From: a gamma proteobacterium symbiont of Taylorina sp.
Lineage (GTDB): Bacteria; Pseudomonadota; Gammaproteobacteria; GRL18
Assembly: GCA_025655455.1 (NCBI GenBank)
Contig: JAHXIV010000031.1
Span: forward strand, 1-64,000
Reading direction: 5' to 3'
DNA length: 64,000 nucleotides
The notes beneath the pieces were generated by a model that was given only the letters and a program-made list of their open reading frames with translations, was not told the origin of the DNA and ran no database searches. Shown here in pieces: positions 1 through 64,000 of the stretch (its first letter is position 1; each line of letters starts with the position of its first letter). Position numbers and translations under genes: made by a program.

Positions 1-71
1 AAAATACTGTGATTTTTTCAAATGTAAACTAAAATACCTGTCAAGTATTTTTTTCCATCTTTTTTAATTTT

Positions 72-212
72 AATTACGCTGAACAGTTACAATTTAATAA
101 TGGTAACCCAGAAGATTTAATCAATTTACACAAACCACACCCGGGCAATGAAATGAAATCTTACGCTGTAAAACAGGTCAAAGAAAAGTTACATAAAGGC
201 GGTTTAATATGA
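72..212 (+). pseudogene. hicA: 5'-truncated HicA-type toxin remnant
   Basis: The frame ending at the TGA at 210-212 encodes about 45 residues that resemble the C-terminal half of long-form HicA mRNA interferases: a His-Lys-Pro-His-Pro motif followed by Ser-Tyr-Ala-Val-Lys-Gln-Val. The reading frame closes upstream at a TAA at 30-32. No usable start codon precedes the conserved part, and the N-terminal half with the catalytic region is not visible in any frame. The stop overlaps the ATG of the next gene, as in genuine hicAB pairs. It is probably an inactive toxin. The window edge is close, so the exact lesion upstream of position 70 is uncertain. Confidence 0.7.
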
Positions 213-541
213 AATTATTACAACACAAAGGATATTATGGAAGCGTTGAGGTAAGCATTGAAGATGAGTGTTTATATGGGAAAATTGAATTTATCAACGC
301 CCTGATAAACTACGAAGGCGAAACCATGCCGCAACTAAAAAAGGCTTTTACTGAATCGGTAGATGATTATCTGATCACCTGCAAAGAACAAGGTTATGAG
401 CCAGAGAAATCATGCAAGGGTTCATTTAATGTCCGCATTGGCAGCGACCTGCACCGTGATGCTTTGATTTATGCAAAAAATCATGGGTTAAACTTGAATG
501 AATTTGTTAAGCAAGCAATTGAAACATCTGTTCATCATTAG
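209..541 (+). CDS. hicB: HicB family antitoxin
   Basis: This 110-residue protein matches the HicB antitoxin layout. An N-terminal RNase H-like partial fold (residues about 5-65) contains the family segment Val-Asp-Asp-Tyr-Leu followed by a Glu-Pro-Glu-Lys turn. The C-terminal ribbon-helix-helix (about 72-108) has an Arg-Ile-Gly strand, then a helix ending in Asn-Glu-Phe-Val. HicB neutralises HicA and represses its own promoter. Its ATG overlaps the stop of the upstream HicA remnant by four bases, the usual translational coupling. Because that toxin is truncated, this is likely an orphan antitoxin, possibly kept as a DNA-binding protein or for protection against related toxins. Confidence 0.9.
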   Translation: MKLLQHKGYYGSVEVSIEDECLYGKIEFINALINYEGETMPQLKKAFTESVDDYLITCKEQGYEPEKSCKGSFNVRIGSDLHRDALIYAKNHGLNLNEFVKQAIETSVHH

Positions 542-558
542 AAATTAACTGATAAAAC

Positions 559-900
559 TTATCCATAATTCGCATCAACCAGATCACCAACTACAATATT
601 AGATAATTTTTCCTGGGAAGACAACCACCCTTCTATTGCCTGGCGATCTTCTTCAGTGGTTGAAACACGAAAATCAATAGATGTTATAAAAGCATCAAAC
701 TCTTTCCCGGTATATCCACCACCAAAACAAAGATTTCTGGACTCTGTAAAATCTATGAAATCATCAAAGCAGGAATCAATCTCTGATTCATCTCCCTCAA
801 CAACTTGACCAGAGACCTCAAAGCCCATCACTGCATATTCACCAAGGAATAGTTTTTTTTGAATTCGTTTGCTTTTATTTTTTAATGAAGGAGCTTGCAT
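559..900 (-). CDS. yggL: YggL family protein (DUF469)
   Basis: This 113-residue protein matches YggL of enterobacteria. It has a basic N-terminus (Lys-Ser-Lys-Arg-Ile-Gln-Lys-Lys), a Gly-Phe-Glu-Val-Ser strand, an acidic Asp-Asp-Phe-Ile-Asp-Phe helix, and a late Arg-Gln-Ala-Ile-Glu-Gly-Trp-Leu segment. YggL is described as a 50S ribosome-associated protein, and its role is not settled. The ATG at 900 follows an AAGAGA element at a good distance. It converges with hicB, leaving only 17 bases between the two stops. It is about the usual length, with no sign of damage. Confidence 0.88.
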   Translation of the reverse strand: MQAPSLKNKSKRIQKKLFLGEYAVMGFEVSGQVVEGDESEIDSCFDDFIDFTESRNLCFGGGYTGKEFDAFITSIDFRVSTTEEDRQAIEGWLSSQEKLSNIVVGDLVDANYG

Positions 901-973
901 TATATTCTCTTAGATATGAACTGAAACAAAGGTAACATAGCGATTTGGAGTAAATTGTAATTTTTGCTTCAAA

Positions 974-1006
974 AGTAGCCCCACAGTAGCCCCACAGTAG
1001 CCCCAG
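974..1006. repeat. three tandem 11-bp repeats
   Basis: Unit AGTAGCCCCAC occurs three times head to tail at 974-984, 985-995 and 996-1006, the last with a final G. It lies between yggL and the 3' end of tRNA-Pro, in an otherwise AT-rich spacer, and no gene is evident in this stretch. It could be slippage-derived or a relic of an element that used the tRNA 3' end. Confidence 0.8.
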
Positions 1007-1061
1007 AAGAAAAAAGAAGAGTTAGCAGAAGTATTGGGATCTGCTAAAACGTTGATATAAT

Positions 1062-1138
1062 TGGTCGGGACAGAAAGATTCGAACTTTCGACCCCCAGCA
1101 CCCCATGCTGGTGCGCTACCAGGCTGCGCTATGCCCCG
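1062..1138 (-). tRNA. tRNA-Pro (anticodon GGG)
   Basis: A complete cloverleaf can be folded on the minus strand. The acceptor CGGGGCA pairs with TGTCCCG, with one G-U pair. The D arm GCGC/GCGC has a CAGCCTGGTA loop. The anticodon stem CCAGC/GCTGG encloses loop ATGGGGT, giving anticodon GGG for CCC codons. The T arm is GAAAG/CTTTC with TTCGAAT. The CCA end is encoded at 1062-1064. In many gammaproteobacteria this tRNA directly follows the ihfA-merR pair; here merR is 13.3 kb away on the same strand. Confidence 0.97.
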
Positions 1139-1432
1139 ACTGATTAAAAACCACTATAAACCTTGATAATAAAGCATTCTTTAAATATACCACAATTCAA
1201 GCTGGTTTAATTTAGGTAAACTTAATACCGCCACTGATTTATTTTGTCATAGTAATATTGACGATATAAACCAAGAGCTTTATAAATACAAAGTTAAAAA
1301 TCTAGGATTTCTGGCGGTAATGATAAATCAAAGAGAGGAATTGAACAAGTAAAAATATACTTTATGGTTAAATATTTAATATTAATGTACTTCTAAACCG
1401 CCACTAATTATAGGGTCGATAGATATGAAAAA
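1139..1432. other. gene-free spacer with inverted and direct repeats
   Basis: This AT-rich stretch has no convincing ORF. ACCGCCACT occurs at about 1230 and again near 1393, and an inverted partner (TGGCGGTA) lies near 1313. The first copy and the inverted copy bracket about 75 bases, which could be the ends of a decayed miniature element. Nothing else is supported. Confidence 0.45.
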
Positions 1433-1570
1433 ATGTTAACAGATAGATTTATAAAAAACCTAAAACCAATACAAGTCAGAACCGGTGGTGGTGTTGGCAG
1501 TGTGGTACAATTAGGTCAACAACCTGTTGATTTCAGGCTGCAGTATTACAAAAACATGGAAAAGATTAAC
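1433..1570 (+). pseudogene. 3' fragment of an outer-membrane transporter-like gene
   Basis: The open frame that leads into the next gene begins with about 44 residues unrelated to a signal peptide. They contain Gly-Gly-Gly-Val-Gly, then Leu-Gly-Gln-Gln-Pro-Val, then Leu-Gln-Tyr-Tyr. This resembles the penultimate strands of Phenol_MetA_deg-type outer-membrane proteins, where a (F/L)GxQPV motif precedes the last strands. There is no Shine-Dalgarno before the ATG at 1433. I read it as the tail of a lost gene fused in frame to the D15-like gene by deletion. The assignment rests on a short motif. Confidence 0.5.
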
Positions 1571-1579
1571 CTTTTTCTT

Positions 1580-2470
1580 ATGAATCTTACTCAAACATTT
1601 TCTGATGCTTTAAAAAGTGCAATTGTGCTGCTACTGCTCTCATCTGTGAGCCTTGCAGATTCATTAGATGTACTACAAGGGCATGAGGATGAATTACCCG
1701 ATAAGATTATTCCTTATGCTTTTTATAACGATACAACAGATGCTGCCATTGCAGGGGCTTTTGTTGCTCAGGGTTATATCCAGCCCCAGGTCAATATTGT
1801 CACCAATGCTTTTTATAGCAGTAATAGTAGTCATAATTTTTTCTACCTGTTACAGGATTTGCAATTGCCATTTAATGAGTGTATTTTTGTGGATGTGATT
1901 GGCTTTAAGAGTGAATGGGGAATCATTAATTCGTATCGGGATGGTAATCTGAATTTCCCTGATGAGCGTGCAGTCAGCAACGATTCACATGAAGATAATT
2001 TTATTGAGAGTGAAGGCAGTGATGCTCTGTTTCGTCTGGATTTTCGTTATCTCCTGCCGATTGGTCATGCTAAAAACACCTCGATTCATAAATATGTGGT
2101 GGAGAAAAATGGCTTATTGGTTTCTGGTAGTGAATCCGGTGGTGACAAATGGAACCCTCTGGAAAGTGGTCGAACCTTTGTTAATTTTCAATTTTTTGAT
2201 CGTGAGCAGGATCTTGAAGATAATCAGAATAATAAAACCAAACTGCAAACTACCGCCTCCTCTCTGGGACTGGATTATGATAATACTGACTACTGGCGTA
2301 ATCCGACCTATGGCTCAAGACAAAGTATTACCGTCACCCATGATTGGGGATCCAATCATGAAGTTGGTGAAGAGTGGACAACTATTGAAGCAGAATACAG
2401 CAAGTTCTTCAGTCTGGGTGTTTCTGAAGAACAAAGAGAAGTACAGATGTTTATTGGACAAACCTTCTAA
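1580..2470 (+). CDS. BamA/TamA (D15)-like outer membrane protein, probably internally deleted
   Basis: From the ATG at 1580 the protein has a clear signal peptide (hydrophobic Ala-Ile-Val-Leu-Leu-Leu-Leu, cleavage near Ser-Leu-Ala-Asp). It then has beta-strand-rich sequence beginning with a Pro-Tyr-Ala-Phe-Tyr segment and containing Arg-Asn-Pro-Thr-Tyr-Gly-Ser-Arg, typical of single-barrel D15 family proteins. The C-terminus ends in Phe, as for BAM substrates. About 296 residues is short for this family, which from memory is nearer 400. The sequence appears to jump from a middle strand to the final strand after Phe-Ser-Leu-Gly, suggesting an in-frame internal deletion. Starts at 1433 or 1556 are possible in the same frame, but the signal peptide favours 1580. 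The patatin lipoprotein follows 18 bases downstream. Confidence 0.65.
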   Translation: MNLTQTFSDALKSAIVLLLLSSVSLADSLDVLQGHEDELPDKIIPYAFYNDTTDAAIAGAFVAQGYIQPQVNIVTNAFYSSNSSHNFFYLLQDLQLPFNECIFVDVIGFKSEWGIINSYRDGNLNFPDERAVSNDSHEDNFIESEGSDALFRLDFRYLLPIGHAKNTSIHKYVVEKNGLLVSGSESGGDKWNPLESGRTFVNFQFFDREQDLEDNQNNKTKLQTTASSLGLDYDNTDYWRNPTYGSRQSITVTHDWGSNHEVGEEWTTIEAEYSKFFSLGVSEEQREVQMFIGQTF

Positions 2471-2488
2471 AGGAGATAATATAAATAA

Positions 2489-3841
2489 ATGACCTATCAA
2501 AAAGTATTATATAGAATTATTACCAGCACACTGTTTCTGAGTCTTGTTTCTGGGTGTGCCAATTACTCCAGGGTGACTAATGTTGAAATAGAAGCTGATC
2601 ATAACGGTGATTTTTATACTCAAAGTCAGTATTTTAAAAAAAATGAAGATTTAAAAATATTTATGTCATTTTCTGGTGGTGGAACCCGTGCTGCCGCATT
2701 CTCTTATGGTGTATTAGAAACTCTGCGAGATATAAAAATTCCTCTGAATGAAAAAGAAATCAGTTTGTTATCAGAAGTTGATGTGATCAGTTCAGTATCA
2801 GGTGGGAGCTTTACTTCTGCCTATTATGGCCTATATGGTGATAAAATTTTTGAAGATTATGAGCATATTTTTCTAAAAACGGATGTCCAGGGGATACTGG
2901 TGAGAGGTATTTTTAATCCACTTAACTGGTTTCGATTTGTTGGCAGTAGTTTTGATCGCTCAGAGCTGGCCATTGATTATTATGATAAATATATTTTTAA
3001 GGGAGCTACTTTTGCTGATTTTAGAAAAGATATGCCTTTTATTCAGATTAATGCGACTGATCTAAGTAGCGGTCATCCCTTTATTTTTAAACAGGAATAT
3101 TTTGATCTGATCTGTTCGGATTTATCCCGTTTTAAAGTTGCCAGAGCTGTGGCGGCTTCATCTGCAGTGCCTGTCGCTTTTGCTCCCATTACAGTTAAAA
3201 ACTATAAGGAATGTAAAGATATCAGTATACCAAAAATATGGACAGATATTAAATTTGTTGACAGTGTTAGAACTCGTGAAATGAAAGAGGCTTTAGGACG
3301 TTATTCTGATAAAGAAAAGGTTCAATATGTTCACTTGGTTGATGGTGGTATTGCTGATAATTTAGGTTTACGCGTGCTTTATGATTCTGTGAATGTTTCA
3401 GGAGGAGTAACCACGCTGGCAAAAAAAACAGCTTCAGCACCCCCGAAATATTTAGTGATTATTTTAATTAATGCAGCTGTCTCACCTGAAAAAAATATGG
3501 ACAGAACGGATGAAGAGCCACCAATATCAGAGCAAATAGATGCATTTTCTTCCGCTCAAATTAATCGTTATAGTATTGAAAGTATTCAACTTTTAAAAGA
3601 GAGTTTGCAACTCTGGGCAACACAATTATCAGAAACAGTTGACTATGAAGTGAAACCCTATTTTATTCAAATTGACTTTGATGGTATACAGGAAAAATCT
3701 AAGAATAAATTGTTAAACACTGTCTCTACCAGTTTTGTTCTCCCTCCGGAACAAGTCGATGGTTTGCGTAAAGCCGCTCACTATTTATTAAATGAATCTC
3801 AGGAATTTCAAAGTTTACTGAGAGACCTTAGGGCAAAATAA
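2489..3841 (+). CDS. patatin-like phospholipase lipoprotein
   Basis: This 450-residue protein begins with a lipoprotein signal peptide whose lipobox Leu-Val-Ser-Gly-Cys places the lipidated Cys at about residue 23. The patatin fold is clear. The oxyanion-hole motif Gly-Gly-Gly-Thr-Arg-Ala lies at about 63-68. The nucleophile elbow Ser-Val-Ser-Gly-Gly puts the catalytic Ser near 104. The dyad Asp lies in Asp-Gly-Gly-Ile-Ala-Asp-Asn at about 285. It should hydrolyse acyl esters of lipids in the periplasm or at the outer membrane. AAAGGAGA precedes the ATG well. Its partner gene encodes a D15-like barrel; in PlpD-type (type Vd) autotransporters these two modules are fused. All catalytic residues are present. 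Confidence 0.9.
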   Translation: MTYQKVLYRIITSTLFLSLVSGCANYSRVTNVEIEADHNGDFYTQSQYFKKNEDLKIFMSFSGGGTRAAAFSYGVLETLRDIKIPLNEKEISLLSEVDVISSVSGGSFTSAYYGLYGDKIFEDYEHIFLKTDVQGILVRGIFNPLNWFRFVGSSFDRSELAIDYYDKYIFKGATFADFRKDMPFIQINATDLSSGHPFIFKQEYFDLICSDLSRFKVARAVAASSAVPVAFAPITVKNYKECKDISIPKIWTDIKFVDSVRTREMKEALGRYSDKEKVQYVHLVDGGIADNLGLRVLYDSVNVSGGVTTLAKKTASAPPKYLVIILINAAVSPEKNMDRTDEEPPISEQIDAFSSAQINRYSIESIQLLKESLQLWATQLSETVDYEVKPYFIQIDFDGIQEKSKNKLLNTVSTSFVLPPEQVDGLRKAAHYLLNESQEFQSLLRDLRAK

Positions 3842-3885
3842 GTTAATATGATTTTACATGGGGGAGATTCGCTTCAAGATTGGGA

Positions 3886-4842
3886 CTACAAGCCATTGCC
3901 CCAGCGGTATTGCCAGACAGCACCAATCAGGTCAATATCGCTTCCTACACGGGTGTTTATGCTGGTGCTGGCAAATAATTTTATTGAATTATTTCGATTC
4001 ACGGGTAATGCCAGTGTGGCACCCAGGCGTGAATTCCCCTGTCGATCATCATTTTCAATGCCGTCCACTGTCGTGCGTCCACCATAATCATAGGTACTAC
4101 TCAATGCCCCCCAAATACCTCTACTGAAGTGGTATGTAAGGTGCATCTGTGTGGTATAAATGGGATCTTGTTCCAGTGTTTTACCACCAAAATAGTCATC
4201 ATTTTTACTAAAGATAAATACACCCGTGGAGAATTCCACTGCCAATGGCCCCCATACCTTGGAAATTCCGATATCAGGTTTGATATACCAACGGTTACTG
4301 CCAAGATTAACCAGCTTATCTTTATCGTAGTGACCAAGAGGGGCCGATATCTGGACACTTGCCCCGATAATTAAATCCTGTTGGTAGCTGGTAAATTCCT
4401 TCAGAGACTGAGCAGGTGCACCATAGAAATTGACTGAAAATCGAAAACGTGGATCAATTAACCCAGAAACATTTCGTTCTTTTAGTTGCCCTGCCCATGT
4501 TGCATTTCCTGAGAGCTTAGAATATGGCAGTACAACATCGAATTTTCCTGAATTACCCCACATATCCACTGAACGGGCATAAGCCAGAATACCAGTATCC
4601 ATTTTGAGATCAGCATTTTTAACTGGTGACGAAATCACCGTTGTTAAACCACCATCCGAATAGGTATAACCTGCAACCAGAAAATTAATACCAACGGGTG
4701 TATTAACATAGGCTCTTGGCTCAATCTCACCAGCACTGACTTGTGTCACTGTAAATAAAGTAGCAACTAATATTCCCTTTGTGTAAGAAAGCCCATAGAG
4801 TTTGTGATTATTGATGAGAGTGAATAGATGTTTTTTATTCAT
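3886..4842 (-). CDS. outer-membrane transporter of the Phenol_MetA_deg family
   Basis: This 318-residue protein has an N-terminal hydrophobic signal (about residues 22-37, ending Val-Ser-Ala-Gly). It is followed by the family signature Glu-Pro-Arg-Ala-Tyr-Val-Asn-Thr-Pro-Val-Gly and alternating amphipathic strands, as in PF13557 putative outer-membrane channels near aromatic or hydrophobic substrate genes. It includes a Tyr-Asp-Tyr-Gly-Gly-Arg-Thr turn typical of the family. Its ATG overlaps the stop of the upstream DUF6515 gene by four bases, so the three genes from 6553 down to 3886 form a tight operon. The substrate is unknown. Confidence 0.85.
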   Translation of the reverse strand: MNKKHLFTLINNHKLYGLSYTKGILVATLFTVTQVSAGEIEPRAYVNTPVGINFLVAGYTYSDGGLTTVISSPVKNADLKMDTGILAYARSVDMWGNSGKFDVVLPYSKLSGNATWAGQLKERNVSGLIDPRFRFSVNFYGAPAQSLKEFTSYQQDLIIGASVQISAPLGHYDKDKLVNLGSNRWYIKPDIGISKVWGPLAVEFSTGVFIFSKNDDYFGGKTLEQDPIYTTQMHLTYHFSRGIWGALSSTYDYGGRTTVDGIENDDRQGNSRLGATLALPVNRNNSIKLFASTSINTRVGSDIDLIGAVWQYRWGNGL

Positions 4843-5738
4843 TTGCCAGGGTTTTCCACAACCATATAAATGGTATCGCCTTCACTCACAAATGCCTGAT
4901 AATAAGTATTCTCATACACCCAGAACTTTTTGCTTTTGATGGTTTCTTCCTTTGCTTCATCAGGCAAGTAAGGTACTGTAGCACCCACTGGAGCACTGAC
5001 GACTTTGTAATTATGATCATCCTCCGTCATGGGAGGATAATCCTCTTCTTTCCCTGCACCTTCGACATCAGCTTCAGTGGGTTTGGCTGCTTTTTCTTTG
5101 CTTTCAACATAGTAAGTTCCCCCGTAGTAATAATAAGGGGTAGAGCTGGCATAAACAACGGTTGTGGCTGTTGGCACGGCATAAACAACTGCTCCAGAGG
5201 GTGCACTGACAACCGTGTAACCTGTGCCAGAGCTGACATAATAAACGCCGCTACTGTAGTAATAAGGGGTGCTGCTGACATAAACGGTTGTTGTGTAGCG
5301 TGGTCTTGTCGCAACATAGGCACCCAGTGCAAACCAGGCTGCACCACGATACCAGCGGTGATAGTGATGTCTCGCATGACCCCTTGCAGCATAGTGTCTA
5401 TGGCCATGTGCAGGTAAATGACCTGGTCTGTGGCCAGGGCGGTGTGCGGGTCTGTATGCATGTCCATGTCGGGTTGCCGTGGTCGTCGTTGTACGGGTTG
5501 CTGTTGCACTTGTGCGAGTAGCTGAGTTGGCCGTGCCTGTCTTTGCAGAGTTAGAGACATTTTTTTGTGAAGAGTTTGAAGTTCTACTCTGTGAGGTATT
5601 GACTGATGATTTTGAACGAGAAAAACTTTGCTGCATGTTAGAACTACGGACACTGCCGGCACCTCTGGGAGCAGCATTTATTTCAGGTATGCTCAGAAGA
5701 AAGATTAAAAAGACAATAACGGGTATTTTTTTATTCAT
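4839..5738 (-). CDS. exported low-complexity protein, DUF6515-like
   Basis: I chose the ATG at 5738, where Met-Asn-Lys-Lys begins a signal peptide (Val-Phe-Leu-Ile-Phe-Leu-Leu, cleavage after Ile-Asn-Ala). The frame is open 19 codons further upstream. The mature protein has a Ser/Thr/Asn-rich stretch, then a His/Arg/Pro/Gly-rich segment (about residues 95-130) that could bind metal or surfaces. Next come Tyr/Ser/Val-rich repeats with Thr-Pro-Tyr-Tyr-Tyr. It ends in an acidic part with two copies of Val-Val-Ser-Ala-Pro-x-Gly-Ala followed by a (Tyr/Phe)-Tyr-Gln domain. Such proteins occur beside DUF2092 genes. The function is unknown; it is probably periplasmic or cell-surface. Confidence 0.75.
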   Translation of the reverse strand: MNKKIPVIVFLIFLLSIPEINAAPRGAGSVRSSNMQQSFSRSKSSVNTSQSRTSNSSQKNVSNSAKTGTANSATRTSATATRTTTTTATRHGHAYRPAHRPGHRPGHLPAHGHRHYAARGHARHHYHRWYRGAAWFALGAYVATRPRYTTTVYVSSTPYYYSSGVYYVSSGTGYTVVSAPSGAVVYAVPTATTVVYASSTPYYYYGGTYYVESKEKAAKPTEADVEGAGKEEDYPPMTEDDHNYKVVSAPVGATVPYLPDEAKEETIKSKKFWVYENTYYQAFVSEGDTIYMVVENPGK

Positions 5739-5791
5739 AGCCTTTTTATTGGTGGGGAGGTACTGCAAAACAATCGCTGGATTTATTGTGT

Positions 5792-6553
5792 TCATAAAAT
5801 ATTCCCCTTATTCTTCATGGTCAAAAAATTGATCTCACTGGCATTTTCAGGCGGGCTAAAGTTGAAGTCATTCTCTGAAAGAGCCGGTTTTAAATTCCAT
5901 CCAGAAAGCCTGACGATGAATTGTGGTGAACCCGGTTCAAGTTTATAAGTAATTACCATTTTTCGTGGTAGAGGTTTTGAGCCTTCTTCAATCCAGATTT
6001 GCCAGTCAATCAATTTTTGAGTGAAAGCCAGGTGATAGCAACGTTGCCCAGCACAGCTGTGTATACCGATAAGAGAACCAGTGATGACATTTTCACTCAA
6101 AACAGCGTAGGGATCAGAATACAGCAGATCAGCAACTGGCATAGATAAATCATAATCCTTGAGCATTTGATCAAGTGCAGTATCAATTTTCCCTGTGCTT
6201 TCAACCGTCCCATATATATTTCTGATTTTGTCTAAATAATTAATTGTTTTACCGTTATAAATAATTTGGCTGGTGCGCTCATCACCACTGTAATCAGATC
6301 GAGCATACTGTGGACGAAGTAAAGAAATATTGGCTGTAGCGCCATACTGTATTTTTTCATTTCCGGTGAAGACAGATTCATAGCTTATATCGGCACGAAA
6401 ACTAAACTGATTGGTTGATTTGAGATATTCGCCCATATCCTTAAGTATCTGATGTGCTTGTGTTTCACTAGCCTGTGCTCCTACGCTGATAATAATACCT
6501 GAAAGAATGATAATAAAGGTCGTTATTGATACAAACCAGTCATTTTTTTTCAT
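5792..6553 (-). CDS. DUF2092 family periplasmic protein
   Basis: This 253-residue protein has an N-terminal signal (about 1-28, ending Ala-Gln-Ala-Ser). A LolA/LppX-like half-barrel sequence follows, containing Lys-Asp-Met-Gly-Glu-Tyr-Leu, Gln-Phe-Ser-Phe-Arg-Ala-Asp and Tyr-Asn-Gly-Lys-Thr. The late Phe-Asn-Phe-Ser-Pro-Pro-Glu-Asn-Ala motif is characteristic of DUF2092. It is related to outer-membrane lipid or lipoprotein carriers, so a periplasmic role in handling a hydrophobic ligand is plausible but unproven. It is the first gene of the operon running to 3886. It is divergent from the DUF481 gene, with about 200 bases of shared promoter region between them. Confidence 0.85.
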   Translation of the reverse strand: MKKNDWFVSITTFIIILSGIIISVGAQASETQAHQILKDMGEYLKSTNQFSFRADISYESVFTGNEKIQYGATANISLLRPQYARSDYSGDERTSQIIYNGKTINYLDKIRNIYGTVESTGKIDTALDQMLKDYDLSMPVADLLYSDPYAVLSENVITGSLIGIHSCAGQRCYHLAFTQKLIDWQIWIEEGSKPLPRKMVITYKLEPGSPQFIVRLSGWNLKPALSENDFNFSPPENASEINFLTMKNKGNIL

Positions 6554-6756
6554 TGAAGATTATGCAATAGAGTCAGACATCAAAGTTATTTGTAGTCAGA
6601 CATACGATTATTTATGACCTGAATTGATTTATATCCTAGCAGAATTCATATAATCTGCAATTTTATTCCACAAAAGTCTGTTAATTTCTCATGCTATTAT
6701 GTTAAATTCATTCAACAATAAGCCTCATTTAAAAGCAACTCATACTGTGGATTAAA

Positions 6757-7788
6757 ATGGATTTAGCGGTAATGAAATTAATGTTTGCATTACTTTATAT
6801 ATTATTATTATTTGCCTTAAGCATCTCTAAAGCTGACACGCTTACCATGAAAGATGGTTCGAGCCTGGTTGGTCATGTTATCAGTCAGGAAAAAAATATT
6901 TTAAAATTTGATACATCATTTGCCGGCATCATTAATGTGAAATGGGAACAAGTTAAAACCATTGACACTGAACAGCCAGTGACCATCATGCTGGTGACAG
7001 ATGAACTGGTATCAACAAAGCATATTAGTAATATTGAAGGCGAGATTAGTCAAATTAAAAAAGCAGGTGAAGAATGGAAAACTGCTTTTAAATCCCATAA
7101 CGTGTCTTATATTAATCCTGAACCCTGGCTCTTAGATCAGGGATTTAAAATATCAGCCCTATTCAATGTTTCATTAAAATCACAGCGTGGAAACACGGTT
7201 AAGGAAGAACTTGATCTGGATGGAGAAATAAGGTTTAGAAGTCTGCAGGATCGTTATACTTTTAAAGGGCTGCTGGAACATGATACCTCAGGGGATAAAA
7301 CAACGTCTGATAACTGGTTGTTCAGCAGTAAGTACGACTCATTTTTCACAAAAAAACAATATTATGGTGCTCAACTTCAGTTTGAAAGAGATCGGTTTAC
7401 TGATCTTGATTTGCGTACCTCCTTTGGTCCCCATATTGGACATCAGCGTTATGAGAGCGATGAACTGAATTTGTCAAGTGATATCGGTCTTTTTAAAGTT
7501 TGGGAGGATAATATTATTGATACGGATTACCTGGCATTAAACTGGAATATTAACTACGATCAGTATTTTTTTAATGAAACCACTCAGCTTTATCATAATC
7601 AGCAAGGTCTTTGGGATTGGGAAAAGAGTGGAAAGGTCACATTTATCAGCTGGACTGGATTTCGTTTTCCTTTACGTGATGGTATTGTCGCCAGCACAGA
7701 GTTAGAGTGGGAATATGATAGCCAACCCAATGAGTCTATTAATAAAAGTGATAGAACCTATCGGATCAAATTAGGTTATCAATGGTGA
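6757..7788 (+). CDS. DUF481 family outer-membrane protein (YdiY-like)
   Basis: This 343-residue protein has a signal peptide (Leu-Leu-Leu-Phe-Ala-Leu-Ser-Ile, cleavage before Ala-Asp-Thr). An SH3-like N-terminal segment follows with Met-Lys-Asp-Gly-Ser-Ser-Leu-Val-Gly and Trp-Glu-Gln-Val, as often seen before DUF481. A beta-barrel ends in Tyr-Gln-Trp. DUF481 proteins are putative salt- or stress-linked outer-membrane proteins of unknown function. Its stop codon lies directly at the breakpoint of the arylsulfatase remnant, so the deletion that removed the sulfatase 5' end reached this gene's last codons. The protein nevertheless looks complete. Confidence 0.83.
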   Translation: MDLAVMKLMFALLYILLLFALSISKADTLTMKDGSSLVGHVISQEKNILKFDTSFAGIINVKWEQVKTIDTEQPVTIMLVTDELVSTKHISNIEGEISQIKKAGEEWKTAFKSHNVSYINPEPWLLDQGFKISALFNVSLKSQRGNTVKEELDLDGEIRFRSLQDRYTFKGLLEHDTSGDKTTSDNWLFSSKYDSFFTKKQYYGAQLQFERDRFTDLDLRTSFGPHIGHQRYESDELNLSSDIGLFKVWEDNIIDTDYLALNWNINYDQYFFNETTQLYHNQQGLWDWEKSGKVTFISWTGFRFPLRDGIVASTELEWEYDSQPNESINKSDRTYRIKLGYQW

Positions 7789-8928
7789 AGAAATTACCCT
7801 GGCAGAGGTGCTTAGGGACGCCGGTTATAATACCTCACATGTTGGAAAGTGGCATATGGGGGATATCAAACAAGCCTATGCCAACAATCAGGGCTTTATG
7901 CATGCAGAGTTTCCTATTCATCAGCAAGGTCAGCTAGCAATTATGGGTAGAGATATGGAAACGGCTGACATTATTCGCGGTGTTGAAGTGCATGATGGTA
8001 AACTGGTTGAAGTGGATATGAACCCAGGTGAAGCCTGGACTCAAAAAAATATCGTGAAATGAATGAGCGTTATCAGAAAAATGCTCTGGGACAATTACGT
8101 AGCCTGGCAAAACAAGATAAGCCATTTTTCCTCAATTACTGGCCACTATTTCCGCTGTCCTTTTTCAGGAACATAGAAGTCAATACAACACACTTAATGG
8201 TGAAACCATGATTGATAATCCTGGTTGAAGTCGATGAGTGGATTGGTGAAATAATTGCTGAAGTTGATAAGCTGGGGATTGCTGAAAATACCATTATTGT
8301 TGTTATGGGTGACAATGGTTCATTTCTGCAATATCAAGGATCCACTGGACAATCTGACCGAATTTATCGTGGTGGAAAGGCCGACCATTTGGCAGGCGGT
8401 ATCCGGGTTAATGCATGGATCCAATGGAAGGTATGATTGAAGCAGGTAGTTCAGCCGAAGAGATCATTCATGTCATTGATCTCTTTACTACTTTTTCCCT
8501 ATTAGCCAATGCAAAAGATGGAATTCCCAGAGATCGGATTATTGATGGGGTCGATCAAAGTGGTGTCTTTCTGCTGGGTGACAGCAATGGCTCCCGTGAC
8601 TATGTCTATATTTATGAAGGCTCAGAGTTAAAGTCACTGGTTAAAAATAAATATAAGATACATCATGCCCCCTTGGAACAAATCCTATTGCTTCATCCAT
8701 TTTTGATCTCTATCACGATCCAAGAGAAAGTCGCCCTATTGATGCCATTAAAGATGCCCATGGGCAGGTGGTCAGTTTGCTGGTATGGCAAAGCGACACC
8801 TTGCTATGAAGAAAAAGTACCCTGATCGTCCAGCCACATATGGTATCCCTTATGAAGGGATTAAAAATCTCAGGCCTGAGAGTAAAAAAGTGGTTGAAAT
8901 CTTTATGTTAGGTTTGCCAAAAAAATAA
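7783..8928 (+). pseudogene. arylsulfatase remnant (N-terminus deleted, several frameshifts)
   Basis: Pieces in different frames reconstruct the middle and C-terminal parts of an arylsulfatase. They include Leu-Arg-Asp-Ala-Gly-Tyr-Asn-Thr followed by Gly-Lys-Trp-His-Met-Gly (about 7808-7860), Pro-Phe-Phe-Leu-Asn-Tyr-Trp-Pro (about 8116-8140), Val-Val-Met-Gly-Asp-Asn-Gly-Ser (about 8290-8330), then Asp-Leu-Phe-Thr-Thr-Phe. Stops or frame changes occur near 8062, 8160, 8220, 8430 and 8690-8815. The N-terminal region that would carry the Cys-x-Pro-x-Arg formylglycine site is absent: homology starts at the stop of the DUF481 gene. The gene is non-functional, and the decay looks advanced but recent enough to read. 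Confidence 0.85.
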
Positions 8929-8968
8929 GAACGACCTAACATTACTTTAATTATATGGAATAGGTTCA

Positions 8969-9989
8969 ATAAAAAAATTAACGACTTTAAGCTTATCACT
9001 CTTTATTTTATCAGGGGTAACTCATCTTGCTTTTGCTGATGTAATGATATTCCCTGCCAAAGGCGCATTGGGTGGAGCAAAACAGGCTTCTGCAAATAAT
9101 AGAAATCAATATATCATCTTGGACTGGGCTTGGAATTTGATTCAGACTGGGGCGGACGCTATTTTGTCACAGAAACAGAGTTTCTGACTGTGATGACTGC
9201 TGTTAATTTGGGTTATAAAGTTAATGATAAACTCTCTATTGGTGGTGGTATTAATATTCTTTATAGTACTTTAACTGTAAAAATGGATTGGAATAACCCC
9301 GCATCAATTCCAGACAGTCGGATAAAAATTGATGATTCTGATATTGCTTATGGTTTTAATCTGGGCTTATTATATGAATTTTCAGCATCAACCCATTGGG
9401 AATAAACTATCTGTCTGAAGTTGAATTTGAATTTAAAGATTCAGTAGATACCTCTTCTTTGAATGGAATTCCTACCCATATTTTAGGGGATGCCAATGTT
9501 GATATGGATATGAACTTGCCCCAGGCTTTTTCAATGAGCCTTTTTCACCAATTAGACAAAACGTGGGCAGTCTTAGGAAGTCTGGGATGGCAGAAATGGT
9601 CTGAATTTGGTAAAACCGATCTCAGTTTTGCACAAGTGGGCAACTATACAGATGATCGTAATTTTATTGATACCTGGAGTTATGGTATTGGCTTTCACTA
9701 TCAATTATCTGAACCCTGGAAGCTAATGGTAGGTCTAACGTATGATACTTCTCCCGTGAGCAAGAAAGACAGAACAATTGATCAGCCAATGAACAGACAA
9801 ATTCGTTACGCTTTTGGTGCTCAGTATGAATACAGTCAGGATGTGACTCTTTCTGCCGCGTACGAGTTCATTGATGCGGGCAAAGCAAAAATTGAACAAA
9901 GTGGTCTGCTTCGACAAGGTACGTTAAATGGTGAATATGATAGCAATTACATTCATGTCTTCAATGTGAATGCCAGTTGGAAATTCTAG
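8969..9989 (+). pseudogene. FadL/OmpP1-type outer-membrane channel remnant
   Basis: A signal-peptide-like start (Lys-Lys-Leu-Thr-Thr-Leu-Ser-Leu-Ser then Leu-Ala-Phe-Ala-Asp) lies at 8969, but its first codon is ATA. Near 9110-9125 the sequence jumps frame into the middle of a FadL-type barrel (Gly-Leu-Glu-Phe-Asp-Ser-Asp-Trp-Gly-Gly), so a large internal part including the hatch is missing. A frameshift after the stop near 9405 leads into the last part (9396-9989), which has Met-Asn-Leu-Pro-Gln-Ala-Phe and ends Ala-Ser-Trp-Lys-Phe. This family imports long-chain fatty acids or other hydrophobic compounds. It lies beside the sulfatase remnant and is likely part of the same lost pathway. Confidence 0.82.
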
Positions 9990-10030
9990 ACAAGCATAAA
10001 ATTTCAAATATTAGTCCCTGGTGTATATTG

Positions 10031-10057
10031 GCAGAGATTCAGAAACTGAACCTCTGC
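10031..10057. terminator. perfect hairpin between convergent genes
   Basis: GCAGAG-A-TTCAG and CTGAA-C-CTCTGC form an 11-pair stem, with one internal A-C mismatch, around an AAA loop. It lies between the FadL remnant and the DUF3313 gene, which converge here. There is no clear T run on either strand, so it may be a factor-assisted terminator or a protective 3' hairpin. Confidence 0.5.
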
Positions 10058-10082
10058 TGCATCTAACGGGGGAGGTAGATTA

Positions 10083-10748
10083 TCAACGTACTTCTGCTCT
10101 CAGGGCTTTTAATCGATCAACTACCCTTGTTGCCCATTGTTCCAAAATAGGGTTAATATCAGCCAATAAAATAGCAGAATTTTTATCTTGTTTCTTCTTT
10201 CCAGCTTTTAAATCAACAGCCTGACCAAGCAGTTGTCCATCAACAGAATCAAGTATTCTAAGCTCACTCATTACTCGTGCACTTTCTTTCTCTCCACCAG
10301 CAGCTCGTCTTCCACCAGTAACAGCGGCTGCAATAGGAACGTATTGATACCCTTTTAAATCATCGAAACTACTAAAAACACTAGTTATTGCTGTTTGAAG
10401 ACGTATGGTGCCTGAACCTGCGTTATTAACCACATTAAATTCTTTGGCCAGCTTCTGTTTTAGCAATGCTTCATATTTTTCAGCAATAGCCACTAAAAGC
10501 TTTTGATCCGTTTGTGTTTCAGCATCGGGTGTAATAATGAGTACTTTGTCAACCATAATAGCATTGTACTTCTGCCAATTTATTCCTGGTGTAACGTAGC
10601 CCAATGCCTCTTTATCTGCGGAGGTTGGCTTCAGGATTGTGTAGTCATCAAGAAACCCTGAAAACTTACTATCGCTTACCTTGTTATTACTGGCACAACC
10701 AGTGATTAAAGCACTGGAAATGACTAAGCTTGCAAAGAGTTTGTTCAT
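10083..10748 (-). CDS. DUF3313 family lipoprotein
   Basis: The start is placed at 10748, where GGAG lies a proper distance upstream; an in-frame ATG four codons earlier overlaps that ribosome-binding site. The protein has a lipoprotein signal with lipobox Leu-Ile-Thr-Gly-Cys. DUF3313 features follow: a Ser-Gly-Phe-Leu-Asp-Asp-Tyr segment, Lys-Tyr-Asn-Ala-Ile-Met-Val-Asp-Lys-Val, and a central Gly/Ala-rich stretch. The C-terminus has an Asp-Arg-Leu helix. It is a predicted lipid-anchored periplasmic or outer-membrane protein of unknown function, complete and of normal length. It lies between two decayed genes. Confidence 0.85.
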   Translation of the reverse strand: MNKLFASLVISSALITGCASNNKVSDSKFSGFLDDYTILKPTSADKEALGYVTPGINWQKYNAIMVDKVLIITPDAETQTDQKLLVAIAEKYEALLKQKLAKEFNVVNNAGSGTIRLQTAITSVFSSFDDLKGYQYVPIAAAVTGGRRAAGGEKESARVMSELRILDSVDGQLLGQAVDLKAGKKKQDKNSAILLADINPILEQWATRVVDRLKALRAEVR

Positions 10749-10819
10749 ATTTTTCTCCATTAAATTATTATTTTGCTTACAAAATAATAAGTATTTATTT
10801 GCCTATAAAAAACAAACAG

Positions 10820-11334
10820 CTACTTATTCATTACTCTGGTTTGTGGGAACCGGTGGCTCCAGACCATCCAAAGAACATGCGGATATTGTGGCACACGTTC
10901 CAGTTTTTTTCCATTGGCACTACCATAAACATCAATATTGCTAATATTTATGACTTCTCCATCAACAAGTCGGCTTGTGGCACAGGCATAAACTCAGCTG
11001 TATGATGATGTCCACGTAACCAGATGTATGGAACAAAGAAATTAGTAATAAAAATGCAGCCAAGGATGACTATCATGTAGCTGATAATCAGACGTTTACT
11101 CATGAATTTGCTGTTGAAATATTGGTAAAGAACATATAAGGCAACAATGACCAGTAATATACTAATCCAGGTGAGGTTAGGATGTATTGCATATAGCCAT
11201 GTGCTGGGTAAATTTAACAGCTGGCCTAATTCAGTAAAAAGGGTTACTCCAAAAATACCAGAAGCAGTTGATAATACAACTAAAAACCATGTAATATTCA
11301 TATTTGATTTAGTCTCAGGTACTGATTGATTCAT
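10820..11334 (-). pseudogene. DUF3179-type membrane protein with large internal deletion
   Basis: The 5' part, from about 11334, encodes three hydrophobic segments followed by His-Thr-Ala-Glu-Phe-Met-Pro-Val-Pro-Gln-Ala-Asp. It runs into a TAA at 10948. Immediately there, another frame continues with Leu-Val-Asp-Gly-Glu-Val and ends with Val-Tyr-Gly-Ser-Ala-Asn-Gly, then Leu-Trp-Met-Val-Trp-Ser-His, closing at 10820. These match the beginning and end of long DUF3179 membrane proteins, so several hundred internal residues are missing and the junction is out of frame. The frame is open upstream to 11397, but the ATG at 11334 fits the topology best. Confidence 0.65.
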
Positions 11335-11397
11335 ATAAAATTTTATTTCTTGGTTTGTAATAAATGAGCACATTATGTTATTCATAGATCGATGCAA

Positions 11398-11857
11398 ATA
11401 TCAGGTATTAAAATATTCTTTTTTAGCTCCTTAGAATTTTACTTCTATTGCTTTTATACGACATTAATAGATGACAGTAGGATGTATTGACAGATATTCA
11501 AGTTGCATAAATCTTATCTCAAGTTTATGAGATAAGACTATACTTTATATTCAGGATTTTGTTCAGTAATTGGGTAAACCCTTTGAATTTATTAATTCTG
11601 TAGGCTAGAACAAATTAGCTGTGTCTATCCAGGAAATCTTTATTTAAATTGATAATAATGGCATTATATTCTTATAAAATATTATGCAGCATCAAAAAAA
11701 CGCAATTTAAGCATTAATTACAAAATACTTTCATCAATCATGAATTTGTCATCATAATCTCTTTGCAGGAAACTAATTACAGAAAAAATGCTTACAAAAT
11801 AACAGCGGTAAAAATTCATTTGCCGAGAGTTCGTATTAAAATAACTAACTAAAAATT
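11398..11857. other. AT-rich spacer with a perfect 10-bp inverted repeat
   Basis: No gene is supported in this 460-base stretch. The notable element is at 11512-11537: TCTTATCTCA, a six-base loop, then TGAGATAAGA. It could be an operator, or a bidirectional terminator lacking a T tract, between the DUF3179 remnant and the AraC gene. AraC-type regulators often control divergent or own promoters from such spacers, but no direct-repeat operator is obvious. Confidence 0.5.
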
Positions 11858-12868
11858 ATGGATATTAAACCTCATAGTGACATAATTATTCTCCTTGATC
11901 GGGAATTTGATAGTTTTGAAGAGCTATCACACCTGGCCGTTCAATGGGATGCCGATTTTCGCCAATTAAGTGCGGTGCAATATAAATCGTCTGTTTTTCA
12001 AGCAATGACTGGCTCGATACTTATATCTAATGTTAACTTTGGCTGCAATGTGGAACAAAGAGGTTCTACTCCTCAGGGGATGCGCACTTTTGCCGTTCTT
12101 GATAGCAACTGTTCAGAAGTACATTGGTTTGGACATATTGTCAGTAAAGATGATTTACTTATTTTTCCTTCCCATGGTGATGTTGATTCGTTTTCACAAG
12201 CTGGATTTAATGTGACAGCAATTAGCATTCCAGAAGAACTTCTGGCTGAATTTTTTGAGCAAAATGGTTTTGATAATATCAGTAAAATTATGGAACCTGG
12301 GGAAATGGTAACAAGAACTTCTCAAAATAATATTAATGAGTTGCGTTATTTGTTTCAGCAACTGAAAAATATTCTACAAAAAAAGACACTTGAACTCACA
12401 AAACCCATTATTCATCTAAACAATAGTCAGTTATCTGGTGATGAGCCTCAAAACCAGATTTTGCTATCTATTTTCAATATTATGACAAATGATTGTGATA
12501 CAAATAGAAGTACTTTGCATGATCTATCCTCCCATAGGAGATCTCATGCACTCCAGCTGATAATTAATTACATTAAAATAAATAATAAGAAGAACATCCC
12601 AATTAAAACACTATGCTATGTGGCACAAATTTCAGAGCGCACATTACAATATTTATTTAAACGGGAATTAGGCTTAACACCCAAAGCCTATATAAAAGGA
12701 CAAAAACTCTATAGCATCCACAAAGAGCTACGTTCTTCTAATCAATTCAATGTTGGAATAACAGATATTGCTAATAAATATGGCTTTTGGCATATGGGTC
12801 AATTTGCTGCGGACTACTATAAGATTTATGGGGAATTACCTTCTGTAACATTTAAACATTCTTCATAA
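11858..12868 (+). CDS. AraC family transcriptional regulator
   Basis: This 336-residue protein has an AraC/XylS-type DNA-binding domain at about residues 225-330. The first helix-turn-helix contains Cys-Tyr-Val-Ala-Gln-Ile-Ser-Glu-Arg-Thr-Leu, followed by Phe-Lys-Arg-Glu-Leu-Gly. The second contains Ile-Thr-Asp-Ile-Ala-Asn-Lys-Tyr-Gly-Phe. The N-terminal domain (about 1-190) is an effector domain without recognisable ligand residues; its Gly-Cys-Asn-Val-Glu-Gln-Arg-Gly segment occurs in a known AraC subgroup. It is complete and close to the decayed sulfatase/FadL cluster, so it may once have controlled that cluster. No operator could be identified. Confidence 0.9.
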   Translation: MDIKPHSDIIILLDREFDSFEELSHLAVQWDADFRQLSAVQYKSSVFQAMTGSILISNVNFGCNVEQRGSTPQGMRTFAVLDSNCSEVHWFGHIVSKDDLLIFPSHGDVDSFSQAGFNVTAISIPEELLAEFFEQNGFDNISKIMEPGEMVTRTSQNNINELRYLFQQLKNILQKKTLELTKPIIHLNNSQLSGDEPQNQILLSIFNIMTNDCDTNRSTLHDLSSHRRSHALQLIINYIKINNKKNIPIKTLCYVAQISERTLQYLFKRELGLTPKAYIKGQKLYSIHKELRSSNQFNVGITDIANKYGFWHMGQFAADYYKIYGELPSVTFKHSS

Positions 12869-12877
12869 CACATTTTG

Positions 12878-12899
12878 CCCCAGAACAAGTATCCTGGGG
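12878..12899. terminator. short hairpin after the AraC gene
   Basis: CCCCAG at 12878-12883 pairs with CTGGGG at 12894-12899, nine bases after the AraC stop. There is no T run, so termination is only suggested by position. Confidence 0.35.
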
Positions 12900-12944
12900 A
12901 GGCTATACTACAAAAGATATTAAGATCTGTCAGTTTTGTCTAGA

Positions 12945-13236
12945 ATGATTGCTTTGACTTATAACCGGTGGAATTTATTTCTTCGTTGTGCCATTCCAGA
13001 AAAACATCATGAAGCAATTACCAGCCGTCCTTTGTTGCTGAGTAGTATCGGTCTTTAACCAAAACAAGTCATCAATAAAAATGTTCATTACCAGTACTCA
13101 TGGTGATCTTAATAAATTAAGAACAATTTATAAGAGGTTAGTTCTATTTTTTAATGATATAAAATCAATTGTTCAGCAGCTAACTTTGTATGAATGCTAA
13201 GGTCGTATTTTAGCCAAAGCCATGGAAAATTTTAGG
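12945..13236 (+). mobile_element. IS1380-type transposase C-terminal remnant
   Basis: Three frame-broken pieces read like the C-terminal end of IS1380 family transposases. The first (12945-13058) has Tyr-Asn-Arg-Trp-Asn-Leu-Phe, then Lys-His-His-Glu-Ala-Ile-Thr-Ser-Arg-Pro-Leu-Leu-Leu. The second (from 13081) has Ile-Thr-Ser-Thr-His-Gly and Gln-Gln-Leu-Thr. A TAA at 13198-13200 interrupts it exactly where the family has Trp, and the motif continues as Gly-Arg-Ile-Leu-Ala-Lys-Ala-Met-Glu. The catalytic core is absent, so the element is dead. No terminal inverted repeats were located. Confidence 0.78.
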
Positions 13237-13503
13237 CTGAAGATGGTGAAAACAGACAAGTTGAACTGCTGGAATCTGCTTAGAAAAAAACAGGCTAAAA
13301 TTGAAGTGAAACTCTGCTGGTTCTGTAACGTTCAAACTTTTGTTCTAAACATCTGTTGCCCAGGCAATACTGTAATATAGTCATAGATTACTTTACGTTA
13401 TGAGTTTGTTATTAGACCTAAGCAATTCAGTTTTTTTCCATAAAATATCATTAATATTTAGAAAATAAAATACAATAGCAATCATTGATCAGAGCATAAC
13501 AAC

Positions 13504-13532
13504 TTGCGACTTTAAAAGAAATGGTTTATAAA
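13504..13532 (+). promoter_or_regulatory. sigma-70 promoter for slyD
   Basis: TTGCGA at 13504-13509 and TATAAA at 13527-13532 are separated by 17 bases, ending about 31 bases before the slyD ATG. This is a good match to the consensus. Confidence 0.6.
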
Positions 13533-13563
13533 TAACTTTCTTTTTTAATCATGTGGAAAACCA

Positions 13564-14106
13564 ATGAGTATAATTCAAGATCAGATAGTAGCAATAAAAT
13601 ATACAGCTTCAGTCGAGAATGAAGTAGTAGATAATAATATGGAAAATGAAACTCCACTTTTTTTCATGTTTGGTCGTGGCCAAATGATGCCTGGACTGGA
13701 AAGCCGAATTACTGATATGAATATTGGTGATACTGCTGATCTGGATATCCCCGCTGAAGAAGCCTACGGCGAACATAATCCTGATGCTGTCCAAACTGTA
13801 CCTAAAGAACATCTTGAACATATTGAATTACATGAAGGTTTAATTTTACAGGGTCAGGGTGAAAGTGGTGAACCTGTCATGGTGATGGTCAAAGAAATTA
13901 ATGATGACTCCGTTATAATGGATCATAACCATCCACTAGCTGGTCAGGATGTGAGTTTTTCTCTTAGCATTGAAGATATTCGTGATCCGAGTGAAGAAGA
14001 ATTAAGTACAGGCCTGGCGGCAGAAAACCAGCATCATCATTCAGGCGGTTGCTGTGGTGATGGAGAAGGTAGTGAGGGGGATGAAAGTGGTTGTGGCTGC
14101 CATTAA
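13564..14106 (+). CDS. slyD: FKBP-type peptidyl-prolyl isomerase, SlyD-like
   Basis: This 180-residue protein has the split FKBP domain of SlyD: Phe-Met-Phe-Gly-Arg-Gly-Gln-Met-Met-Pro-Gly-Leu-Glu (about residues 35-47), then Pro-Ala-Glu-Glu-Ala-Tyr-Gly. The insert-in-flap chaperone region (about 70-125) follows, then a return to Asp-His-Asn-His-Pro-Leu-Ala-Gly. The C-terminal tail (about 150-180) is rich in His and Cys (His-His-His, Cys-Cys, Cys-Gly-Cys-His), the Ni/Zn-binding tail of SlyD. It acts in the cytoplasm as prolyl isomerase, chaperone and metal donor. The full domain set is present. It converges with the RraB-type gene, with six bases between the two stops. Confidence 0.93.
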   Translation: MSIIQDQIVAIKYTASVENEVVDNNMENETPLFFMFGRGQMMPGLESRITDMNIGDTADLDIPAEEAYGEHNPDAVQTVPKEHLEHIELHEGLILQGQGESGEPVMVMVKEINDDSVIMDHNHPLAGQDVSFSLSIEDIRDPSEEELSTGLAAENQHHHSGGCCGDGEGSEGDESGCGCH

Positions 14107-14112
14107 AAAATA

Positions 14113-14442
14113 CTAAAAATAGACAGGAGACACATCCATTCCATCATATTGTTTGATGTGTCTTTTTTCAGCCAGTTGATAAAATTCCTGATTTCTCTGA
14201 TGTAAGGAATTGATACTATGCTGTTCAATTTTTTCCAGCTGTAACCAGAACATTTCGTCAGGAAATGACTGATTGATATCAATCACTTCATAACCTTCCA
14301 GCTCAAGTTCTTGGGCAATTTCTTGCAGAGGCTCAATAGTTTGGTGCTTGAAAAAGTATCCCCAAGCTAGTTCCTGATCCATATTCCAGCCAGCTTTCTG
14401 CATTTTTCGAAAAAGTTGTTGCAGATCTGCTTTGCTAATCAT
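14113..14442 (-). CDS. RraB domain protein (ribonuclease E inhibitor type)
   Basis: This 109-residue protein matches the RraB fold. It has an N-terminal helix with a Trp-Asn-Met-Asp segment, His-Gln-Thr-Ile then Glu-Leu-Glu-Leu-Glu-Gly-Tyr-Glu-Val, a Phe-Trp-Leu-Gln-Leu-Glu-Lys strand, and the signature Tyr-Asp-Gly-Met-Asp-Val near the C-terminus. RraB binds RNase E and modulates mRNA decay in Escherichia coli; whether this paralogue does so is inferred from the domain only. It lies downstream of the merR-type gene with an 18-base gap and may be the last gene of the thrS-to-merR operon. Confidence 0.8.
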   Translation of the reverse strand: MISKADLQQLFRKMQKAGWNMDQELAWGYFFKHQTIEPLQEIAQELELEGYEVIDINQSFPDEMFWLQLEKIEQHSINSLHQRNQEFYQLAEKRHIKQYDGMDVSPVYF

Positions 14443-14460
14443 AAGTTATGACAACATTTG

Positions 14461-14817
14461 TTAACTTTTTAAAATATCCAGGACTTCCTCTAACTCAGTT
14501 CTCAATTGATTAACAATTTGGTGACTGCGGGTAACATCTTCCTTGGATTTTTCACCATCTAGTTTTTGACGTGCTCCGCCAATCGTATAACCGTGCTCAT
14601 AAAGCAAGCTGCGGATCTGGCGGATCATAATAACATCCTGACGCTGATAATAGCGACGGTTACCACGACGTTTTACAGGCTTTAATTTAGGAAATTCCTG
14701 TTCCCAGTAGCGGAGTACATGAGGTTTTACATCACATAAATCACTCACTTCACCAATTGTAAAATAACGCTTCCCTGGAATAACGGGGAGTTCATTATTA
14801 TTCGACGCTTCCAGCAT
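14461..14817 (-). CDS. MerR family transcriptional regulator
   Basis: This 118-residue protein has a MerR winged helix-turn-helix at about residues 17-85: Tyr-Phe-Thr-Ile-Gly-Glu-Val-Ser, Pro-His-Val-Leu-Arg-Tyr-Trp-Glu, Arg-Arg-Gly-Asn-Arg-Arg-Tyr-Tyr, and Gly-Tyr-Thr-Ile-Gly-Gly-Ala-Arg. A short coiled dimerisation helix follows, with no Cys-based effector domain. This is the small MerR protein that regularly follows ihfA in gammaproteobacteria; its targets are not known. Its ATG lies 20 bases inside the end of ihfA, implying coupled translation. Confidence 0.92.
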
Positions 14818-15097
14818 AGGCTTCTACTCGAGTTTTTAATTTTTGTCCAGGTTTAAATGTTACCACACGGCGTGCAGAAATAGGAATTTCTTCGCCTGTT
14901 TTTGGATTGCGCCCCGGGCGTTCGCTTTTATCTCTAATATCGAAGTTGCCGAAGCCGGATAATTTTATCTGACCTCCGGTTTCAAGGGCAACACGTAATT
15001 CTTCATAAAAAGATTCAACAAATTCTTTTGCTTCACGTTTGTTGAGCCCTAACTCATCAAATAATCTTTCTGCCATATCTGCTTTTGTTAACGCCAT
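14798..15097 (-). CDS. ihfA: integration host factor subunit alpha
   Basis: This 99-residue protein is full length. It starts Met-Ala-Leu-Thr-Lys-Ala and has the HU/IHF dimer core. The DNA-intercalating beta arm contains Gly-Phe-Gly-Asn-Phe, [10 protein letters not shown] and [10 protein letters not shown]. With IhfB it bends DNA at specific sites for transcription, recombination and replication. It sits directly after pheT, with two bases between stop and start, as in other gammaproteobacteria. Confidence 0.97.
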
Positions 15098-15099
15098 AA

Positions 15100-17559
15100 T
15101 TAATCTCTCAGCTTTGCCCCATGTTGTTGTTCCAGATCATCCAGAATTGTTCGAATCAGAATCTCAACTTCATCATCTTTCAATGTCCGAGACTGTTCCT
15201 GCAAGGTTAAACTGATTGCGAGGCTTTTTTTACCTTCACCAACAGCATCACCAGTGTACACATCAAATAACTCTACGATAATAGAACTTTGTTCAGTCAA
15301 TATCTTTTGGTTTGATTGAATTTTATCGCTATTTTTCTGCGTCATCTTATTTTTAATTGTCTGACGTATACTATTGATTATAACAGAAGAATTCGTTTCG
15401 TCACCAACTATTATTGCAATATCCCGACGAATTGCCGGAAATTTTGACAAAACTTCAAAATCGGGGACTTTTGAAACTGAAATTGCTTCTACTTCTAATT
15501 CAAAAAGTATGCAACTACTTTTTACATCCATAGCTTTAGCAACACCGGGGTGTAAAGTACCCATCCAGCCAACAGCCTGATTATTCTTATAAATTCTTGC
15601 TGTTTGACCCGGATGAAGCGCAGGATGTTGTTCAGCAATAAATTGATAATTTGAAAAATCACTTCCTAAACTTAAAAGTCCTTCAACATCAGCCTTGAGA
15701 TCATAAAAATCAACTGCCTGGTTCTTTTCACCCCATTGTTCAGGAAAAGCACTGCCATTGATAATTCCAGCAATCATTACTTGTTGTAATAACTCTGCTT
15801 CTCCTGAAATAGATCGTCCCGGCACAAAGCGTGAACCCATTTCAAATAATCGAATACGATTTTGCTGGCGATTTTGATTATAAACCAGCGCACCGATTAA
15901 ACCAGGCCATGAGCTGGTTCTCATTTCAGAGAGTTCTTCTGATATTGGATTTGATAATTTAATCCCTGGATAATCAGGTGTGATAATTTTTTGAACTTTA
16001 GGTTCAACAAAACTATAAGTAATCGCTTCCTGATAACCCAGATTAACCATCAGATCTTTTATTTTTGATTCATTGATTAACTCTTCAGGACAGGCTGCCA
16101 TCTCAATAGAACCATGCGGCGACGTCATAGGCAGATTATCATAACCATAAATACGCCCAATTTCTTCAACTAAATCAACATCATATTCTATATCAAAACG
16201 AAAAGCTGGTGCAATCACCTGCCAGCCATTATCAGTATCAACAATATTCATCTCCAATCGGCTTAGAATGTCTTTGATAACTTCATCTTTGATTTCAATA
16301 CCGAGAACCCGGGTGATTTTTTCCTTTTTCAGCAAAATTGTTTTTGCTTTTGGAATAGCCTCTGCGTAACTTTGTTCAACAATCGCGCCTATTTCACCAC
16401 CAGTAATTTCAAGTATTAGCTGAGTGGCACGCTCAATTGCCTGAACCTGTAATTCAGGTGAAACACCACGTTCAAAACGATGCGAAGAATCGGTATGTAA
16501 GCCATGAGTACGCGCCTTACCAATAATTCTTTCTGGTGTAAAGAAAGCACTTTCCAATAAAATATCCTGAGTTGTATCAGTAACTGAAGAATTTTCTCCG
16601 CCCATAATACCGGCCAGTGCAAGAGCCTGAGAATGGTCGGCTATGACTAAATTATCATCATGTAAAATAATTTCCTGACCATCTAACAGGGTTAATTTCT
16701 CACCTTCGGATGCCATACGAACATTAATGCCGCCCTGAATTTTACCTAAATCAAAAGCATGCATAGGCTGTCCAAGCTCTATCATTACAAAATTGGTAAT
16801 ATCCACTAAGGGACTAATTGAACGATTACCACAGCGACGTAATTTTTCCTGCATCCACAGGGGAGTTTCTGCCCTGGTATTGATATTTTTGATAATACGT
16901 GCGGCATAACGTGGACATGCTTCTTTCGCTTCAAGATTAATGGTAATCACATCATCTATCATCGCCTTATGCTCTGGAATCTCAACAGTTTGTATATTTT
17001 TACGGGTAAAAACACCTGTTTCACGAGCCACCCCGGCAATAGAAAAGCAATCTCCTCTATTCGGCGTAACGCCCAGTTCAAAACACACATCATTTAACTG
17101 CAGATAATCATTAATTGATTTCCCTAAGGGAGCATCCAGAGGTAATTCCATAATTCCCTCGGCACTATCAACCAGTCCCAGCTCTTTTTCTGAACACAGC
17201 ATACCAAATGACTGAACACCGCGCAGTTTAGATTTTTTAATCTTAAAATCACCCGGCAATACGGCCTTGATCATTGCGCAGGCAACAACAAGATCTTTAC
17301 GGGCATTTTTTGCACCACAAACAATTTGTAAGGGATCTTCTGACATTGAGCCGACATCGACCTGACATACCTGTAGTTTATCTGCATCAGGATGTTTTTC
17401 AACACTAACAATTTTACCAATAACGACACCACTATGATCAGGTGCCACAGGCTCAATTGCATCAACTTCCAGACCTGCCATTGTCAGCTGATGGCCTAAC
17501 TCTTCAGTCGTTAAATCCGGGTTGACCCATTCTCTGAGCCATTGTTCACTAAATTTCAT
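15100..17559 (-). CDS. pheT: phenylalanyl-tRNA synthetase beta subunit
   Basis: This 819-residue protein has the PheT domain order. An N-terminal EMAP/tRNA-binding domain (about 40-150) contains Val-Gly-Lys-Ile/Val-type strands and Val-Cys-Gly-Ala-Lys-Asn. The B3/B4 editing domain has Asp-Ile-Thr-Asn-Phe-Val and Leu-Asp-Gly-Gln-Glu. The B5 domain and a catalytic-like core follow, and the C-terminal anticodon-binding domain has Phe-Pro-Ala-Ile-Arg-Arg-Asp-Ile-Ala. With PheS it forms the alpha2-beta2 enzyme that charges tRNA-Phe and edits Tyr-tRNA. It is slightly longer than the E. coli protein (795), owing to a polar insertion near 735-755. It lies 37 bases after pheS. Confidence 0.97.
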
Positions 17560-17596
17560 CTTTTTTCCAGTCTACATATAGTCAGTGGCCAGGAGC

Positions 17597-18680
<1,084 letters not shown>

Positions 18681-18702
18681 CATACCAACAATATAGTGAC
18701 CA

Positions 18703-18778
18703 GGGGGTTGGAAGCCAAATGGCCTTGAGTACTGAATCTAATAAGCATTCGGTAAACACGCCATTTGACTCCACCCCC
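18703..18778 (-). promoter_or_regulatory. long structured RNA element upstream of the pheS terminator
   Basis: Arms at 18703-18723 and 18760-18778 are nearly perfect inverted repeats (GCCATTTG and CCCCC blocks at the ends), enclosing 36 bases. On the transcript this stem lies 22 bases upstream of the intrinsic terminator. It could be a processing site, a protein-binding site (for example L20, the product of the preceding gene), or an anti-terminator partner. Confidence 0.6.
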
Positions 18779-18796
18779 AAGTTGAGAAACAGGCTT

Positions 18797-19156
18797 CTAG
18801 GCAGCTAGTGCTGATTTGGCTTGCTCAACAACTACAGCAAATGCAGCTTTATCAGTAATTGCCATATCAGAAAGAACCTTACGATCAATTTCAATATTGG
18901 CTTTTTTCAGACCATTGATCATAAGACTATAACTCAAACCATTTTCACGCGCCCCGGCATTAATACGTGCAATCCATAGTTGACGGAATTGACGTTTGCG
19001 TTGACGACGATCACGATAAGCATATTGACCTGCTTTAGTAACCGCCTGAACCGCAACACGGTAGACATTTTTTCTGCGACCGGAATAACCTTTCGCCTGC
19101 TTAATTATTTTCTTGTGTCTGGCATGTGCCTGTACACCACGTTTTACTCTTGCCAT
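18797..19156 (-). CDS. rplT: 50S ribosomal protein L20
   Basis: This 119-residue protein is the standard L20. It has a very basic N-terminal extension (Ala-Arg-Val-Lys-Arg-Gly, His-Lys-Lys-Ile, Gly-Tyr-Ser-Gly-Arg-Arg-Lys-Asn), then Tyr-Arg-Asp-Arg-Arg-Gln-Arg-Lys-Arg and Trp-Ile-Ala-Arg-Ile-Asn-Ala. It is needed for early 50S assembly and represses its own operon in E. coli by binding an mRNA pseudoknot. It lies 15 bases after rpmI. Confidence 0.98.
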
Positions 19157-19171
19157 TTTATAATCTCCTGA

Positions 19172-19369
19172 TTAGACTAAACGTAGCATACGTTTGATTG
19201 CTGGAGCATCTGACTTATCAATTAAGTCAGGACTACGTAAATGACGCTTACGCTTTGTGGTCATTTTGGTCAGGATGTGGCTGCGGTTTGCGTTACCACG
19301 TTTAATGCGACCGGAACCAGTCACACGAAAACGCTTGGAAGCGCCCCGTTTGGATTTCATTTTTGGCAT
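19172..19369 (-). CDS. rpmI: 50S ribosomal protein L35
   Basis: This 65-residue basic protein begins [14 protein letters not shown]. It contains Gly-Ser-Gly-Arg-Ile-Lys-Arg and the [10 protein letters not shown] block typical of L35. It has normal length and lies in the conserved infC-rpmI-rplT order. AAAGAGGTG precedes its ATG. The 133-base infC-rpmI gap is where L20-mediated control acts in relatives; I could not fold the pseudoknot with confidence. Confidence 0.98.
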
Positions 19370-19502
19370 AATACACCTCTTTAGCTATTCAACTAGCACT
19401 ACACATTGTTTTCCCACCACTACAGAGTGATGAGTTCTAAGTAAAACAATAACACTTTGACTCAAAGGGATAAATTGAGGTCAACTTTCCCGTGAGTGGT
19501 TA

Positions 19503-20051
19503 TTACTTTTTGCTTTTTGGCGCTAAAACCATCGTCATTTGACGACCTTCCAGTTTGGCTCTTTGTTCCACATTGGCAATTTCACTTAAGTCGCCGGCAA
19601 TGCGTTCAAGGACATCCATACCTAATTCACGGTGAGCCATTTCACGGCCACGGAATCGTATCGTCACTTTGGTTTTATCACCATTTTCAAGAAAGCGTGT
19701 CAGGTTGCGTAGTTTGACCTGATAATCACCTTCTTCAGTCCCCGGTCTGAGTTTTATCTCTTTCACCTGGGTTTGTTTCTGCTTTTTCTTTTCCTGAGCT
19801 TTCTTCTTTTTCTGCTCAAAAATAAACTTACCATGATCCATCACACGGCAAACGGGAGGTTTCGCAGTTGGTGCAATCTCCACTAAATCTAAATCCACAT
19901 CATCTGCAATTCTCTGAGCTTCAGCCAGACTGACAATACCCGCCTGTTCTCCTTCAGCATCAATTAACCGGACTTCCTTAGCGGTTATCTCTTCATTAAT
20001 GCGAGTTGAATTCGATTTCGGCTTGTTAAACTGTTTTTTTGGTACTGCGAT
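19503..20051 (-). CDS. infC: translation initiation factor IF-3 (apparent AUC start)
   Basis: The encoded protein contains the IF3 N-domain (Arg-Ile-Asn-Glu-Glu-Ile-Thr-Ala then Val-Arg-Leu-Ile), the linker Asp-Leu-Asp-Leu-Val-Glu-Ile-Ala-Pro, and the C-domain (Lys-Glu-Ile-Lys-Leu-Arg-Pro, Gly-Arg-Glu-Met-Ala). The first ATG in frame, at 19898, lies after the N-domain and cannot be the start. Upstream, AGGAG is followed eight bases later by ATC at 20051-20049, giving 182 residues, close to E. coli IF3 (180). E. coli infC uses AUU, which lets IF3 autoregulate by discriminating against non-canonical starts; AUC here fits the same logic. Confidence 0.93.
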
Positions 20052-20145
20052 GACTTTTTCTCCTAAAAATTCAATACAATGTGTTTATCAACGCGATATT
20101 TTAGTAAACTTCTGCATGAATTACCACTATGTTTTCAGCTTTATT

Positions 20146-22056
20146 TTATATTTTTTTAGATTCAATCTCACTAAAAAGGATTTTTGTTAATTCTTCAATT
20201 GTCATTGTTCCTAAATCTTCCCCGCTTCGAGTGCGTACAGCAATACTATTAGCTTCAATTTCTCTATCACCGGCAACCAGAATATAGGGAATACGTTCCA
20301 ATGTATGTTCGCGGATTTTAAAGCCAATTTTCTCGTTTCTTAAGTCAGACTCAGCACGTAAGCCGGATTGTTTTAAGGTTTTAACCAGCGCGGTAACATA
20401 ATCAGCCTGTTTATCAGTAATTCCCATGGCAACCACTTGTACCGGAGCTAACCATAAAGGCATTTTTCCTGCGTGCTCTTCAATCAAAATACCGATAAAG
20501 CGTTCAATGGAACCTAAAATGGCACGATGAATCATCACCGGCACCTGTTTTTCACCCTGTTCATCAATATAGCCAGCATCCAGACGTCCAGGCATTGAGA
20601 AATCAACCTGAGCTGTGCCGCATTGCCAGACACGTCCAATACAATCCTTGAGAGAAAACTCAATTTTTGGGCCATAAAAAGCACCCTCTCCAGGCTGTAG
20701 TTCCCAATCCAGATTTTTACTGTTCAATGAAGCTTCTAAAGCTGCTTCTGCTTTATCCCAGACTTCATCTGAACCAACTCTTTGCTCTGGACGGGTTGAT
20801 AATTTAACCAGAATTTCTGTAAAACCAAAATCTTTATAGACAGAGAACAACAAGTCAATAAAAGCAGATATTTCACTTTGAATCTGATTTTCAGTACAAA
20901 AGATATGTGCATCGTCCTGCACAAAATTTCTGACGCGCATCAAACCATGTAAGGTTCCTGATGGTTCATTTCGATGACAGGAGCCAAACTCGGCCATACG
21001 TAAAGGCAGGTCACGATAAGATTTTAAACCCGTATTAAAAATCTGAATATGACAAGGGCAATTCATTGGCTTAACCGCATAGTCACGATTTTCTGAATGC
21101 GTTGTAAACATCATGTCACTGAATTTATCCCAATGACCTGATTTTTCCCAGAGACTCCGATCCACCAGCTGAGGTGTTTTTACTTCAAGATAATTATGCT
21201 CAACCAGCACTTTACGTACATATTGCTCAATTTCCTGATAAATAATCCAGCCTCTCTCGTGCCAGAAAACCATACCGGGCGCTTCTTCCTGCATGTGAAA
21301 TAAGTCTAATTTCTTGCCTAATTTACGGTGATCACGTTTTTCAGCTTCTTCCAGGCGATGTAAATAAGCCTTGAGATCTTTTTTATTGGCCCAGGCGGTA
21401 CCATAAATGCGCTGCAGCATTTCATTATTTGAATCACCACGCCAGTATGCACCAGCCAGTTTCATCAGTTTAAATGATTTCAGCTTTCCCGTTGAAGGTG
21501 CATGAGGCCCACGGCATAAGTCAATAAAGTCACCTTGCTGATATAATGATAAATCTTCATTGGCAGGAATGTTTTCAATAATTTCAGCCTTATAAGCCTC
21601 ACCCATATCCCGAAAAAACTGTACTGCCTCATCTCTGGATTTTACAGAACGATTGATGGATAGATTTTCTCTAACCAGTTCGGTCATTTTCTTTTCGATA
21701 GCCTGTAAATCTTCCGGTGTAAAACTTTCCTCATAAGAAAAATCATAGAAAAAGCCATCTTCAATCACCGGACCTATTGTTACCTGAGCTTTGGGAAATA
21801 AAGACTTTACGGCCTGAGCCATCAGATGAGCGGTGGAATGGCGTATTACTTCAAGGCCTTCTGCATCACGGTCAGTAATAATTGCCAGCTGAACATCATT
21901 TTCAATCAGGTAGGAAGTATCAAGAATCTGATCATTAATTTTTCCAGCCAAAGCAGCTTTGGCTAAACCGGGGCCAATATCTGCAGCCACATCATGGATT
22001 GAAACAGCATGATCAAATTGTCGAGAAGAACCATCGGGTAGAGTAACTACAGGCAT
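20146..22056 (-). CDS. thrS: threonyl-tRNA synthetase
   Basis: Starting at 22056 ([10 protein letters not shown]), the 636-residue enzyme has the TGS domain and the editing domain with His-Ser-Thr-Ala-His. The class II core follows: motif 1 region, motif 2 Arg-Asn-Glu-Pro-Ser-Gly, zinc ligands in Lys-Pro-Met-Asn-Cys-Pro-Cys-His, and motif 3 with Gly-Ser-Ile-Glu-Arg. The C-terminal anticodon-binding domain contains [10 protein letters not shown]. Four extra codons (Met at 22068) are possible, but relatives start at Met-Pro. It is the first gene of the operon running to the merR gene. Confidence 0.96.
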
Positions 22057-22148
22057 TATATAAACCAACCAATTAAAGATATTAAAAAACCAAGCATTAT
22101 AACTTACTTAGAGCGTGGCTTAAAGAGAAATTTATCGTCATCAATTTA

Positions 22149-22162
22149 TAGGAAAATTCCTA
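22149..22162. promoter_or_regulatory. palindrome upstream of thrS
   Basis: TAGGAA-AA-TTCCTA is a dyad lying about 93 bases before the thrS ATG and 69 bases before the small gene at 22231. It could be an operator or a transcript hairpin. The surrounding sequence is AT-rich. Confidence 0.35.
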
Positions 22163-22230
22163 CATTTTTTATATAAAAAAAGTTCTATAATAGATGGCTT
22201 ATATCACTTAAGCTTGTATAAAGAGTAAAT

Positions 22231-22431
22231 ATGGAAGATATTGAACAAATTTCTAATAAATTATTGCTTGAGATTATGCAAATGGAGCATGAAATCAATA
22301 AAATCATGGCTCTTAATGGCAATAAGAAAGATCGAAATGTAAAGCAATATCAAAAGTTTATTCAGGTAAAAAAAAATAAGCTCAATAAAATTAATCATAA
22401 TTATGATGATGTATTCGATGATAATCAATAG
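22231..22431 (+). CDS. small hypothetical protein, coiled-coil type
   Basis: This 66-residue highly charged protein is rich in Lys, Asn, Glu and Ile, with heptad-like helices (Leu-Leu-Leu-Glu-Ile-Met-Gln-Met-Glu and a later Lys/Asn-rich helix), an acidic tail, no Cys and no membrane segment. TATAAT occurs at about 22186 and a weak GAG lies before the ATG. It is not recognisably similar to a named family. It stands alone between the divergent thrS and the convergent gene at 22474. A real gene is likely but not certain. Confidence 0.5.
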   Translation: MEDIEQISNKLLLEIMQMEHEINKIMALNGNKKDRNVKQYQKFIQVKKNKLNKINHNYDDVFDDNQ

Positions 22432-22473
22432 AATAAAAACCATCGAACTGAATAGCCTGTTTATTACAACACT

Positions 22474-23250
22474 CTATAAATCTCTCAGTTTCTGAAGATC
22501 TTCTCCTCTTTTTCTGACATCTTTGTATGCTTTCTTAAAAAAAGGCCGCAATGATTTTTTAAGATTCTTTAAGGCTTCAGCTACTTTAATCTCTTTTAAT
22601 ACGCAAAAGATCGCCAGAGCATAAGTAATATCATATTGTGATAAATAAGCTGAACGATTAACCGTAGTTGGCTGACAACTGCCACAGGTCACATTGCGAT
22701 AAACAAAGGCACTATTGGAAAACATTAAGCCAAAACCCATAAAAACAGCCAGTACTTCAGTTATTTGTGGCCAGTTTTCTTCAATTCCAGGGGGCGTTTG
22801 TCCCATAGACCCCAGGTGATGTGCAAGTGTATGAGCAAAGGCAGCAATAATGGCTTCCGGATTACCCACTTGGCGAGGATCGTAAAGAACGGGCAGTCGA
22901 TCTTCTTCCAGTACGAATTCTGGTTCTATCCCATTCACATCGCGTAATGCACCAGAAATAACCACCCGTGGTGTTTGAGTCGCACAACTTTGATCTGTAG
23001 TTAAACGACAGGGCCAATGTTTTACAGCAGCATACTCACGAACCTTATCAAAAATTAATTGAGCCATTTCATGCTGCGTATGTGCCTCACCGGGAAAATA
23101 TTGATTTGAGGGAACAACCAGAATGGTTTGATCAAAAAATATTTTTTTATCAAAGTTTGTTAAAGCCCAACGATAGATTTCAAACAACCATTGCACTGAT
23201 TCTTCATCAAGAAGCGGACGACTTTTAAATAAATCAAAAAACACAGACAA
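22474..23250 (-). CDS. conserved hypothetical protein with degenerate zinc-metallopeptidase motif
   Basis: This 258-residue soluble protein has no signal peptide. At about residues 140-150 it has Ala-His-Thr-Leu-Ala-His-His-Leu-Gly, which resembles the HExxH helix of gluzincins but with the catalytic Glu replaced by Thr. Next come Trp-Pro-Gln-Ile-Thr-Glu-Val-Leu-Ala-Val-Phe and Gly-Phe-Gly, where such families carry the third zinc ligand. A Thr-Cys-Gly-Ser-Cys pair near 192 may bind metal or form a disulfide. The C-terminal 50 residues are basic. I read it as a metal-binding, possibly non-catalytic metallopeptidase relative; the function is unknown. Confidence 0.75.
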   Translation of the reverse strand: MSVFFDLFKSRPLLDEESVQWLFEIYRWALTNFDKKIFFDQTILVVPSNQYFPGEAHTQHEMAQLIFDKVREYAAVKHWPCRLTTDQSCATQTPRVVISGALRDVNGIEPEFVLEEDRLPVLYDPRQVGNPEAIIAAFAHTLAHHLGSMGQTPPGIEENWPQITEVLAVFMGFGLMFSNSAFVYRNVTCGSCQPTTVNRSAYLSQYDITYALAIFCVLKEIKVAEALKNLKKSLRPFFKKAYKDVRKRGEDLQKLRDL

Positions 23251-23430
23251 TACCTCTATTAAAAAATTTTACAGAGTAAATCATTTTTTTAGTCAACACA
23301 AACGATTTATTTTCAACAAATACAGAGCTATTTTAGAATATTAGCAAATAATGATGGATGAAATAATAAATAAAGACTATACTATGCTGACACATTACAA
23401 TCAATATGGGCGGATGTTAAGGAGAACCCA

Positions 23431-24345
23431 ATGCTTTTAAATTACAAAAAAACAATACACATTTTATTTTCTTCACTGGTACTTACTAGTATCAGTGCGG
23501 GGGGAGTCGTCAACGCTGGACAAACTGTCGTCAGCACTGGACAAAATGCTGTTTCCACTGAACCAAAAATGCTTCAGACCAGACAAATAACACCTCGAAA
23601 CTATCGTTTTCCTCCGCCTAATGCTCTCAGGCAATTACCCACTCAGGCGCCAGTATCAAGAACTGCAAAGCCGACAGCACCTGTTATCAATCGGCCAATC
23701 AGACCTGCAGCAGGCAGAATGCCGCCTTATTATGCCAGACCACGTCCTATGCCCTATCCTGGACGACATCAATATGCACCGCCAATGCCGCCTCAACACA
23801 GTATGCCAAATAATGGTATAGCGGACTCAGCCTATTCTACTCGACCTAAATCTGTTCCTATAGCGCCACCATTTGGTCCTGGCGGATCACCTGCCTATGG
23901 CAAGCGGTCTTATGGGCCGGGAGCTTATAACGCTAATCCTTATAATAGGGGACAATACAATGCTGGTCCTTATAATAGAGGTCCTTATGGAAACAACAGT
24001 CCATTCAGCAATAATCCAATGGATAACTTCGGTTTTGGGCCATTCAGTAAAAATAGCAATACAGCACCATGGGAAACCTGGCCTTTTGGCGGTCGTGACA
24101 GTTTATGGAATCGCAGAGAAATGCCATTCAAAAATCAGAGTCCCACTGACTGGTTTCAACCTGGCGACCCCAAAGAAGGTATGGCCATCATGTGGGATGA
24201 TTTAATTTCTTCTCCTGATGAACTGGGGGAAATGCCTGGTGGCTGGAACGTGCCTTCTATTTCTGTGCCTAATCCGGTTGATCTGGAAGATCAATTAGAA
24301 AAAGCCAGTAAGGAAGTACCTGATTTAATTCGTATTTATAATTAA
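23431..24345 (+). CDS. exported Pro/Tyr/Gly/Asn-rich protein
   Basis: This 304-residue protein has a signal peptide (hydrophobic Ile-Leu-Phe-Ser-Ser-Leu-Val-Leu, cleavage near Val-Asn-Ala-Gly). A long low-complexity middle follows, with Pro-rich (about 50-135) and then Tyr-Asn-Arg-Gly and Gly-Pro-Tyr repeats (about 160-190). The last 120 residues are more ordered, with Trp-Glu-Thr-Trp-Pro-Phe-Gly-Gly and Pro-Asn-Pro-Val-Asp. AAGGAG precedes the ATG. The composition resembles structural envelope proteins such as sulfur globule proteins, and a clearer candidate for that family lies at 53296-53739. There is no enzymatic motif; I would call it a periplasmic structural protein with low certainty. 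Confidence 0.75.
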   Translation: MLLNYKKTIHILFSSLVLTSISAGGVVNAGQTVVSTGQNAVSTEPKMLQTRQITPRNYRFPPPNALRQLPTQAPVSRTAKPTAPVINRPIRPAAGRMPPYYARPRPMPYPGRHQYAPPMPPQHSMPNNGIADSAYSTRPKSVPIAPPFGPGGSPAYGKRSYGPGAYNANPYNRGQYNAGPYNRGPYGNNSPFSNNPMDNFGFGPFSKNSNTAPWETWPFGGRDSLWNRREMPFKNQSPTDWFQPGDPKEGMAIMWDDLISSPDELGEMPGGWNVPSISVPNPVDLEDQLEKASKEVPDLIRIYN

Positions 24346-24362
24346 TATTCCTGCAAAAAATT

Positions 24363-24384
24363 CCTTCTCCCAAATAGGAGAAGG
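24363..24384. terminator. hairpin after the Pro/Tyr-rich gene
   Basis: CCTTCTCC and GGAGAAGG form a perfect 8-bp stem with a six-base loop 18 bases after the stop at 24345. There is no T run downstream, so termination efficiency is uncertain. Confidence 0.5.
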
Positions 24385-24470
24385 GACGAAAGGATGGATA
24401 ATTTCCGTCTGCATTAAGGCAACTTCACTCGCCTGAAGCCTGCCTTTATTCCCTTACCCAGAGGTTCTTT

Positions 24471-27470
24471 GTGGAAGAATTTATTCCCGGTCAGCGTTGG
24501 ATCAGTAACACTGAACTACAAATGGGACTGGGTTGTATTATTGAATCCGATCATCGAACTGTTACTATTAATTTTGCAGCCAGTGATGAAACCCGAACCT
24601 ATGCGAAAGAAAATGCTCCCTTATCCAGAATCATTTATTCTATCGGCGAACAAATACAATCTGTTGATGGTAAAAACATCAAAATTACCGCAATCCAGGA
24701 CATTGACGGCCTGATTTTCTATAGTGGAAAAACCCTTGACGGGGAGAAAGTCGCACTGACAGAAAACCAGCTTGATCATGCTATCCAGCTCAACCGACCC
24801 TCTGAGCGTCTTTTTAGTGGTCAGATAGATAAAAACCACTGGTTTGATCTGCGTTGTCAAACCTTAAATGAACTGAATAAACTCACACAGTCACAATTAT
24901 CAGGCTTAATCGGATGTAGAACCAGTTTAATTCCCCATCAACTTTACATTGCTCATGAAGTTGCTAATCGTCATGCACCCAGAGTGCTGCTAGCTGATGA
25001 AGTCGGCTTGGGGAAAACCATTGAAGCCGGATTAATTATTCATCATCAGCTGCTTAATGAACGTGCACAACGTGTTTTAATTATTGTTCCAGAAAGTCTG
25101 ATCCATCAGTGGCTTGTTGAAATGCTGAGGCGTTTTAATCTGATGTTCAGTATCTTTGATGACACACGCTGTCAGGCAATGAAAAGCAATAACACATCAT
25201 CAGAAAATATTCCCGAAGAAAACCCCTTTCTCAGCGAACAATTAGTACTTTGCAGTGTGGAATTTTTAAGCAAAAATAACGATGACTATCAGCATGTACT
25301 CAGCGGAGAATGGGATTTAATGGTGGTTGATGAAGCCCATCATTTAAAATGGACGGCTGAACAATCCAGTCATGAATACCAGTTAATCGAGCAATTAAGC
25401 CAACAGATCAAAGGAGTTTTATTATTAACAGCGACTCCGGAACAACTCGGAATAGAAAGTCATTTTGCCCGTCTACGTTTGCTGGATCCTGATCGATTTA
25501 CTAATTTAGACTCTTTTATTGCACAAGAAACAGACTATCAGTTAATTGCCCGGCTAATAGAAGCTCTGCTCTCAGACAATACATTTGACCAGGCTAGCCA
25601 ACAGCAATTAAAAAGCATTTTAAAAGATGACTACAATGATGAAAAACAACATAGTAAAGAATCTATTATAGAGCATTTATTGGATCGTCATGGTACAGGT
25701 CGAATATTATTTCGAAATACCCGTGCAACCATTAAAGGGTTTCCTGAGCGAAAAGTCTTTACTCATCCACAAAAATTACCTGCAGAATATAAACTATTAT
25801 TAGTACAATTTACCCGGTCTTTTATTGCCGGAAACCAGCATGAGCATTCTATAACAACTGAAACTGAACAGAACTTTTCAAAGCTCGTACTTTTCCCTGA
25901 ACAACTCTATCAAATCAATGCTGCAACAAATCCCCTTTTACCAAACTGGACAAAAATTGATCCAAGAGTTCAATGGTTAGGTGACTGGCTATATGAGCAG
26001 CGTTCCAACTCCACTATATCACGATCTTCTTTCTCTGCAGATTCTTCATTTCAGAACAATAAGGTTCTTATCATTACCGCTTATGCTCAAACGACCATAG
26101 AACTTGCCGAGACATTGAAAAAACAATTTGGTCTTTATGCTGCAGTATTCCATGAGGGCTTAAGCCTGGTTGAACGTGATAGAGCCGCAGCTTTCTTCGC
26201 TGATACAGAGAATGGAGCACAGGTTTTAATTTGTTCAGAAATCGGTAGTGAAGGTAGAAATTTCCAGTTTGCACACAAAATGGTTCTATTTGACTTACCT
26301 ATTAATCCTGATCTATTAGAGCAACGCATTGGTCGTCTTGATCGAATTGGACAAACACAAAATATTCAAATTCATATACCCTATCTGGATAATAGTGCCC
26401 AGGCACTATTATTTCATTGGTATCATGAAGCTTTAAATGCATTTGAGAAAACCTGTCCTGCCGGACACAATGTTTTTTCCCGGGTTAAAGAGTCATTATT
26501 TAATAACTTAATGTCTGTCAATACAGAAAAAGAAACTACCCCGAATCATTCAGATTTTATAACTCATAGTCGTATTTTGCATAAGGAATTTTCTCAAACC
26601 CTGCATGAAGGTAGAGATCAACTATTAGAATATAATTCCTGCCGTCAACCACAGGCTGATCATTTATATACTTTGGCAGAAAAAAAAGATCATGATCAGT
26701 CATTGTTTCAATATATGGATGAGGTCTTTGATGCTTTTGGTATCGATCATTCAGAACATAGTAATCATTGCTATATTATCTCTCCCGGAGAACATATGCT
26801 TACCCAATTTCCCGGTTTACCCGATGATGGTATGACTATCACTTATAGCCGTGACATCGCTTTATCTAATGAAGATATGCAGTTCTTTAGCTGGGAACAC
26901 CCTATGGTCAGAACTGCAATGGATATGATCAATAGTAGTGAAATGGGTAATACAGCAATGACAACATTGGACAGTTCAACTTTAAATGTTGCCCTCAAAC
27001 CAGGCAGCTTACTGGTAGAATGTTTTTTTGTATTAGAGACAACGACACATAAGACACTTTATGCTAATCGGTATTTGCCACCAACCACAATACGCATTCT
27101 ATTAAGTGAGCATGGTCAGGAATTGACACAGACCATTAAACATGAAGAGATAAAACAGGGGCAGGAAAAAATAAACACGCAGACAGCTCAGCAAATTATC
27201 AAAATAAAACAGGAGGAGCTGCAGCAAATCATATCTAAAGCAGAAAGTCGCTGTGAACAATATACACCCAAAATTTTGCAATCTGCCAAAGATGATAGTC
27301 AAATCATCCTCAACAATGAAATCGACCGTCTTAGGGCACTATCAAAAGTCAACCCCAATATCCGCCATGAAGAAATTGATTTTCTACAGCAGCAATTACA
27401 AGCACTGGAAGCAATTTTTAGTTCAATAAAACCCAGACTAGATGCTTTACGTGTTATTATCGCTAGTTAG
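24471..27470 (+). CDS. rapA: RNA polymerase-associated SWI2/SNF2 ATPase RapA
   Basis: The start is GTG at 24471, with AGAGG seven bases upstream. The 999-residue protein has the RapA order. N-terminal Tudor-like domains begin Phe-Ile-Pro-Gly-Gln-Arg-Trp. The helicase lobe 1 has Ala-Asp-Glu-Val-Gly-Leu-Gly-Lys-Thr (about 173-182), Asp-Glu-Ala-His-His (about 287) and Thr-Ala-Thr-Pro. Lobe 2 has Gly-Ser-Glu-Gly-Arg-Asn-Phe-Gln and Gln-Arg-Ile-Gly-Arg-Leu-Asp-Arg-Ile-Gly-Gln (about 590-630). A long C-terminal coiled region completes it. RapA binds RNA polymerase and promotes its recycling after transcription. The length is slightly above the E. coli 968, and all motifs are intact. Confidence 0.95.
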   Translation: MEEFIPGQRWISNTELQMGLGCIIESDHRTVTINFAASDETRTYAKENAPLSRIIYSIGEQIQSVDGKNIKITAIQDIDGLIFYSGKTLDGEKVALTENQLDHAIQLNRPSERLFSGQIDKNHWFDLRCQTLNELNKLTQSQLSGLIGCRTSLIPHQLYIAHEVANRHAPRVLLADEVGLGKTIEAGLIIHHQLLNERAQRVLIIVPESLIHQWLVEMLRRFNLMFSIFDDTRCQAMKSNNTSSENIPEENPFLSEQLVLCSVEFLSKNNDDYQHVLSGEWDLMVVDEAHHLKWTAEQSSHEYQLIEQLSQQIKGVLLLTATPEQLGIESHFARLRLLDPDRFTNLDSFIAQETDYQLIARLIEALLSDNTFDQASQQQLKSILKDDYNDEKQHSKESIIEHLLDRHGTGRILFRNTRATIKGFPERKVFTHPQKLPAEYKLLLVQFTRSFIAGNQHEHSITTETEQNFSKLVLFPEQLYQINAATNPLLPNWTKIDPRVQWLGDWLYEQRSNSTISRSSFSADSSFQNNKVLIITAYAQTTIELAETLKKQFGLYAAVFHEGLSLVERDRAAAFFADTENGAQVLICSEIGSEGRNFQFAHKMVLFDLPINPDLLEQRIGRLDRIGQTQNIQIHIPYLDNSAQALLFHWYHEALNAFEKTCPAGHNVFSRVKESLFNNLMSVNTEKETTPNHSDFITHSRILHKEFSQTLHEGRDQLLEYNSCRQPQADHLYTLAEKKDHDQSLFQYMDEVFDAFGIDHSEHSNHCYIISPGEHMLTQFPGLPDDGMTITYSRDIALSNEDMQFFSWEHPMVRTAMDMINSSEMGNTAMTTLDSSTLNVALKPGSLLVECFFVLETTTHKTLYANRYLPPTTIRILLSEHGQELTQTIKHEEIKQGQEKINTQTAQQIIKIKQEELQQIISKAESRCEQYTPKILQSAKDDSQIILNNEIDRLRALSKVNPNIRHEEIDFLQQQLQALEAIFSSIKPRLDALRVIIAS

Positions 27471-27533
27471 TGTCCATAATAGATATCGGTTTATTGGATT
27501 TTTCCTGTTTTAGATACTATACATGAGAGTACA

Positions 27534-27650
27534 GTGCTATACATAGAAGACAATTCTGCTAATATGCATTTAGTACAACAACTTATGAAAACCACCCTTG
27601 GAATTATAAAAAAACATTATCCTGCTAAAGACGTTCAAAACGAACCTTGA
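27534..27650 (+). pseudogene. receiver-domain (response regulator) scrap
   Basis: A GTG-initiated 38-codon frame begins Val-Leu-Tyr-Ile-Glu-Asp-Asn-Ser-Ala-Asn-Met-His-Leu-Val-Gln-Gln-Leu. This matches the first strand and helix of receiver domains in hybrid kinases and response regulators, including the acidic pair. After about 18 residues similarity ends, and the frame runs into the end of the convergent CorC gene. The phosphoacceptor Asp and the rest of the domain are absent. I take it as a gene remnant rather than a functional peptide. Confidence 0.5.
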
Positions 27651-28884
27651 TTACTGTACGTTCATCAGCTTCCAGTACGGTCAAACGATATCCCTGTTCT
27701 TCAACAATATCACCTATTTGAGGAATAGTTCGTAAACGGCTGGTAATAAAACCACCAATGGTGTGCGCCTCTTCCACCGGTAATTTGACATATAAAATAT
27801 CATTGATTTCAGAAATAGGCATACGACCTCCCATTAAATGAGAGTTTTCATTTTCATGGATAATATAAACCCGTTGTTTGGGATTATATTCATCAAAATC
27901 ATAGCCTACATCGATTTCACCAACCACTTCCTCAAATACATCTTCCATTGTTAAAATACCTACAGCAGAACCATATTCATCAACAACAACAGCCATATGA
28001 TCATCTCGAGCCTGTAATTGCGGCAATGCCTGATCAATAGTCTGCTTGGGAGAAAGATAAAGAGTGGGTATGATGTAATCACTCAGGGACTGATTTTCCA
28101 GATCCAGTTCCATTAAATCCCATGTGCTGAGCGTTAACATACCTTTCACATTGGTAATATTGCCGCTATAGACCGGCAGACGATTAAAACCATATTGAAT
28201 AACCACACGAATGGCTTCTTTCATATCCCGTGTTTCATTAAAGCCCACCACGTCTGCCAGAGGTATCATCGCTTCACCCACAGTCGTATCAGCAAAGCGA
28301 ATTATGCGACGTATGCGTTTACGATCAATGGTTGAAGGATCACTGGTAGATTCAGAAAGATCTAATAATACGCGAATTTCTTCCCGGGTAATAAACATAT
28401 TCTGTGGTGTTTCACCCCCGCCAACAATTTTTGCAGCAAAACGGGCAACGGTACTAAAAATAATGATCAACGGATAAAAAACATAAGAAAAAAAGCGCAG
28501 CACGTAAATAATGATGGTAACCAGGGTATCCGCTTTTTGCTGAAAAACACTTTTGGGAACCACTTCTCCAAAAATCAGCAGAATGGGTGTTAGTATCAAA
28601 ACAGAAATCAAGTCACCTGATGCTCCAAACAGATCGATAAAAAGAAGAGCACCCAGAGTAGAAATAACGACTGTTGCGATATTAGTGCCAACCAGAGTTG
28701 TTCCCAGGATCATATCTGGTTTTTTAAAGAGTTTTAAAACCAGTCGTGCTCCTTTATTACCCATTTTTGCCTGATGTCGAAGCTTCAACTTATCAGAGTT
28801 CACCATAGCAATTTCAGAGCCGGAAAAAAATCCTTTGAGTATCAGGAAAAAAAGAATAATAAAAAGTTCAATTGTCAAATCCAT
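27625..28884 (-). CDS. HlyC/CorC (CNNM-type) transporter
   Basis: This 419-residue protein has the DUF21/CNNM membrane domain (about 1-190) with Gly-Phe-Phe-Ser-Gly-Ser-Glu-Ile-Ala and Leu-Gly-Thr-Thr-Leu-Val-Gly-Thr-Asn. A CBS pair follows (about 200-330), including Asp-Arg-Lys-Arg-Ile-Arg-Arg and Asp-Glu-Tyr-Gly-Ser-Ala-Val-Gly-Ile. A C-terminal CorC_HlyC domain (about 345-418) follows. The best-studied members are Mg2+ exporters (CorC, MpfA, CNNM). Its ATG overlaps the stop of the upstream paralogue by one base. The two differ markedly in sequence, so they may form a heteromer or serve different conditions. Confidence 0.9.
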   Translation of the reverse strand: MDLTIELFIILFFLILKGFFSGSEIAMVNSDKLKLRHQAKMGNKGARLVLKLFKKPDMILGTTLVGTNIATVVISTLGALLFIDLFGASGDLISVLILTPILLIFGEVVPKSVFQQKADTLVTIIIYVLRFFSYVFYPLIIIFSTVARFAAKIVGGGETPQNMFITREEIRVLLDLSESTSDPSTIDRKRIRRIIRFADTTVGEAMIPLADVVGFNETRDMKEAIRVVIQYGFNRLPVYSGNITNVKGMLTLSTWDLMELDLENQSLSDYIIPTLYLSPKQTIDQALPQLQARDDHMAVVVDEYGSAVGILTMEDVFEEVVGEIDVGYDFDEYNPKQRVYIIHENENSHLMGGRMPISEINDILYVKLPVEEAHTIGGFITSRLRTIPQIGDIVEEQGYRLTVLEADERTVIKVRFERL

Positions 28885-30338
28885 TATTTATCCCCCTGAT
28901 GATCGGGCTGTTCTTCAGTTGTTTCATTTGTTTGAGCCTGATTGTCGGGGTTATTTTCCAACATCATAGTATCCTGATCGATTTCGTCTGGCTTTTCTAC
29001 TGCTTCAATTGAACTTTCCGGCGCTTTACCACGTGTGATTTTACGCACCAGCACCTGACTGATACGCAAACCTTTTACCTCTTTAACAATAAATTCATAA
29101 CCCTCATATTCTATTGCATCATTGACAGCAGGCAAGCAGTCAAATAAACGAAACACAACCCCGCCAATTGTAGCCATAACCGGATCATCAATATCAAAAT
29201 TGGTTAAATTATAAAAGTCCGTCAGGCGCATATCACCCGGAACAACATAGCTGTTTTCATCTTCTTCACTATAGTATTCCATACCAACCATCGTGCCGCT
29301 GATTTCACCAAAAATAAAGGTTAATACATCTTTCATGGTCACCAGCCCCAGAACTTCGCCATATTCCCCCAAAATAATGGCAACCCGGGTATTATGTGCC
29401 TGAAAATAGTCAAACATCTCATCCACTTTTTTAGTCGGCGGTACAAAATCAGCTGGCTTTATTAGCATATCCAGAGTCACTTTTTCCAGATCATCAGTAC
29501 CCCGGATCAGCTTTAAAATTTCTTCCGAGTGAACAAAGCCAATCACATTATCCCAATGGCCTTTGTAAATGGGAATTCTGGGATGTCGAAAACTGCGAAA
29601 TTGATCTATTAATTCAGCCACCGGCAATTCAGCATCCAGGAAACTAATCCGTGGACTAGGCGTCATAATACGAGAAATATCCGTGTCAGAAGCCTCCAGC
29701 ATATTATCAATTAAAATCCGTTCTGTAGCATCAATAATGCCCGTTTCTTCACCTTCTTCCAGCAAAGTTCTAAATTCATCAGGCTGAAGAATATTTTGAC
29801 GATCAACCTCATCACCGACAATTAAGGTGGTAATTTGATCAGAAATTAAGCGGATAATTTCTCGTAAGGGGGTAATAATAGCAATCCATTTAGGCAGGAT
29901 TCTAGCGGTAATCACTGAGGCAAATTTAATCGGGAAATTAACAGCGATAGTTTTTGGTGTAACCTCACCAAAGAGCAGTAATAAAGGCACCATAACAACA
30001 ATATTAATCCAGCCTACATCCTGACCTGAAAAAATCAATAATAAAATCGAAGTCATATTCACAGCAGAAGCAATATTGACCAGCTCATTACCACATAATA
30101 TGGAAATAATCAGACGTCTGGGTTCATCCAGCATAGCATGAAGACTTTCAGAATCTTTATGACCTGATTGTCTTAATTTCTGTAAATCAATACGACTGAG
30201 AGAAAATAAAGCCGTTTCAGAACCGGAAAAAATGGCAGACGACCCCAATAAAATAACCTGAAAAATACACCTCAGGGTAAGTTCCAAATCAGCGGAGCTA
30301 AAATTAATAGACTGATAAAATAACTGTAGTTCGTTCAT
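28884..30338 (-). CDS. HlyC/CorC (CNNM-type) transporter, second paralogue
   Basis: This 484-residue protein has the same three-part layout. The DUF21 membrane domain has Ala-Ile-Phe-Ser-Gly-Ser-Glu-Thr-Ala-Leu-Phe-Ser-Leu and Cys-Gly-Asn-Glu-Leu-Val-Asn. The CBS pair has Ile-Met-Thr-Pro-Ser-Pro-Arg and Gly-Glu-Tyr-Gly-Glu-Val-Leu-Gly-Leu-Val-Thr, and a CorC_HlyC domain follows. About 50 extra C-terminal residues are acidic and Gln/Asn-rich, probably disordered. It is likely a cytoplasmic-membrane divalent-cation (Mg2+) exporter. It lies 30 bases after the phosphatase gene and shares one base with the next CorC gene, so the pair is translationally coupled. Confidence 0.9.
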   Translation of the reverse strand: MNELQLFYQSINFSSADLELTLRCIFQVILLGSSAIFSGSETALFSLSRIDLQKLRQSGHKDSESLHAMLDEPRRLIISILCGNELVNIASAVNMTSILLLIFSGQDVGWINIVVMVPLLLLFGEVTPKTIAVNFPIKFASVITARILPKWIAIITPLREIIRLISDQITTLIVGDEVDRQNILQPDEFRTLLEEGEETGIIDATERILIDNMLEASDTDISRIMTPSPRISFLDAELPVAELIDQFRSFRHPRIPIYKGHWDNVIGFVHSEEILKLIRGTDDLEKVTLDMLIKPADFVPPTKKVDEMFDYFQAHNTRVAIILGEYGEVLGLVTMKDVLTFIFGEISGTMVGMEYYSEEDENSYVVPGDMRLTDFYNLTNFDIDDPVMATIGGVVFRLFDCLPAVNDAIEYEGYEFIVKEVKGLRISQVLVRKITRGKAPESSIEAVEKPDEIDQDTMMLENNPDNQAQTNETTEEQPDHQGDK

Positions 30339-30368
30339 AATCGTATTACATCTATTTAGAAATTATAT

Positions 30369-31847
30369 TTAGAGTTTTTTTGCTTCACTACCAACCAAAG
30401 CCGTCAATTTTTCTACCGGATATCGTATAGGGTACATTTTTTTTCCAATTTGTGCCATGACCCCAACCCATTCCTGATTAGCGGCATAAGCAACAGTGTG
30501 TCTGGAAATACCGCCGATATTCTCCCATATTGTTTCATCATTATCCATAGGAGTATGTCCAACAATAAAGGGTGTATTATCGCCCTGATGAAAGCAATGA
30601 CGTAATTTTTTAATATCCCTCTTATTGTAACCAGACATACGATTTGAAGTTTGCATGCGGTTATTAACCAACTCTTTCATCAGCTTTGGATATTTTTTAA
30701 TGTTTACCAGGGCATTCAAATTAACAGCCGAAGTGGGAGGGCCGGCATGACAACATAAAAAATGTTTAGAATAGGCAACATAAGCCAGATTATCGTAAAA
30801 TCGCTGCATTTCCTTCTTATAATTTTTGCCACGGGACTTTTTCAATTGCTTTGCCCAGAGTATACCTTGTGGTACTCCTCTTTTACCTATTTCTTCAGAA
30901 AAGCTATCATGATTGCCACGAATATAAAAAACATGTTTAGGAAAGTGTACTTTTAGCTTGAAAATCATGTCCATAATAGTCATAGAGCTTTCCATTTCAC
31001 CATATTGACCTTCAATTTCAGGATGTACAGCATCGCCTAAAATAACAAGACAGGCTTCTCCATTTTCGAGTGCTTTGAGGAAATTATTCTGGCTTAATAT
31101 GGTCAACAGGTTATCCAGTTGAGTATGCAAATCTCCAATAATAACAACATCCATCTTATCTGGAATTGCAATCACTCCTCCGGGCTTGTCATTATTGTCT
31201 TTTTCCCGGTACTCTTCATGTTCAATAATATGATTCACTTTTTGAATCAGTTTTAAGGCCTCTTCAGGTGACAATGCTTTGCGGGGATCACCTAATATTT
31301 TAGCTAATTTCGTTATTTTTTCCTTTCTCCAGACATTGATCTTATTGAGTTTTTTTTCTTTAAAAAGAGGTGAAATACAACTACCGGTTTCAGAGTGATA
31401 ACATTTAAAAATTAATTTACCTTCATCATTAGCAATGCTTAATTGTTGTTTAGGTAATTTTTTTGAAGTATTTAAAAAGGAATATTTTTCAGTGGTATCA
31501 CTGCCCAATATAATCTTATCCTCATCACTCAGGCGGTAAAAAGCACTAATATGTGAATAATAATTTTCCGGATCAAATAAAATATAGTTGGGATCTGAAA
31601 AATGATTGTTTTGTTCTGACTTTTTAGGTTCAACCAATGGATTTTCCGGATAAAGATGCAGTACATGCGCATCCTGACGAATATGTACTTGCAGTGGATA
31701 ATTTTCCAGAGGAATCATGATTTTTTTATTAGGAGGCAGTTTATAAGTATCTTTAAGATCAATCTTCTCACATTGTTCAAGACCTGAAAAAGCCACTTTG
31801 ATTAATTTTAAAAGACTTTTCCGTTTAATTAGTTTATTTTTTGCCAT
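30369..31847 (-). CDS. PPP-type metallophosphoesterase with N-terminal extension
   Basis: This 492-residue cytoplasmic protein has a calcineurin-like phosphatase domain at about 230-470. Its motifs are Gly-Asp-Leu-His (238-241), Gly-Asp-Ala-Val-His (271-275), Gly-Asn-His-Asp (311-314), Cys-His-Ala-Gly (366-369) and Gly-His-Thr-Pro (430-433). These are the metal ligands of PPP Ser/Thr phosphatases, with the second motif slightly altered (GDAVH in place of GDxVDRG). Residues 45-170 are beta-rich with a Leu-Gly-Ser turn and could be an FHA-like phosphopeptide-binding fold; this is a weak impression. It follows a P-loop gene and precedes two CorC genes. The substrate is unknown: protein or nucleotide. 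Confidence 0.8.
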   Translation of the reverse strand: MAKNKLIKRKSLLKLIKVAFSGLEQCEKIDLKDTYKLPPNKKIMIPLENYPLQVHIRQDAHVLHLYPENPLVEPKKSEQNNHFSDPNYILFDPENYYSHISAFYRLSDEDKIILGSDTTEKYSFLNTSKKLPKQQLSIANDEGKLIFKCYHSETGSCISPLFKEKKLNKINVWRKEKITKLAKILGDPRKALSPEEALKLIQKVNHIIEHEEYREKDNNDKPGGVIAIPDKMDVVIIGDLHTQLDNLLTILSQNNFLKALENGEACLVILGDAVHPEIEGQYGEMESSMTIMDMIFKLKVHFPKHVFYIRGNHDSFSEEIGKRGVPQGILWAKQLKKSRGKNYKKEMQRFYDNLAYVAYSKHFLCCHAGPPTSAVNLNALVNIKKYPKLMKELVNNRMQTSNRMSGYNKRDIKKLRHCFHQGDNTPFIVGHTPMDNDETIWENIGGISRHTVAYAANQEWVGVMAQIGKKMYPIRYPVEKLTALVGSEAKKL

Positions 31848-31899
31848 TATTTAGTATTCTCTAAATTTAGTATTCTCAAATATTTTGTCTGAATGTTTT

Positions 31900-32499
31900 T
31901 TACAAAATGATACGCAGAGGCGGGCCGGCATTATCTTCACGAACATAAACATAAAGCCCCTGTTCAAGAAGATACTGGGCTGCATATTTGTAAATATATA
32001 GTTGTTGTTCAATTTGTTTTAATATTAAATCATTATCAACATAATGTGTACCTGATTTTGCTCTGTTTTTACGACGCTGCAGCGTGATTTCTGCAGGGGG
32101 AAGAATAAATTCGAAAGCATAACGTTTACACCAGTCAACAGACCAGAAATACCGTTTCACCGGTGGTATGCAAATTCTATCAACATCCAATTTCAGGGGA
32201 GGATCCGCTTCAAGCCACTGTGGTTCAAACACGGCCAGTGCTTCTTTTATACCCTGAAAAGGGAATCCCAAATGGATTTCCCTCGGGCGCAGAGATAAAC
32301 TTTGTGCTGTCCACCACTTACTCATAGACAGATCAACATAGCCTTCTTCCGACCAACCACCAAGATTTCTAATCAATGTACTCTTTCCTGAGCCTGGCGG
32401 GCCTGTCACCAGCAAAGCTCTATAGCTCAATTCAGCAGGAAAGACAACATCCTTAATTACCTGGACATCAGAAACAGGCTCAGTTTTAAGACAAAACAC
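31900..32499 (-). CDS. P-loop NTPase / kinase-like protein
   Basis: This 199-residue protein starts at GTG (32499), with GGAA upstream. The Walker A motif Gly-Pro-Pro-Gly-Ser-Gly-Lys-Ser lies at about 33-40. No clear Walker B Asp-Glu pair is seen, though hydrophobic strands end in Asp or Glu near 100-140. A basic Arg-Arg-Lys-Asn-Arg segment near 147 could be a lid, as in small-molecule kinases. It sits between pit and the PPP phosphatase with gaps of 43 and 52 bases, all on one strand. A kinase/phosphatase pair acting on the same target is an attractive reading but is inference only. Confidence 0.75.
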   Translation of the reverse strand: MFCLKTEPVSDVQVIKDVVFPAELSYRALLVTGPPGSGKSTLIRNLGGWSEEGYVDLSMSKWWTAQSLSLRPREIHLGFPFQGIKEALAVFEPQWLEADPPLKLDVDRICIPPVKRYFWSVDWCKRYAFEFILPPAEITLQRRKNRAKSGTHYVDNDLILKQIEQQLYIYKYAAQYLLEQGLYVYVREDNAGPPLRIIL

Positions 32500-32542
32500 T
32501 GAGACTATTCCAGATGCTTTTTACAGATTAATGAGCGATCAA

Positions 32543-33814
32543 TCATGAAGTACCAAATATTGCTCTGAACAGGAAGAAAAAGGCTGCAGCCAGAATAGCT
32601 CCGGCAGGTAAGGTAATAAGCCAGGAGGCAACAATATTACCAATCACTCGAAGATCCAGAGCACCTATACCACGAGCCAGTCCCACACCCATCACAGCAC
32701 CTACCGCAATTTGTGTTGTTGATACGGGTAATCCTGTTTTAGAAGCAACTACAACAGTAACCGCTGCGGCTAAAGTTGCACAATAACCACGAGTAGGGGT
32801 TAATTCTGTAATTTTTGTACCAATGGTCTGCATAACCTTATAGCCCATTGTCGCCAGTCCAATTACAATACCTGTGCCACCAAGAAACAGGATCCATAAG
32901 GGTAAGCCTGCTTTTTGCGTGACAGCACCATCATTAGAAATAATATCAACCACAGCAGCCAGCGGACCAATACCGTTAGCCACATCATTGGAACCATGAG
33001 CAAAAGCCATGGCACAGGCGGTAAATACCATCATGGGCAGGAAGACCTTTTCTACGCTGGCAAAATGAAAGTCTTTATCCGCGTCATCATCCACTGTGAC
33101 TTTATTGATCATTGCACGTCCGATGAAGGCACAAATAATACCAAAGATGGTGGCTGCCACAAAACTTTCTACCACTGAAAATTCAAGATGTAAATGTTTT
33201 AGACCTTTGAACATGGTGACTAATGAGACGATCCAACCCACTAAAAAGACGTACATCGGCCCCCATTTTCGAGCATTATGGAACGGGTTATCCGTATTGA
33301 TAATTAATTTGCGAATACTCATCATCAGCATATAAGCAATGGTTCCACCAATCAGTGGAGAAACAAGCCAACTGGCCACAATGGAGCCAATTTTACCCCA
33401 GTTGACCGCATCCATACCAATACCAGCAACAGCAAAGCCGACAATCGCACCGACAATGGTGTGGGTGGTTGAAACCGGCCAGCCGCGCGCTGAAGCTACC
33501 ATCAGCCAGATTCCAGCAGCCAACAATGCCGCCAGCATACCATAAACCAGTATTTCCGGTGTCGCACTAATACTGCTGGGGTCAATAATTCCTTTGCGAA
33601 TTGTTGCGGTGACAGTACCACCGGCAATAAACGCTCCGGCAAATTCAAAGATTGCAGCAATAATAATCGCCTGCTTAACGGTGATGGCACCGGAACCAAC
33701 AGAGGTTCCCATTGCGTTGGCAACATCGTTTGCACCAATGCCCCATGTCATATAAAAACCGAAGACAATGGCCATAATCATAAAGACCGTGCCCCATTCC
33801 TGAATAATTTCCAT
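32543..33814 (-). CDS. PiT family inorganic phosphate transporter
   Basis: This 423-residue membrane protein has two PiT signature repeats: Gly-Ala-Asn-Asp-Val-Ala-Asn-Ala-Met-Gly-Thr-Ser near residue 27, and Gly-Ser-Asn-Asp-Val-Ala-Asn-Gly-Ile-Gly-Pro-Leu near 275. Trp-Pro-Val-Ser-Thr-Thr-His-Thr and Leu-Pro-Val-Ser-Thr-Thr-Gln-Ile each follow a repeat. A central hydrophilic loop separates the halves. PiT carriers move phosphate with protons or Na+; E. coli Pit carries neutral metal-phosphate complexes. It follows the DUF47 gene by 74 bases, a pairing seen widely. A PhoB-box-like array lies upstream of the pair. Confidence 0.93.
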   Translation of the reverse strand: MEIIQEWGTVFMIMAIVFGFYMTWGIGANDVANAMGTSVGSGAITVKQAIIIAAIFEFAGAFIAGGTVTATIRKGIIDPSSISATPEILVYGMLAALLAAGIWLMVASARGWPVSTTHTIVGAIVGFAVAGIGMDAVNWGKIGSIVASWLVSPLIGGTIAYMLMMSIRKLIINTDNPFHNARKWGPMYVFLVGWIVSLVTMFKGLKHLHLEFSVVESFVAATIFGIICAFIGRAMINKVTVDDDADKDFHFASVEKVFLPMMVFTACAMAFAHGSNDVANGIGPLAAVVDIISNDGAVTQKAGLPLWILFLGGTGIVIGLATMGYKVMQTIGTKITELTPTRGYCATLAAAVTVVVASKTGLPVSTTQIAVGAVMGVGLARGIGALDLRVIGNIVASWLITLPAGAILAAAFFFLFRAIFGTS

Positions 33815-33888
33815 TTTATTTACCTACTTTATAGCAATTAATTAAATTTTAAAAAAAGATTAAACAGCTTTTAGCTGAGCTTTTTAGC

Positions 33889-34569
33889 TTACTTGGCAAT
33901 CAAAAGACGCATTTGATTTCCAACAGACTCAGCATGGTCGCCCAAATCACCAATCCATTGAATCATCTGGTACCAAAACATAACAGACACCGGCTTCATG
34001 TCATCTTCAATTGAAAACAACAGACGCACCAAATCTTGTCCCATGACATCAGTTTCATCTTCAATATTACTTAATTCATCTACCATGTCATCCACACTCT
34101 CTGCTTCTCGACCACGAAAACCAGATTCTATCAACTCATCAATACGTTCTACAATCGTTGTCGCCTGGAGGCAGGCATCCACACAACGTTGTACCAGAGC
34201 TTGAAGCGGTTCAACCATTTCTGCCGGCACAGACATATTTCTTTCCATCATCAACCCAGCTATATCCTGAGCAGTATCAGCAATATTATCCTGCATATCC
34301 AGTAAGTCCAGTAAATCACGTCTATCCACAGCCATAAACAAACTTCTTGGTAAATGAACCCTTAATTCATCACCCATGGCATCTGCTTCTTCTTCCTTGG
34401 CAAAAATTTTCTTTTGTTGCTCTTCTAGTTTGTCCTGCTCATCCGCAATGAGTGCATCAAACAGTGTCGGCACTTCCAGTACACAGTCTTTAACAATCAC
34501 CATATGTGCCTGTAATGGTTTAAAGGGGGATTTTCCAAATACTGAAGCGATTTGAGGTTTTTTACGCAT
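33889..34569 (-). CDS. DUF47 (PhoU-like) phosphate transport regulator
   Basis: This 226-residue all-helical protein of the TIGR00153/DUF47 family has a Pro-Leu-Gln-Ala-His-Met segment, paired helices with Asp-Leu-Leu-Asp-Leu-Met-Asp... style metal-binding acidic repeats (Asp-Met-Gln-Asp-Asn-Ile-Ala-Asp), and Glu-Asp-Glu-Thr-Asp. These resemble the E/DXXXD motifs of PhoU. DUF47 proteins are encoded next to pit genes and are thought to control the transporter. It is the first gene of the cluster running down to 27625. Its ATG at 34569 is followed by a Lys-rich start. Confidence 0.9.
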   Translation of the reverse strand: MRKKPQIASVFGKSPFKPLQAHMVIVKDCVLEVPTLFDALIADEQDKLEEQQKKIFAKEEEADAMGDELRVHLPRSLFMAVDRRDLLDLLDMQDNIADTAQDIAGLMMERNMSVPAEMVEPLQALVQRCVDACLQATTIVERIDELIESGFRGREAESVDDMVDELSNIEDETDVMGQDLVRLLFSIEDDMKPVSVMFWYQMIQWIGDLGDHAESVGNQMRLLIAK

Positions 34570-34736
34570 TGGTCTCGTCCATAATTAAGTGAAAAAAATT
34601 GAGGTTTGAATTTTGTATATTGTAAAAATAGGTGTGGTGACTGATCTCCTGTCAATTGATTTAAAAATTCTATTATCCAGAGGGAGTAACTTTTTATTAT
34701 TCTTATTCTTATTCTAGTTTTTATTTTTTTGGTTTT

Positions 34737-34765
34737 ATTACAGTTTTGTTACTGTTTTATTACAG
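34737..34765 (-). promoter_or_regulatory. PhoB-box-like array
   Basis: Read on the minus strand there are three 7-base units at 11-base spacing: CTGTAAT, CAGTAAC and CTGTAAT, each followed by AAAA. PhoB boxes are 11-base direct repeats of a CTGTCAT-like unit with AT-rich spacers, so the periodicity and orientation fit control of the DUF47-pit genes, 168 bases downstream. Every unit has A where the consensus has C. TAGAAT at 34716-34711 could be the -10 element. The rest of 34570-34963 is AT-rich and carries a short TTATTC tandem, with no gene. Confidence 0.5.
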
Positions 34766-34963
34766 TAAGCTCGTACATCATATAACGATAATTTTTAATG
34801 TCTATAGCCCTTTGTATATAGCAATGAAAATAATATTGTATAGACCCTTCAAGCAAAAAACATGAAATTTCTCGTTAAACAATGTCAGCTTGTTTCTTTT
34901 TGGCTAAATTAATATAATCAGCCATTATCAAATAATGTCTATTTATCCCTGGAGAAAAAGTTC

Positions 34964-35425
34964 ATGCGTTTTAAGATAGCACAAGAAGAACTCCAAAAAA
35001 GAAGTAAAAACATTAAAACAGGCGCTTTCTTTGCTGGAATTTTAGTAATATTTATTGCATATAACAATAGTCAGTATCCGGAGCAATACAATGATGTCTT
35101 ATTCTGGTCCATAATGGGGTTTATCATTTTGACTAATCTGATTGGTTACTACCGTTATCATCGTTATCTGCGCATGGTCAAAGAACATTGGATTGAAGTC
35201 CATCCAAAACAGCTTCAGTTTCATACTAAAGGTGAGGTGACAGAATTGAATACTGATGATATTGCAGCATTAAATTTCTATCATAAAAAAGGGATTTTAC
35301 AACATATTCAGATTAAACTTAAAAATAATCGTGGTGTCAGACTGGAAGGCTATAAGGAGATTAACACACTGGCTCAGTTACTTTCTGAACAGGTTCCTAA
35401 AGCTCATATCAGCGGGAATATATAG
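34964..35425 (+). CDS. hypothetical two-TM protein with PH-like domain
   Basis: This 153-residue protein has a basic N-terminal helix and two hydrophobic segments (about 20-35 and 45-62) joined by a short loop. A Tyr-Arg-Tyr-His-Arg-Tyr linker follows, then a soluble domain (about 72-150) that looks like a bacterial PH or YcxB-type fold, with His-Trp-Ile-Glu-Val-His, Leu-Gln-Phe-His-Thr and Ile-Gln-Ile-Lys-Leu. CTGGAG precedes the ATG. It is divergent from the phosphate cluster and followed 133 bases later by map. The function is unknown. Confidence 0.7.
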   Translation: MRFKIAQEELQKRSKNIKTGAFFAGILVIFIAYNNSQYPEQYNDVLFWSIMGFIILTNLIGYYRYHRYLRMVKEHWIEVHPKQLQFHTKGEVTELNTDDIAALNFYHKKGILQHIQIKLKNNRGVRLEGYKEINTLAQLLSEQVPKAHISGNI

Positions 35426-35558
35426 AACTTTAAGTTGACGCTTTAAGTTATACAGTTTACAGTTCATGTCTAAAATTTTCATCCTCAAGAAAACCCTTAC
35501 ACCCTGATGCTGCAGGAATAAACTGGAGGGTACAGACTAAAGGCTTTTTTATTTTACT

Positions 35559-36335
35559 ATGAGTATTACCATAAAAACTTCTGAAGAAATCAGTAAAATG
35601 CGTATCGCTGGTCAGCTAGCCGCTCAGGTTCTGCAAATGATAGAACCTCATGTTAAGGCCGGGGTGACAACAGATGAAATTGATCAACTCTGTCATAATT
35701 ATATTATCAATGAGCAGGATGCAATTCCTGCACCTCTGAATTATCATGGTTTTCCAAAGTCTATCTGCACTTCAGTTAACAATCAGATCTGTCATGGTAT
35801 TCCAGGCACAAAAAAATTAAAAAATGGTGATATTATTAATATTGACATCACCGTCATAAAGAATGGCTATCACGGGGATACCAGTAAAATGTTTGTCATA
35901 GGCAAACCCTCCATTCTGGCAAAACGATTATGTGATACCAGCCGTGAGTGTTTATTGGTCGGTATAAAAATGATTAAACCCGGTATTCATCTGGGAGATA
36001 TTGGTCACGCCATTGCACAATATGCACAAAAACAAAATTTTTCTGTCGTGAGAGAATATTGCGGCCACGGTATTGGTGTTAATTTTCATGAAGACCCCCA
36101 GGTTCTGCATTATGGCAAGCCTGGCACTAAAGACATCCTGCAGGAAGGTATGACCTTCACTCTGGAGCCGATGATTAATGCAGGAAAGCGTCATATTCGA
36201 GTATTGCCTGACAAATGGACGGTGGTCACAAAAGATCGGAGCTTATCTGCTCAATGGGAACATACCATTTTAGTGACTTCAGATGGTTATGAGATTCTAA
36301 CTTTAAGGGACGAAGAAAAAGAGGATTTTACTTAA
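35559..36335 (+). CDS. map: type I methionine aminopeptidase
   Basis: This 258-residue enzyme has all five metal ligands of Map: Asp in Ile-Asn-Ile-Asp-Ile-Thr, Asp in His-Gly-Asp-Thr-Ser, His in Gly-His-Gly-Ile-Gly, Glu in Leu-Glu-Pro-Met, and Glu in Gln-Trp-Glu-His-Thr. The substrate-binding His is also present (Asn-Gln-Ile-Cys-His-Gly-Ile-Pro). It removes initiator Met cotranslationally. Its stop is directly followed by the glnD ATG, the classic map-glnD arrangement. The length is close to the E. coli 264. Confidence 0.96.
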   Translation: MSITIKTSEEISKMRIAGQLAAQVLQMIEPHVKAGVTTDEIDQLCHNYIINEQDAIPAPLNYHGFPKSICTSVNNQICHGIPGTKKLKNGDIINIDITVIKNGYHGDTSKMFVIGKPSILAKRLCDTSRECLLVGIKMIKPGIHLGDIGHAIAQYAQKQNFSVVREYCGHGIGVNFHEDPQVLHYGKPGTKDILQEGMTFTLEPMINAGKRHIRVLPDKWTVVTKDRSLSAQWEHTILVTSDGYEILTLRDEEKEDFT

Positions 36336-39029
36336 ATGGATTCATTAGTTAGCACATCAGTTGAACAATTATTTGATGTACAGGCTTTACAGCACGCCTT
36401 AAATCAAAATCCAGATCCCAAAAACTCACCGTTAATACCGCTGAAAAAAGCGGTTAAATCTATTTTTTCTGCACAAGTAACACAATTTCATGAAAAACAT
36501 AATATTGTTCACCTGATCCATGCACGATCTCATGCCATTGATTTAATATTAAGCCTGGCATGGTCCTATTATAAACTGGATCAATATGCCGCCTTACTTG
36601 CCGTCGGTGGCTATGGACGGGGTGAATTACATCCATATAGTGACGTTGATCTGCTATTACTTATCCACTGCGGACAGGATCTGGAGCAGGAATCTGAATT
36701 TACTGACCACTTACACCTTTTTATTGCTTTATTGTGGGACATTGGTCTTGAGATTGGTCATAGTGTTCGAACAGTTGATGAATGTATTAAAGAAGCAGAA
36801 AATGATATTACCATTATCAGTAATTTAATGGAATCAAGATTGATTACCGGAGATCGGTCTCTCTATGAAACACTCTCCAGTCAGTTAAGCCCAGAACACC
36901 TATGGCCTACCAAAGATTTTACTGAAGCAAAAATTCAGGAAAAAAATAAACGCTATCTTAAATTTAATGAAACAGCCTATAACCTTGAACCTAACATAAA
37001 AGAAGGACCGGGTGGATTACGGGATATTCAAATTATAGGTTGGGTGGCCAAACGCCATTTTAATGTTGAAAGTCTTAAAGAACTGGTCGGCCATAATTTT
37101 CTAACTCATCAGGAATACGAACAATTAGAACACGGACAAAACTTTCTCTGGAAAATTCGCTTTGCGCTGCATATTCTGTGTAATCGACATGAAGAGCGTC
37201 TCTTATTTGATTATCAGAGAGAACTTGCAGAACAATTTGGTTATACAGATTGCGAAGGTAAGTTAGCAGTTGAATGTTTTATGGGGGATTATTATCAGAC
37301 GGTTATGGAATTAGAACGTCTGAATGAAATGTTGTTACAGTATTTTCAGGAAATATTAATTTACAATGACAGAGATTCCAGACCCACCCCGATTAATCGC
37401 CGTTTTATTAATTACAGGGGCTATATTGCTGCTGCCAGCCAGGATATATTTATAAACTATCCTTTTGCTCTTCTGGAAATTTTCCTGTTACTCTGTCAGG
37501 ATCCAAAGCTTAAAGGAGTTCGAGCCAGTACCATTCGCCTGATTCGAGCACATTGTTATTTAATCGATAACACTTTTCGTCATGACTTGCGTTGCCGTGC
37601 ACTCTTTATGGAAATTATACGCCAACCCTTTGGTATTACCCATGAAATGAGGCGTATGAATCGTTATGGTGTTTTAGCAGCTTATATTCCAGCTTTTAAA
37701 CAAATCGTCGGACAAATGCAGCATGATTTATATCATGCTTATACAGTAGATGAACATACTTTAAAGGTATTACGTAACAGCCGTCGCTTGTTTGTATCAA
37801 AACATGCCGATGAATTACCTTTAGCCAGTGAAATAGCCAGAAACCTCCCTAAACCTGAACTTTTATACCTGGCAGCTCTGTTTCATGATATTGCCAAAGG
37901 TCGCGGCGGTCGGCATGAAACACTCGGAGCTATTGATGCTGAACAATTTTGCCTGCAGCATGATTTAAGCCATAGCGATACTCGAATGGTGACCTGGCTG
38001 GTCAAAAACCATCTGAATATGTCAATGACAGCACAACGTAAAGACATTAATGACCCAGGCATCATACACGAGTTTGCCTTATTAGTCAGCGATATCAATC
38101 ATCTTGATTATCTCTATCTATTGACTGTCTCTGATATCCGGGCTACCAGCCCAAAAGTATGGAATAGCTGGAAAGATTCTTTATTAATCCAACTCTACAA
38201 CTTAACCAAGCTGGCTTTAAACAAAGGTTTGGAACAACCTCAACAGCAGGAAGAATTGATTCGCAACAACAAAAAAACTGCATTCGATGATTTAGTTCTA
38301 AAGCACTATTCTCAACAGGACATAGCACAGCTATGGGATACATTACCGGCAGACTACTTCATAAAATTTCAGCCGGAGGAAATTATCTGGCAAACACAGG
38401 CAATTCTTAAATCCAAAGGGACAACTTCCGACAAAGCCATCGTACTCATCAAAGCCGATGAGCAACGGGGAGGAACGGAAGTTTTTGTCTATACACGTCC
38501 CAATAATCATGTCTTTGCTCTCGTTACAGCGGCATTATCACAATTAGTACTTGATGTCATTGAAGCACAAACCATTACTTCCAATACCGATTATGCCTAC
38601 CACACTTATTTTATTCTGGAAGAAGATGGCAGCATTGTCAATGATCCTGAACGCATAAAAAAAATCCAGTTCACTTTAGAAGAAAAGCTTTCCCTGAATA
38701 CTTTCTCCCTACCCAGTCATTCACAGCGATTAAGCCGCAGTCAAAAGCAATTTTCACTTGAAACCAACGTTCAATTTGATGAGGATTTGGTTAATAATCA
38801 AACTATTATGAGCATAAAAGCATCCAACCGCCCCGCCCTGCTCTCTCATATTGGTCAGGCTTTAATAGAATGTGAAGTATTACTTGAAAATGCCCGAATC
38901 TCAACTTTTGGGGAAAAAGTTGAAGATGTTTTTACTATCAGGGATGAAAACCATCAGATTATTACAGATATAAAAAAGCAGGAAGAAATCCGTAGAACCA
39001 TTATTCAACTGGTGGATGAAATTGACTAA
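36336..39029 (+). CDS. glnD: bifunctional uridylyltransferase/uridylyl-removing enzyme GlnD
   Basis: This 897-residue protein has the nucleotidyltransferase motif Gly-Gly-Tyr-Gly-Arg-Gly-Glu-Leu with Ser-Asp-Val-Asp-Leu (about residues 88-107). The GlnD-specific Gly-Pro-Gly-Gly-Leu-Arg-Asp-Ile-Gln lies near 226. The HD domain has His-Asp-Ile-Ala-Lys-Gly and His-Glu-Thr-Leu-Gly (about 515-530). Two ACT domains lie at the C-terminus (about 705-895). It modifies PII proteins in response to glutamine. The length matches E. coli GlnD (890), and all catalytic motifs are present. Confidence 0.96.
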   Translation: MDSLVSTSVEQLFDVQALQHALNQNPDPKNSPLIPLKKAVKSIFSAQVTQFHEKHNIVHLIHARSHAIDLILSLAWSYYKLDQYAALLAVGGYGRGELHPYSDVDLLLLIHCGQDLEQESEFTDHLHLFIALLWDIGLEIGHSVRTVDECIKEAENDITIISNLMESRLITGDRSLYETLSSQLSPEHLWPTKDFTEAKIQEKNKRYLKFNETAYNLEPNIKEGPGGLRDIQIIGWVAKRHFNVESLKELVGHNFLTHQEYEQLEHGQNFLWKIRFALHILCNRHEERLLFDYQRELAEQFGYTDCEGKLAVECFMGDYYQTVMELERLNEMLLQYFQEILIYNDRDSRPTPINRRFINYRGYIAAASQDIFINYPFALLEIFLLLCQDPKLKGVRASTIRLIRAHCYLIDNTFRHDLRCRALFMEIIRQPFGITHEMRRMNRYGVLAAYIPAFKQIVGQMQHDLYHAYTVDEHTLKVLRNSRRLFVSKHADELPLASEIARNLPKPELLYLAALFHDIAKGRGGRHETLGAIDAEQFCLQHDLSHSDTRMVTWLVKNHLNMSMTAQRKDINDPGIIHEFALLVSDINHLDYLYLLTVSDIRATSPKVWNSWKDSLLIQLYNLTKLALNKGLEQPQQQEELIRNNKKTAFDDLVLKHYSQQDIAQLWDTLPADYFIKFQPEEIIWQTQAILKSKGTTSDKAIVLIKADEQRGGTEVFVYTRPNNHVFALVTAALSQLVLDVIEAQTITSNTDYAYHTYFILEEDGSIVNDPERIKKIQFTLEEKLSLNTFSLPSHSQRLSRSQKQFSLETNVQFDEDLVNNQTIMSIKASNRPALLSHIGQALIECEVLLENARISTFGEKVEDVFTIRDENHQIITDIKKQEEIRRTIIQLVDEID

Positions 39030-39038
39030 AATGATTAT

Positions 39039-39068
39039 TTGATGATTAGATAGAAATTCCTATATAAT
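39039..39068 (+). promoter_or_regulatory. sigma-70 promoter upstream of dapC
   Basis: TTGATG at 39039-39044 and TATAAT at 39063-39068 have an 18-base spacer. The element lies in the 116-base gap between glnD and dapC and ends 77 bases before the dapC ATG, so the lysine cluster has its own likely promoter. Confidence 0.6.
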
Positions 39069-39145
39069 ACCTCGTTTAAATATTTAACCATCCTGTCCTT
39101 AACTAAAATTGAAAGCTTGTAGCTAAATTATAGAAGAAGTTAACA

Positions 39146-40357
39146 ATGAATCCATTACTAGACTTACTAAAACCTTATCCATTTGAACGTTTAGCTGAAT
39201 TAAAAAAGACCATTAATCCCAATGGCCAGTTAAAACATATTCCCTTATCAATTGGTGAACCAAGACATGAGCCTCCTGCTTTTGTGCTGGATGCTATCAA
39301 TAAAAACCATAGTGGTCTGGCAAAATATCCAGAGACTAAGGGTTTACCTGAATTACGAAAAACTTTATCTTGCTGGATAGAAAAACGTTATAAGCTAAGT
39401 GATGGACAAATTGATCCTGAAACACAGGTATTACCTGTCAACGGCAGCCGCGAAGGCTTATTCTCATTTGCCCAGGCAGTAATTAATCAGAAACAAAAAG
39501 ATCCCTTAGTTGTTATGCCAAACCCCTTTTACCAGATTTATGAAGGGGCGGCGATTCTTGCAGGTGCGACACCTTACTTCGTCAATGCTTCTGAAAGAAC
39601 CTATTTTATTCCTGATTATAACAGCATTCCTGCCAGCATCTGGCAACGCTGTCAATTACTCTATGTCTGCTCTCCCGGTAATCCATCGGGGCAAGTTATT
39701 GACAAACCACTCCTGCAGCATCTTATTAAACTGGCCTATGAATATAACTTTATTCTGGTTTCTGATGAATGTTATTCTGAAATTTATCAGGATGAGAATC
39801 ATCGCCCTCCCGGTCTGCTTGAAGCTGCTAATGATATGGGCTATACAGATTTTGAAAATCTGGTGGTGTTCAATAGTTTATCCAAACGATCTAATGTGCC
39901 GGGGTTACGTTCCGGTTTTGTTGCCGGAGATGCCCGACTAATAGAAAAATTTCTGTTATATCGCACCTATCATGGTTCAGCCATGTCATTACCAACACAA
40001 CATACCAGCATTGCCTGCTGGAGTGATGAATCACATGTAGAAGAAAACAGGCAGTCTTATCGTGAAAAATATCAGGCTTTTATTGAAATTTTGAGTCCGG
40101 TTCTTGAAATACAGGCACCACCCGCCTCATTTTATATCTGGTTAAAAGTGCCTTGCGGAGATGACGAGAAATTTACCTCAAAATTATTCAAAGAGCAGCA
40201 CATTACTGTCTTACCCGGCAGCTATTTATCACGCACTACCGGCCATGCTAATCCCGGGCTGGGCTATGTCAGAATTGCCTTAGTCGCTCCTCTTGAAGAA
40301 TGTATTGAAGCTGCACAGAGAATTCGACTTCATTTAAAGCGTTATAAAGAAGAATAA
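39146..40357 (+). CDS. dapC: succinyldiaminopimelate aminotransferase
   Basis: This 403-residue PLP class I/II aminotransferase matches the proteobacterial DapC type. It starts Asn-Pro-Leu-Leu-Asp-Leu-Leu-Lys-Pro-Tyr-Pro-Phe-Glu-Arg and has Gly-Glu-Pro-Arg-His near 49. It also has Pro-Val-Asn-Gly-Ser-Arg-Glu-Gly-Leu-Phe, Ser-Pro-Gly-Asn-Pro-Ser-Gly, Ser-Asp-Glu-Cys-Tyr, and the PLP-Lys in Ser-Leu-Ser-Lys-Arg-Ser-Asn. It makes N-succinyl-LL-diaminopimelate in the succinylase lysine pathway. In gammaproteobacteria it follows glnD, as here. A second, different DAP aminotransferase (dapL) lies two genes downstream. Confidence 0.9.
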   Translation: MNPLLDLLKPYPFERLAELKKTINPNGQLKHIPLSIGEPRHEPPAFVLDAINKNHSGLAKYPETKGLPELRKTLSCWIEKRYKLSDGQIDPETQVLPVNGSREGLFSFAQAVINQKQKDPLVVMPNPFYQIYEGAAILAGATPYFVNASERTYFIPDYNSIPASIWQRCQLLYVCSPGNPSGQVIDKPLLQHLIKLAYEYNFILVSDECYSEIYQDENHRPPGLLEAANDMGYTDFENLVVFNSLSKRSNVPGLRSGFVAGDARLIEKFLLYRTYHGSAMSLPTQHTSIACWSDESHVEENRQSYREKYQAFIEILSPVLEIQAPPASFYIWLKVPCGDDEKFTSKLFKEQHITVLPGSYLSRTTGHANPGLGYVRIALVAPLEECIEAAQRIRLHLKRYKEE

Positions 40358-40441
40358 ACACCCAAGCCTGATAAACAGAATAAGGGCTTCTGAAAAAATA
40401 TTAAGAATCCCTAACATTAATCCATTAACCTTAGCATCATT

Positions 40442-41713
40442 ATGACAAAAAAATTACCTTTTTCAGCACCACAACTCAGCGAAATTAAAGCGGCTTATCC
40501 AACTCCTTTTTATCTGTATGATGAGAAAGGTTTACGGGAACATGCACGAAAATTTAAGCAGGCATTTAGTATATTTCCCGGCTTTAAAGAATATTTTGCA
40601 GTCAAAGCAACTCCAAATCCCTTTATTATGAAAATTTTACAGGAAGAAGGCTTTGGTGCAGATTGCTCATCACTGGCTGAACTGATTTTATCCGAACAGA
40701 TTGGAGTATTGGGTGAAAACATTATGTTTACCTCCAATGACACAGAACAAAACGAATACCTTAAAGCACATAAATTAGGTGCTATTATTAATCTGGATGA
40801 TATTCGTCATATAGACTATCTGGAGCAAACTCTGGCGTCAGAAGGCGGCTTACCCGAGTTACTTTGTTTTCGTTATAACCCCGGCCCGTTAAGGGAAGGT
40901 AATGCTATTATCGGAGATCCTAAAGAGGCCAAATATGGCTTTACCCGTGAGCAATTATTTACAGGTTATAAATTATGTCAGGAGAAAGGTATAAAACGAT
41001 TTGGTTTACATACCATGATTATCTCCAATGAATTAAATCCGGACTTTTTTGTTGAAACTGCCGCAATGCTTTTTGAACTGGCCGTTGAGCTTAAAGAACA
41101 ATTAGGTATCAAACTGGAGTTTGTTAATCTGGGCGGTGGTATCGGTGTACCCTATTTACCCGATCAACAGGCTGTTGATTATGATTATGTTGCTCAACAG
41201 GTGATGTTGGAATACCAGCGTTTAATCACCACCAATGATCTTGACCCGCTAAAAATTTACATGGAATGCGGACGGGTCATAGCAGGGCCATATGGTTACC
41301 TGATCACTGATGTCATCCATATGAAACACACTTATAAGGATTATGTTGGTACCAATGCAACCATGGCTAATTTAATGCGCCCTGCTTTGTATGGTTCTTA
41401 TCATCATATTAGTGTCATGGGCAAGGAAAATCAGCCCACAGATCATCGTTATGATGTCACTGGTTCATTGTGCGAAAACAATGATAAATTTGCCATTGAT
41501 CGTCAGCTGCCTGAAATCTCTGCAGGAGATACACTGACCATTCACGATGCAGGAGCGCATGGTCATTCAATGGGATTTAATTATAACGGCAAATTACGTT
41601 CAGCAGAACTCCTGCTGCGTGAAGACAACAGCATTTTAGAAATACGACGAGCAGAGACATTAGATGATTACTTTGCCACTTTGGATTTTGACAAATTACA
41701 AACTTTTGATTAA
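40442..41713 (+). CDS. lysA: diaminopimelate decarboxylase family protein
   Basis: This 423-residue fold-type III PLP decarboxylase has the PLP Lys in Tyr-Phe-Ala-Val-Lys-Ala-Thr-Pro (about residue 54). It also has Gly-Gly-Gly-Ile-Gly (about 236-240), Glu-Cys-Gly-Arg-Val-Ile-Ala-Gly-Pro in place of the usual EPGR, and a catalytic Cys in Gly-Ser-Leu-Cys-Glu-Asn-Asn-Asp (about 344). LysA makes L-lysine from meso-DAP. Being between dapC and dapL supports that role. The EPGR variation and the sequence leave some room for a related carboxylyase specificity. The gaps are 84 bases to dapC and 17 bases to dapL. Confidence 0.85.
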   Translation: MTKKLPFSAPQLSEIKAAYPTPFYLYDEKGLREHARKFKQAFSIFPGFKEYFAVKATPNPFIMKILQEEGFGADCSSLAELILSEQIGVLGENIMFTSNDTEQNEYLKAHKLGAIINLDDIRHIDYLEQTLASEGGLPELLCFRYNPGPLREGNAIIGDPKEAKYGFTREQLFTGYKLCQEKGIKRFGLHTMIISNELNPDFFVETAAMLFELAVELKEQLGIKLEFVNLGGGIGVPYLPDQQAVDYDYVAQQVMLEYQRLITTNDLDPLKIYMECGRVIAGPYGYLITDVIHMKHTYKDYVGTNATMANLMRPALYGSYHHISVMGKENQPTDHRYDVTGSLCENNDKFAIDRQLPEISAGDTLTIHDAGAHGHSMGFNYNGKLRSAELLLREDNSILEIRRAETLDDYFATLDFDKLQTFD

Positions 41714-41730
41714 ATATTTAGGAAACAATA

Positions 41731-42939
41731 ATGGTACAAAGAAATAAAAATTTTGCAAAATTACAGGCAGGTTATCTCTTCCCTGAAATTAACCGCAGAA
41801 AAAATGAATTTATGGCAAAAAATCCGGATGCTGAAATTATTAGTCTGGGCATTGGTAACACCACTGAACCATTACAACCCAGTGTGGTTAAGGCTCTGAA
41901 AGATGCGGCTGACAGCATGGCAACACCTGAAGGGTATTCTGGTTATGGTGATGAACAGGGTATGACGGCCCTCAGAGAAAAAATTGCTGAGAAGATGTAT
42001 AGCAATGATCTGATAGAGGCTGATGAAATATTTGTTTCTGATGGTGCTAAATGTGATACCGGTCGTCTGCAAATGCTGTTTGGTGAAGATACAAGCATTG
42101 CAGTACAGGATCCCTCTTATCCTGTTTATGTGGATAGTGCTGTAATTATGGGACAAACGGGTGAATATAATAAGGATAACGATCAGTTTAATAATATTGT
42201 TTATATGAAGTGTACGGCTGAAAATGATTTTTTTCCTGTATTTGAAAAAGCAGATATTATTTATTTTTGTTCTCCTAATAATCCAACCGGTGCAGTTGCA
42301 AGCAAAGAACAATTAACACAACTGGTCAATTTTGCTAAGGAAAATGGCTCTATTATTATTTTTGATGCAGCCTATGCTGAATTTATCAGTGATCCTGAAT
42401 TACCAAAGTCAATTTATGAAATTGAAGGTGCAAAAGAAGTCGCCATTGAAGTATGCTCATTTTCCAAGCCTTTTGGATATACCGGGGTTCGTCTGGGCTG
42501 GACTGTTGTACCAAAGGCACTAAAATTTGATGACGGCACTTCAGTTCATGGTGACTGGAATCGTATTATGACGACTATTTTCAATGGCGCTTCCAATATA
42601 ATTCAAACAGCAACTATTAATATACTAAACGATCAGGGAATGGCAGAAATGCATGAACTGGTTGATTATTATATGGAAAATGCCCGAATTATCAAGACAG
42701 CATTAGATGAATATGGTTTTACAACCTACGGCGGCAAAAATGCACCTTATATCTGGGTAAAAATTGAATCTATGGATTCATGGCATGCCTTTAGCTATAT
42801 TCTGGAAAATGCCCATATTGTGACGACACCCGGCGCTGGTTTTGGTCCTGCCGGAGAAGGTTATGTTCGCTTCAGCGCCTTTGGTCATAGAGATAATGTC
42901 ATTGAAGCCACTCAACGTATGAAGAAGTTAAAGATATAA
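41731..42939 (+). CDS. dapL: LL-diaminopimelate aminotransferase
   Basis: This 402-residue PLP enzyme shows DapL hallmarks: Ser-Leu-Gly-Ile-Gly-Asn-Thr-Thr, Gly-Tyr-Gly-Asp-Glu-Gln-Gly, Phe-Val-Ser-Asp-Gly-Ala-Lys-Cys-Asp, Gln-Asp-Pro-Ser-Tyr-Pro-Val-Tyr, Phe-Cys-Ser-Pro-Asn-Asn-Pro-Thr-Gly, the PLP-Lys in Cys-Ser-Phe-Ser-Lys-Pro-Phe-Gly-Tyr, and Phe-Asn-Gly-Ala-Ser-Asn. DapL converts tetrahydrodipicolinate directly to LL-DAP with glutamate, bypassing DapD, DapC and DapE. AGGAAACA precedes the ATG. Having it beside dapC means two alternative routes are encoded in one cluster. Confidence 0.93.
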   Translation: MVQRNKNFAKLQAGYLFPEINRRKNEFMAKNPDAEIISLGIGNTTEPLQPSVVKALKDAADSMATPEGYSGYGDEQGMTALREKIAEKMYSNDLIEADEIFVSDGAKCDTGRLQMLFGEDTSIAVQDPSYPVYVDSAVIMGQTGEYNKDNDQFNNIVYMKCTAENDFFPVFEKADIIYFCSPNNPTGAVASKEQLTQLVNFAKENGSIIIFDAAYAEFISDPELPKSIYEIEGAKEVAIEVCSFSKPFGYTGVRLGWTVVPKALKFDDGTSVHGDWNRIMTTIFNGASNIIQTATINILNDQGMAEMHELVDYYMENARIIKTALDEYGFTTYGGKNAPYIWVKIESMDSWHAFSYILENAHIVTTPGAGFGPAGEGYVRFSAFGHRDNVIEATQRMKKLKI

Positions 42940-43290
42940 ATGATGATCACCTTATATGGTATTCCTAATTGTAATACGGTCAGTAAGGCTCGAAAGTGGC
43001 TGACAGAAAACGGTATTGATTATCAATTTCACAACTTTAAGAAAGACGGTCTGGATCATGAAACACTGGAGACATGGCTGGATGATCTGGACTGGGAAGT
43101 TTTATTAAATAAACGCGGTACCACATGGCGAAAATTATCTGAAACAGCAAAGGCTGACCTTGACCGGGATAAGGCACGTCAGATTATGCTGGATAATACC
43201 TCAATTATTAAACGTCCCGTCATTGATATTGATGGTCAGTTTTCTATTGGTTTTAAAGAAGAGCAATACCTGGACATTTTTAATTTATGA
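42940..43290 (+). CDS. ArsC/Spx family (YffB-like) thioredoxin-fold protein
   Basis: This 116-residue protein has a thioredoxin-like fold with Gly-Ile-Pro-Asn-Cys-Asn-Thr-Val (single active Cys, about residue 11), Ala-Arg-Lys-Trp-Leu, and [10 protein letters not shown]. Ile-Ile-Lys-Arg-Pro-Val (with the conserved cis-Pro) completes the set. It is of the YffB type that neighbours dapE in many proteobacteria; arsenate reduction is not implied, and a glutathione-dependent thiol role is the usual suggestion. ATGATG offers two starts, and the first abuts the dapL stop. It overlaps galE by four bases. Confidence 0.9.
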
Positions 43291-44297
43291 AAATATTAGT
43301 CACTGGCGGAGCAGGCTATATTGGTAGTCATACCTGTGTTGAATTACTCAATAATAATTATGAAGTGGTGGTAGTCGATAATCTGTGTAATTCCAGTCAG
43401 GAATCTCTTAATCGGGTTAAAACCATTACCGGAAAGTCAGTTACTTTTTACCAACAGGATATATTAGAAGAAGAGAGTCTGGCACAGATCTTTTCTGAAC
43501 ATGCAATTGATGCAGTGATTCACTTTGCCGGGTTAAAGGCAGTCGGTGAATCAGTAGAAATGCCCATTGAATATTATCAGAATAACCTGACGGGTACCTT
43601 AGTATTATTTAAAGTCATGCGTGACTTTAATGTAAAAAACTTTGTCTTTAGCTCTTCTGCAACGGTATATGGTGATCCTCATAGCGTACCGATTAAAGAA
43701 GATTTTCCCCTGTCAGCAACTAACCCCTATGGTCGATCAAAACTAATCATTGAAGAGATCAGCCATGATCTTTTTCGGGCGGATGCTTCCTGGAATATCG
43801 CTTTACTGCGTTATTTTAATCCTGTTGGAGCACATCAATCCGGCTTAATTGGTGAAGATCCTAATGGTGTTCCTAATAATTTAATTCCCTATATTGCTCA
43901 GGTTGCAGTCGGCAAGCGGGAACAGTTATCTGTATTTGGCGGTGACTACGATACTCCTGACGGTACTGGTGTCAGAGATTATATCCATGTCGTGGATTTG
44001 GCACTTGGACATATAAAAGCCCTGGAAAAACTCACCAGCAAGCCTGGAGTTGTCACTTATAATCTTGGAACCGGTCAGGGTTATAGTGTTTTAGAGATGG
44101 TTAAAGCTATTGAGAATGCATCTGGAAAAGAAATACCCTATCAAATTGTTGAGCGCCGTGCAGGAGACATTGCCGCCTATTATGCTGATCCCGGCTTTGC
44201 TGAACAGGAAATTGGCTGGAAAGCAGAACGGGGGCTGACAGAAATGGCTGAAGATACCTGGTATTGGCAAAGTAAAAATCCTCACGGTTATAAATAG
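43287..44297 (+). CDS. galE: UDP-glucose 4-epimerase
   Basis: This 336-residue extended short-chain dehydrogenase has the NAD-binding Gly-Gly-Ala-Gly-Tyr-Ile-Gly-Ser-His at the N-terminus, Ser-Ser-Ser-Ala-Thr-Val-Tyr-Gly with the catalytic Ser (about 121), and Tyr-Gly-Arg-Ser-Lys (about 147-151). [13 protein letters not shown] and a Tyr-Tyr-Ala-Asp-Pro C-terminal motif are typical of GalE. It interconverts UDP-glucose and UDP-galactose for surface polysaccharide. Its ATG overlaps the preceding stop by four bases, so it is the last gene of the lysine cluster. Confidence 0.94.
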
Positions 44298-44381
44298 TCG
44301 TTATATTTATATTTGGAAAGTGCTCAATAATCTACTATAATCCTATGGAATTCAATCCTTATTCAATATGAGAAGACACCT

Positions 44382-45098
44382 TTGAGTATAAGCAAACTGT
44401 TTCAACAAGAATTACGTCAGCATTATTTATTTCGCCGCCTCCCTGACAAGTCATTTGTTAGTATTCTTGCTCAATCAAATTTAACTTCACTAAAAAGAAA
44501 TGAAATGCTATTTGAAAAGGGAGATGTAGCCGGCCGTTTTTTTCTGGTTCGCCATGGACAAGTAATGCTGTATCAAACTTCTATGGAAGGCAATGAAAAG
44601 GTAGTTGATATTATCGGACCCGGGCAAACTTTTGCCGAAGCAGTCATGTTTATGGAAGGCAACCGTTATCCGGTCAATGCTAAAGCAACCTGCAGCACTG
44701 AATTATTTTACTTCGACAATAAATTATTTATGGAGCAGTTACGACACTCTAATGAACTATGTTTTGCCTTAATGGCTGATATGAGCACTCGATTGAAAGG
44801 TTTGTTGACGGAGATTAGTGAGCTCACTATCTATAATGCAAAACATCGACTTATCAGTTATTTATTAGGTCAAATCAATGATAAACGGGATCATCCAACC
44901 ATTAGACTTACTGCAACCAAATCAATGATCGCATCCAGGCTTTCAATTACACCAGAAACTTTTTCAAGGATTATCTCTAAATTAAAAAAAGATGGCCTAA
45001 TTACAATTGATGATGAAAATATTACTCTGATTCAACCCGAAGCACTTAAAGAAATCATTGGTGAAACCTTTAAGCACACTAAAAACACCTGTAGATAA
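44382..45098 (+). CDS. Crp/Fnr family transcriptional regulator
   Basis: The start is TTG at 44382, with GAGAAG upstream. The 238-residue protein has a cyclic-nucleotide-binding-type beta roll (about 30-140; Arg-Phe-Phe-Leu-Val-Arg-His-Gly-Gln-Val then Phe-Ala-Glu-Ala-Val-Met). A dimerisation helix and a Crp winged helix follow (Ile-Ala-Ser-Arg-Leu-Ser-Ile-Thr-Pro-Glu-Thr-Phe-Ser-Arg, about 185-200). There are no N-terminal Cys residues for an Fnr-type iron-sulfur cluster, and the cAMP-binding residues are not conserved. It could be a Dnr-like sensor or a ligand-free regulator. Its targets are unknown. Confidence 0.88.
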   Translation: MSISKLFQQELRQHYLFRRLPDKSFVSILAQSNLTSLKRNEMLFEKGDVAGRFFLVRHGQVMLYQTSMEGNEKVVDIIGPGQTFAEAVMFMEGNRYPVNAKATCSTELFYFDNKLFMEQLRHSNELCFALMADMSTRLKGLLTEISELTIYNAKHRLISYLLGQINDKRDHPTIRLTATKSMIASRLSITPETFSRIISKLKKDGLITIDDENITLIQPEALKEIIGETFKHTKNTCR

Positions 45099-45167
45099 TC
45101 CTTATTTTTATTTTTGGATTAATTTTTGCATACATTTTAAGTATTATTCACTTAAGATGACAAAAAT

Positions 45168-45932
45168 ATGACTATTCACTTTAATACCTTTCTTCTACCC
45201 ACAGTGCATAAGTTTCGTTTGAGCAGAAAAACAGCTCAACTCAGCTTTATCAGTATTGCATCTGTCGGCTTATTGTATTCCAGCGTTCTGCTTGCTGATA
45301 TTAATAATAAGCATGCCCATCAGGATATTCAAAAAACCGCCATCGACCATGTTCGCTCACAATTATCTGAAGATGTTACTATTAAAGAAATTTCAGCAGC
45401 TAATATTGATTCCAGAATTCATTTTAGACAATGTTCTAAAACGCTTGAGGCCAAAGCGACTAATAACAGGCCAATAACAAGGCATCAAACCATTGGCGTT
45501 TATTGCAACGATGACAAACCATGGAATATCTATATTTCTGTTAAGGCCAGGTTACTACGCAAAATGCTGGTCAGTAATAGTACTATTACCCGTGGTGAAT
45601 TAATTACAGAAAATAATGTACATCTGATTGAACAGGAACTTAAAAACGAAAAATATCTAAGTAAACTATCAAATATCATAGGCTATGCAGCCCGTAGAAC
45701 CATTAGACCCCATCAGATTATTAACAGTTCTATGCTGCAAAAAGCGCTTCTCGTACATAAAAAAGAAAGTGTGTTAATTTATGCCCAAAGTAAAAATATA
45801 CGTGTCAGTATGCAGGGCATTGCACTTAAAAATGGCCGTAAAAATGAAATGATCAAAGTACGCAATAAGAGTTCAAATAAAATTATCGAAGCTTTGGTCA
45901 TTGACAGAGGGATAGTGGCAGTTAACTTTTAA
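45168..45932 (+). CDS. flgA: flagellar P-ring assembly chaperone FlgA
   Basis: This 254-residue protein has a long N-terminus with a hydrophobic export signal (about 24-42, ending Leu-Leu-Ala-Asp). An AFP/SAF-type domain follows (about 130-190; Thr-Arg-Gly-Glu-Leu-Ile-Thr, Tyr-Ala-Ala-Arg-Arg-Thr-Ile-Arg). The C-terminal beta domain has Val-Ser-Met-Gln-Gly-Ile-Ala-Leu. FlgA assists P-ring (FlgI) assembly in the periplasm. The position directly before flgM and flgN fits. A 27-base palindromic repeat begins four bases before its last base and overlaps its stop codon. Confidence 0.9.
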   Translation: MTIHFNTFLLPTVHKFRLSRKTAQLSFISIASVGLLYSSVLLADINNKHAHQDIQKTAIDHVRSQLSEDVTIKEISAANIDSRIHFRQCSKTLEAKATNNRPITRHQTIGVYCNDDKPWNIYISVKARLLRKMLVSNSTITRGELITENNVHLIEQELKNEKYLSKLSNIIGYAARRTIRPHQIINSSMLQKALLVHKKESVLIYAQSKNIRVSMQGIALKNGRKNEMIKVRNKSSNKIIEALVIDRGIVAVNF

Positions 45933-45954
45933 CCTTGTATATTAAATATAAAGG
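45928..45954. repeat. 27-bp interspersed palindromic repeat, copy 1
   Basis: This 27-base sequence is identical to 53177-53203. It is an imperfect palindrome: CCTT and AAGG at the ends and TATATT/AAATATA inside. This copy overlaps the flgA stop codon. No transposase lies near either copy. Confidence 0.85.
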
Positions 45955-45988
45955 GTTCTAATTCATTCAAATTAATATTAAAAAAGAT

Positions 45989-46015
45989 TAAACTTTCTCG
46001 GTAATTGGCCGATAA
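45989..46015 (+). promoter_or_regulatory. sigma-28 (FliA) flagellar promoter of flgMN
   Basis: TAAACTTT at 45989-45996 and GCCGATAA at 46008-46015 are separated by exactly 11 bases. The consensus is TAAAGTTT-N11-GCCGATAA, so only one base differs. It ends 26 bases before the flgM ATG, as expected for a late flagellar promoter controlling the anti-sigma factor. Confidence 0.9.
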
Positions 46016-46041
46016 TAGAGCTGAACGGGAGAATAAAAGAA

Positions 46042-46365
46042 ATGCCAATTAATATTAGCCAGATTACCAGTAATACGACACAAACCAAAAGTGCTGGTGA
46101 ACAAAAAAATGTAATTAATCTTGATAAGAATACTAAAGGCGGTACTCAAACATCAGGAAAGGCAACACTCAGTCCTGACTCAATCAATTTAACGGAGTCA
46201 GCAACAAGAATTAAAGCTTTGGAAGAGCAGGTTGCCCGTCTTCCTATTGTCGATACCAATAAAATTGAACAAATAAAAAATTCAATTGATGAGGGTAGCT
46301 ATGAAGTTAACCCTGAGCGTATTGCCGAAAAAATGATTCAGCTTGAAAAAGAGCTGCAGCGTTAA
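46042..46365 (+). CDS. flgM: anti-sigma-28 factor FlgM
   Basis: This 107-residue protein starts Met-Pro-Ile-Asn-Ile, as FlgM usually does. It has a disordered N-terminal half rich in Asn, Thr and Lys, then Asp-Ser-Ile-Asn-Leu-Thr-Glu and Val-Asp-Thr-Asn-Lys-Ile-Glu-Gln-Ile-Lys. The terminal helix Ile-Ala-Glu-Lys-Met-Ile-Gln-Leu-Glu binds FliA. It holds FliA inactive until it is exported through the completed hook. Its own FliA promoter is visible upstream, giving the usual feedback loop. CGGGAG provides a strong ribosome-binding site. Confidence 0.92.
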   Translation: MPINISQITSNTTQTKSAGEQKNVINLDKNTKGGTQTSGKATLSPDSINLTESATRIKALEEQVARLPIVDTNKIEQIKNSIDEGSYEVNPERIAEKMIQLEKELQR

Positions 46366-46428
46366 AATCAGCTGCAGCTTAAATAAAAGGCATATTTCTT
46401 TTTCTATAGCAGCAGACAGGACAAAAAA

Positions 46429-46956
46429 ATGACCCCGTTTCTTTCAACCACACAAGCCAATACAATAGAAAAAAATAATTTTTCATCTGACGCATTACTC
46501 CATTCTATTTTGCAGCAGGAATATAATTGCCTTAATCAGATTTTACAGATATTGTGCGAAGAAAACATTGCCATTGTCAATCGAGAAACCAATGTAATGG
46601 GTAGTTTACTGGACAAAAAAACACATTTGCTCAGCAAGCTGGATCAGTTGGATAAACAACGTCAACACTTTTTTGAACAAGCTTCAGAGCAACCTTATAA
46701 CACTCAGGGTTTTTCTCTTTTTATTCAACAACAAACATCAGAAGAACTGATTACTCTCTGGCAGGAGATAAAGATACAGTTATCACAATGCAGAAAACAA
46801 AATGAAATTAGTGGTCGGGTCATTAATATCCGCAAAGAAAACACTGAACAAATATTACAACTATTATTAGGCCGCCCTGCCAATAATTTACAAACCTATA
46901 GCCACCTTGGTCAGACTGCCCAGCAAAAAAGAAGTGCTTTATACACCTCCGTGTAA
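46429..46956 (+). CDS. flgN: flagellar export chaperone FlgN
   Basis: This 175-residue, mostly helical protein has FlgN-type features. A long N-terminal amphipathic helix is followed by Asn-Arg-Glu-Thr-Asn-Val-Met-Gly-Ser-Leu-Leu-Asp-Lys-Lys-Thr, where FlgN families have a conserved (L/I)xxLxxxK. A C-terminal substrate-binding helix contains Asn-Ile-Arg-Lys-Glu-Asn and ends with a Ser/Thr/Gln-rich tail. FlgN escorts hook-filament junction proteins FlgK and FlgL. It follows flgM by 63 bases under the same sigma-28 promoter. A weak CTGCAG hairpin spans the flgM-flgN gap. Confidence 0.85.
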   Translation: MTPFLSTTQANTIEKNNFSSDALLHSILQQEYNCLNQILQILCEENIAIVNRETNVMGSLLDKKTHLLSKLDQLDKQRQHFFEQASEQPYNTQGFSLFIQQQTSEELITLWQEIKIQLSQCRKQNEISGRVINIRKENTEQILQLLLGRPANNLQTYSHLGQTAQQKRSALYTSV

Positions 46957-46980
46957 CACACAGACTTTTTTTGAGAAGCC

Positions 46981-47041
46981 TTTAACCTTGAAAACGCAGT
47001 AGCCATCTACTACAATGCCCACTGCGTTTTCTAGGTTTAAA
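46981..47041. repeat. long inverted repeat (about 20-bp stem) after flgN
   Basis: The arm at 46981-47000 is complementary to 47021-47041 except for one mismatch and one single-base bulge; the loop is 20 bases. There is no T tract on either side. The outer end, TTTAACCTTG, is shared with the 27-bp repeat copies at 45928 and 53177. It may terminate flgMN transcripts or be a REP-like element. Confidence 0.75.
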
Positions 47042-47083
47042 GAATAAATTAAGCTGAAGTTATATTACACAAGAGGAAATTCA

Positions 47084-47839
47084 GTGTCATTTCCATTTAA
47101 CCTATTTTCTTTTCTTAGCTCACCCAAAACAGAAAAAAAAACAGCAGAAAAAATTATTCAGTCAGAAGAAAGTATTTCAGCTCTATTGAAGAATTTACAA
47201 AACCATCTGGTTATTATTACAGCTAATTTCCCGGGGGAAACCAAAAATTTCAGCACATCAATCATCAAAATGGACTATCAAAATAAAAAATTTTATCTTG
47301 ATGAATTATTACCTTATGAGGGTAATTCCCATCTTAACAAGTTAAAACAAGTTCAGCTAAGAACCCACATTGACAGCTGCATATTATCAATGAAATGTCG
47401 ATTAATAAAACAAGATGAAGAGAAAGGTTTACTCTATTCTGTTATGCATTTTCCTGATACCATAATATCAGTTCAGAACAGAGAGTTTCATCGTGTTAAT
47501 ATCCCCCTTAACAAACATCTGAAGGTTGTTCTAAAAACAGTAGACGGCGAATTTATAACCGGCAGCTTAAATGATCTGTCCTATAATGGAATGTCACTGC
47601 GTTTTAAAACACCGCCAGCTTTAAATATTGAAAAACATGACATCATCCCTTTCACAACTATCTATCTTAATGATGTGGTTATCAGCTGCAAGATGGAAAT
47701 AAAACGTATATTCTCTATCTCAGACAACACCATTATAGCTGGCCTCCTTGAAGAGGTCACAACATCACAACAACAAACTATACAAAAGTTTATTGCCCAT
47801 CTGGATAGATTAAAAAGAAGAAACAGAGAGCTTAACTGA
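47084..47839 (+). CDS. PilZ domain protein, flagellar brake (YcgR-like)
   Basis: The start is GTG at 47084, with AAGAGGA upstream. The 251-residue protein has an N-terminal YcgR-type domain (about 35-135) and a C-terminal PilZ domain (about 136-250). The c-di-GMP motifs are present: Arg-Glu-Phe-His-Arg-Val (RxxxR, about 138-142) and Leu-Asn-Asp-Leu-Ser-Tyr-Asn-Gly-Met (D/NxSxxG, about 165-171). Such proteins bind the flagellar motor when c-di-GMP is high and slow swimming. The location next to flgN supports this. It is separated from flgN by the 61-base inverted repeat. Confidence 0.9.
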   Translation: MSFPFNLFSFLSSPKTEKKTAEKIIQSEESISALLKNLQNHLVIITANFPGETKNFSTSIIKMDYQNKKFYLDELLPYEGNSHLNKLKQVQLRTHIDSCILSMKCRLIKQDEEKGLLYSVMHFPDTIISVQNREFHRVNIPLNKHLKVVLKTVDGEFITGSLNDLSYNGMSLRFKTPPALNIEKHDIIPFTTIYLNDVVISCKMEIKRIFSISDNTIIAGLLEEVTTSQQQTIQKFIAHLDRLKRRNRELN

Positions 47840-47857
47840 ATTATTCAGAATTAGCTG

Positions 47858-48817
47858 TTATTCTGCAATACAAATCTGCTTTCCAACAATGGCTTTAACA
47901 GTTTTAAATACCAGCAGAGTGATAAACAAGGTCAGAATACTCAACAGCATCATTGCAATGACTGAATAGACATCATTTTGAGTCTTTTGATACATCAACA
48001 TAGTGGCCAGACTCACCGCAGCCAAAGGGAAGGAATATGCCCACCAGGAAAGAAAGAACTTAAGTTTAGAAAATTTTCTAAACTGAGTAAAAACAAGCAG
48101 GGTAAAAAATAATGATGCAAAATAGAGTACTCTGGCAAAATTATCCAAATCACCATTTAACTGGACGTAAGACAGAAAACCTACCGCTGGCGGCGCAATA
48201 AGAATAAAGAAAGTGGGCACCAGCTTTTCAGGTAATGCCGGATGAAAAATAACCCTATAATAAATAATCGTCAGTAAAACCGGCCAGAAAATAATACCGA
48301 TACTGAAAAAGAACCATGAAACATCACTATAGCCCAATGGAACACCTGCAATTGGTACCAGAATGTTACCCACAATAGGGATAAACCAGGCTGGATTCAT
48401 ATGATTGATATTAAAATAATCATGATTAATCCAGGCATTCATCACATAAAGTGTAAAAATAAGATGCAAGCTGCTTCCAATTAGCCATAAGGTTTTAGCT
48501 AAATCTACATTATTATGCAGCATACAAATCGACAGTAACAACAAACTGATAGAAACAGTAGGGAAGAAGCTGATTTTAATTGGATGATGCAATTCCTGGA
48601 TTACTGCTTCTTTTTCTTTTAATAGTTTTAGTGAATAAATAACCAGTATCACTAAAAATAGTATAAGTGTTAGCACTGAAAAAATTGGAGATAGTTGGGG
48701 TTTAAGGTGATATATTAATTCCGCCTTAGAAATAGCGATACTGAAACCAGCCATCCCCATCACAGATGAAAAAAAAGACACCGGAAAATTTGCCAATCTT
48801 GATTGAGCCTGTTCCAT
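47858..48817 (-). CDS. SLAC1/TehA family anion channel or transporter
   Basis: This 319-residue membrane protein has about ten hydrophobic segments. The N-terminal motif Ala-Asn-Phe-Pro-Val-Ser-Phe-Phe-Ser-Ser-Val-Met-Gly-Met-Ala-Gly, the Asn-Pro-Ala-Trp-Phe-Ile-Pro-Ile-Val-Gly segment and the later Trp-Trp-Ala-Tyr-Ser-Phe-Pro-Leu-Ala-Ala are characteristic of SLAC1-type voltage-dependent anion channels and TehA. A role in tellurite or anion efflux is possible; the substrate cannot be read from the sequence. It converges with the PilZ gene, with 18 bases between the two stops. Confidence 0.88.
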   Translation of the reverse strand: MEQAQSRLANFPVSFFSSVMGMAGFSIAISKAELIYHLKPQLSPIFSVLTLILFLVILVIYSLKLLKEKEAVIQELHHPIKISFFPTVSISLLLLSICMLHNNVDLAKTLWLIGSSLHLIFTLYVMNAWINHDYFNINHMNPAWFIPIVGNILVPIAGVPLGYSDVSWFFFSIGIIFWPVLLTIIYYRVIFHPALPEKLVPTFFILIAPPAVGFLSYVQLNGDLDNFARVLYFASLFFTLLVFTQFRKFSKLKFFLSWWAYSFPLAAVSLATMLMYQKTQNDVYSVIAMMLLSILTLFITLLVFKTVKAIVGKQICIAE

Positions 48818-48964
48818 ACGACACTCCTGAATATTTTATACCTGATAACAATCAACTTCTGAGAAGAATAAACCGAATCAAAATATTTGTAAGTGACTTT
48901 ATCACCTGTTGATGTAATTTGTATTTGTTACTATTGATTTTATGATAAACTACGCACTGATTAT

Positions 48965-49041
48965 GCCTTCGTAGCTCAGCTGGATAGAGCAGCCCCCTCC
49001 TAAGGGGCAGGCCGGACGTTCGAATCGTCTCGAGGGCACCA
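48965..49041 (+). tRNA. tRNA-Arg (anticodon CCT)
   Basis: The full cloverleaf folds. The acceptor GCCTTCG pairs with CGAGGGC, with one weak T-G pair. The D arm is GCTC/GAGC, and the anticodon stem GCCCC/GGGGC encloses CTCCTAA, giving anticodon CCT for AGG. The T arm is GGACG/CGTCT with TTCGAAT. CCA is encoded at 49039-49041. A 42-codon gene with its own terminator follows. Confidence 0.97.
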
Positions 49042-49158
49042 CTACTTTTCATTTGAAACCAACATCTTAATTTTAAAATCCACTTTTCCACCCCATCATT
49101 CCACAATTTAATATTTTCCAATAATAATAATATTATGACAAAATAAGATAATGGAAAA

Positions 49159-49287
49159 ATGTATGAATTGATTCAAGATGAGGAAAGAGAAATTATTGTT
49201 TTGGCATTAGTTGAAGGTACCAATCTAACTCCCAAAGGAGCAATAACTTATTTCTATAATATTCGAAGAAAGTTGAAGAAAGGATAA
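49159..49287 (+). CDS. 42-residue hypothetical protein
   Basis: This short frame starts at the ATG at 49159. Its product begins Met-Tyr-Glu-Leu-Ile-Gln-Asp-Glu-Glu-Arg-Glu-Ile and has Val-Leu-Ala-Leu-Val-Glu-Gly. It ends in a basic helix (Asn-Ile-Arg-Arg-Lys-Leu-Lys-Lys-Gly). The ordered helix-then-basic composition and a strong terminator 20 bases after the stop suggest a real gene. It is too short to assign; it could be a fragment of a DNA-binding protein or a small regulator. It may be cotranscribed with tRNA-Arg. Confidence 0.45.
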   Translation: MYELIQDEEREIIVLALVEGTNLTPKGAITYFYNIRRKLKKG

Positions 49288-49307
49288 TTTATTTTCAGAA
49301 TCTCAAA

Positions 49308-49340
49308 GGATGGTTACTTTAACCATCCTCTTCCTTTTCA
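49308..49340 (+). terminator. intrinsic terminator downstream of the 42-codon gene
   Basis: GGATGGTTA at 49308-49316 pairs with TAACCATCC at 49320-49328 around CTT, followed by the pyrimidine-rich TCTTCCTTTTC. It is a good Rho-independent terminator for tRNA-Arg and the small gene. Confidence 0.75.
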
Positions 49341-49348
49341 AGTATTTT

Positions 49349-49465
49349 AATCTTTCACTGTAATTGTACAACTATCACTGGAAACACTCTCACCAATAAT
49401 ATTACCGTCAGCATCTAAAGCAAATAGACGAATTTCAGCAACAATACCTTTCTGATCTATTAAGT
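49349..49465 (-). pseudogene. C-terminal fragment of an unknown protein
   Basis: On the minus strand a 36-residue frame follows an in-frame TAG and includes Val-Ala-Glu-Ile-Arg-Leu-Phe-Ala-Leu-Asp-Ala-Asp-Gly-Asn. It then has Ser-Ser-Asp-Ser-Cys-Thr-Ile-Thr-Val-Lys-Asp before its stop near 49350. It looks like the end of a beta-rich protein (an Asp-Ala-Asp-Gly-Asn loop), with no start codon. It is likely a gene scrap in this scarred region. The identity of the parent gene is unknown. Confidence 0.4.
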
Positions 49466-49561
49466 GCTAAAGTCTGTATCATTTAGATTGTGTGAATGCA
49501 CGGATTTATTGAACAGTTACTTTAATTATTGCTAAGCGATTGATTTTTAAATAAAAGTAAG

Positions 49562-49622
49562 TGGTGCCCAGGGCCGGAATCGAACCGGCACGATCTTGCG
49601 ATCGAGGGATTTTAAGTCCCTT
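49562..49622 (-). pseudogene. 3' fragment of tRNA-Leu (UAA): probable attachment-site scar
   Basis: Reading the minus strand, the anticodon arm AGGGA-CTTAAAA-TCCCT (anticodon TAA), a class II variable arm CGATC-GCAA-GATCG, the T arm GCCGG-TTCGATT-CCGGC, the acceptor 3' strand CCTGGGC, A and CCA are all perfect. The 5' acceptor strand (should be GCCCAGG) and the D arm are absent; unrelated sequence precedes the anticodon arm. Integrative elements that recombine in tRNA genes leave exactly such 3' duplicates, so this marks one end of an insertion. The intact gene must be elsewhere. Confidence 0.88.
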
Positions 49623-49866
49623 GGAAATGGCTTAACTACTACCTTTCTATACAAGTCAATTGGTAACGGTGCTACCAATTGATGTTTTCAATAAAATTTA
49701 ACTACCGTTTTTCACGTGAGTCTGAAGAAATTTGATATTATCAATTTTAACCACTTGGATCAAATATTTAATCACTTACAAGACATCATAAACAAAGTTG
49801 GGTTATACTTGTAACTAATGAAAGAATAGTTAAAAAATCACATAATTGTCATTGATAGGTATCATT
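49623..49866. other. spacer between the tRNA-Leu fragment and the antitoxin gene
   Basis: No gene is evident. An inverted repeat near 49656-49684 pairs CAATTGGTA with TACCAATTG around ACGGTGC. The antitoxin gene's promoter region probably lies here, and the hairpin could be its operator. Otherwise it is AT-rich. Confidence 0.45.
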
Positions 49867-50121
49867 ATGAACAATACTATCGAAATACAGTGTCCATCTG
49901 AAGTTCTTATTAGTCTGCATGAAGATGCAGAAACATTTGCTGAACTGATGAAATTACAAACGGCTATTTATCTTTTTAAAGAACATAAAATTTCTTCTGG
50001 CACAGCAGCTAACTGGCTGAATATGGAACGTGCTAAATTTTTAAACACAGCAATGGAGGCTGGCGCTGTTCTCCTTGATAATAATGAAGATGACTATAGA
50101 AGAGAAACATCAATGCTATGA
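49867..50121 (+). CDS. UPF0175 family antitoxin
   Basis: From the ATG at 49867 (a TTG seven codons upstream is also open) the 84-residue protein is a UPF0175 member. It has Glu-Ile-Gln-Cys-Pro-Ser-Glu-Val, a long helix with Leu-Gln-Thr-Ala-Ile-Tyr-Leu-Phe-Lys-Glu, Lys-Ile-Ser-Ser-Gly-Thr-Ala-Ala-Asn-Trp-Leu and Met-Glu-Arg-Ala-Lys-Phe, and an acidic tail Asp-Asp-Tyr. These small helical proteins pair with DUF3368 PIN toxins. A stub of such a toxin starts four bases before its stop. It is an orphan antitoxin. Confidence 0.85.
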   Translation: MNNTIEIQCPSEVLISLHEDAETFAELMKLQTAIYLFKEHKISSGTAANWLNMERAKFLNTAMEAGAVLLDNNEDDYRRETSML

Positions 50122-50180
50122 TAGTTTTTTCTAACACTACTCCTTTAATTGAAGTGGTCAAGTTTTTTTGTACAACATAG
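50118..50180 (+). pseudogene. truncated DUF3368/PIN-type toxin start
   Basis: The ATG at 50118 overlaps the antitoxin stop. Its product starts Met-Ile-Val-Phe-Ser-Asn-Thr-Thr-Pro-Leu-Ile-Glu, the hallmark N-terminus of DUF3368 PIN-domain RNases (usual Ser-Asn-Thr-Thr-Pro-Leu-Ile). After about 15 residues it diverges and stops at TAG (50178-50180). The remainder of the nuclease, with its acidic active site, is not found in the 237 bases before the YgiQ gene. The toxin is therefore inactive. Confidence 0.75.
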
Positions 50181-50417
50181 TTAAGTGTAGTCTTATCCAC
50201 ATATCCATGGTTCAGCCCGATAGAGAGATCTCAAATCTATAGTGTATTATTCAATAAGCTAAAGTACTTCCATAATGATTTAGTAACAAAAAGCTATCAA
50301 ATTTTGCCCATAGTTTATCCAAAAAAGTCTATTTTTTCTCCCTTAATTTTTCCCTGAACTGCATGTTGACTAATTCTGCTACCTTCTTTGATATTTCTCT
50401 AAATCAACGCTCGATAT

Positions 50418-52586
50418 TCACTTCTGTGTTCTTTTTTTGTTTTGAAATTTCTTTTGTACTTTAGGGCGGTTAACAGGATGCCTTGGACTAGTTTTATGTT
50501 TTTCCTCTGCTGGCACCAGCTGTTTATCACCATCACCAATCAGATCACTTCGTCCCAACTCTCTCAACATCTCACGAATGATGGGCCAGTTTTTAGGATC
50601 ATGATAGCGTAGTAGAGCTTTGTGCAGGCGTCTGATCTTCTCACCTTTTGCAGTAAAGACTTTTTCTGATTTGTAACTGAGTTTTTTCAGAGGATTTCGT
50701 TCACTATGGTACATAGCCGTAGCAGTCGCCATTGGTGAGGGATAAAAATTTTGTACCTGATCAAGTCTGAAATTATTTTCTTTGAGCCATAAAGCAAGAT
50801 TAACCATTTCTTCTATCGTCGTACCAGGATGTGCAGCAATAAAATATGGGATTAAATATTGCTCTTTACCCGCTTCTTTAGAAAATTGTTCAAACATCTG
50901 CTTAAATTCATAATAGCTGTCAATATCAGGCTTCATCATCTTACTCAGAGTACCTTCTTCAGTATGCTCTGGTGCAATTTTTAAATACCCCCCCACATGA
51001 TGAGTCACTAACTCTTTAACATATTCAGGTGAACGTACAGCAAGATCATAGCGCAAACCTGAAGCAACAAAGATTTTTTTGATTCCGGGTAATTTTCTGG
51101 CACGTTGATATAAATGAGTTAAAGGCCCATGATCGGTATTCATGTGAGAACAAATTCTTGGATACACACAGGACAAACGCCGACAAACTGATTCAATTTC
51201 TTTGTCATCACAAGCCAGACGCCACATATTCGCTGTTGGCCCACCCAGGTCTGAAATATAACCTTTGAATTCAGGGACGTTATCCCTGATTTCCTCAATT
51301 TCACGAATGATAGAATCTTCTGAACGATTTTGAATCACTCGTCCTTCATGCTCAGTAATAGAGCAAAAAGTACACCCCCCAAAACAGCCGCGCATAATAT
51401 TAATAGAGAAACGAATCATCTCATAGGCTGGCATTTTTGCTTTTTGATAATCCAGATGCGGTAAGCGTGTATAAGGCAGTTCAAACAGCTCATCCAGTTC
51501 TTCTGTAGTCAGAGGAAATGGTGGTGGATTGAGCCAGACATCATTTCCACCATGTCTCTGTACTAAAGCTCTTGCATTGCCTGGATTGGTTTCCAGATGC
51601 AAAACACGTGAAGCATGAGCATACAGCACCTGATCATTTATGACCTTTTCATAAGAGGGTAAACGAATGACACTATGATTCCTGTCCAGAGACTTAATAA
51701 TTTGTCTAATAGGAATCGCTATTTCCTGTGGAGAATCACTGTCTGATTGAGCCTCAGAACCGGGTTTAGAACAAACATCCTGAGTCATCATTTTATAAGG
51801 ACTGACCACAGCATCCACTTTACCCGGGCGATCAACCCGACTTGAATCAATTTCCATCCAGCCTTTTTGCTGGTGTTTCACCATGTAGGCAGTGCCGCGA
51901 ATATTATCCAGATTTTCTATGGCCTCACCACGAGATAAACGATGAGCAATCTCGGTAATTTGCCGTTCACCATTACCAAAAACCAATAAATCCGCTTTGG
52001 AATCAAACAGTACAGAGCGTCTAACCTTATCCGACCAATAGTCATAGTGTGCTATTCGTCTCAAGCTTGCTTCAATGCCGCCAATTACAACGGGCACATC
52101 AGACCAGGCCTCCTTGCATCGTTGTGTGTATACTATAACCGCTCTATCGGGACGTTTACCGCCAATATCATCCGGAGTATAGGCATCGTCATGACGCAGT
52201 TTTCGATCTGCCGTATAACGATTGATCATAGAATCCATATTGCCGGCAGTAACACCAAAGAATAAATTTGGGCGACCCAAGATTTTAAAGGGTTCACAAC
52301 TTTGCCAGTCCGGTTGGTCAATAATACCCACTCTAAAACCTTGTGATTCCAGTAATCTGCCAATTAATGCCATACCGAAGCTGGGGTGATCCACATAGGC
52401 ATCTCCGCTGACCAGAATGACATCACAGGAATCCCAACCCAGATCCAGCATTTCATCATAGCTGTGGGGTAAATATTGTGCGATGCCATAACACTCCGCC
52501 CAATATTGTTCATAGGAAAAAATATTTTTTAAATGGCTTGCCCTTTTCTTTTGTTTTTTATTATCAGAACTCGTATTAGCACTCAT
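50418..52586 (-). CDS. YgiQ family radical SAM protein
   Basis: This 722-residue protein has the YgiQ N-terminal domain ([18 protein letters not shown]), Gly-Gly-Ile-Glu-Ala-Ser-Leu-Arg-Arg, and the radical SAM cluster motif Cys401-x3-Cys405-x2-Cys408 in Gly-Cys-Phe-Gly-Gly-Cys-Thr-Phe-Cys. Later Lys-Ile-Ala-Pro-Glu-His-Thr and a basic Lys/Pro-rich C-terminal tail follow. The reaction of YgiQ is not established. It lies 18 bases after the flavin reductase gene on the same strand. The length is typical. Confidence 0.93.
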
Positions 52587-52604
52587 GTTTGATATTTCAA
52601 TGTG

Positions 52605-53159
52605 TTACTGATAAGGATCAGCTGTAGGTTTAATCAGTTCGACTTCATTTTTTGGTGGATAATGATATTTCCCGCCAAAAAACAATAAGGGTTTATGATT
52701 GATTTCATTACTATATAGTTCCAGTACCTCACCCACTACAATCCAGTGATCCCCGCCATCATATTGTTTGGTAATTTGACAGGCAAAAGAAGCAATACAG
52801 TCTTTTAAACGCGGAGCTGTAATGGAGGGAGAAAACAGATGTTCATAATGTAAGGGTTCATCGTCAACATCAGTCTTCATCCCTGCATAATAATTGGATA
52901 ACTGTTCCTGATGAATACCAAGAATATTCACCGTAAATTGTGCTCCTTGCTGTACAAATTCTGAAAAAGCAGCATTTTTAGAAGGACAAACCAGTAGCTG
53001 AACGGGTTCTAGCGATAATGAACTCACTGCATTAGCCGTCATACAACGAACTTCACCCTGATGTTCAATGATTAAAACAGTCACACCTGTCGCGAAAAGA
53101 CCAATAGTATTACGATAATTTTTTAACAGTTCAGAATTCATATTTTTTTGTGCTGCCAT
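52605..53159 (-). CDS. flavin reductase family protein
   Basis: This 184-residue split-barrel flavoprotein has Phe-Ala-Thr-Gly-Val-Thr-Val-Leu near the N-terminus, Met-Thr-Ala-Asn-Ala-Val-Ser-Ser-Leu-Ser (the FMN-binding SxS loop), Leu-Leu-Val-Cys and Gln-Phe-Thr-Val-Asn-Ile-Leu. His-Trp-Ile-Val-Val-Gly-Glu-Val follows. It likely reduces FMN or FAD with NAD(P)H, often for a partner monooxygenase; no partner is visible. AGGAAATTT upstream of the ATG fixes the start at 53159. A palindromic repeat copy lies just upstream. Confidence 0.9.
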   Translation of the reverse strand: MAAQKNMNSELLKNYRNTIGLFATGVTVLIIEHQGEVRCMTANAVSSLSLEPVQLLVCPSKNAAFSEFVQQGAQFTVNILGIHQEQLSNYYAGMKTDVDDEPLHYEHLFSPSITAPRLKDCIASFACQITKQYDGGDHWIVVGEVLELYSNEINHKPLLFFGGKYHYPPKNEVELIKPTADPYQ

Positions 53160-53176
53160 AAATTTCCTATGCCATG

Positions 53177-53203
53177 TTTAACCTTGTATATTAAATATAA
53201 AGG
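53177..53203. repeat. 27-bp interspersed palindromic repeat, copy 2
   Basis: Identical over 27 bases to 45928-45954, 7.2 kb away. It lies 17 bases upstream of the flavin reductase start and downstream of the terminator of the sulfur-globule-like gene. The palindrome here extends by two further bases on each side (AACCTT...AAGGTT). Confidence 0.85.
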
Positions 53204-53222
53204 TTTAGCTAAAGTATAATAC

Positions 53223-53273
53223 AAAAAAAAGCCACATGCTCAGCCCTTATCATAGGGTAAGCGTGTGGCTTTA
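53223..53273 (-). terminator. intrinsic terminator of the sulfur-globule-like gene
   Basis: On the minus strand a long stem (AAAGCCACA/TGTGGCTTT plus inner GCT/AGC and CCCT/AGGG pairs) is followed by eight T residues. It lies 22 bases after the stop at 53296. It is a strong Rho-independent terminator, consistent with a highly expressed single gene. Confidence 0.9.
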
Positions 53274-53295
53274 CCAGCTTTAATAATATAATAAA

Positions 53296-53739
53296 TTATT
53301 GTGCTGGAGCTGCTGGAGCCGGAGCTACTGGAGCTGGTGCTGCATAGGGGTTATATCCATAAGGTGCTGGAGCTGGAGCATAACCACCGCCATAAGGATT
53401 ACCATAGCCACCACCGCCGTATGGATTGCCATAACCACCACCACCGTATGGATTGCCATAACCACCACCGCCGTATGGGTTGCCGCCATAACCGCCACCA
53501 TATGGGTTGCCGCCGTAACCACCGCCACCATAGCGATAATAGTCATCGTCATCATCCCAGAAACTTTCCATTTCTTCCATCCAGTATCTTGGATCCCACT
53601 CATCATATGGATTACAATCAGGGATATCGCCATAAGGACCACGACATTCCCAATCACTACCTCCGCCCCAAAATGCTGAAGCATTACCTGCTCCAAGAAG
53701 CAGAGCACTAAAAACTGATGCTGCGATTAATTTTTTCAT
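53296..53739 (-). CDS. sulfur globule-like Gly/Tyr/Pro-repeat exported protein
   Basis: This 147-residue protein has a signal peptide (Leu-Ile-Ala-Ala-Ser-Val-Phe-Ser-Ala-Leu-Leu-Leu, cleavage after Ala-Ser-Ala). A Cys-containing acidic segment follows (Cys at about 32 and 42; Glu/Asp/Trp-rich to about 67), then five or more Gly-Asn-Pro-Tyr-Gly-Gly repeats (about 70-120) and a Pro/Ala-rich end. Composition and layout fit sulfur globule envelope proteins (Sgp), small secreted Gly/Tyr-rich proteins that coat periplasmic sulfur deposits. The repeats are encoded by near-identical 27-base and 24-base DNA units (about 53395-53530). It stands alone with a strong terminator. The assignment is by composition only. 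Confidence 0.7.
   Translation of the reverse strand: MKKLIAASVFSALLLGAGNASAFWGGGSDWECRGPYGDIPDCNPYDEWDPRYWMEEMESFWDDDDDYYRYGGGGYGGNPYGGGYGGNPYGGGGYGNPYGGGGYGNPYGGGGYGNPYGGGYAPAPAPYGYNPYAAPAPVAPAPAAPAQ
53395..53530. repeat. tandem coding repeats in the sulfur-globule-like gene
   Basis: About five consecutive 24- or 27-base units encode Gly-Asn-Pro-Tyr-Gly-Gly-(Gly)-Gly-Tyr. The central units are nearly identical in DNA, suggesting recent slippage or unequal crossing over. Repeat number may vary between strains. Confidence 0.8.
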
Positions 53740-53865
53740 TTTCTCTCCTGATTTTTTTAATATTTATAATGTGTTACTTACTATAACACTAAACAACTTA
53801 TCTTTTCATTTATTCTATTAGTTTAATTTAAATAAACTAACGCTTAATAAGTATTTGCTAATATA

Positions 53866-54279
53866 TCATATTACTAATATTGAATTCAACCTAATTTTTA
53901 TCTTTTTTACCTCTTCTTGTGTATAAATCTTTTTTTTATCTGCCCCCCATACCACACCGGGCCAATACGGATCGGTTTGATAACGACCGACAACATGAAT
54001 ATGCATCTGACTGACAATATTTCCAATAGCGGCTACATTGAGTTTATCAACTTTGTACTCAGTCATAATAAATTCTGATAAATGATTAATTTTCTCAAAA
54101 ATCTCTGATTGAAACTTTTTATCTAATTGAAATAATTCTGTTTTATCTGTTTTTGGCACGAAGATAAACCATGGGATCAGACTGTTATTTAACAATAATA
54201 TCAAAAATTGTTCAGATTCAGATAAAACAAAACAGTCATTTTGTAAGCGACTGTCCAGTTTAAATTGCTCTTTTATCAC
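53866..54279 (-). CDS. HIT family protein
   Basis: This 137-residue protein has the histidine-triad motif Gln-Met-His-Ile-His-Val-Val-Gly-Arg (about residues 93-101). The third His of the classic HxHxH-type motif is not at the usual spot, so the triad is reduced. Upstream are Pro-Trp-Phe-Ile-Phe-Val-Pro-Lys and a helix with Val-Ala-Ala-Ile-Gly-Asn, both typical of the fold. HIT proteins hydrolyse nucleotide conjugates; the substrate is unknown. It lies nine bases after the RND pump gene and is probably the last gene of that operon. Confidence 0.85.
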   Translation of the reverse strand: MIKEQFKLDSRLQNDCFVLSESEQFLILLLNNSLIPWFIFVPKTDKTELFQLDKKFQSEIFEKINHLSEFIMTEYKVDKLNVAAIGNIVSQMHIHVVGRYQTDPYWPGVVWGADKKKIYTQEEVKKIKIRLNSILVI

Positions 54280-54288
54280 TATAGTTTC

Positions 54289-57200
54289 CTAAACATAAAA
54301 TTGTCTGACTTTAAAATGAATCGATTCATGGATAGACAAAAACACCGGGATAATAATTAACACTAAAACAGTGGCAAAGGCCAGACCAAAAGCAATTGAT
54401 ACTGCCATGGGAATGAGGAACTGAGCCTGTAAGGAGGTTTCAAACAACAGAGGAGTCAGACCTGCAATGGTTGTTAAAGAGGTTAACAATACTGCTCTCA
54501 AACGTTGCACAGATGCTTCAATCAAAGCATCATTTACTATCATGCCTTTATCACGCAGGTGTTTATAAAATGTGACCAGAATAATCGAATCATTCACAAC
54601 AATACCCGAAAGTCCAAAAATACCAAAAAATGACAATAAAGTCAGATCAATACCCTGTATCCAATGTCCCCAGATAGCCCCCACCAAGCCAAAAGGAATA
54701 ATCGCCATGACCACCAGAGGCCAGCCATAGGAGGAAAAGACCCAGGCCAGCACAATGTAGATTAAAGTCAGTCCTAATAAACCGCCCTGCTTCATATCCA
54801 ACATTGTCTCTTTTTGATCAGCTGCGCGTCCCTCAAGGCTGTAATTTATCCAGTATTTCTGCTGTAAGTCTAATAATATTTCTTCTTCCAGTGACGTGGT
54901 AATCTGATTGACATTATTCACATCTGAATTCACTTCAGCTGTCACTTCTATAGCGATTTCACCTTCAGCATGTCGTAAAACTTCAAAACCGTGTCTGACC
55001 GTCCACTGAGCAACACTGGTCAATGGCACAAATTCTCCATCAGGCGTTCTGATATTAATTCGTTCCAGTGTATTGATCTGATCCCGCTCATATTCAGGTA
55101 ATTGAACACGAACTTCTACCTCATCAGCACCATCCTGAAAAATTTGCACCAGTTGACCATCAAAAGCAGTTCTAAGCTGTTGACCAATATCCGCAACCGT
55201 CAGGCCTAAAATCGCCCCTGCAGGTTTGAGTGTATAGATCAGCTGTTCCTTACCATAAGGCATATCATCATCAACTCCGTAGACACCTTCTATTGTTGAT
55301 AATGCCTGCTTCAACTCATTGGCTGCTTTTTTCAATTTGTCATTATCAGAGCCACTTAGACGTATGGCAATATCACTCCCCTGTGGTCCTGTTTTACGTG
55401 ATATGATAGTAATATTGTCAATGCCTGCCGGCTGTTCTAATTTATTTTTCCAATGTTCAATAAATTGCGGGTTACGTATGCTGCGCTGATCTGACTCCAC
55501 TAACTGCAAAAAGATAGCGCCCAACTGATCACCGCTCTTGCGTGAATTGCCGCCGCTAAAGGAACTACCGCTGATGGTAACAGTCATATCAATGATACCT
55601 CCGCCTAATTCTTCATTCGTTTCTATCAGCTTTTCTTCCATGTGTTTTAAATAAGCTTCCGTTTTTTTACGCGAAGTACCTGAAACAAAACTCACATTCG
55701 CATAGACAATCTGTGACTCCGGTGAAGGAAAAAAGGTAAAATGAATTCGTCCTCCAGCAACCAAAGCAACCGTCATAATAAGGCTGGACAAGAGTAATGC
55801 CAGAACAATACTGCGATGATTCAAAGCCCAGCGAATGACACGGCGAAATTTTTTCTGGCGAAAATTATCAAAAGCCAGGTCAAACCATGTGCGAAAGTTA
55901 AAGCTGTTTTTTGCTGCAGCTTGTTTCTGTTTTTTGCTCTCAGCATAGCTATGAGAAAATGAATTACGCAAATGCCCCGGTAAGACAAAAAAGCTTTCCA
56001 CCAGTGAAGCCAGAATGACACAAATTACAATTAAGGGAATATCAAACAATATATTGCCCATAATACCGCCAATCATCATCAAGGGTAAAAATGCAGCAAT
56101 GGTCGTCAGAGAAGAAGCAACGACTGGTATAAACATTCGTCTGGCTCCTCCCTCTGCCGCCATTAAGGGCGCTTCACCCTCCTGATAATGTGTCAGAGCA
56201 TCTTCACCCACTACAATCGCATCATCAACAATAATCCCTAATGCCATAATCAAACCAAACAGGCTGATCATATTGATGGTTCCTCCAACCGCATAGAGAA
56301 TAGCCAAAGTAGCCATAAATGACACGGGAATTCCTATCGCAACCCAGAAAGCAACTCTTGCATTGAGAAAAAGATAGAGGATCAACACCACTAAAATTAA
56401 GCCGCCACCACCATTTTTTAATAATAAATAAATGCGATCACGGATCATCTGCCAACTTTCATCAAACACTTCCAGTTTAATATTAGGTGGTAAAACGCCC
56501 TGTTTTTCTATTAACCATTGTTTAAATATTTCTGCAGCCTGCAGTGCATTACCCCCTTCTGTTCTTTGCAATGCCAGCTCAGCCACTGACTGATCATCTT
56601 TAATGCGAAACACACCACTGCTGTCAGCTTGTCGTTTAATACTCGCAACATCACCCAGACGAACCAAATCAGTATTATTACTCACAATAGGAATTTGAGA
56701 AAATTCATATTCACTACGAGCCTGCTCCAGACTACGTAATTCCTTTGCATTTTGCTGACCGCCAATGGTACCTGCCGGCATATCCTGACTAAACTGACTA
56801 ATCCTTGTACTAATTTCATTGAGTGTCAGGCCAAGGTTTTGCAAATTTTCAATAGAGATTTCGATGTTAACCTGCTCATCGGGCAAGCCATTGATTTCAA
56901 CCTTATCAATTCCCCGCCGTGTTAATTCCAGTTCAAATTGATTGGCCAGTAATCTTAATTCATGAAAATTATCTAAACCCGACAATATAATTTTGGCAAT
57001 GCCTTCATATCGAATGAGGGTTTCCACCTGTGGCTGTTCTGCATCCTTGGGTAAGTTACGAAACTCAGCCACTTTTTGCTTCACTTTATCCAGAGCAAGA
57101 ATCATATCTGCCCCTTCATAGAATTCCAGCTGAATAGAACAGACATCCTGTGCCGATGTTGATGTCATATTTTTAATATTATCAACTGATTTAAGAGATT

Positions 57201-57405
57201 GCTCCAGAGGTATGGTAATGCCCTTTTCCACATCTTCTGCACTGGCACCACTCCAGATAACACGAACGCTCACACGATCCAGCTCAAAGGTTGGAAAAAA
57301 TTGAATATTGAGTTTTGACAGGGCATAGATACCGCTGATGATCATAATAATCATCAGCAGATTAGCAGCCACCTTGTGATGTGCAAATATAGACAGAATT
57401 TTCAT
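54289..57405 (-). CDS. RND efflux transporter permease
   Basis: This 1038-residue protein has the RND layout: TM1 at the N-terminus, then a large periplasmic loop (about 35-330), and TM2-6 including Gly-Leu-Ile-Met-Ala-Leu-Gly-Ile-Ile-Val-Asp-Asp-Ala-Ile with the proton-relay Asp pair (about 400). A second periplasmic loop and TM7-12 follow. The N-terminal Asn-Ile-Gln-Phe-Phe-Pro is typical of the HAE-type subgroup. It exports unidentified substrates with the adaptor encoded immediately upstream, whose stop overlaps its start by four bases. No outer-membrane factor gene is in this operon, so TolC-like protein must come from elsewhere. Confidence 0.93.
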   Translation of the reverse strand: MKILSIFAHHKVAANLLMIIMIISGIYALSKLNIQFFPTFELDRVSVRVIWSGASAEDVEKGITIPLEQSLKSVDNIKNMTSTSAQDVCSIQLEFYEGADMILALDKVKQKVAEFRNLPKDAEQPQVETLIRYEGIAKIILSGLDNFHELRLLANQFELELTRRGIDKVEINGLPDEQVNIEISIENLQNLGLTLNEISTRISQFSQDMPAGTIGGQQNAKELRSLEQARSEYEFSQIPIVSNNTDLVRLGDVASIKRQADSSGVFRIKDDQSVAELALQRTEGGNALQAAEIFKQWLIEKQGVLPPNIKLEVFDESWQMIRDRIYLLLKNGGGGLILVVLILYLFLNARVAFWVAIGIPVSFMATLAILYAVGGTINMISLFGLIMALGIIVDDAIVVGEDALTHYQEGEAPLMAAEGGARRMFIPVVASSLTTIAAFLPLMMIGGIMGNILFDIPLIVICVILASLVESFFVLPGHLRNSFSHSYAESKKQKQAAAKNSFNFRTWFDLAFDNFRQKKFRRVIRWALNHRSIVLALLLSSLIMTVALVAGGRIHFTFFPSPESQIVYANVSFVSGTSRKKTEAYLKHMEEKLIETNEELGGGIIDMTVTISGSSFSGGNSRKSGDQLGAIFLQLVESDQRSIRNPQFIEHWKNKLEQPAGIDNITIISRKTGPQGSDIAIRLSGSDNDKLKKAANELKQALSTIEGVYGVDDDMPYGKEQLIYTLKPAGAILGLTVADIGQQLRTAFDGQLVQIFQDGADEVEVRVQLPEYERDQINTLERINIRTPDGEFVPLTSVAQWTVRHGFEVLRHAEGEIAIEVTAEVNSDVNNVNQITTSLEEEILLDLQQKYWINYSLEGRAADQKETMLDMKQGGLLGLTLIYIVLAWVFSSYGWPLVVMAIIPFGLVGAIWGHWIQGIDLTLLSFFGIFGLSGIVVNDSIILVTFYKHLRDKGMIVNDALIEASVQRLRAVLLTSLTTIAGLTPLLFETSLQAQFLIPMAVSIAFGLAFATVLVLIIIPVFLSIHESIHFKVRQFYV

Positions 57406-58673
57406 TGGTCAGTTAGTTCAACACTATTTTTTTCAGCAATAGTTTTAACTTTAAGCCCGGAAAAGGCATTAGGTAGATGAGTCGATAAAATAACATCACC
57501 GGAGTGCAGTTCATCACTTTTAATCAGTAGTTGAACCTGCTCATTTTGTTGATATTCACCAATACTTTCTACTTTGACCGACTGCAGGCGTTTATCCACA
57601 ATCTTATAAAGACGATCAGCTCCATACATTGCCTGAAAAGGGACTTTGATTAAGTTTTTCTGTGCCGCTCTTTGTAGATTAACCACGGCAATAGAGCCAA
57701 TTCTTAAATAGGTTCTGCTTGTTTGAGCTGAATTTGGAGCAAGCACTGAAAAGATAGCATCGACACCACTGGCTTGTCCTTCTCCAGATAATCGTTCAAG
57801 TAACACAGATATTTGACGTCCACCAATAGAAGCTGTCCCCTTTAATGCTTTACCATTGATCAAATTTTGCTGAATTTCATGAAGAATACTGATAGGCAGT
57901 TTAGCCCGAATTTCCAGTCGTTCCAAAGAATAAAAACTCAGCAGTTTTTCATTACCATTAACTCGGTCACCCCGTGCTACATTGACTTTAGCAACAATTC
58001 CGTTAAATGGTGCAATAATTTTGCTACGCTTCAAAGCCAAATGACTTTTCAGCAAGTCAGCCTCCGCCTGCAGCAGACGAGCCTGTAATTGTTCCATACG
58101 TGCTGAATGCTCATTCACTGAAAATTGCATTAAATTATAACTTAAACGCTGTTTCACAAATTGCTGCATTGCCTGATCAGTTTCAGAAATCGACCCCAGA
58201 TTTTGACTTTTTACTTTTTCAGAGCGTGATAGAGCCTGTTCACTGAGTTTTAATAACTTTTTCTCACTAGCCAGAGAATTAATATTAAATTCATGACGTA
58301 ACTGTTCACTTTTGATCAAAGCCTTAAGCTCATTCACCTTACCTTGAGCCTGTTTTACCACCGGTTCAAAATCAGCTTGATCTAACACCAGCATGAGTTG
58401 ATCTTTTTCAATAAACTGGCCTTCTTTAATCAGAACTTTTTCTACCTGGCTTGCTGCTGGTGCCGCAGCATTCAATAATTCAGAACTTTCAATTTTACCG
58501 TATAAGGTCATACCGGGTGAGAGCGTTTGTTTTTCGATAATCGTTTGTTCAACACGCCAGACATGCTCCTTAAATTCAATATCTGCTGTCTTGTCTTTAG
58601 ACATCAACATCCATTTGAAAAAAACCAGTGCCAGAAGCAAAATAATAATTGGTATAAATAATTTTTTTAACAT
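57402..58673 (-). CDS. RND efflux periplasmic adaptor subunit
   Basis: This 423-residue membrane-fusion protein has an N-terminal membrane anchor (about 5-22), a lipoyl/barrel-sandwich half (Val-Leu-Ile-Lys-Glu-Gly-Gln-Phe-Ile) and a long alpha hairpin (about 105-215). The second lipoyl half has Ala-Pro-Phe-Asn-Gly-Ile-Val-Ala-Lys-Val and Gly-Asp-Arg-Val-Asn-Gly. Beta-barrel and membrane-proximal domains follow. It joins the inner-membrane pump to an outer-membrane channel. Its start overlaps the DUF523 gene end by seven bases. Confidence 0.92.
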   Translation of the reverse strand: MLKKLFIPIIILLLALVFFKWMLMSKDKTADIEFKEHVWRVEQTIIEKQTLSPGMTLYGKIESSELLNAAAPAASQVEKVLIKEGQFIEKDQLMLVLDQADFEPVVKQAQGKVNELKALIKSEQLRHEFNINSLASEKKLLKLSEQALSRSEKVKSQNLGSISETDQAMQQFVKQRLSYNLMQFSVNEHSARMEQLQARLLQAEADLLKSHLALKRSKIIAPFNGIVAKVNVARGDRVNGNEKLLSFYSLERLEIRAKLPISILHEIQQNLINGKALKGTASIGGRQISVLLERLSGEGQASGVDAIFSVLAPNSAQTSRTYLRIGSIAVVNLQRAAQKNLIKVPFQAMYGADRLYKIVDKRLQSVKVESIGEYQQNEQVQLLIKSDELHSGDVILSTHLPNAFSGLKVKTIAEKNSVELTDQ

Positions 58674-59161
58674 GTTTCATCAACTATCATTAATTGAGGT
58701 TTATATTCGAGTATTGTCTTTACAAATATGCCTGAACTAACAGCAATTTGCACCACTTTTTGTCCAGATCGTTCAAATAACGGCGTAGACTGATATCCAC
58801 AACTGGGTGATTTTGATTTGACCACATAATAATTAATATCAGGATACAGCTGCAGGAAATCATTGGCATAAGATTTTAACCTTTCTGTCAAATCCCATGT
58901 GTGATCTTCAACACCAAGAACACAAATTTGTTTGTTTTTATTTCTAACCAGCTGGATTTTTGCTCTTGGAACACCCAGACCAATACCGACTTCAGGGCAA
59001 AAGGGGACAAACTCCACTTGTTTGAAATCAATCCCCAGTTGTTCAGAAATTAAACATTGTTCCAGTATAGGAAGCAGTTTAGCGTCATAACGCACTTTAT
59101 GTCCGCATAAACAGGCACTCACTGCAATTTGATATTTTTTAGTCGTAGTATTTCTAATCAA
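58667..59161 (-). CDS. DUF523 family protein
   Basis: This 164-residue protein has DUF523 hallmarks: Ser-Ala-Cys-Leu-Cys-Gly-His-Lys-Val-Arg-Tyr-Asp near the N-terminus, Cys-Pro-Glu-Val-Gly-Ile-Gly-Leu-Gly-Val-Pro-Arg, and Lys-Ser-Lys-Ser-Pro-Ser-Cys-Gly. These Cys are probably metal or cluster ligands. The function is unknown; related domains act in thiouracil or sulfur handling. The start appears to be TTG at 59161, since no ATG lies before the conserved part, and the ribosome-binding site is weak. It lies 22 bases after the TPR lipoprotein gene. Confidence 0.85.
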   Translation of the reverse strand: MIRNTTTKKYQIAVSACLCGHKVRYDAKLLPILEQCLISEQLGIDFKQVEFVPFCPEVGIGLGVPRAKIQLVRNKNKQICVLGVEDHTWDLTERLKSYANDFLQLYPDINYYVVKSKSPSCGYQSTPLFERSGQKVVQIAVSSGIFVKTILEYKPQLMIVDETC

Positions 59162-59183
59162 GCGTCATATTCTTAATTGGAAT

Positions 59184-59717
59184 TTAATATTGTTGAGCTT
59201 TATCAGGCTCACCCAGTTCAATATAACTCTGCTTAATCACTTTTTTATTATTAGCAATAAGCTGCCGATTGTTTATTGTCAGGTTAGTTGATTTTAATGC
59301 CTGCTGAATTGCCTGTTGATAATTTTCCTGATAAAAATTAACCACTGCCATATTATGCCAGAGCCTGGCATTACCCGGTTCAATACGCAGAGCACGTTTT
59401 AGATAGTTTTCTGCATCAACATACTGATTATTGTTAAGCGCCTGTTTTGATCTGGATAATAAATCAACAACCGCCTGACGACTGGCAGGGATAGAATTAT
59501 GTTTTTTTGCAGCAGGCTGATGTGCCCGATCCAATGCTGCTGTTGTAATCAGCTTTGGTTGGGATGTATCCTCATAATGAACAGTATTATTATTCACTGT
59601 TGTTTTGTTGATTACTGGTGCTGAATAAGGTTCAGACCCGGTTCTCGTATAATTAGGAGATGAACAGGCATTCATCAATGGTAGAAAAAGTATCAGACTT
59701 ATTATATTTTTTAACAT
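59184..59717 (-). CDS. TPR-containing lipoprotein
   Basis: From the ATG at 59717 (a TTG five codons earlier is also possible) the 177-residue protein has a lipobox Leu-Met-Asn-Ala-Cys at about residue 17. A Thr/Asn-rich linker follows, then two TPR-type repeats (about 80-155) with Asn-Asn-Gln-Tyr-Val-Asp-Ala-Glu-Asn-Tyr-Leu-Lys-Arg-Ala-Leu and Pro-Gly-Asn-Ala-Arg-Leu-Trp-His-Asn. It is a likely outer-membrane-anchored scaffold. It is the first gene of the operon leading to the RND pump, so it may assist that complex. Confidence 0.83.
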   Translation of the reverse strand: MLKNIISLILFLPLMNACSSPNYTRTGSEPYSAPVINKTTVNNNTVHYEDTSQPKLITTAALDRAHQPAAKKHNSIPASRQAVVDLLSRSKQALNNNQYVDAENYLKRALRIEPGNARLWHNMAVVNFYQENYQQAIQQALKSTNLTINNRQLIANNKKVIKQSYIELGEPDKAQQY

Positions 59718-59903
59718 TATTTGTTTTCTCAATCGGGTATTTAGCTAAATATCCCGGTCAAATATATTGATACCCGGATTTATTCATAGTAATAGTTTAG
59801 ATAGACTGAATCTTTATTCTAAAGTGGATTATGCATTATATCCAGTTAACTGTTAGCTTCTGGTGTTGGTGTGTTGGTATGTTCGGTATTGTTCATAAAC
59901 AAG

Positions 59904-59948
59904 AAAACCGCTACAAACCCTTTACAATATAGGTCTTTGGCGGTTTTT
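59904..59948 (-). terminator. terminator hairpin downstream of rubredoxin
   Basis: AAAACCGC at 59904-59911 pairs with GCGGTTTT at 59940-59947, with internal pairing near ACC/GGT. On the minus strand four T residues end the stem, and on the plus strand the stem runs into TTTTTA, so it could act in either direction. It lies 21 bases after the rubredoxin stop and upstream of the TPR lipoprotein operon. Confidence 0.6.
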
Positions 59949-59968
59949 ATCTCGAATTGTCAGAGGTG

Positions 59969-60133
59969 TTACATTTCAAGCATATCGAATTCTGATTTAG
60001 ACTTTTGACAATCAGGACATAGCCAGTCTTCAGGTACATCAGCCCATTTTGTACCAGGTTCAATACCATCATCAGGCCAACCTTCAGCTTCATCATAAAT
60101 TAACCTACAAATTTGACATTGCCATTTTTTCAT
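59969..60133 (-). CDS. rubredoxin
   Basis: This 54-residue protein has the two Cys-x2-Cys knuckles: Cys-Gln-Ile-Cys-Arg-Leu-Ile-Tyr-Asp at about 6-14, and Leu-Cys-Pro-Asp-Cys at about 38-42. Between them are the aromatic/acidic middle Gly-Ile-Glu-Pro-Gly-Thr-Lys-Trp and Asp-Val-Pro-Glu-Asp-Trp. These bind a single iron and make a one-electron carrier. AAAGGA precedes the ATG at 60133. It lies downstream of the metal permease and feoAB on the same strand, suggesting an iron-linked or oxidative-stress role. It is complete; its redox partner is unknown. Confidence 0.95.
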
Positions 60134-60198
60134 TTTTTTTTCCTTTAAATAATAACCTACTAATTAAGTCAAGATTATAATATAAGCAGCATGAATCG

Positions 60199-61347
60199 TC
60201 AAATTTTTCCACATCCCCCACTGCAACATCCATCCTTATTGATCAGTTTTGCTTTTTTATTGAAACTATACATAATTGATAAATATAATAAAATAACAGA
60301 AGAGACCTGTGCCAGAAAACCTGTACTTTCTTCAGCCTCAGTGAAAGTTGCAACATGATTAAAACTTTCTATAAAAAAACTATCAAAAATAAATCCAAAA
60401 ATTAAACTACCCAGAATAACTGAGCTGAGGTAGATTAACAGTGACGTTTTTCCTAATGTATTGAGCACCACACTCATAGTCACAGTATTGGTTGCAGGAC
60501 CTGCTGTCAAAAATATAAAGGCTGCACCCGGTGAAAAACCTGCACTGAGAAGGGACAATCCCAGAGGGATAGATGCAGTAGCACAGACGTAAAGAGGAAT
60601 GGAAACTAATAGAACCAGAAAGTAATTGAGGAAAACACTGGATGAAATATAATCAGACAGATTTTCAGGTATAAAAGTAACAATACAGGCACCGATAAAC
60701 ACACCAATCATTAATGAACGGGCAATATCTTTGTATATATCATCAAAGGCATAGGATAAAATCTGCTGCCCTTTCTCAAAAAGAACGCTATTGTATTGCT
60801 GATCAGCATTAACCACTTTTATCTTGAGTGGTTTGCCAGGCACATTATAATTTAAGTGTTCAGCCACTTTAAAAGAAGAAAATTTGTCATGAACGACTGG
60901 TTTTTCTTTATCTTTATCTTCTTCCTCTTTATCATTGTGTAAAAAAAGAGTCAGAATCCCTGCTACTAAAGCAATTACAATAGAGGTAAATACACGATAA
61001 AGCGTAAATATCCAACCAAAAACACCATAGGTAGCCAAAATTGAATCAGCACCGGTAATAGGAGTGGAGATTAAAAAAGTCTGTATGGCACTTCGTGAGG
61101 CACCACTTTTTTTTAACGCGCTAATAAAAGGAAGTACACTACAGGAGCATAGGGGCAGAGGAATGCCCAGAATTGCCGCTTTAATATTAGCCATAAAGCT
61201 ATGCTGACCCAGATGTTTTTTAATCAAAGCATCCGGTAACAACAATTTAAAGATTCCGGCAATCAGCACACCAAGCAAAATAAAAAAAGCAATAGAGTTA
61301 AGTAATAGCCAAAAATTATTTAATAATTCCAGAATAAGCTGTTTCAT
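60199..61347 (-). CDS. SO_0444-type Cu/Zn efflux permease (ArsP/DUF318-like)
   Basis: This 382-residue membrane protein has a repeated permease domain (about 10-140 and 210-330). Each half has a Pro/Ser/Cys motif: Gly-Ile-Pro-Leu-Pro-Leu-Cys-Ser-Cys-Ser-Val-Leu-Pro and Ala-Thr-Ala-Ser-Ile-Pro-Leu-Gly. A charged cytoplasmic loop separates the halves. The C-terminus carries a Cys-rich Asp-Gly-Cys-Cys-Ser-Gly-Gly-Cys-Gly tail, apt for metal binding. Relatives are described as Cu/Zn efflux transporters. It begins five bases after feoB, so it probably belongs to the feo operon. Confidence 0.88.
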   Translation of the reverse strand: MKQLILELLNNFWLLLNSIAFFILLGVLIAGIFKLLLPDALIKKHLGQHSFMANIKAAILGIPLPLCSCSVLPFISALKKSGASRSAIQTFLISTPITGADSILATYGVFGWIFTLYRVFTSIVIALVAGILTLFLHNDKEEEDKDKEKPVVHDKFSSFKVAEHLNYNVPGKPLKIKVVNADQQYNSVLFEKGQQILSYAFDDIYKDIARSLMIGVFIGACIVTFIPENLSDYISSSVFLNYFLVLLVSIPLYVCATASIPLGLSLLSAGFSPGAAFIFLTAGPATNTVTMSVVLNTLGKTSLLIYLSSVILGSLIFGFIFDSFFIESFNHVATFTEAEESTGFLAQVSSVILLYLSIMYSFNKKAKLINKDGCCSGGCGKI

Positions 61348-61352
61348 AATGA

Positions 61353-63452
61353 TTAGATGAGCAACTTGGTAATATTAAATGCGGCAAAAGACAAAATCCA
61401 GGCAGTCGCAGTTGTAAAAACAAATAGATAAGCAAGATATTTCCATCCGCCTGCCTCACGCATAAATACCATTGAAGCAGCCAGACAGGGTAAATAAATC
61501 ATCACAAAGACAATAAATGAAACGGCTGACGGGAAGTTGATATTCGTGCGGATTTTATTAATCAGGCCGGCACTTTCTTCATCATGTTCATCACCCAGAC
61601 CATAAAGCACACCCAGTGTTGCCACAACCACTTCTTTGGCAGCCAGGCCGGTTTCCAGAGCAACAGCCATACGCCAGTCATAACCTAAGGGTGCAAAAAA
61701 AGGTTCGGAAGCATGGCCAATTTTTCCCAGATAGCTATTTTCGAGGTTATATAATGCCAGTTCATTACTGATTTCAGCAATTTGTTCCTCACTGACAGCC
61801 TGTTCAATCCGGGTTTGATAATTTAAGTCTATTTCAGGGTATTTAGGATAATTACTGGCAAACCAGATTAATACAGAAGCCAGCAGAATAAAGGTACCGG
61901 CCTTTTTTAAATACATCATTGCCTGACCAGACACAGTATGATAAATGAGTTTTAAAGAAGGCAAACGATACTTTGGCATTTCCATCACAAAGGGTTCATC
62001 ATCCCCTTTGAAAACTGTCATTTTTAATACCTTTGCCGCAATAATTCCTAATAAGGCACCACTGATATAAATCGCAAACAACATGTTCCCTGCATGATGC
62101 TCCGCAAAAAATGCACCGACAAACAGAACATAAATCGGTAATCTTGCCCCACAGCTCATAAAGCCAATAATAAAAAGTGTTAATAATCGATCCCGATCAT
62201 TTTTTAAGGTTCGAGCGGCCATATAGGCAGGCACTGAACAGCCAAAACCACTCACCAGAGGAATAAAAGATTTCCCGTGCAGGCCGAACTTGTGGAAAAA
62301 ACCATCCAGTAAAAAGGCCACCCGACTCATGTAACCAGTAGTTTCAAGCAATGCAATACCCAGAAAAAGAATAATAATATTAGGTAAAAACAAGACCACA
62401 GCCCCCACTCCGGCAATTGCACCGTCAGCAACAACAGAGGCCAGCTCGGTATCTCCCAGAAATGACTTGGTAGCATCAATCATTGCACTAAAAAAAGCAT
62501 CAATCCAGTCCATGGGAATACTGCCCACTTCAAAAGTGAGCTGAAATAAACCCCACATCAAAAACAAAAAGATGGGTAAGCCAATAAATTGATGCATCAA
62601 TAATGAGTCAATTTTTTCTGTTAAATTCTTTTTTTCAGTCTTCTTAAAATAAACAGTCTCAGCAACAGCTCCTTTTGCAAGTGCCATTTTTTCATCATTA
62701 AAAATGTCATCCAGATCTTTGGTATCATAGTGTAAGTATAAATGTTGATAGGCATCATTGAGCATAGGCTGAAGTTCAACCCAGACCGGCTCTTCACGAA
62801 AACGAAGATAGGCTTCCTTATCTTCTCTGAGTAATTTGATGGCCAGTGCCTTTAAACTGATCTTACAGCTCACTTTTTTCTCATTGAGAAATGCGACTAT
62901 ACGGTAAATTTCCTGTTCAAAAGGCTCACTAAATTGTAAATGGAATTTATTTTCTGTATTTTCATAAGACTGGATTACTGCGGAAATAATTTCATCAATA
63001 CCTGTTTTCTGTACTGCAGAGGTTTTTACACAGGATACACCCAGAATTTTTCCTAACTGCTGTTCATTAATGTCAACACCTTCTGCCACTGCCTCATCAG
63101 TCATATTAAGAGCAACGACCATTTTTTTATTTAACGACAGTAATTCCGTTGTTAGATAAAGATTGCGTTCAATATTGACAGAATCCACTACATTAAGAAT
63201 TAAGTCATAATCCTCATGATCAAGATATTCTCTGGTGACACGTTCTTCTATCGTATAATCGGTTAAAGAATAGGAACCCGGTAAATCAGTAATTTCAAAA
63301 TCATAGCCATCTTTACTAAAACGAACAATCTCTTTTGTTACTGTGACGCCACTAAAATTTCCAACTTTCAGACGTGCATTACCAATTGAATTAATTAATG
63401 CACTCTTGCCGACATTCGGCTGTCCGGCCAATGCAACTTTGATCAAACTCAT
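61353..63452 (-). CDS. feoB: ferrous iron transport protein FeoB
   Basis: This 699-residue protein has the G domain at about 1-165 (G1 Gly-Gln-Pro-Asn-Val-Gly-Lys-Ser, G3 Asp-Leu-Pro-Gly-Ser-Tyr-Ser-Leu, G4 Asn-Met-Thr-Asp). A helical linker follows, then a large membrane domain with Gly-Cys-Ser-Val-Pro-Ala-Tyr-Met-Ala-Ala-Arg and a second Gate motif including Glu-Val-Val-Val-Ala-Thr-Leu-Gly. It imports Fe2+ across the inner membrane. Its start overlaps the feoA stop by one base. It is somewhat shorter than E. coli FeoB (773), mostly at the C-terminus, but the domain set looks intact. Confidence 0.96.
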   Translation of the reverse strand: MSLIKVALAGQPNVGKSALINSIGNARLKVGNFSGVTVTKEIVRFSKDGYDFEITDLPGSYSLTDYTIEERVTREYLDHEDYDLILNVVDSVNIERNLYLTTELLSLNKKMVVALNMTDEAVAEGVDINEQQLGKILGVSCVKTSAVQKTGIDEIISAVIQSYENTENKFHLQFSEPFEQEIYRIVAFLNEKKVSCKISLKALAIKLLREDKEAYLRFREEPVWVELQPMLNDAYQHLYLHYDTKDLDDIFNDEKMALAKGAVAETVYFKKTEKKNLTEKIDSLLMHQFIGLPIFLFLMWGLFQLTFEVGSIPMDWIDAFFSAMIDATKSFLGDTELASVVADGAIAGVGAVVLFLPNIIILFLGIALLETTGYMSRVAFLLDGFFHKFGLHGKSFIPLVSGFGCSVPAYMAARTLKNDRDRLLTLFIIGFMSCGARLPIYVLFVGAFFAEHHAGNMLFAIYISGALLGIIAAKVLKMTVFKGDDEPFVMEMPKYRLPSLKLIYHTVSGQAMMYLKKAGTFILLASVLIWFASNYPKYPEIDLNYQTRIEQAVSEEQIAEISNELALYNLENSYLGKIGHASEPFFAPLGYDWRMAVALETGLAAKEVVVATLGVLYGLGDEHDEESAGLINKIRTNINFPSAVSFIVFVMIYLPCLAASMVFMREAGGWKYLAYLFVFTTATAWILSFAAFNITKLLI

Positions 63453-63676
63453 TATTCTTGTTCCAACTCAATATGCTCTGCTTCCTGGGTTCGTAAGGCT
63501 ATCCTGGTCTGATTAATACGAACTTCCATGGTTTTTTTAGCCAGTGAATGATATTCCACATAGACTCTCGCACCCTTGGTCAAACCAAAAGAATTAAAAC
63601 GGTTTTTTAATTCCTTATCGGCATTCACTCTATAGATGATTGCTGAGTCACCTTTTGATAAATTGTTCAGTGTCAT
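63452..63676 (-). CDS. feoA: ferrous iron transport protein FeoA
   Basis: This 74-residue SH3-like protein contains Met-Thr-Leu-Asn-Asn-Leu-Ser-Lys-Gly-Asp, Phe-Asn-Ser-Phe-Gly-Leu-Thr-Lys-Gly-Ala-Arg-Val, and a late Arg-Ile-Ala-Leu-Arg-Thr-Gln-Glu-Ala. These match FeoA, which acts with the FeoB G domain. It is the first gene of the feoA-feoB-permease operon, with a Fur-like site about 40 bases upstream. Confidence 0.93.
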   Translation of the reverse strand: MTLNNLSKGDSAIIYRVNADKELKNRFNSFGLTKGARVYVEYHSLAKKTMEVRINQTRIALRTQEAEHIELEQE

Positions 63677-63715
63677 AAAAATCCTAAGCTATACAATTTT
63701 AACTTTATTCTAAAT

Positions 63716-63734
63716 GATATTGATTCTCATTACA
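63716..63734. promoter_or_regulatory. Fur box upstream of feoA
   Basis: GATATTGATTCTCATTACA matches the 19-base Fur consensus GATAATGATAATCATTATC at 14 positions and is palindromic around its centre. It overlaps the region expected for the feoA promoter, so iron-responsive repression is likely. Confidence 0.75.
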
Positions 63735-64000
63735 ATAAGAATTTAATAGTTTATCATTGAGATCTTTGAATTAATATAAGTGGCAATACTACTCAGGAAT
63801 ATAAGAATGTTAATCTCAATGAAAACGGCCATTTCAAAATTATAGCAATATGAGATGTTTTGGTAGTTTTTTAAAAAATTTCAATGGCCTTGATCTGGCC
63901 AATTCATGACAGGTCAAAAAATTTTGGAGTTGACAAAATTCGATCCGTTTCTGCCTTTTAGATAATTTTGATATTACTTTATTATTTTGAAAACCAGACA
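63735..64000. other. gene-free end of window
   Basis: AT-rich sequence with no convincing complete gene. A 19-codon frame at 63907-63966 is too short to support. Nothing recognisable was seen. Confidence 0.4.

Follow-up and report, generated by a model that had tools for sequence, protein, structure and literature searches.

A 62-nt tRNA-Leu(UAA) fragment in a gammaproteobacterial symbiont is probably an attR-type integration scar

How did the 3' half of a tRNA-Leu(UAA) gene come to stand alone between two blocks of conserved genes? The window (i.e. the whole 64,000-nt stretch analysed, positions 1-64,000 of contig JAHXIV010000031.1, C24 in our numbering) comes from a gamma proteobacterium symbiont of Taylorina sp. 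An earlier note on this DNA had described positions 49562-49622 as a perfect 3' half of tRNA-Leu(UAA) whose 5' side had been replaced by unrelated sequence during integration into the tRNA gene. These coordinates were right, with the match starting one base further 5', at 49623. Two features make up the stretch in question:

49562-49623, minus strand: the 3' 62 nt of tRNA-Leu(UAA), an orphan piece and probable attR-type scar (sequence; matches of 62/62 and 57/62).
49624-49652, minus strand: a non-tRNA 5' extension, taken by ARAGORN into a 91-nt tRNA-Leu (ARAGORN, Rfam score and comparison with the gene of the same genome).

The reverse complement of 49562-49623, CAAGGGACTTAAAATCCCTCGATCGCAAGATCGTGCCGGTTCGATTCCGGCCCTGGGCACCA, was read directly and contains an anticodon stem-loop (UAA), a paired variable arm, a T arm and the 3' acceptor strand, ending in CCA. 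The anticodon loop is uninterrupted, as the earlier note had stated. Three congeners (G002, G003 and G005) have intact tRNA-Leu(UAA) genes whose 3' part is identical to the piece at 62/62 positions. No decay was seen in this 3' part. The match to the intact gene of its own genome covered 57/62 positions, with four differences in the variable arm and one in the acceptor. Chance is excluded as the source of the likeness to tRNA-Leu by E values of 9e-22 for the match within its own genome (contig C31) and 1.4e-29 for the best congener match. The listed matches to the scar region in plasmids (10 of 17 records listed) and in phages (4 records) were confined to the tRNA-Leu stretch.

The 5' side does not belong to a tRNA, in agreement with the earlier note. 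ARAGORN reports a 91-nt tRNA-Leu at 49562-49652, but the would-be 5' acceptor, GTATAGA, forms three Watson-Crick and two G-T pairs of seven (by eye), leaving the acceptor stem unclosed. The Rfam tRNA model gave the piece 23.9 bits against a cut-off of 29, i.e. below the threshold for a cloverleaf and for a functional tRNA-Leu. The piece was also absent from the 37 matches (E ≤ 0.001) of a whole-genome tRNA search in which 150 of 305 first-look candidates were scored. An Rfam scan of the window at the gathering threshold listed a tRNA-Pro as its sole hit; its silence carries no weight here, as it also missed a tRNA-Arg at 48965-49041 that was seen by ARAGORN and by the genome-wide search (61.8 bits). 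The stretch could in principle be a working RNA (a tRNA half, a split tRNA or a regulatory RNA), and the 3' half does fold well (z -2.3). This is extremely unlikely, given the tRNA score below the cut-off, the unpaired acceptor and the presence in the same genome of an intact gene for the same codon; the conservation is accounted for by descent from a tRNA gene. The stretch is confirmed as a genuine 3' part of tRNA-Leu(UAA) joined to a 5' side that is not tRNA.

In this genome (4.5 Mb, 104 contigs) one intact tRNA-Leu(UAA) was found, at C31:40801-40887, following a tRNA-Gly. An intact copy had been anticipated by the earlier note and does exist; the identity of its 3' end with the piece, also predicted, did not hold (57/62). 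An open reading frame starting 89 nt past the CCA of this gene (440 aa from the first possible start) carries PF00589 and the arm-binding domain Arm-DNA-bind_3, i.e. encodes a tyrosine integrase, and from there to the contig end the genes look phage- or satellite-like by eye. PF00589 gave 33 matches in the genome, including this one on C31 and one on C24. The latter, at C24:64154-64759, lies just beyond the end of the window and 14.5 kb from the scar, with conserved genes between. A second scar in the same genome (C36:31332-31360, equivalent to L066:5333-5361) consists of 29 nt of the tRNA-Leu 3' end and follows a HEPN gene and a helicase; none of the 33 PF00589 matches falls on C36. The right end of this second scar resembles that of a piece lying 2 kb from the intact tRNA-Leu of G018.

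On integration at a tRNA gene, the copy that arrives with the element restores the gene, and the old 3' half of the host gene moves to the far end of the element. As the incoming copy replaces the host 3' half, a scar unlike the resident gene is expected after such a swap; a piece that matches its own gene at 57/62 positions and congeners at 62/62 thus fits a displaced host 3' end, with the resident gene now carrying another copy. Very probably, the piece is a tRNA-Leu(UAA) 3' end displaced from its gene, i.e. an attR-type integration scar, and the remainder of the element has since been removed or moved. Its 3' segment is identical or nearly so to intact genes through the CCA, and an intact copy with a nearby integrase is present elsewhere in the genome. 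A site-specific element would have recombined with tRNA-Leu(UAA) near the anticodon loop, supplying its own 3' half so that the gene stayed whole, while the original 3' half would have ended at its far end (attR). The rest would have been removed or moved in later events; the present junction joins a tRNA-Arg block to a ygiQ block and is flanked on one side by a 91-nt repeat. We infer the identity of the element, the order of these events and the tyrosine integrase as agent; the 62-nt identity and the intact copy with its integrase neighbour were observed directly. Counting against integration are the non-identity of the own gene, the unmatched 5' side and 3' flank of the scar, and the lack of an attached element.

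The scar was searched for in 40 genomes (its own included), and longer matches were followed in its own genome, genus and family (G000-G023, n = 24, G000 being the genome of the window). Matches of about 30 nt were mostly left unfetched, such that pieces cut elsewhere are under-counted. The fetched loci comprised 26 partial and 16 intact rows. Two of the partial rows repeated places already covered (L063 and L062 overlap) and a third, L103, starts with its contig inside the gene and is probably an intact gene cut by the contig end; with these left out, 23 orphan rows were counted, window scar included, in at least 11 of the 24 genomes. Two of the intact rows, both at contig ends in G005, may represent one gene. 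As observed directly, most orphans are cut in the same arm: 20 of the 23 rows start at tRNA positions 26-33, in the anticodon arm (19/22 with the window scar set aside). The exceptions are two pieces starting at positions 57 and 59, both of right-end class D (see below), and the weak row L107:3878, starting at 39; L073:10631 is also a weak row. The intact gene with an integrase 89 nt past its CCA and this common point of cutting support the tRNA-targeting integration that the earlier note had proposed.

Swapped 3' ends predict a mismatch in the variable arm between orphan and intact gene, and at least one such orphan was present in all five genomes that could be compared (G000, G003, G005, G007 and G014); G018 has no comparable variable arm. 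In G005, four orphans stand in a row on one strand of contig C25, over 33 kb, downstream of an intact gene at the contig end, i.e. the several tRNA-end repeats that characterise an additive tRNA-linked island. The sequence past the last of these orphans is 85% identical over 400 nt to the sequence past the intact gene of G009, which fits an occupied and an empty site. Similarly, an orphan of G006 and the intact gene of G002 share 94.6% identity over 130 nt and then diverge. Viral contigs with the pattern (20 stretches) carried tRNA-Leu(UAA) genes or pieces in proviruses. The pieces in the relatives suggest more than one exchange of the tRNA-Leu(UAA) 3' end within the genus.

The scar is on C24 and the intact gene on C31, so that the scar does not lie next to the tRNA-Leu gene; its 5' side runs into a conserved gene block. 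The positional link to an element, on which the earlier note had made its reading depend, was not seen: within the window the scar has neither an element nor an integrase attached and lies at a junction between gene blocks. The surroundings contain the following features:

48965-49041, plus strand: an intact tRNA-Arg(CCT) (ARAGORN), at the edge of a block, presumably flgA-flgN-PilZ, whose order is kept in the relatives read.
49345-49448, minus strand: a gene fragment repeated at at least five other places in the genome (81-88% alike; C8, C10, C13, C37 and C41).
49442-49561, minus strand: the 3' flank of the scar (BLAST).
49656-49682, no strand assigned: an inverted repeat, perfect over 10 bp with a 7-nt spacer (shuffle count and hairpin).
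49867-50121, plus strand: a UPF0175 antitoxin gene (PF03683, E 1.2e-15).
50118-50149, plus strand: the beginning of a partner toxin gene that is interrupted by the repeat listed next (overlapping ATG and reading frame), presumably of the PIN/DUF3368 type.
50150-50240, no strand assigned: a 91-nt repeat, 100% identical over 90-91 nt at ends of C31, C61 and C71, 98-100% at both ends of C65, and 93% over 71 nt inside C60.
50418-52586, minus strand: a gene that we take to be YgiQ-like, at the edge of the other block (85-88% identity in relatives).

The 1.4 kb between tRNA-Arg and ygiQ thus hold the repeated gene fragment, the scar, the antitoxin gene, the toxin start and the 91-nt repeat, which fits the broken toxin and gene scraps that the earlier note had placed beside the piece. 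Two of the three copies of TACCAATTGA in the window lie at the inverted repeat, with 0.32 expected in the window and three or more in 2 of 100 shuffles; the hairpin has z -4.6, and either an integrase arm site or a terminator is possible. On the 3' side, BLAST matches anchored in the tRNA half extend up to 38 nt beyond the CCA. An apparent likeness of the post-CCA sequence to intact genes vanished once the tRNA half was left out: 300 nt of the 3' flank alone had no significant match (best E 0.01) among the flanks of 15 intact tRNA-Leu genes, which belong to other species or to the occupied gene of the same genome. On the 5' side, positions 49624-50149 matched nothing at E ≤ 0.01 in the loci compared, and the scar's own element was not found in this way. 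UPF0175 genes also lie near orphans in G005 and in G015 (the latter identified by likeness to the G005 copy); there they are on the CCA side, whereas here the gene is on the 5' side and points away. The two copies of the 91-nt repeat at the ends of C65 are in opposite orientation, and that contig carries helicase and AAA genes that appear defence-related by eye.

As compared to relatives, the gene order at this locus is altered, an observation made directly. One conserved gene (first open reading frame, by eye) comes after tRNA-Arg(CCT) in all eight relatives read, and its best match in the present genome is on C57 (46%). After ygiQ, five of eight relatives have a proS-like gene with its neighbour and three have other genes; here the best match to proS is on C41 (80%). 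The blocks flanking the scar are not adjacent in any relative read, and the scar looks, from its gene neighbourhood, to be at a rearranged junction, with a misjoin at the 91-nt repeat possible. An assembly artefact at this repeat, producing the adjacency of scar and ygiQ, has a modest but real chance of being correct, as the same 90-91 nt occur at the ends of C31, C61, C65 and C71 and the toxin gene stops at the repeat. Against it, the tRNA-Arg side, where there is no 91-nt repeat, is also unlike the relatives, with the usual neighbour on C57, and the rest of the toxin was not found at other contig ends, a weak test as the query also missed the toxin start in the window; a tblastn search with the toxin start had likewise given no significant match. 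Such an artefact is compatible with an attR-type scar, which may then still end an island on another contig.

A second tRNA-Leu(UAA) gene may instead have stood here and lost its 5' half by ordinary deletion or insertion of an IS, with no site-specific integration. The locus is rich in debris (the 91-nt repeat and the repeated gene fragment lie within 600 nt), ARAGORN still sees a tRNA-like 5' side, and the 3' flank matches no known tRNA-Leu flank. This origin is nonetheless improbable: ARAGORN found no tRNA-Leu beside tRNA-Arg(CCT) in any of the eight loci of relatives, the cut is in the anticodon arm as in 19 of the 22 other orphan rows, and the 3' part is undecayed. Another reading, which overlaps with the preferred one in that the piece is still a product of integration, is that it arrived as the attachment site of an element inserting at a place other than tRNA-Leu, e.g. 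at the neighbouring tRNA-Arg(CCT), 520 bp away. The scar does have the congener allele and not that of its own genome. The tRNA-Arg is intact, however, with no second copy of its 3' end among own-genome matches at E ≤ 1e-5 (which a short copy would escape) and no 3' copy with up to three mismatches in four own-genome loci tested, making this variant unlikely. A displaced 3' end of tRNA-Leu(UAA), left behind by integration, is thus retained as the preferred explanation.

Many of the orphan pieces have toxin-antitoxin or defence genes in their vicinity. On C25 of G005, the stretches between orphans hold a PRTase-CE/ORC-CDC6-like/CARF set with a methylase-like gene and transposase-like open reading frames (by eye), and also BrnTA, UPF0175 and a DUF3368 protein, an AEP-TOTE helicase, a 2OG-oxygenase, a PIN toxin and Fic. 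The row of tRNA-Leu pieces in L063 (G005:C25:52000-70834) bounds the CARF/PRTase-CE/ORC-CDC6 set, the AEP-TOTE helicase and toxin-antitoxin pairs. Ahead of the last orphan, the segment holds a mixture of genes over 14 kb and may not form a single cassette. Near orphans elsewhere, TacA-GNAT, AbiE, HEPN, Fic and a ParE-like gene (barely above the cut-off) were found; Wadjet JetC lies some kilobases from an orphan and HipA near an intact gene. Non-defence neighbours also occur: metabolic genes (glcDEF-like by eye) lie between pieces in G011:C269 and G003:C41, and in G015 the piece is followed by a gene for acetyl-CoA synthetase.

Right ends were grouped by eye into classes A (seven rows), B (four), C (three) and D (two, including the C36 piece of the same genome as the window); the window piece, again by eye, fits none of them. 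Class B right ends, at four loci (one in G005, two in G011 and one in G012), have roughly 100-125 nt in common before the tRNA half, with different cargo (BrnTA, AbiE, TacA-GNAT and one with none clear). A search with this stretch in the 24 genomes returned those four places (77-100%) and one weak 31-nt match. A PIN toxin gene often precedes class A ends. On the other side, one type of left end past the CCA was present at 5 of 17 matching places (two intact genes and three orphans). No PF00589 match fell on the orphan-bearing contigs of ten relatives among the 113 matches listed; most of these contigs are short, the recombinase search was for this family, and absence from a contig is not absence from the element.

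Three leads to an autonomous element or its integrase were discarded. The tandem arm motif CTACCAATNNNCTACCA had one match in each of 3 of 17 genomes, every one on a contig that also bears tRNA-Leu, as a gene or as a piece; PF00589 had no match on these three contigs. The motif AATTGGTAG is weak evidence because it also occurs within the D arm of the intact gene. A weak integrase match on G018:C103 seemed to lie by a tRNA-Leu piece, where ARAGORN finds a tRNA-Phe.

Fragments of tRNA genes that are attR sites of integrated elements and are mistaken for tRNA genes have been described (van der Gulik et al. 2023, PMC9897764). Like the fragments described there, the present piece copies part of a tRNA, is annotated as a tRNA by software and would have been made by integration into the gene; the example shown in that paper still flanks its element, whereas here the element is gone or elsewhere. 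Judged by sequence, the window scar belongs to this already published class of tRNA-derived integration remnants. In Actinomarinales (PMC7771536), Alteromonas (PMC4119200, where one site is a Leu-tRNA with a 52-nt repeat) and Methylophilaceae (PMC10872708), additive flexible genomic islands have been described whose successive cassettes are marked by tRNA repeats. Repeated tRNA ends mark cassettes beside a tRNA gene there as in the relatives studied here. As far as those descriptions go, the relatives differ in having cargo that is largely toxin-antitoxin and defence genes and one right end common to different cargos, and the window scar differs in not lying beside a tRNA gene. Integrons and CALINs (PMC11389934), as portrayed in that source, similarly consist of cassettes that share an end and have no integrase next to them; the common end here holds a tRNA-Leu half. 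In a literature search run without the genus name, no paper was recognised as treating the tRNA-Leu(UAA) site. What may go beyond known cases, on present sequence comparisons, is that one right end accompanies different cargos, with no integrase seen next to it, at four loci in three genomes.

At its furthest, this pattern raises the speculative and rather doubtful idea that the tRNA-Leu(UAA) gene of the genus serves as an attI-like capture site. Small toxin-antitoxin and defence cassettes that lack an integrase and have a common tRNA-Leu-half end would be inserted serially by an integrase acting in trans, with the 3' half of the gene replaced each time, and the scar in the window would be a cassette end left stranded. 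For annotation, the consequence is that ARAGORN counts a fragment of tRNA-Leu as a tRNA gene. For the biology of the genus, the pieces mark a site at which genes of toxin-antitoxin and defence systems accumulate and, if it is true that the cassettes lack an integrase and share one end, they would represent a cassette-capture system built on a tRNA gene.
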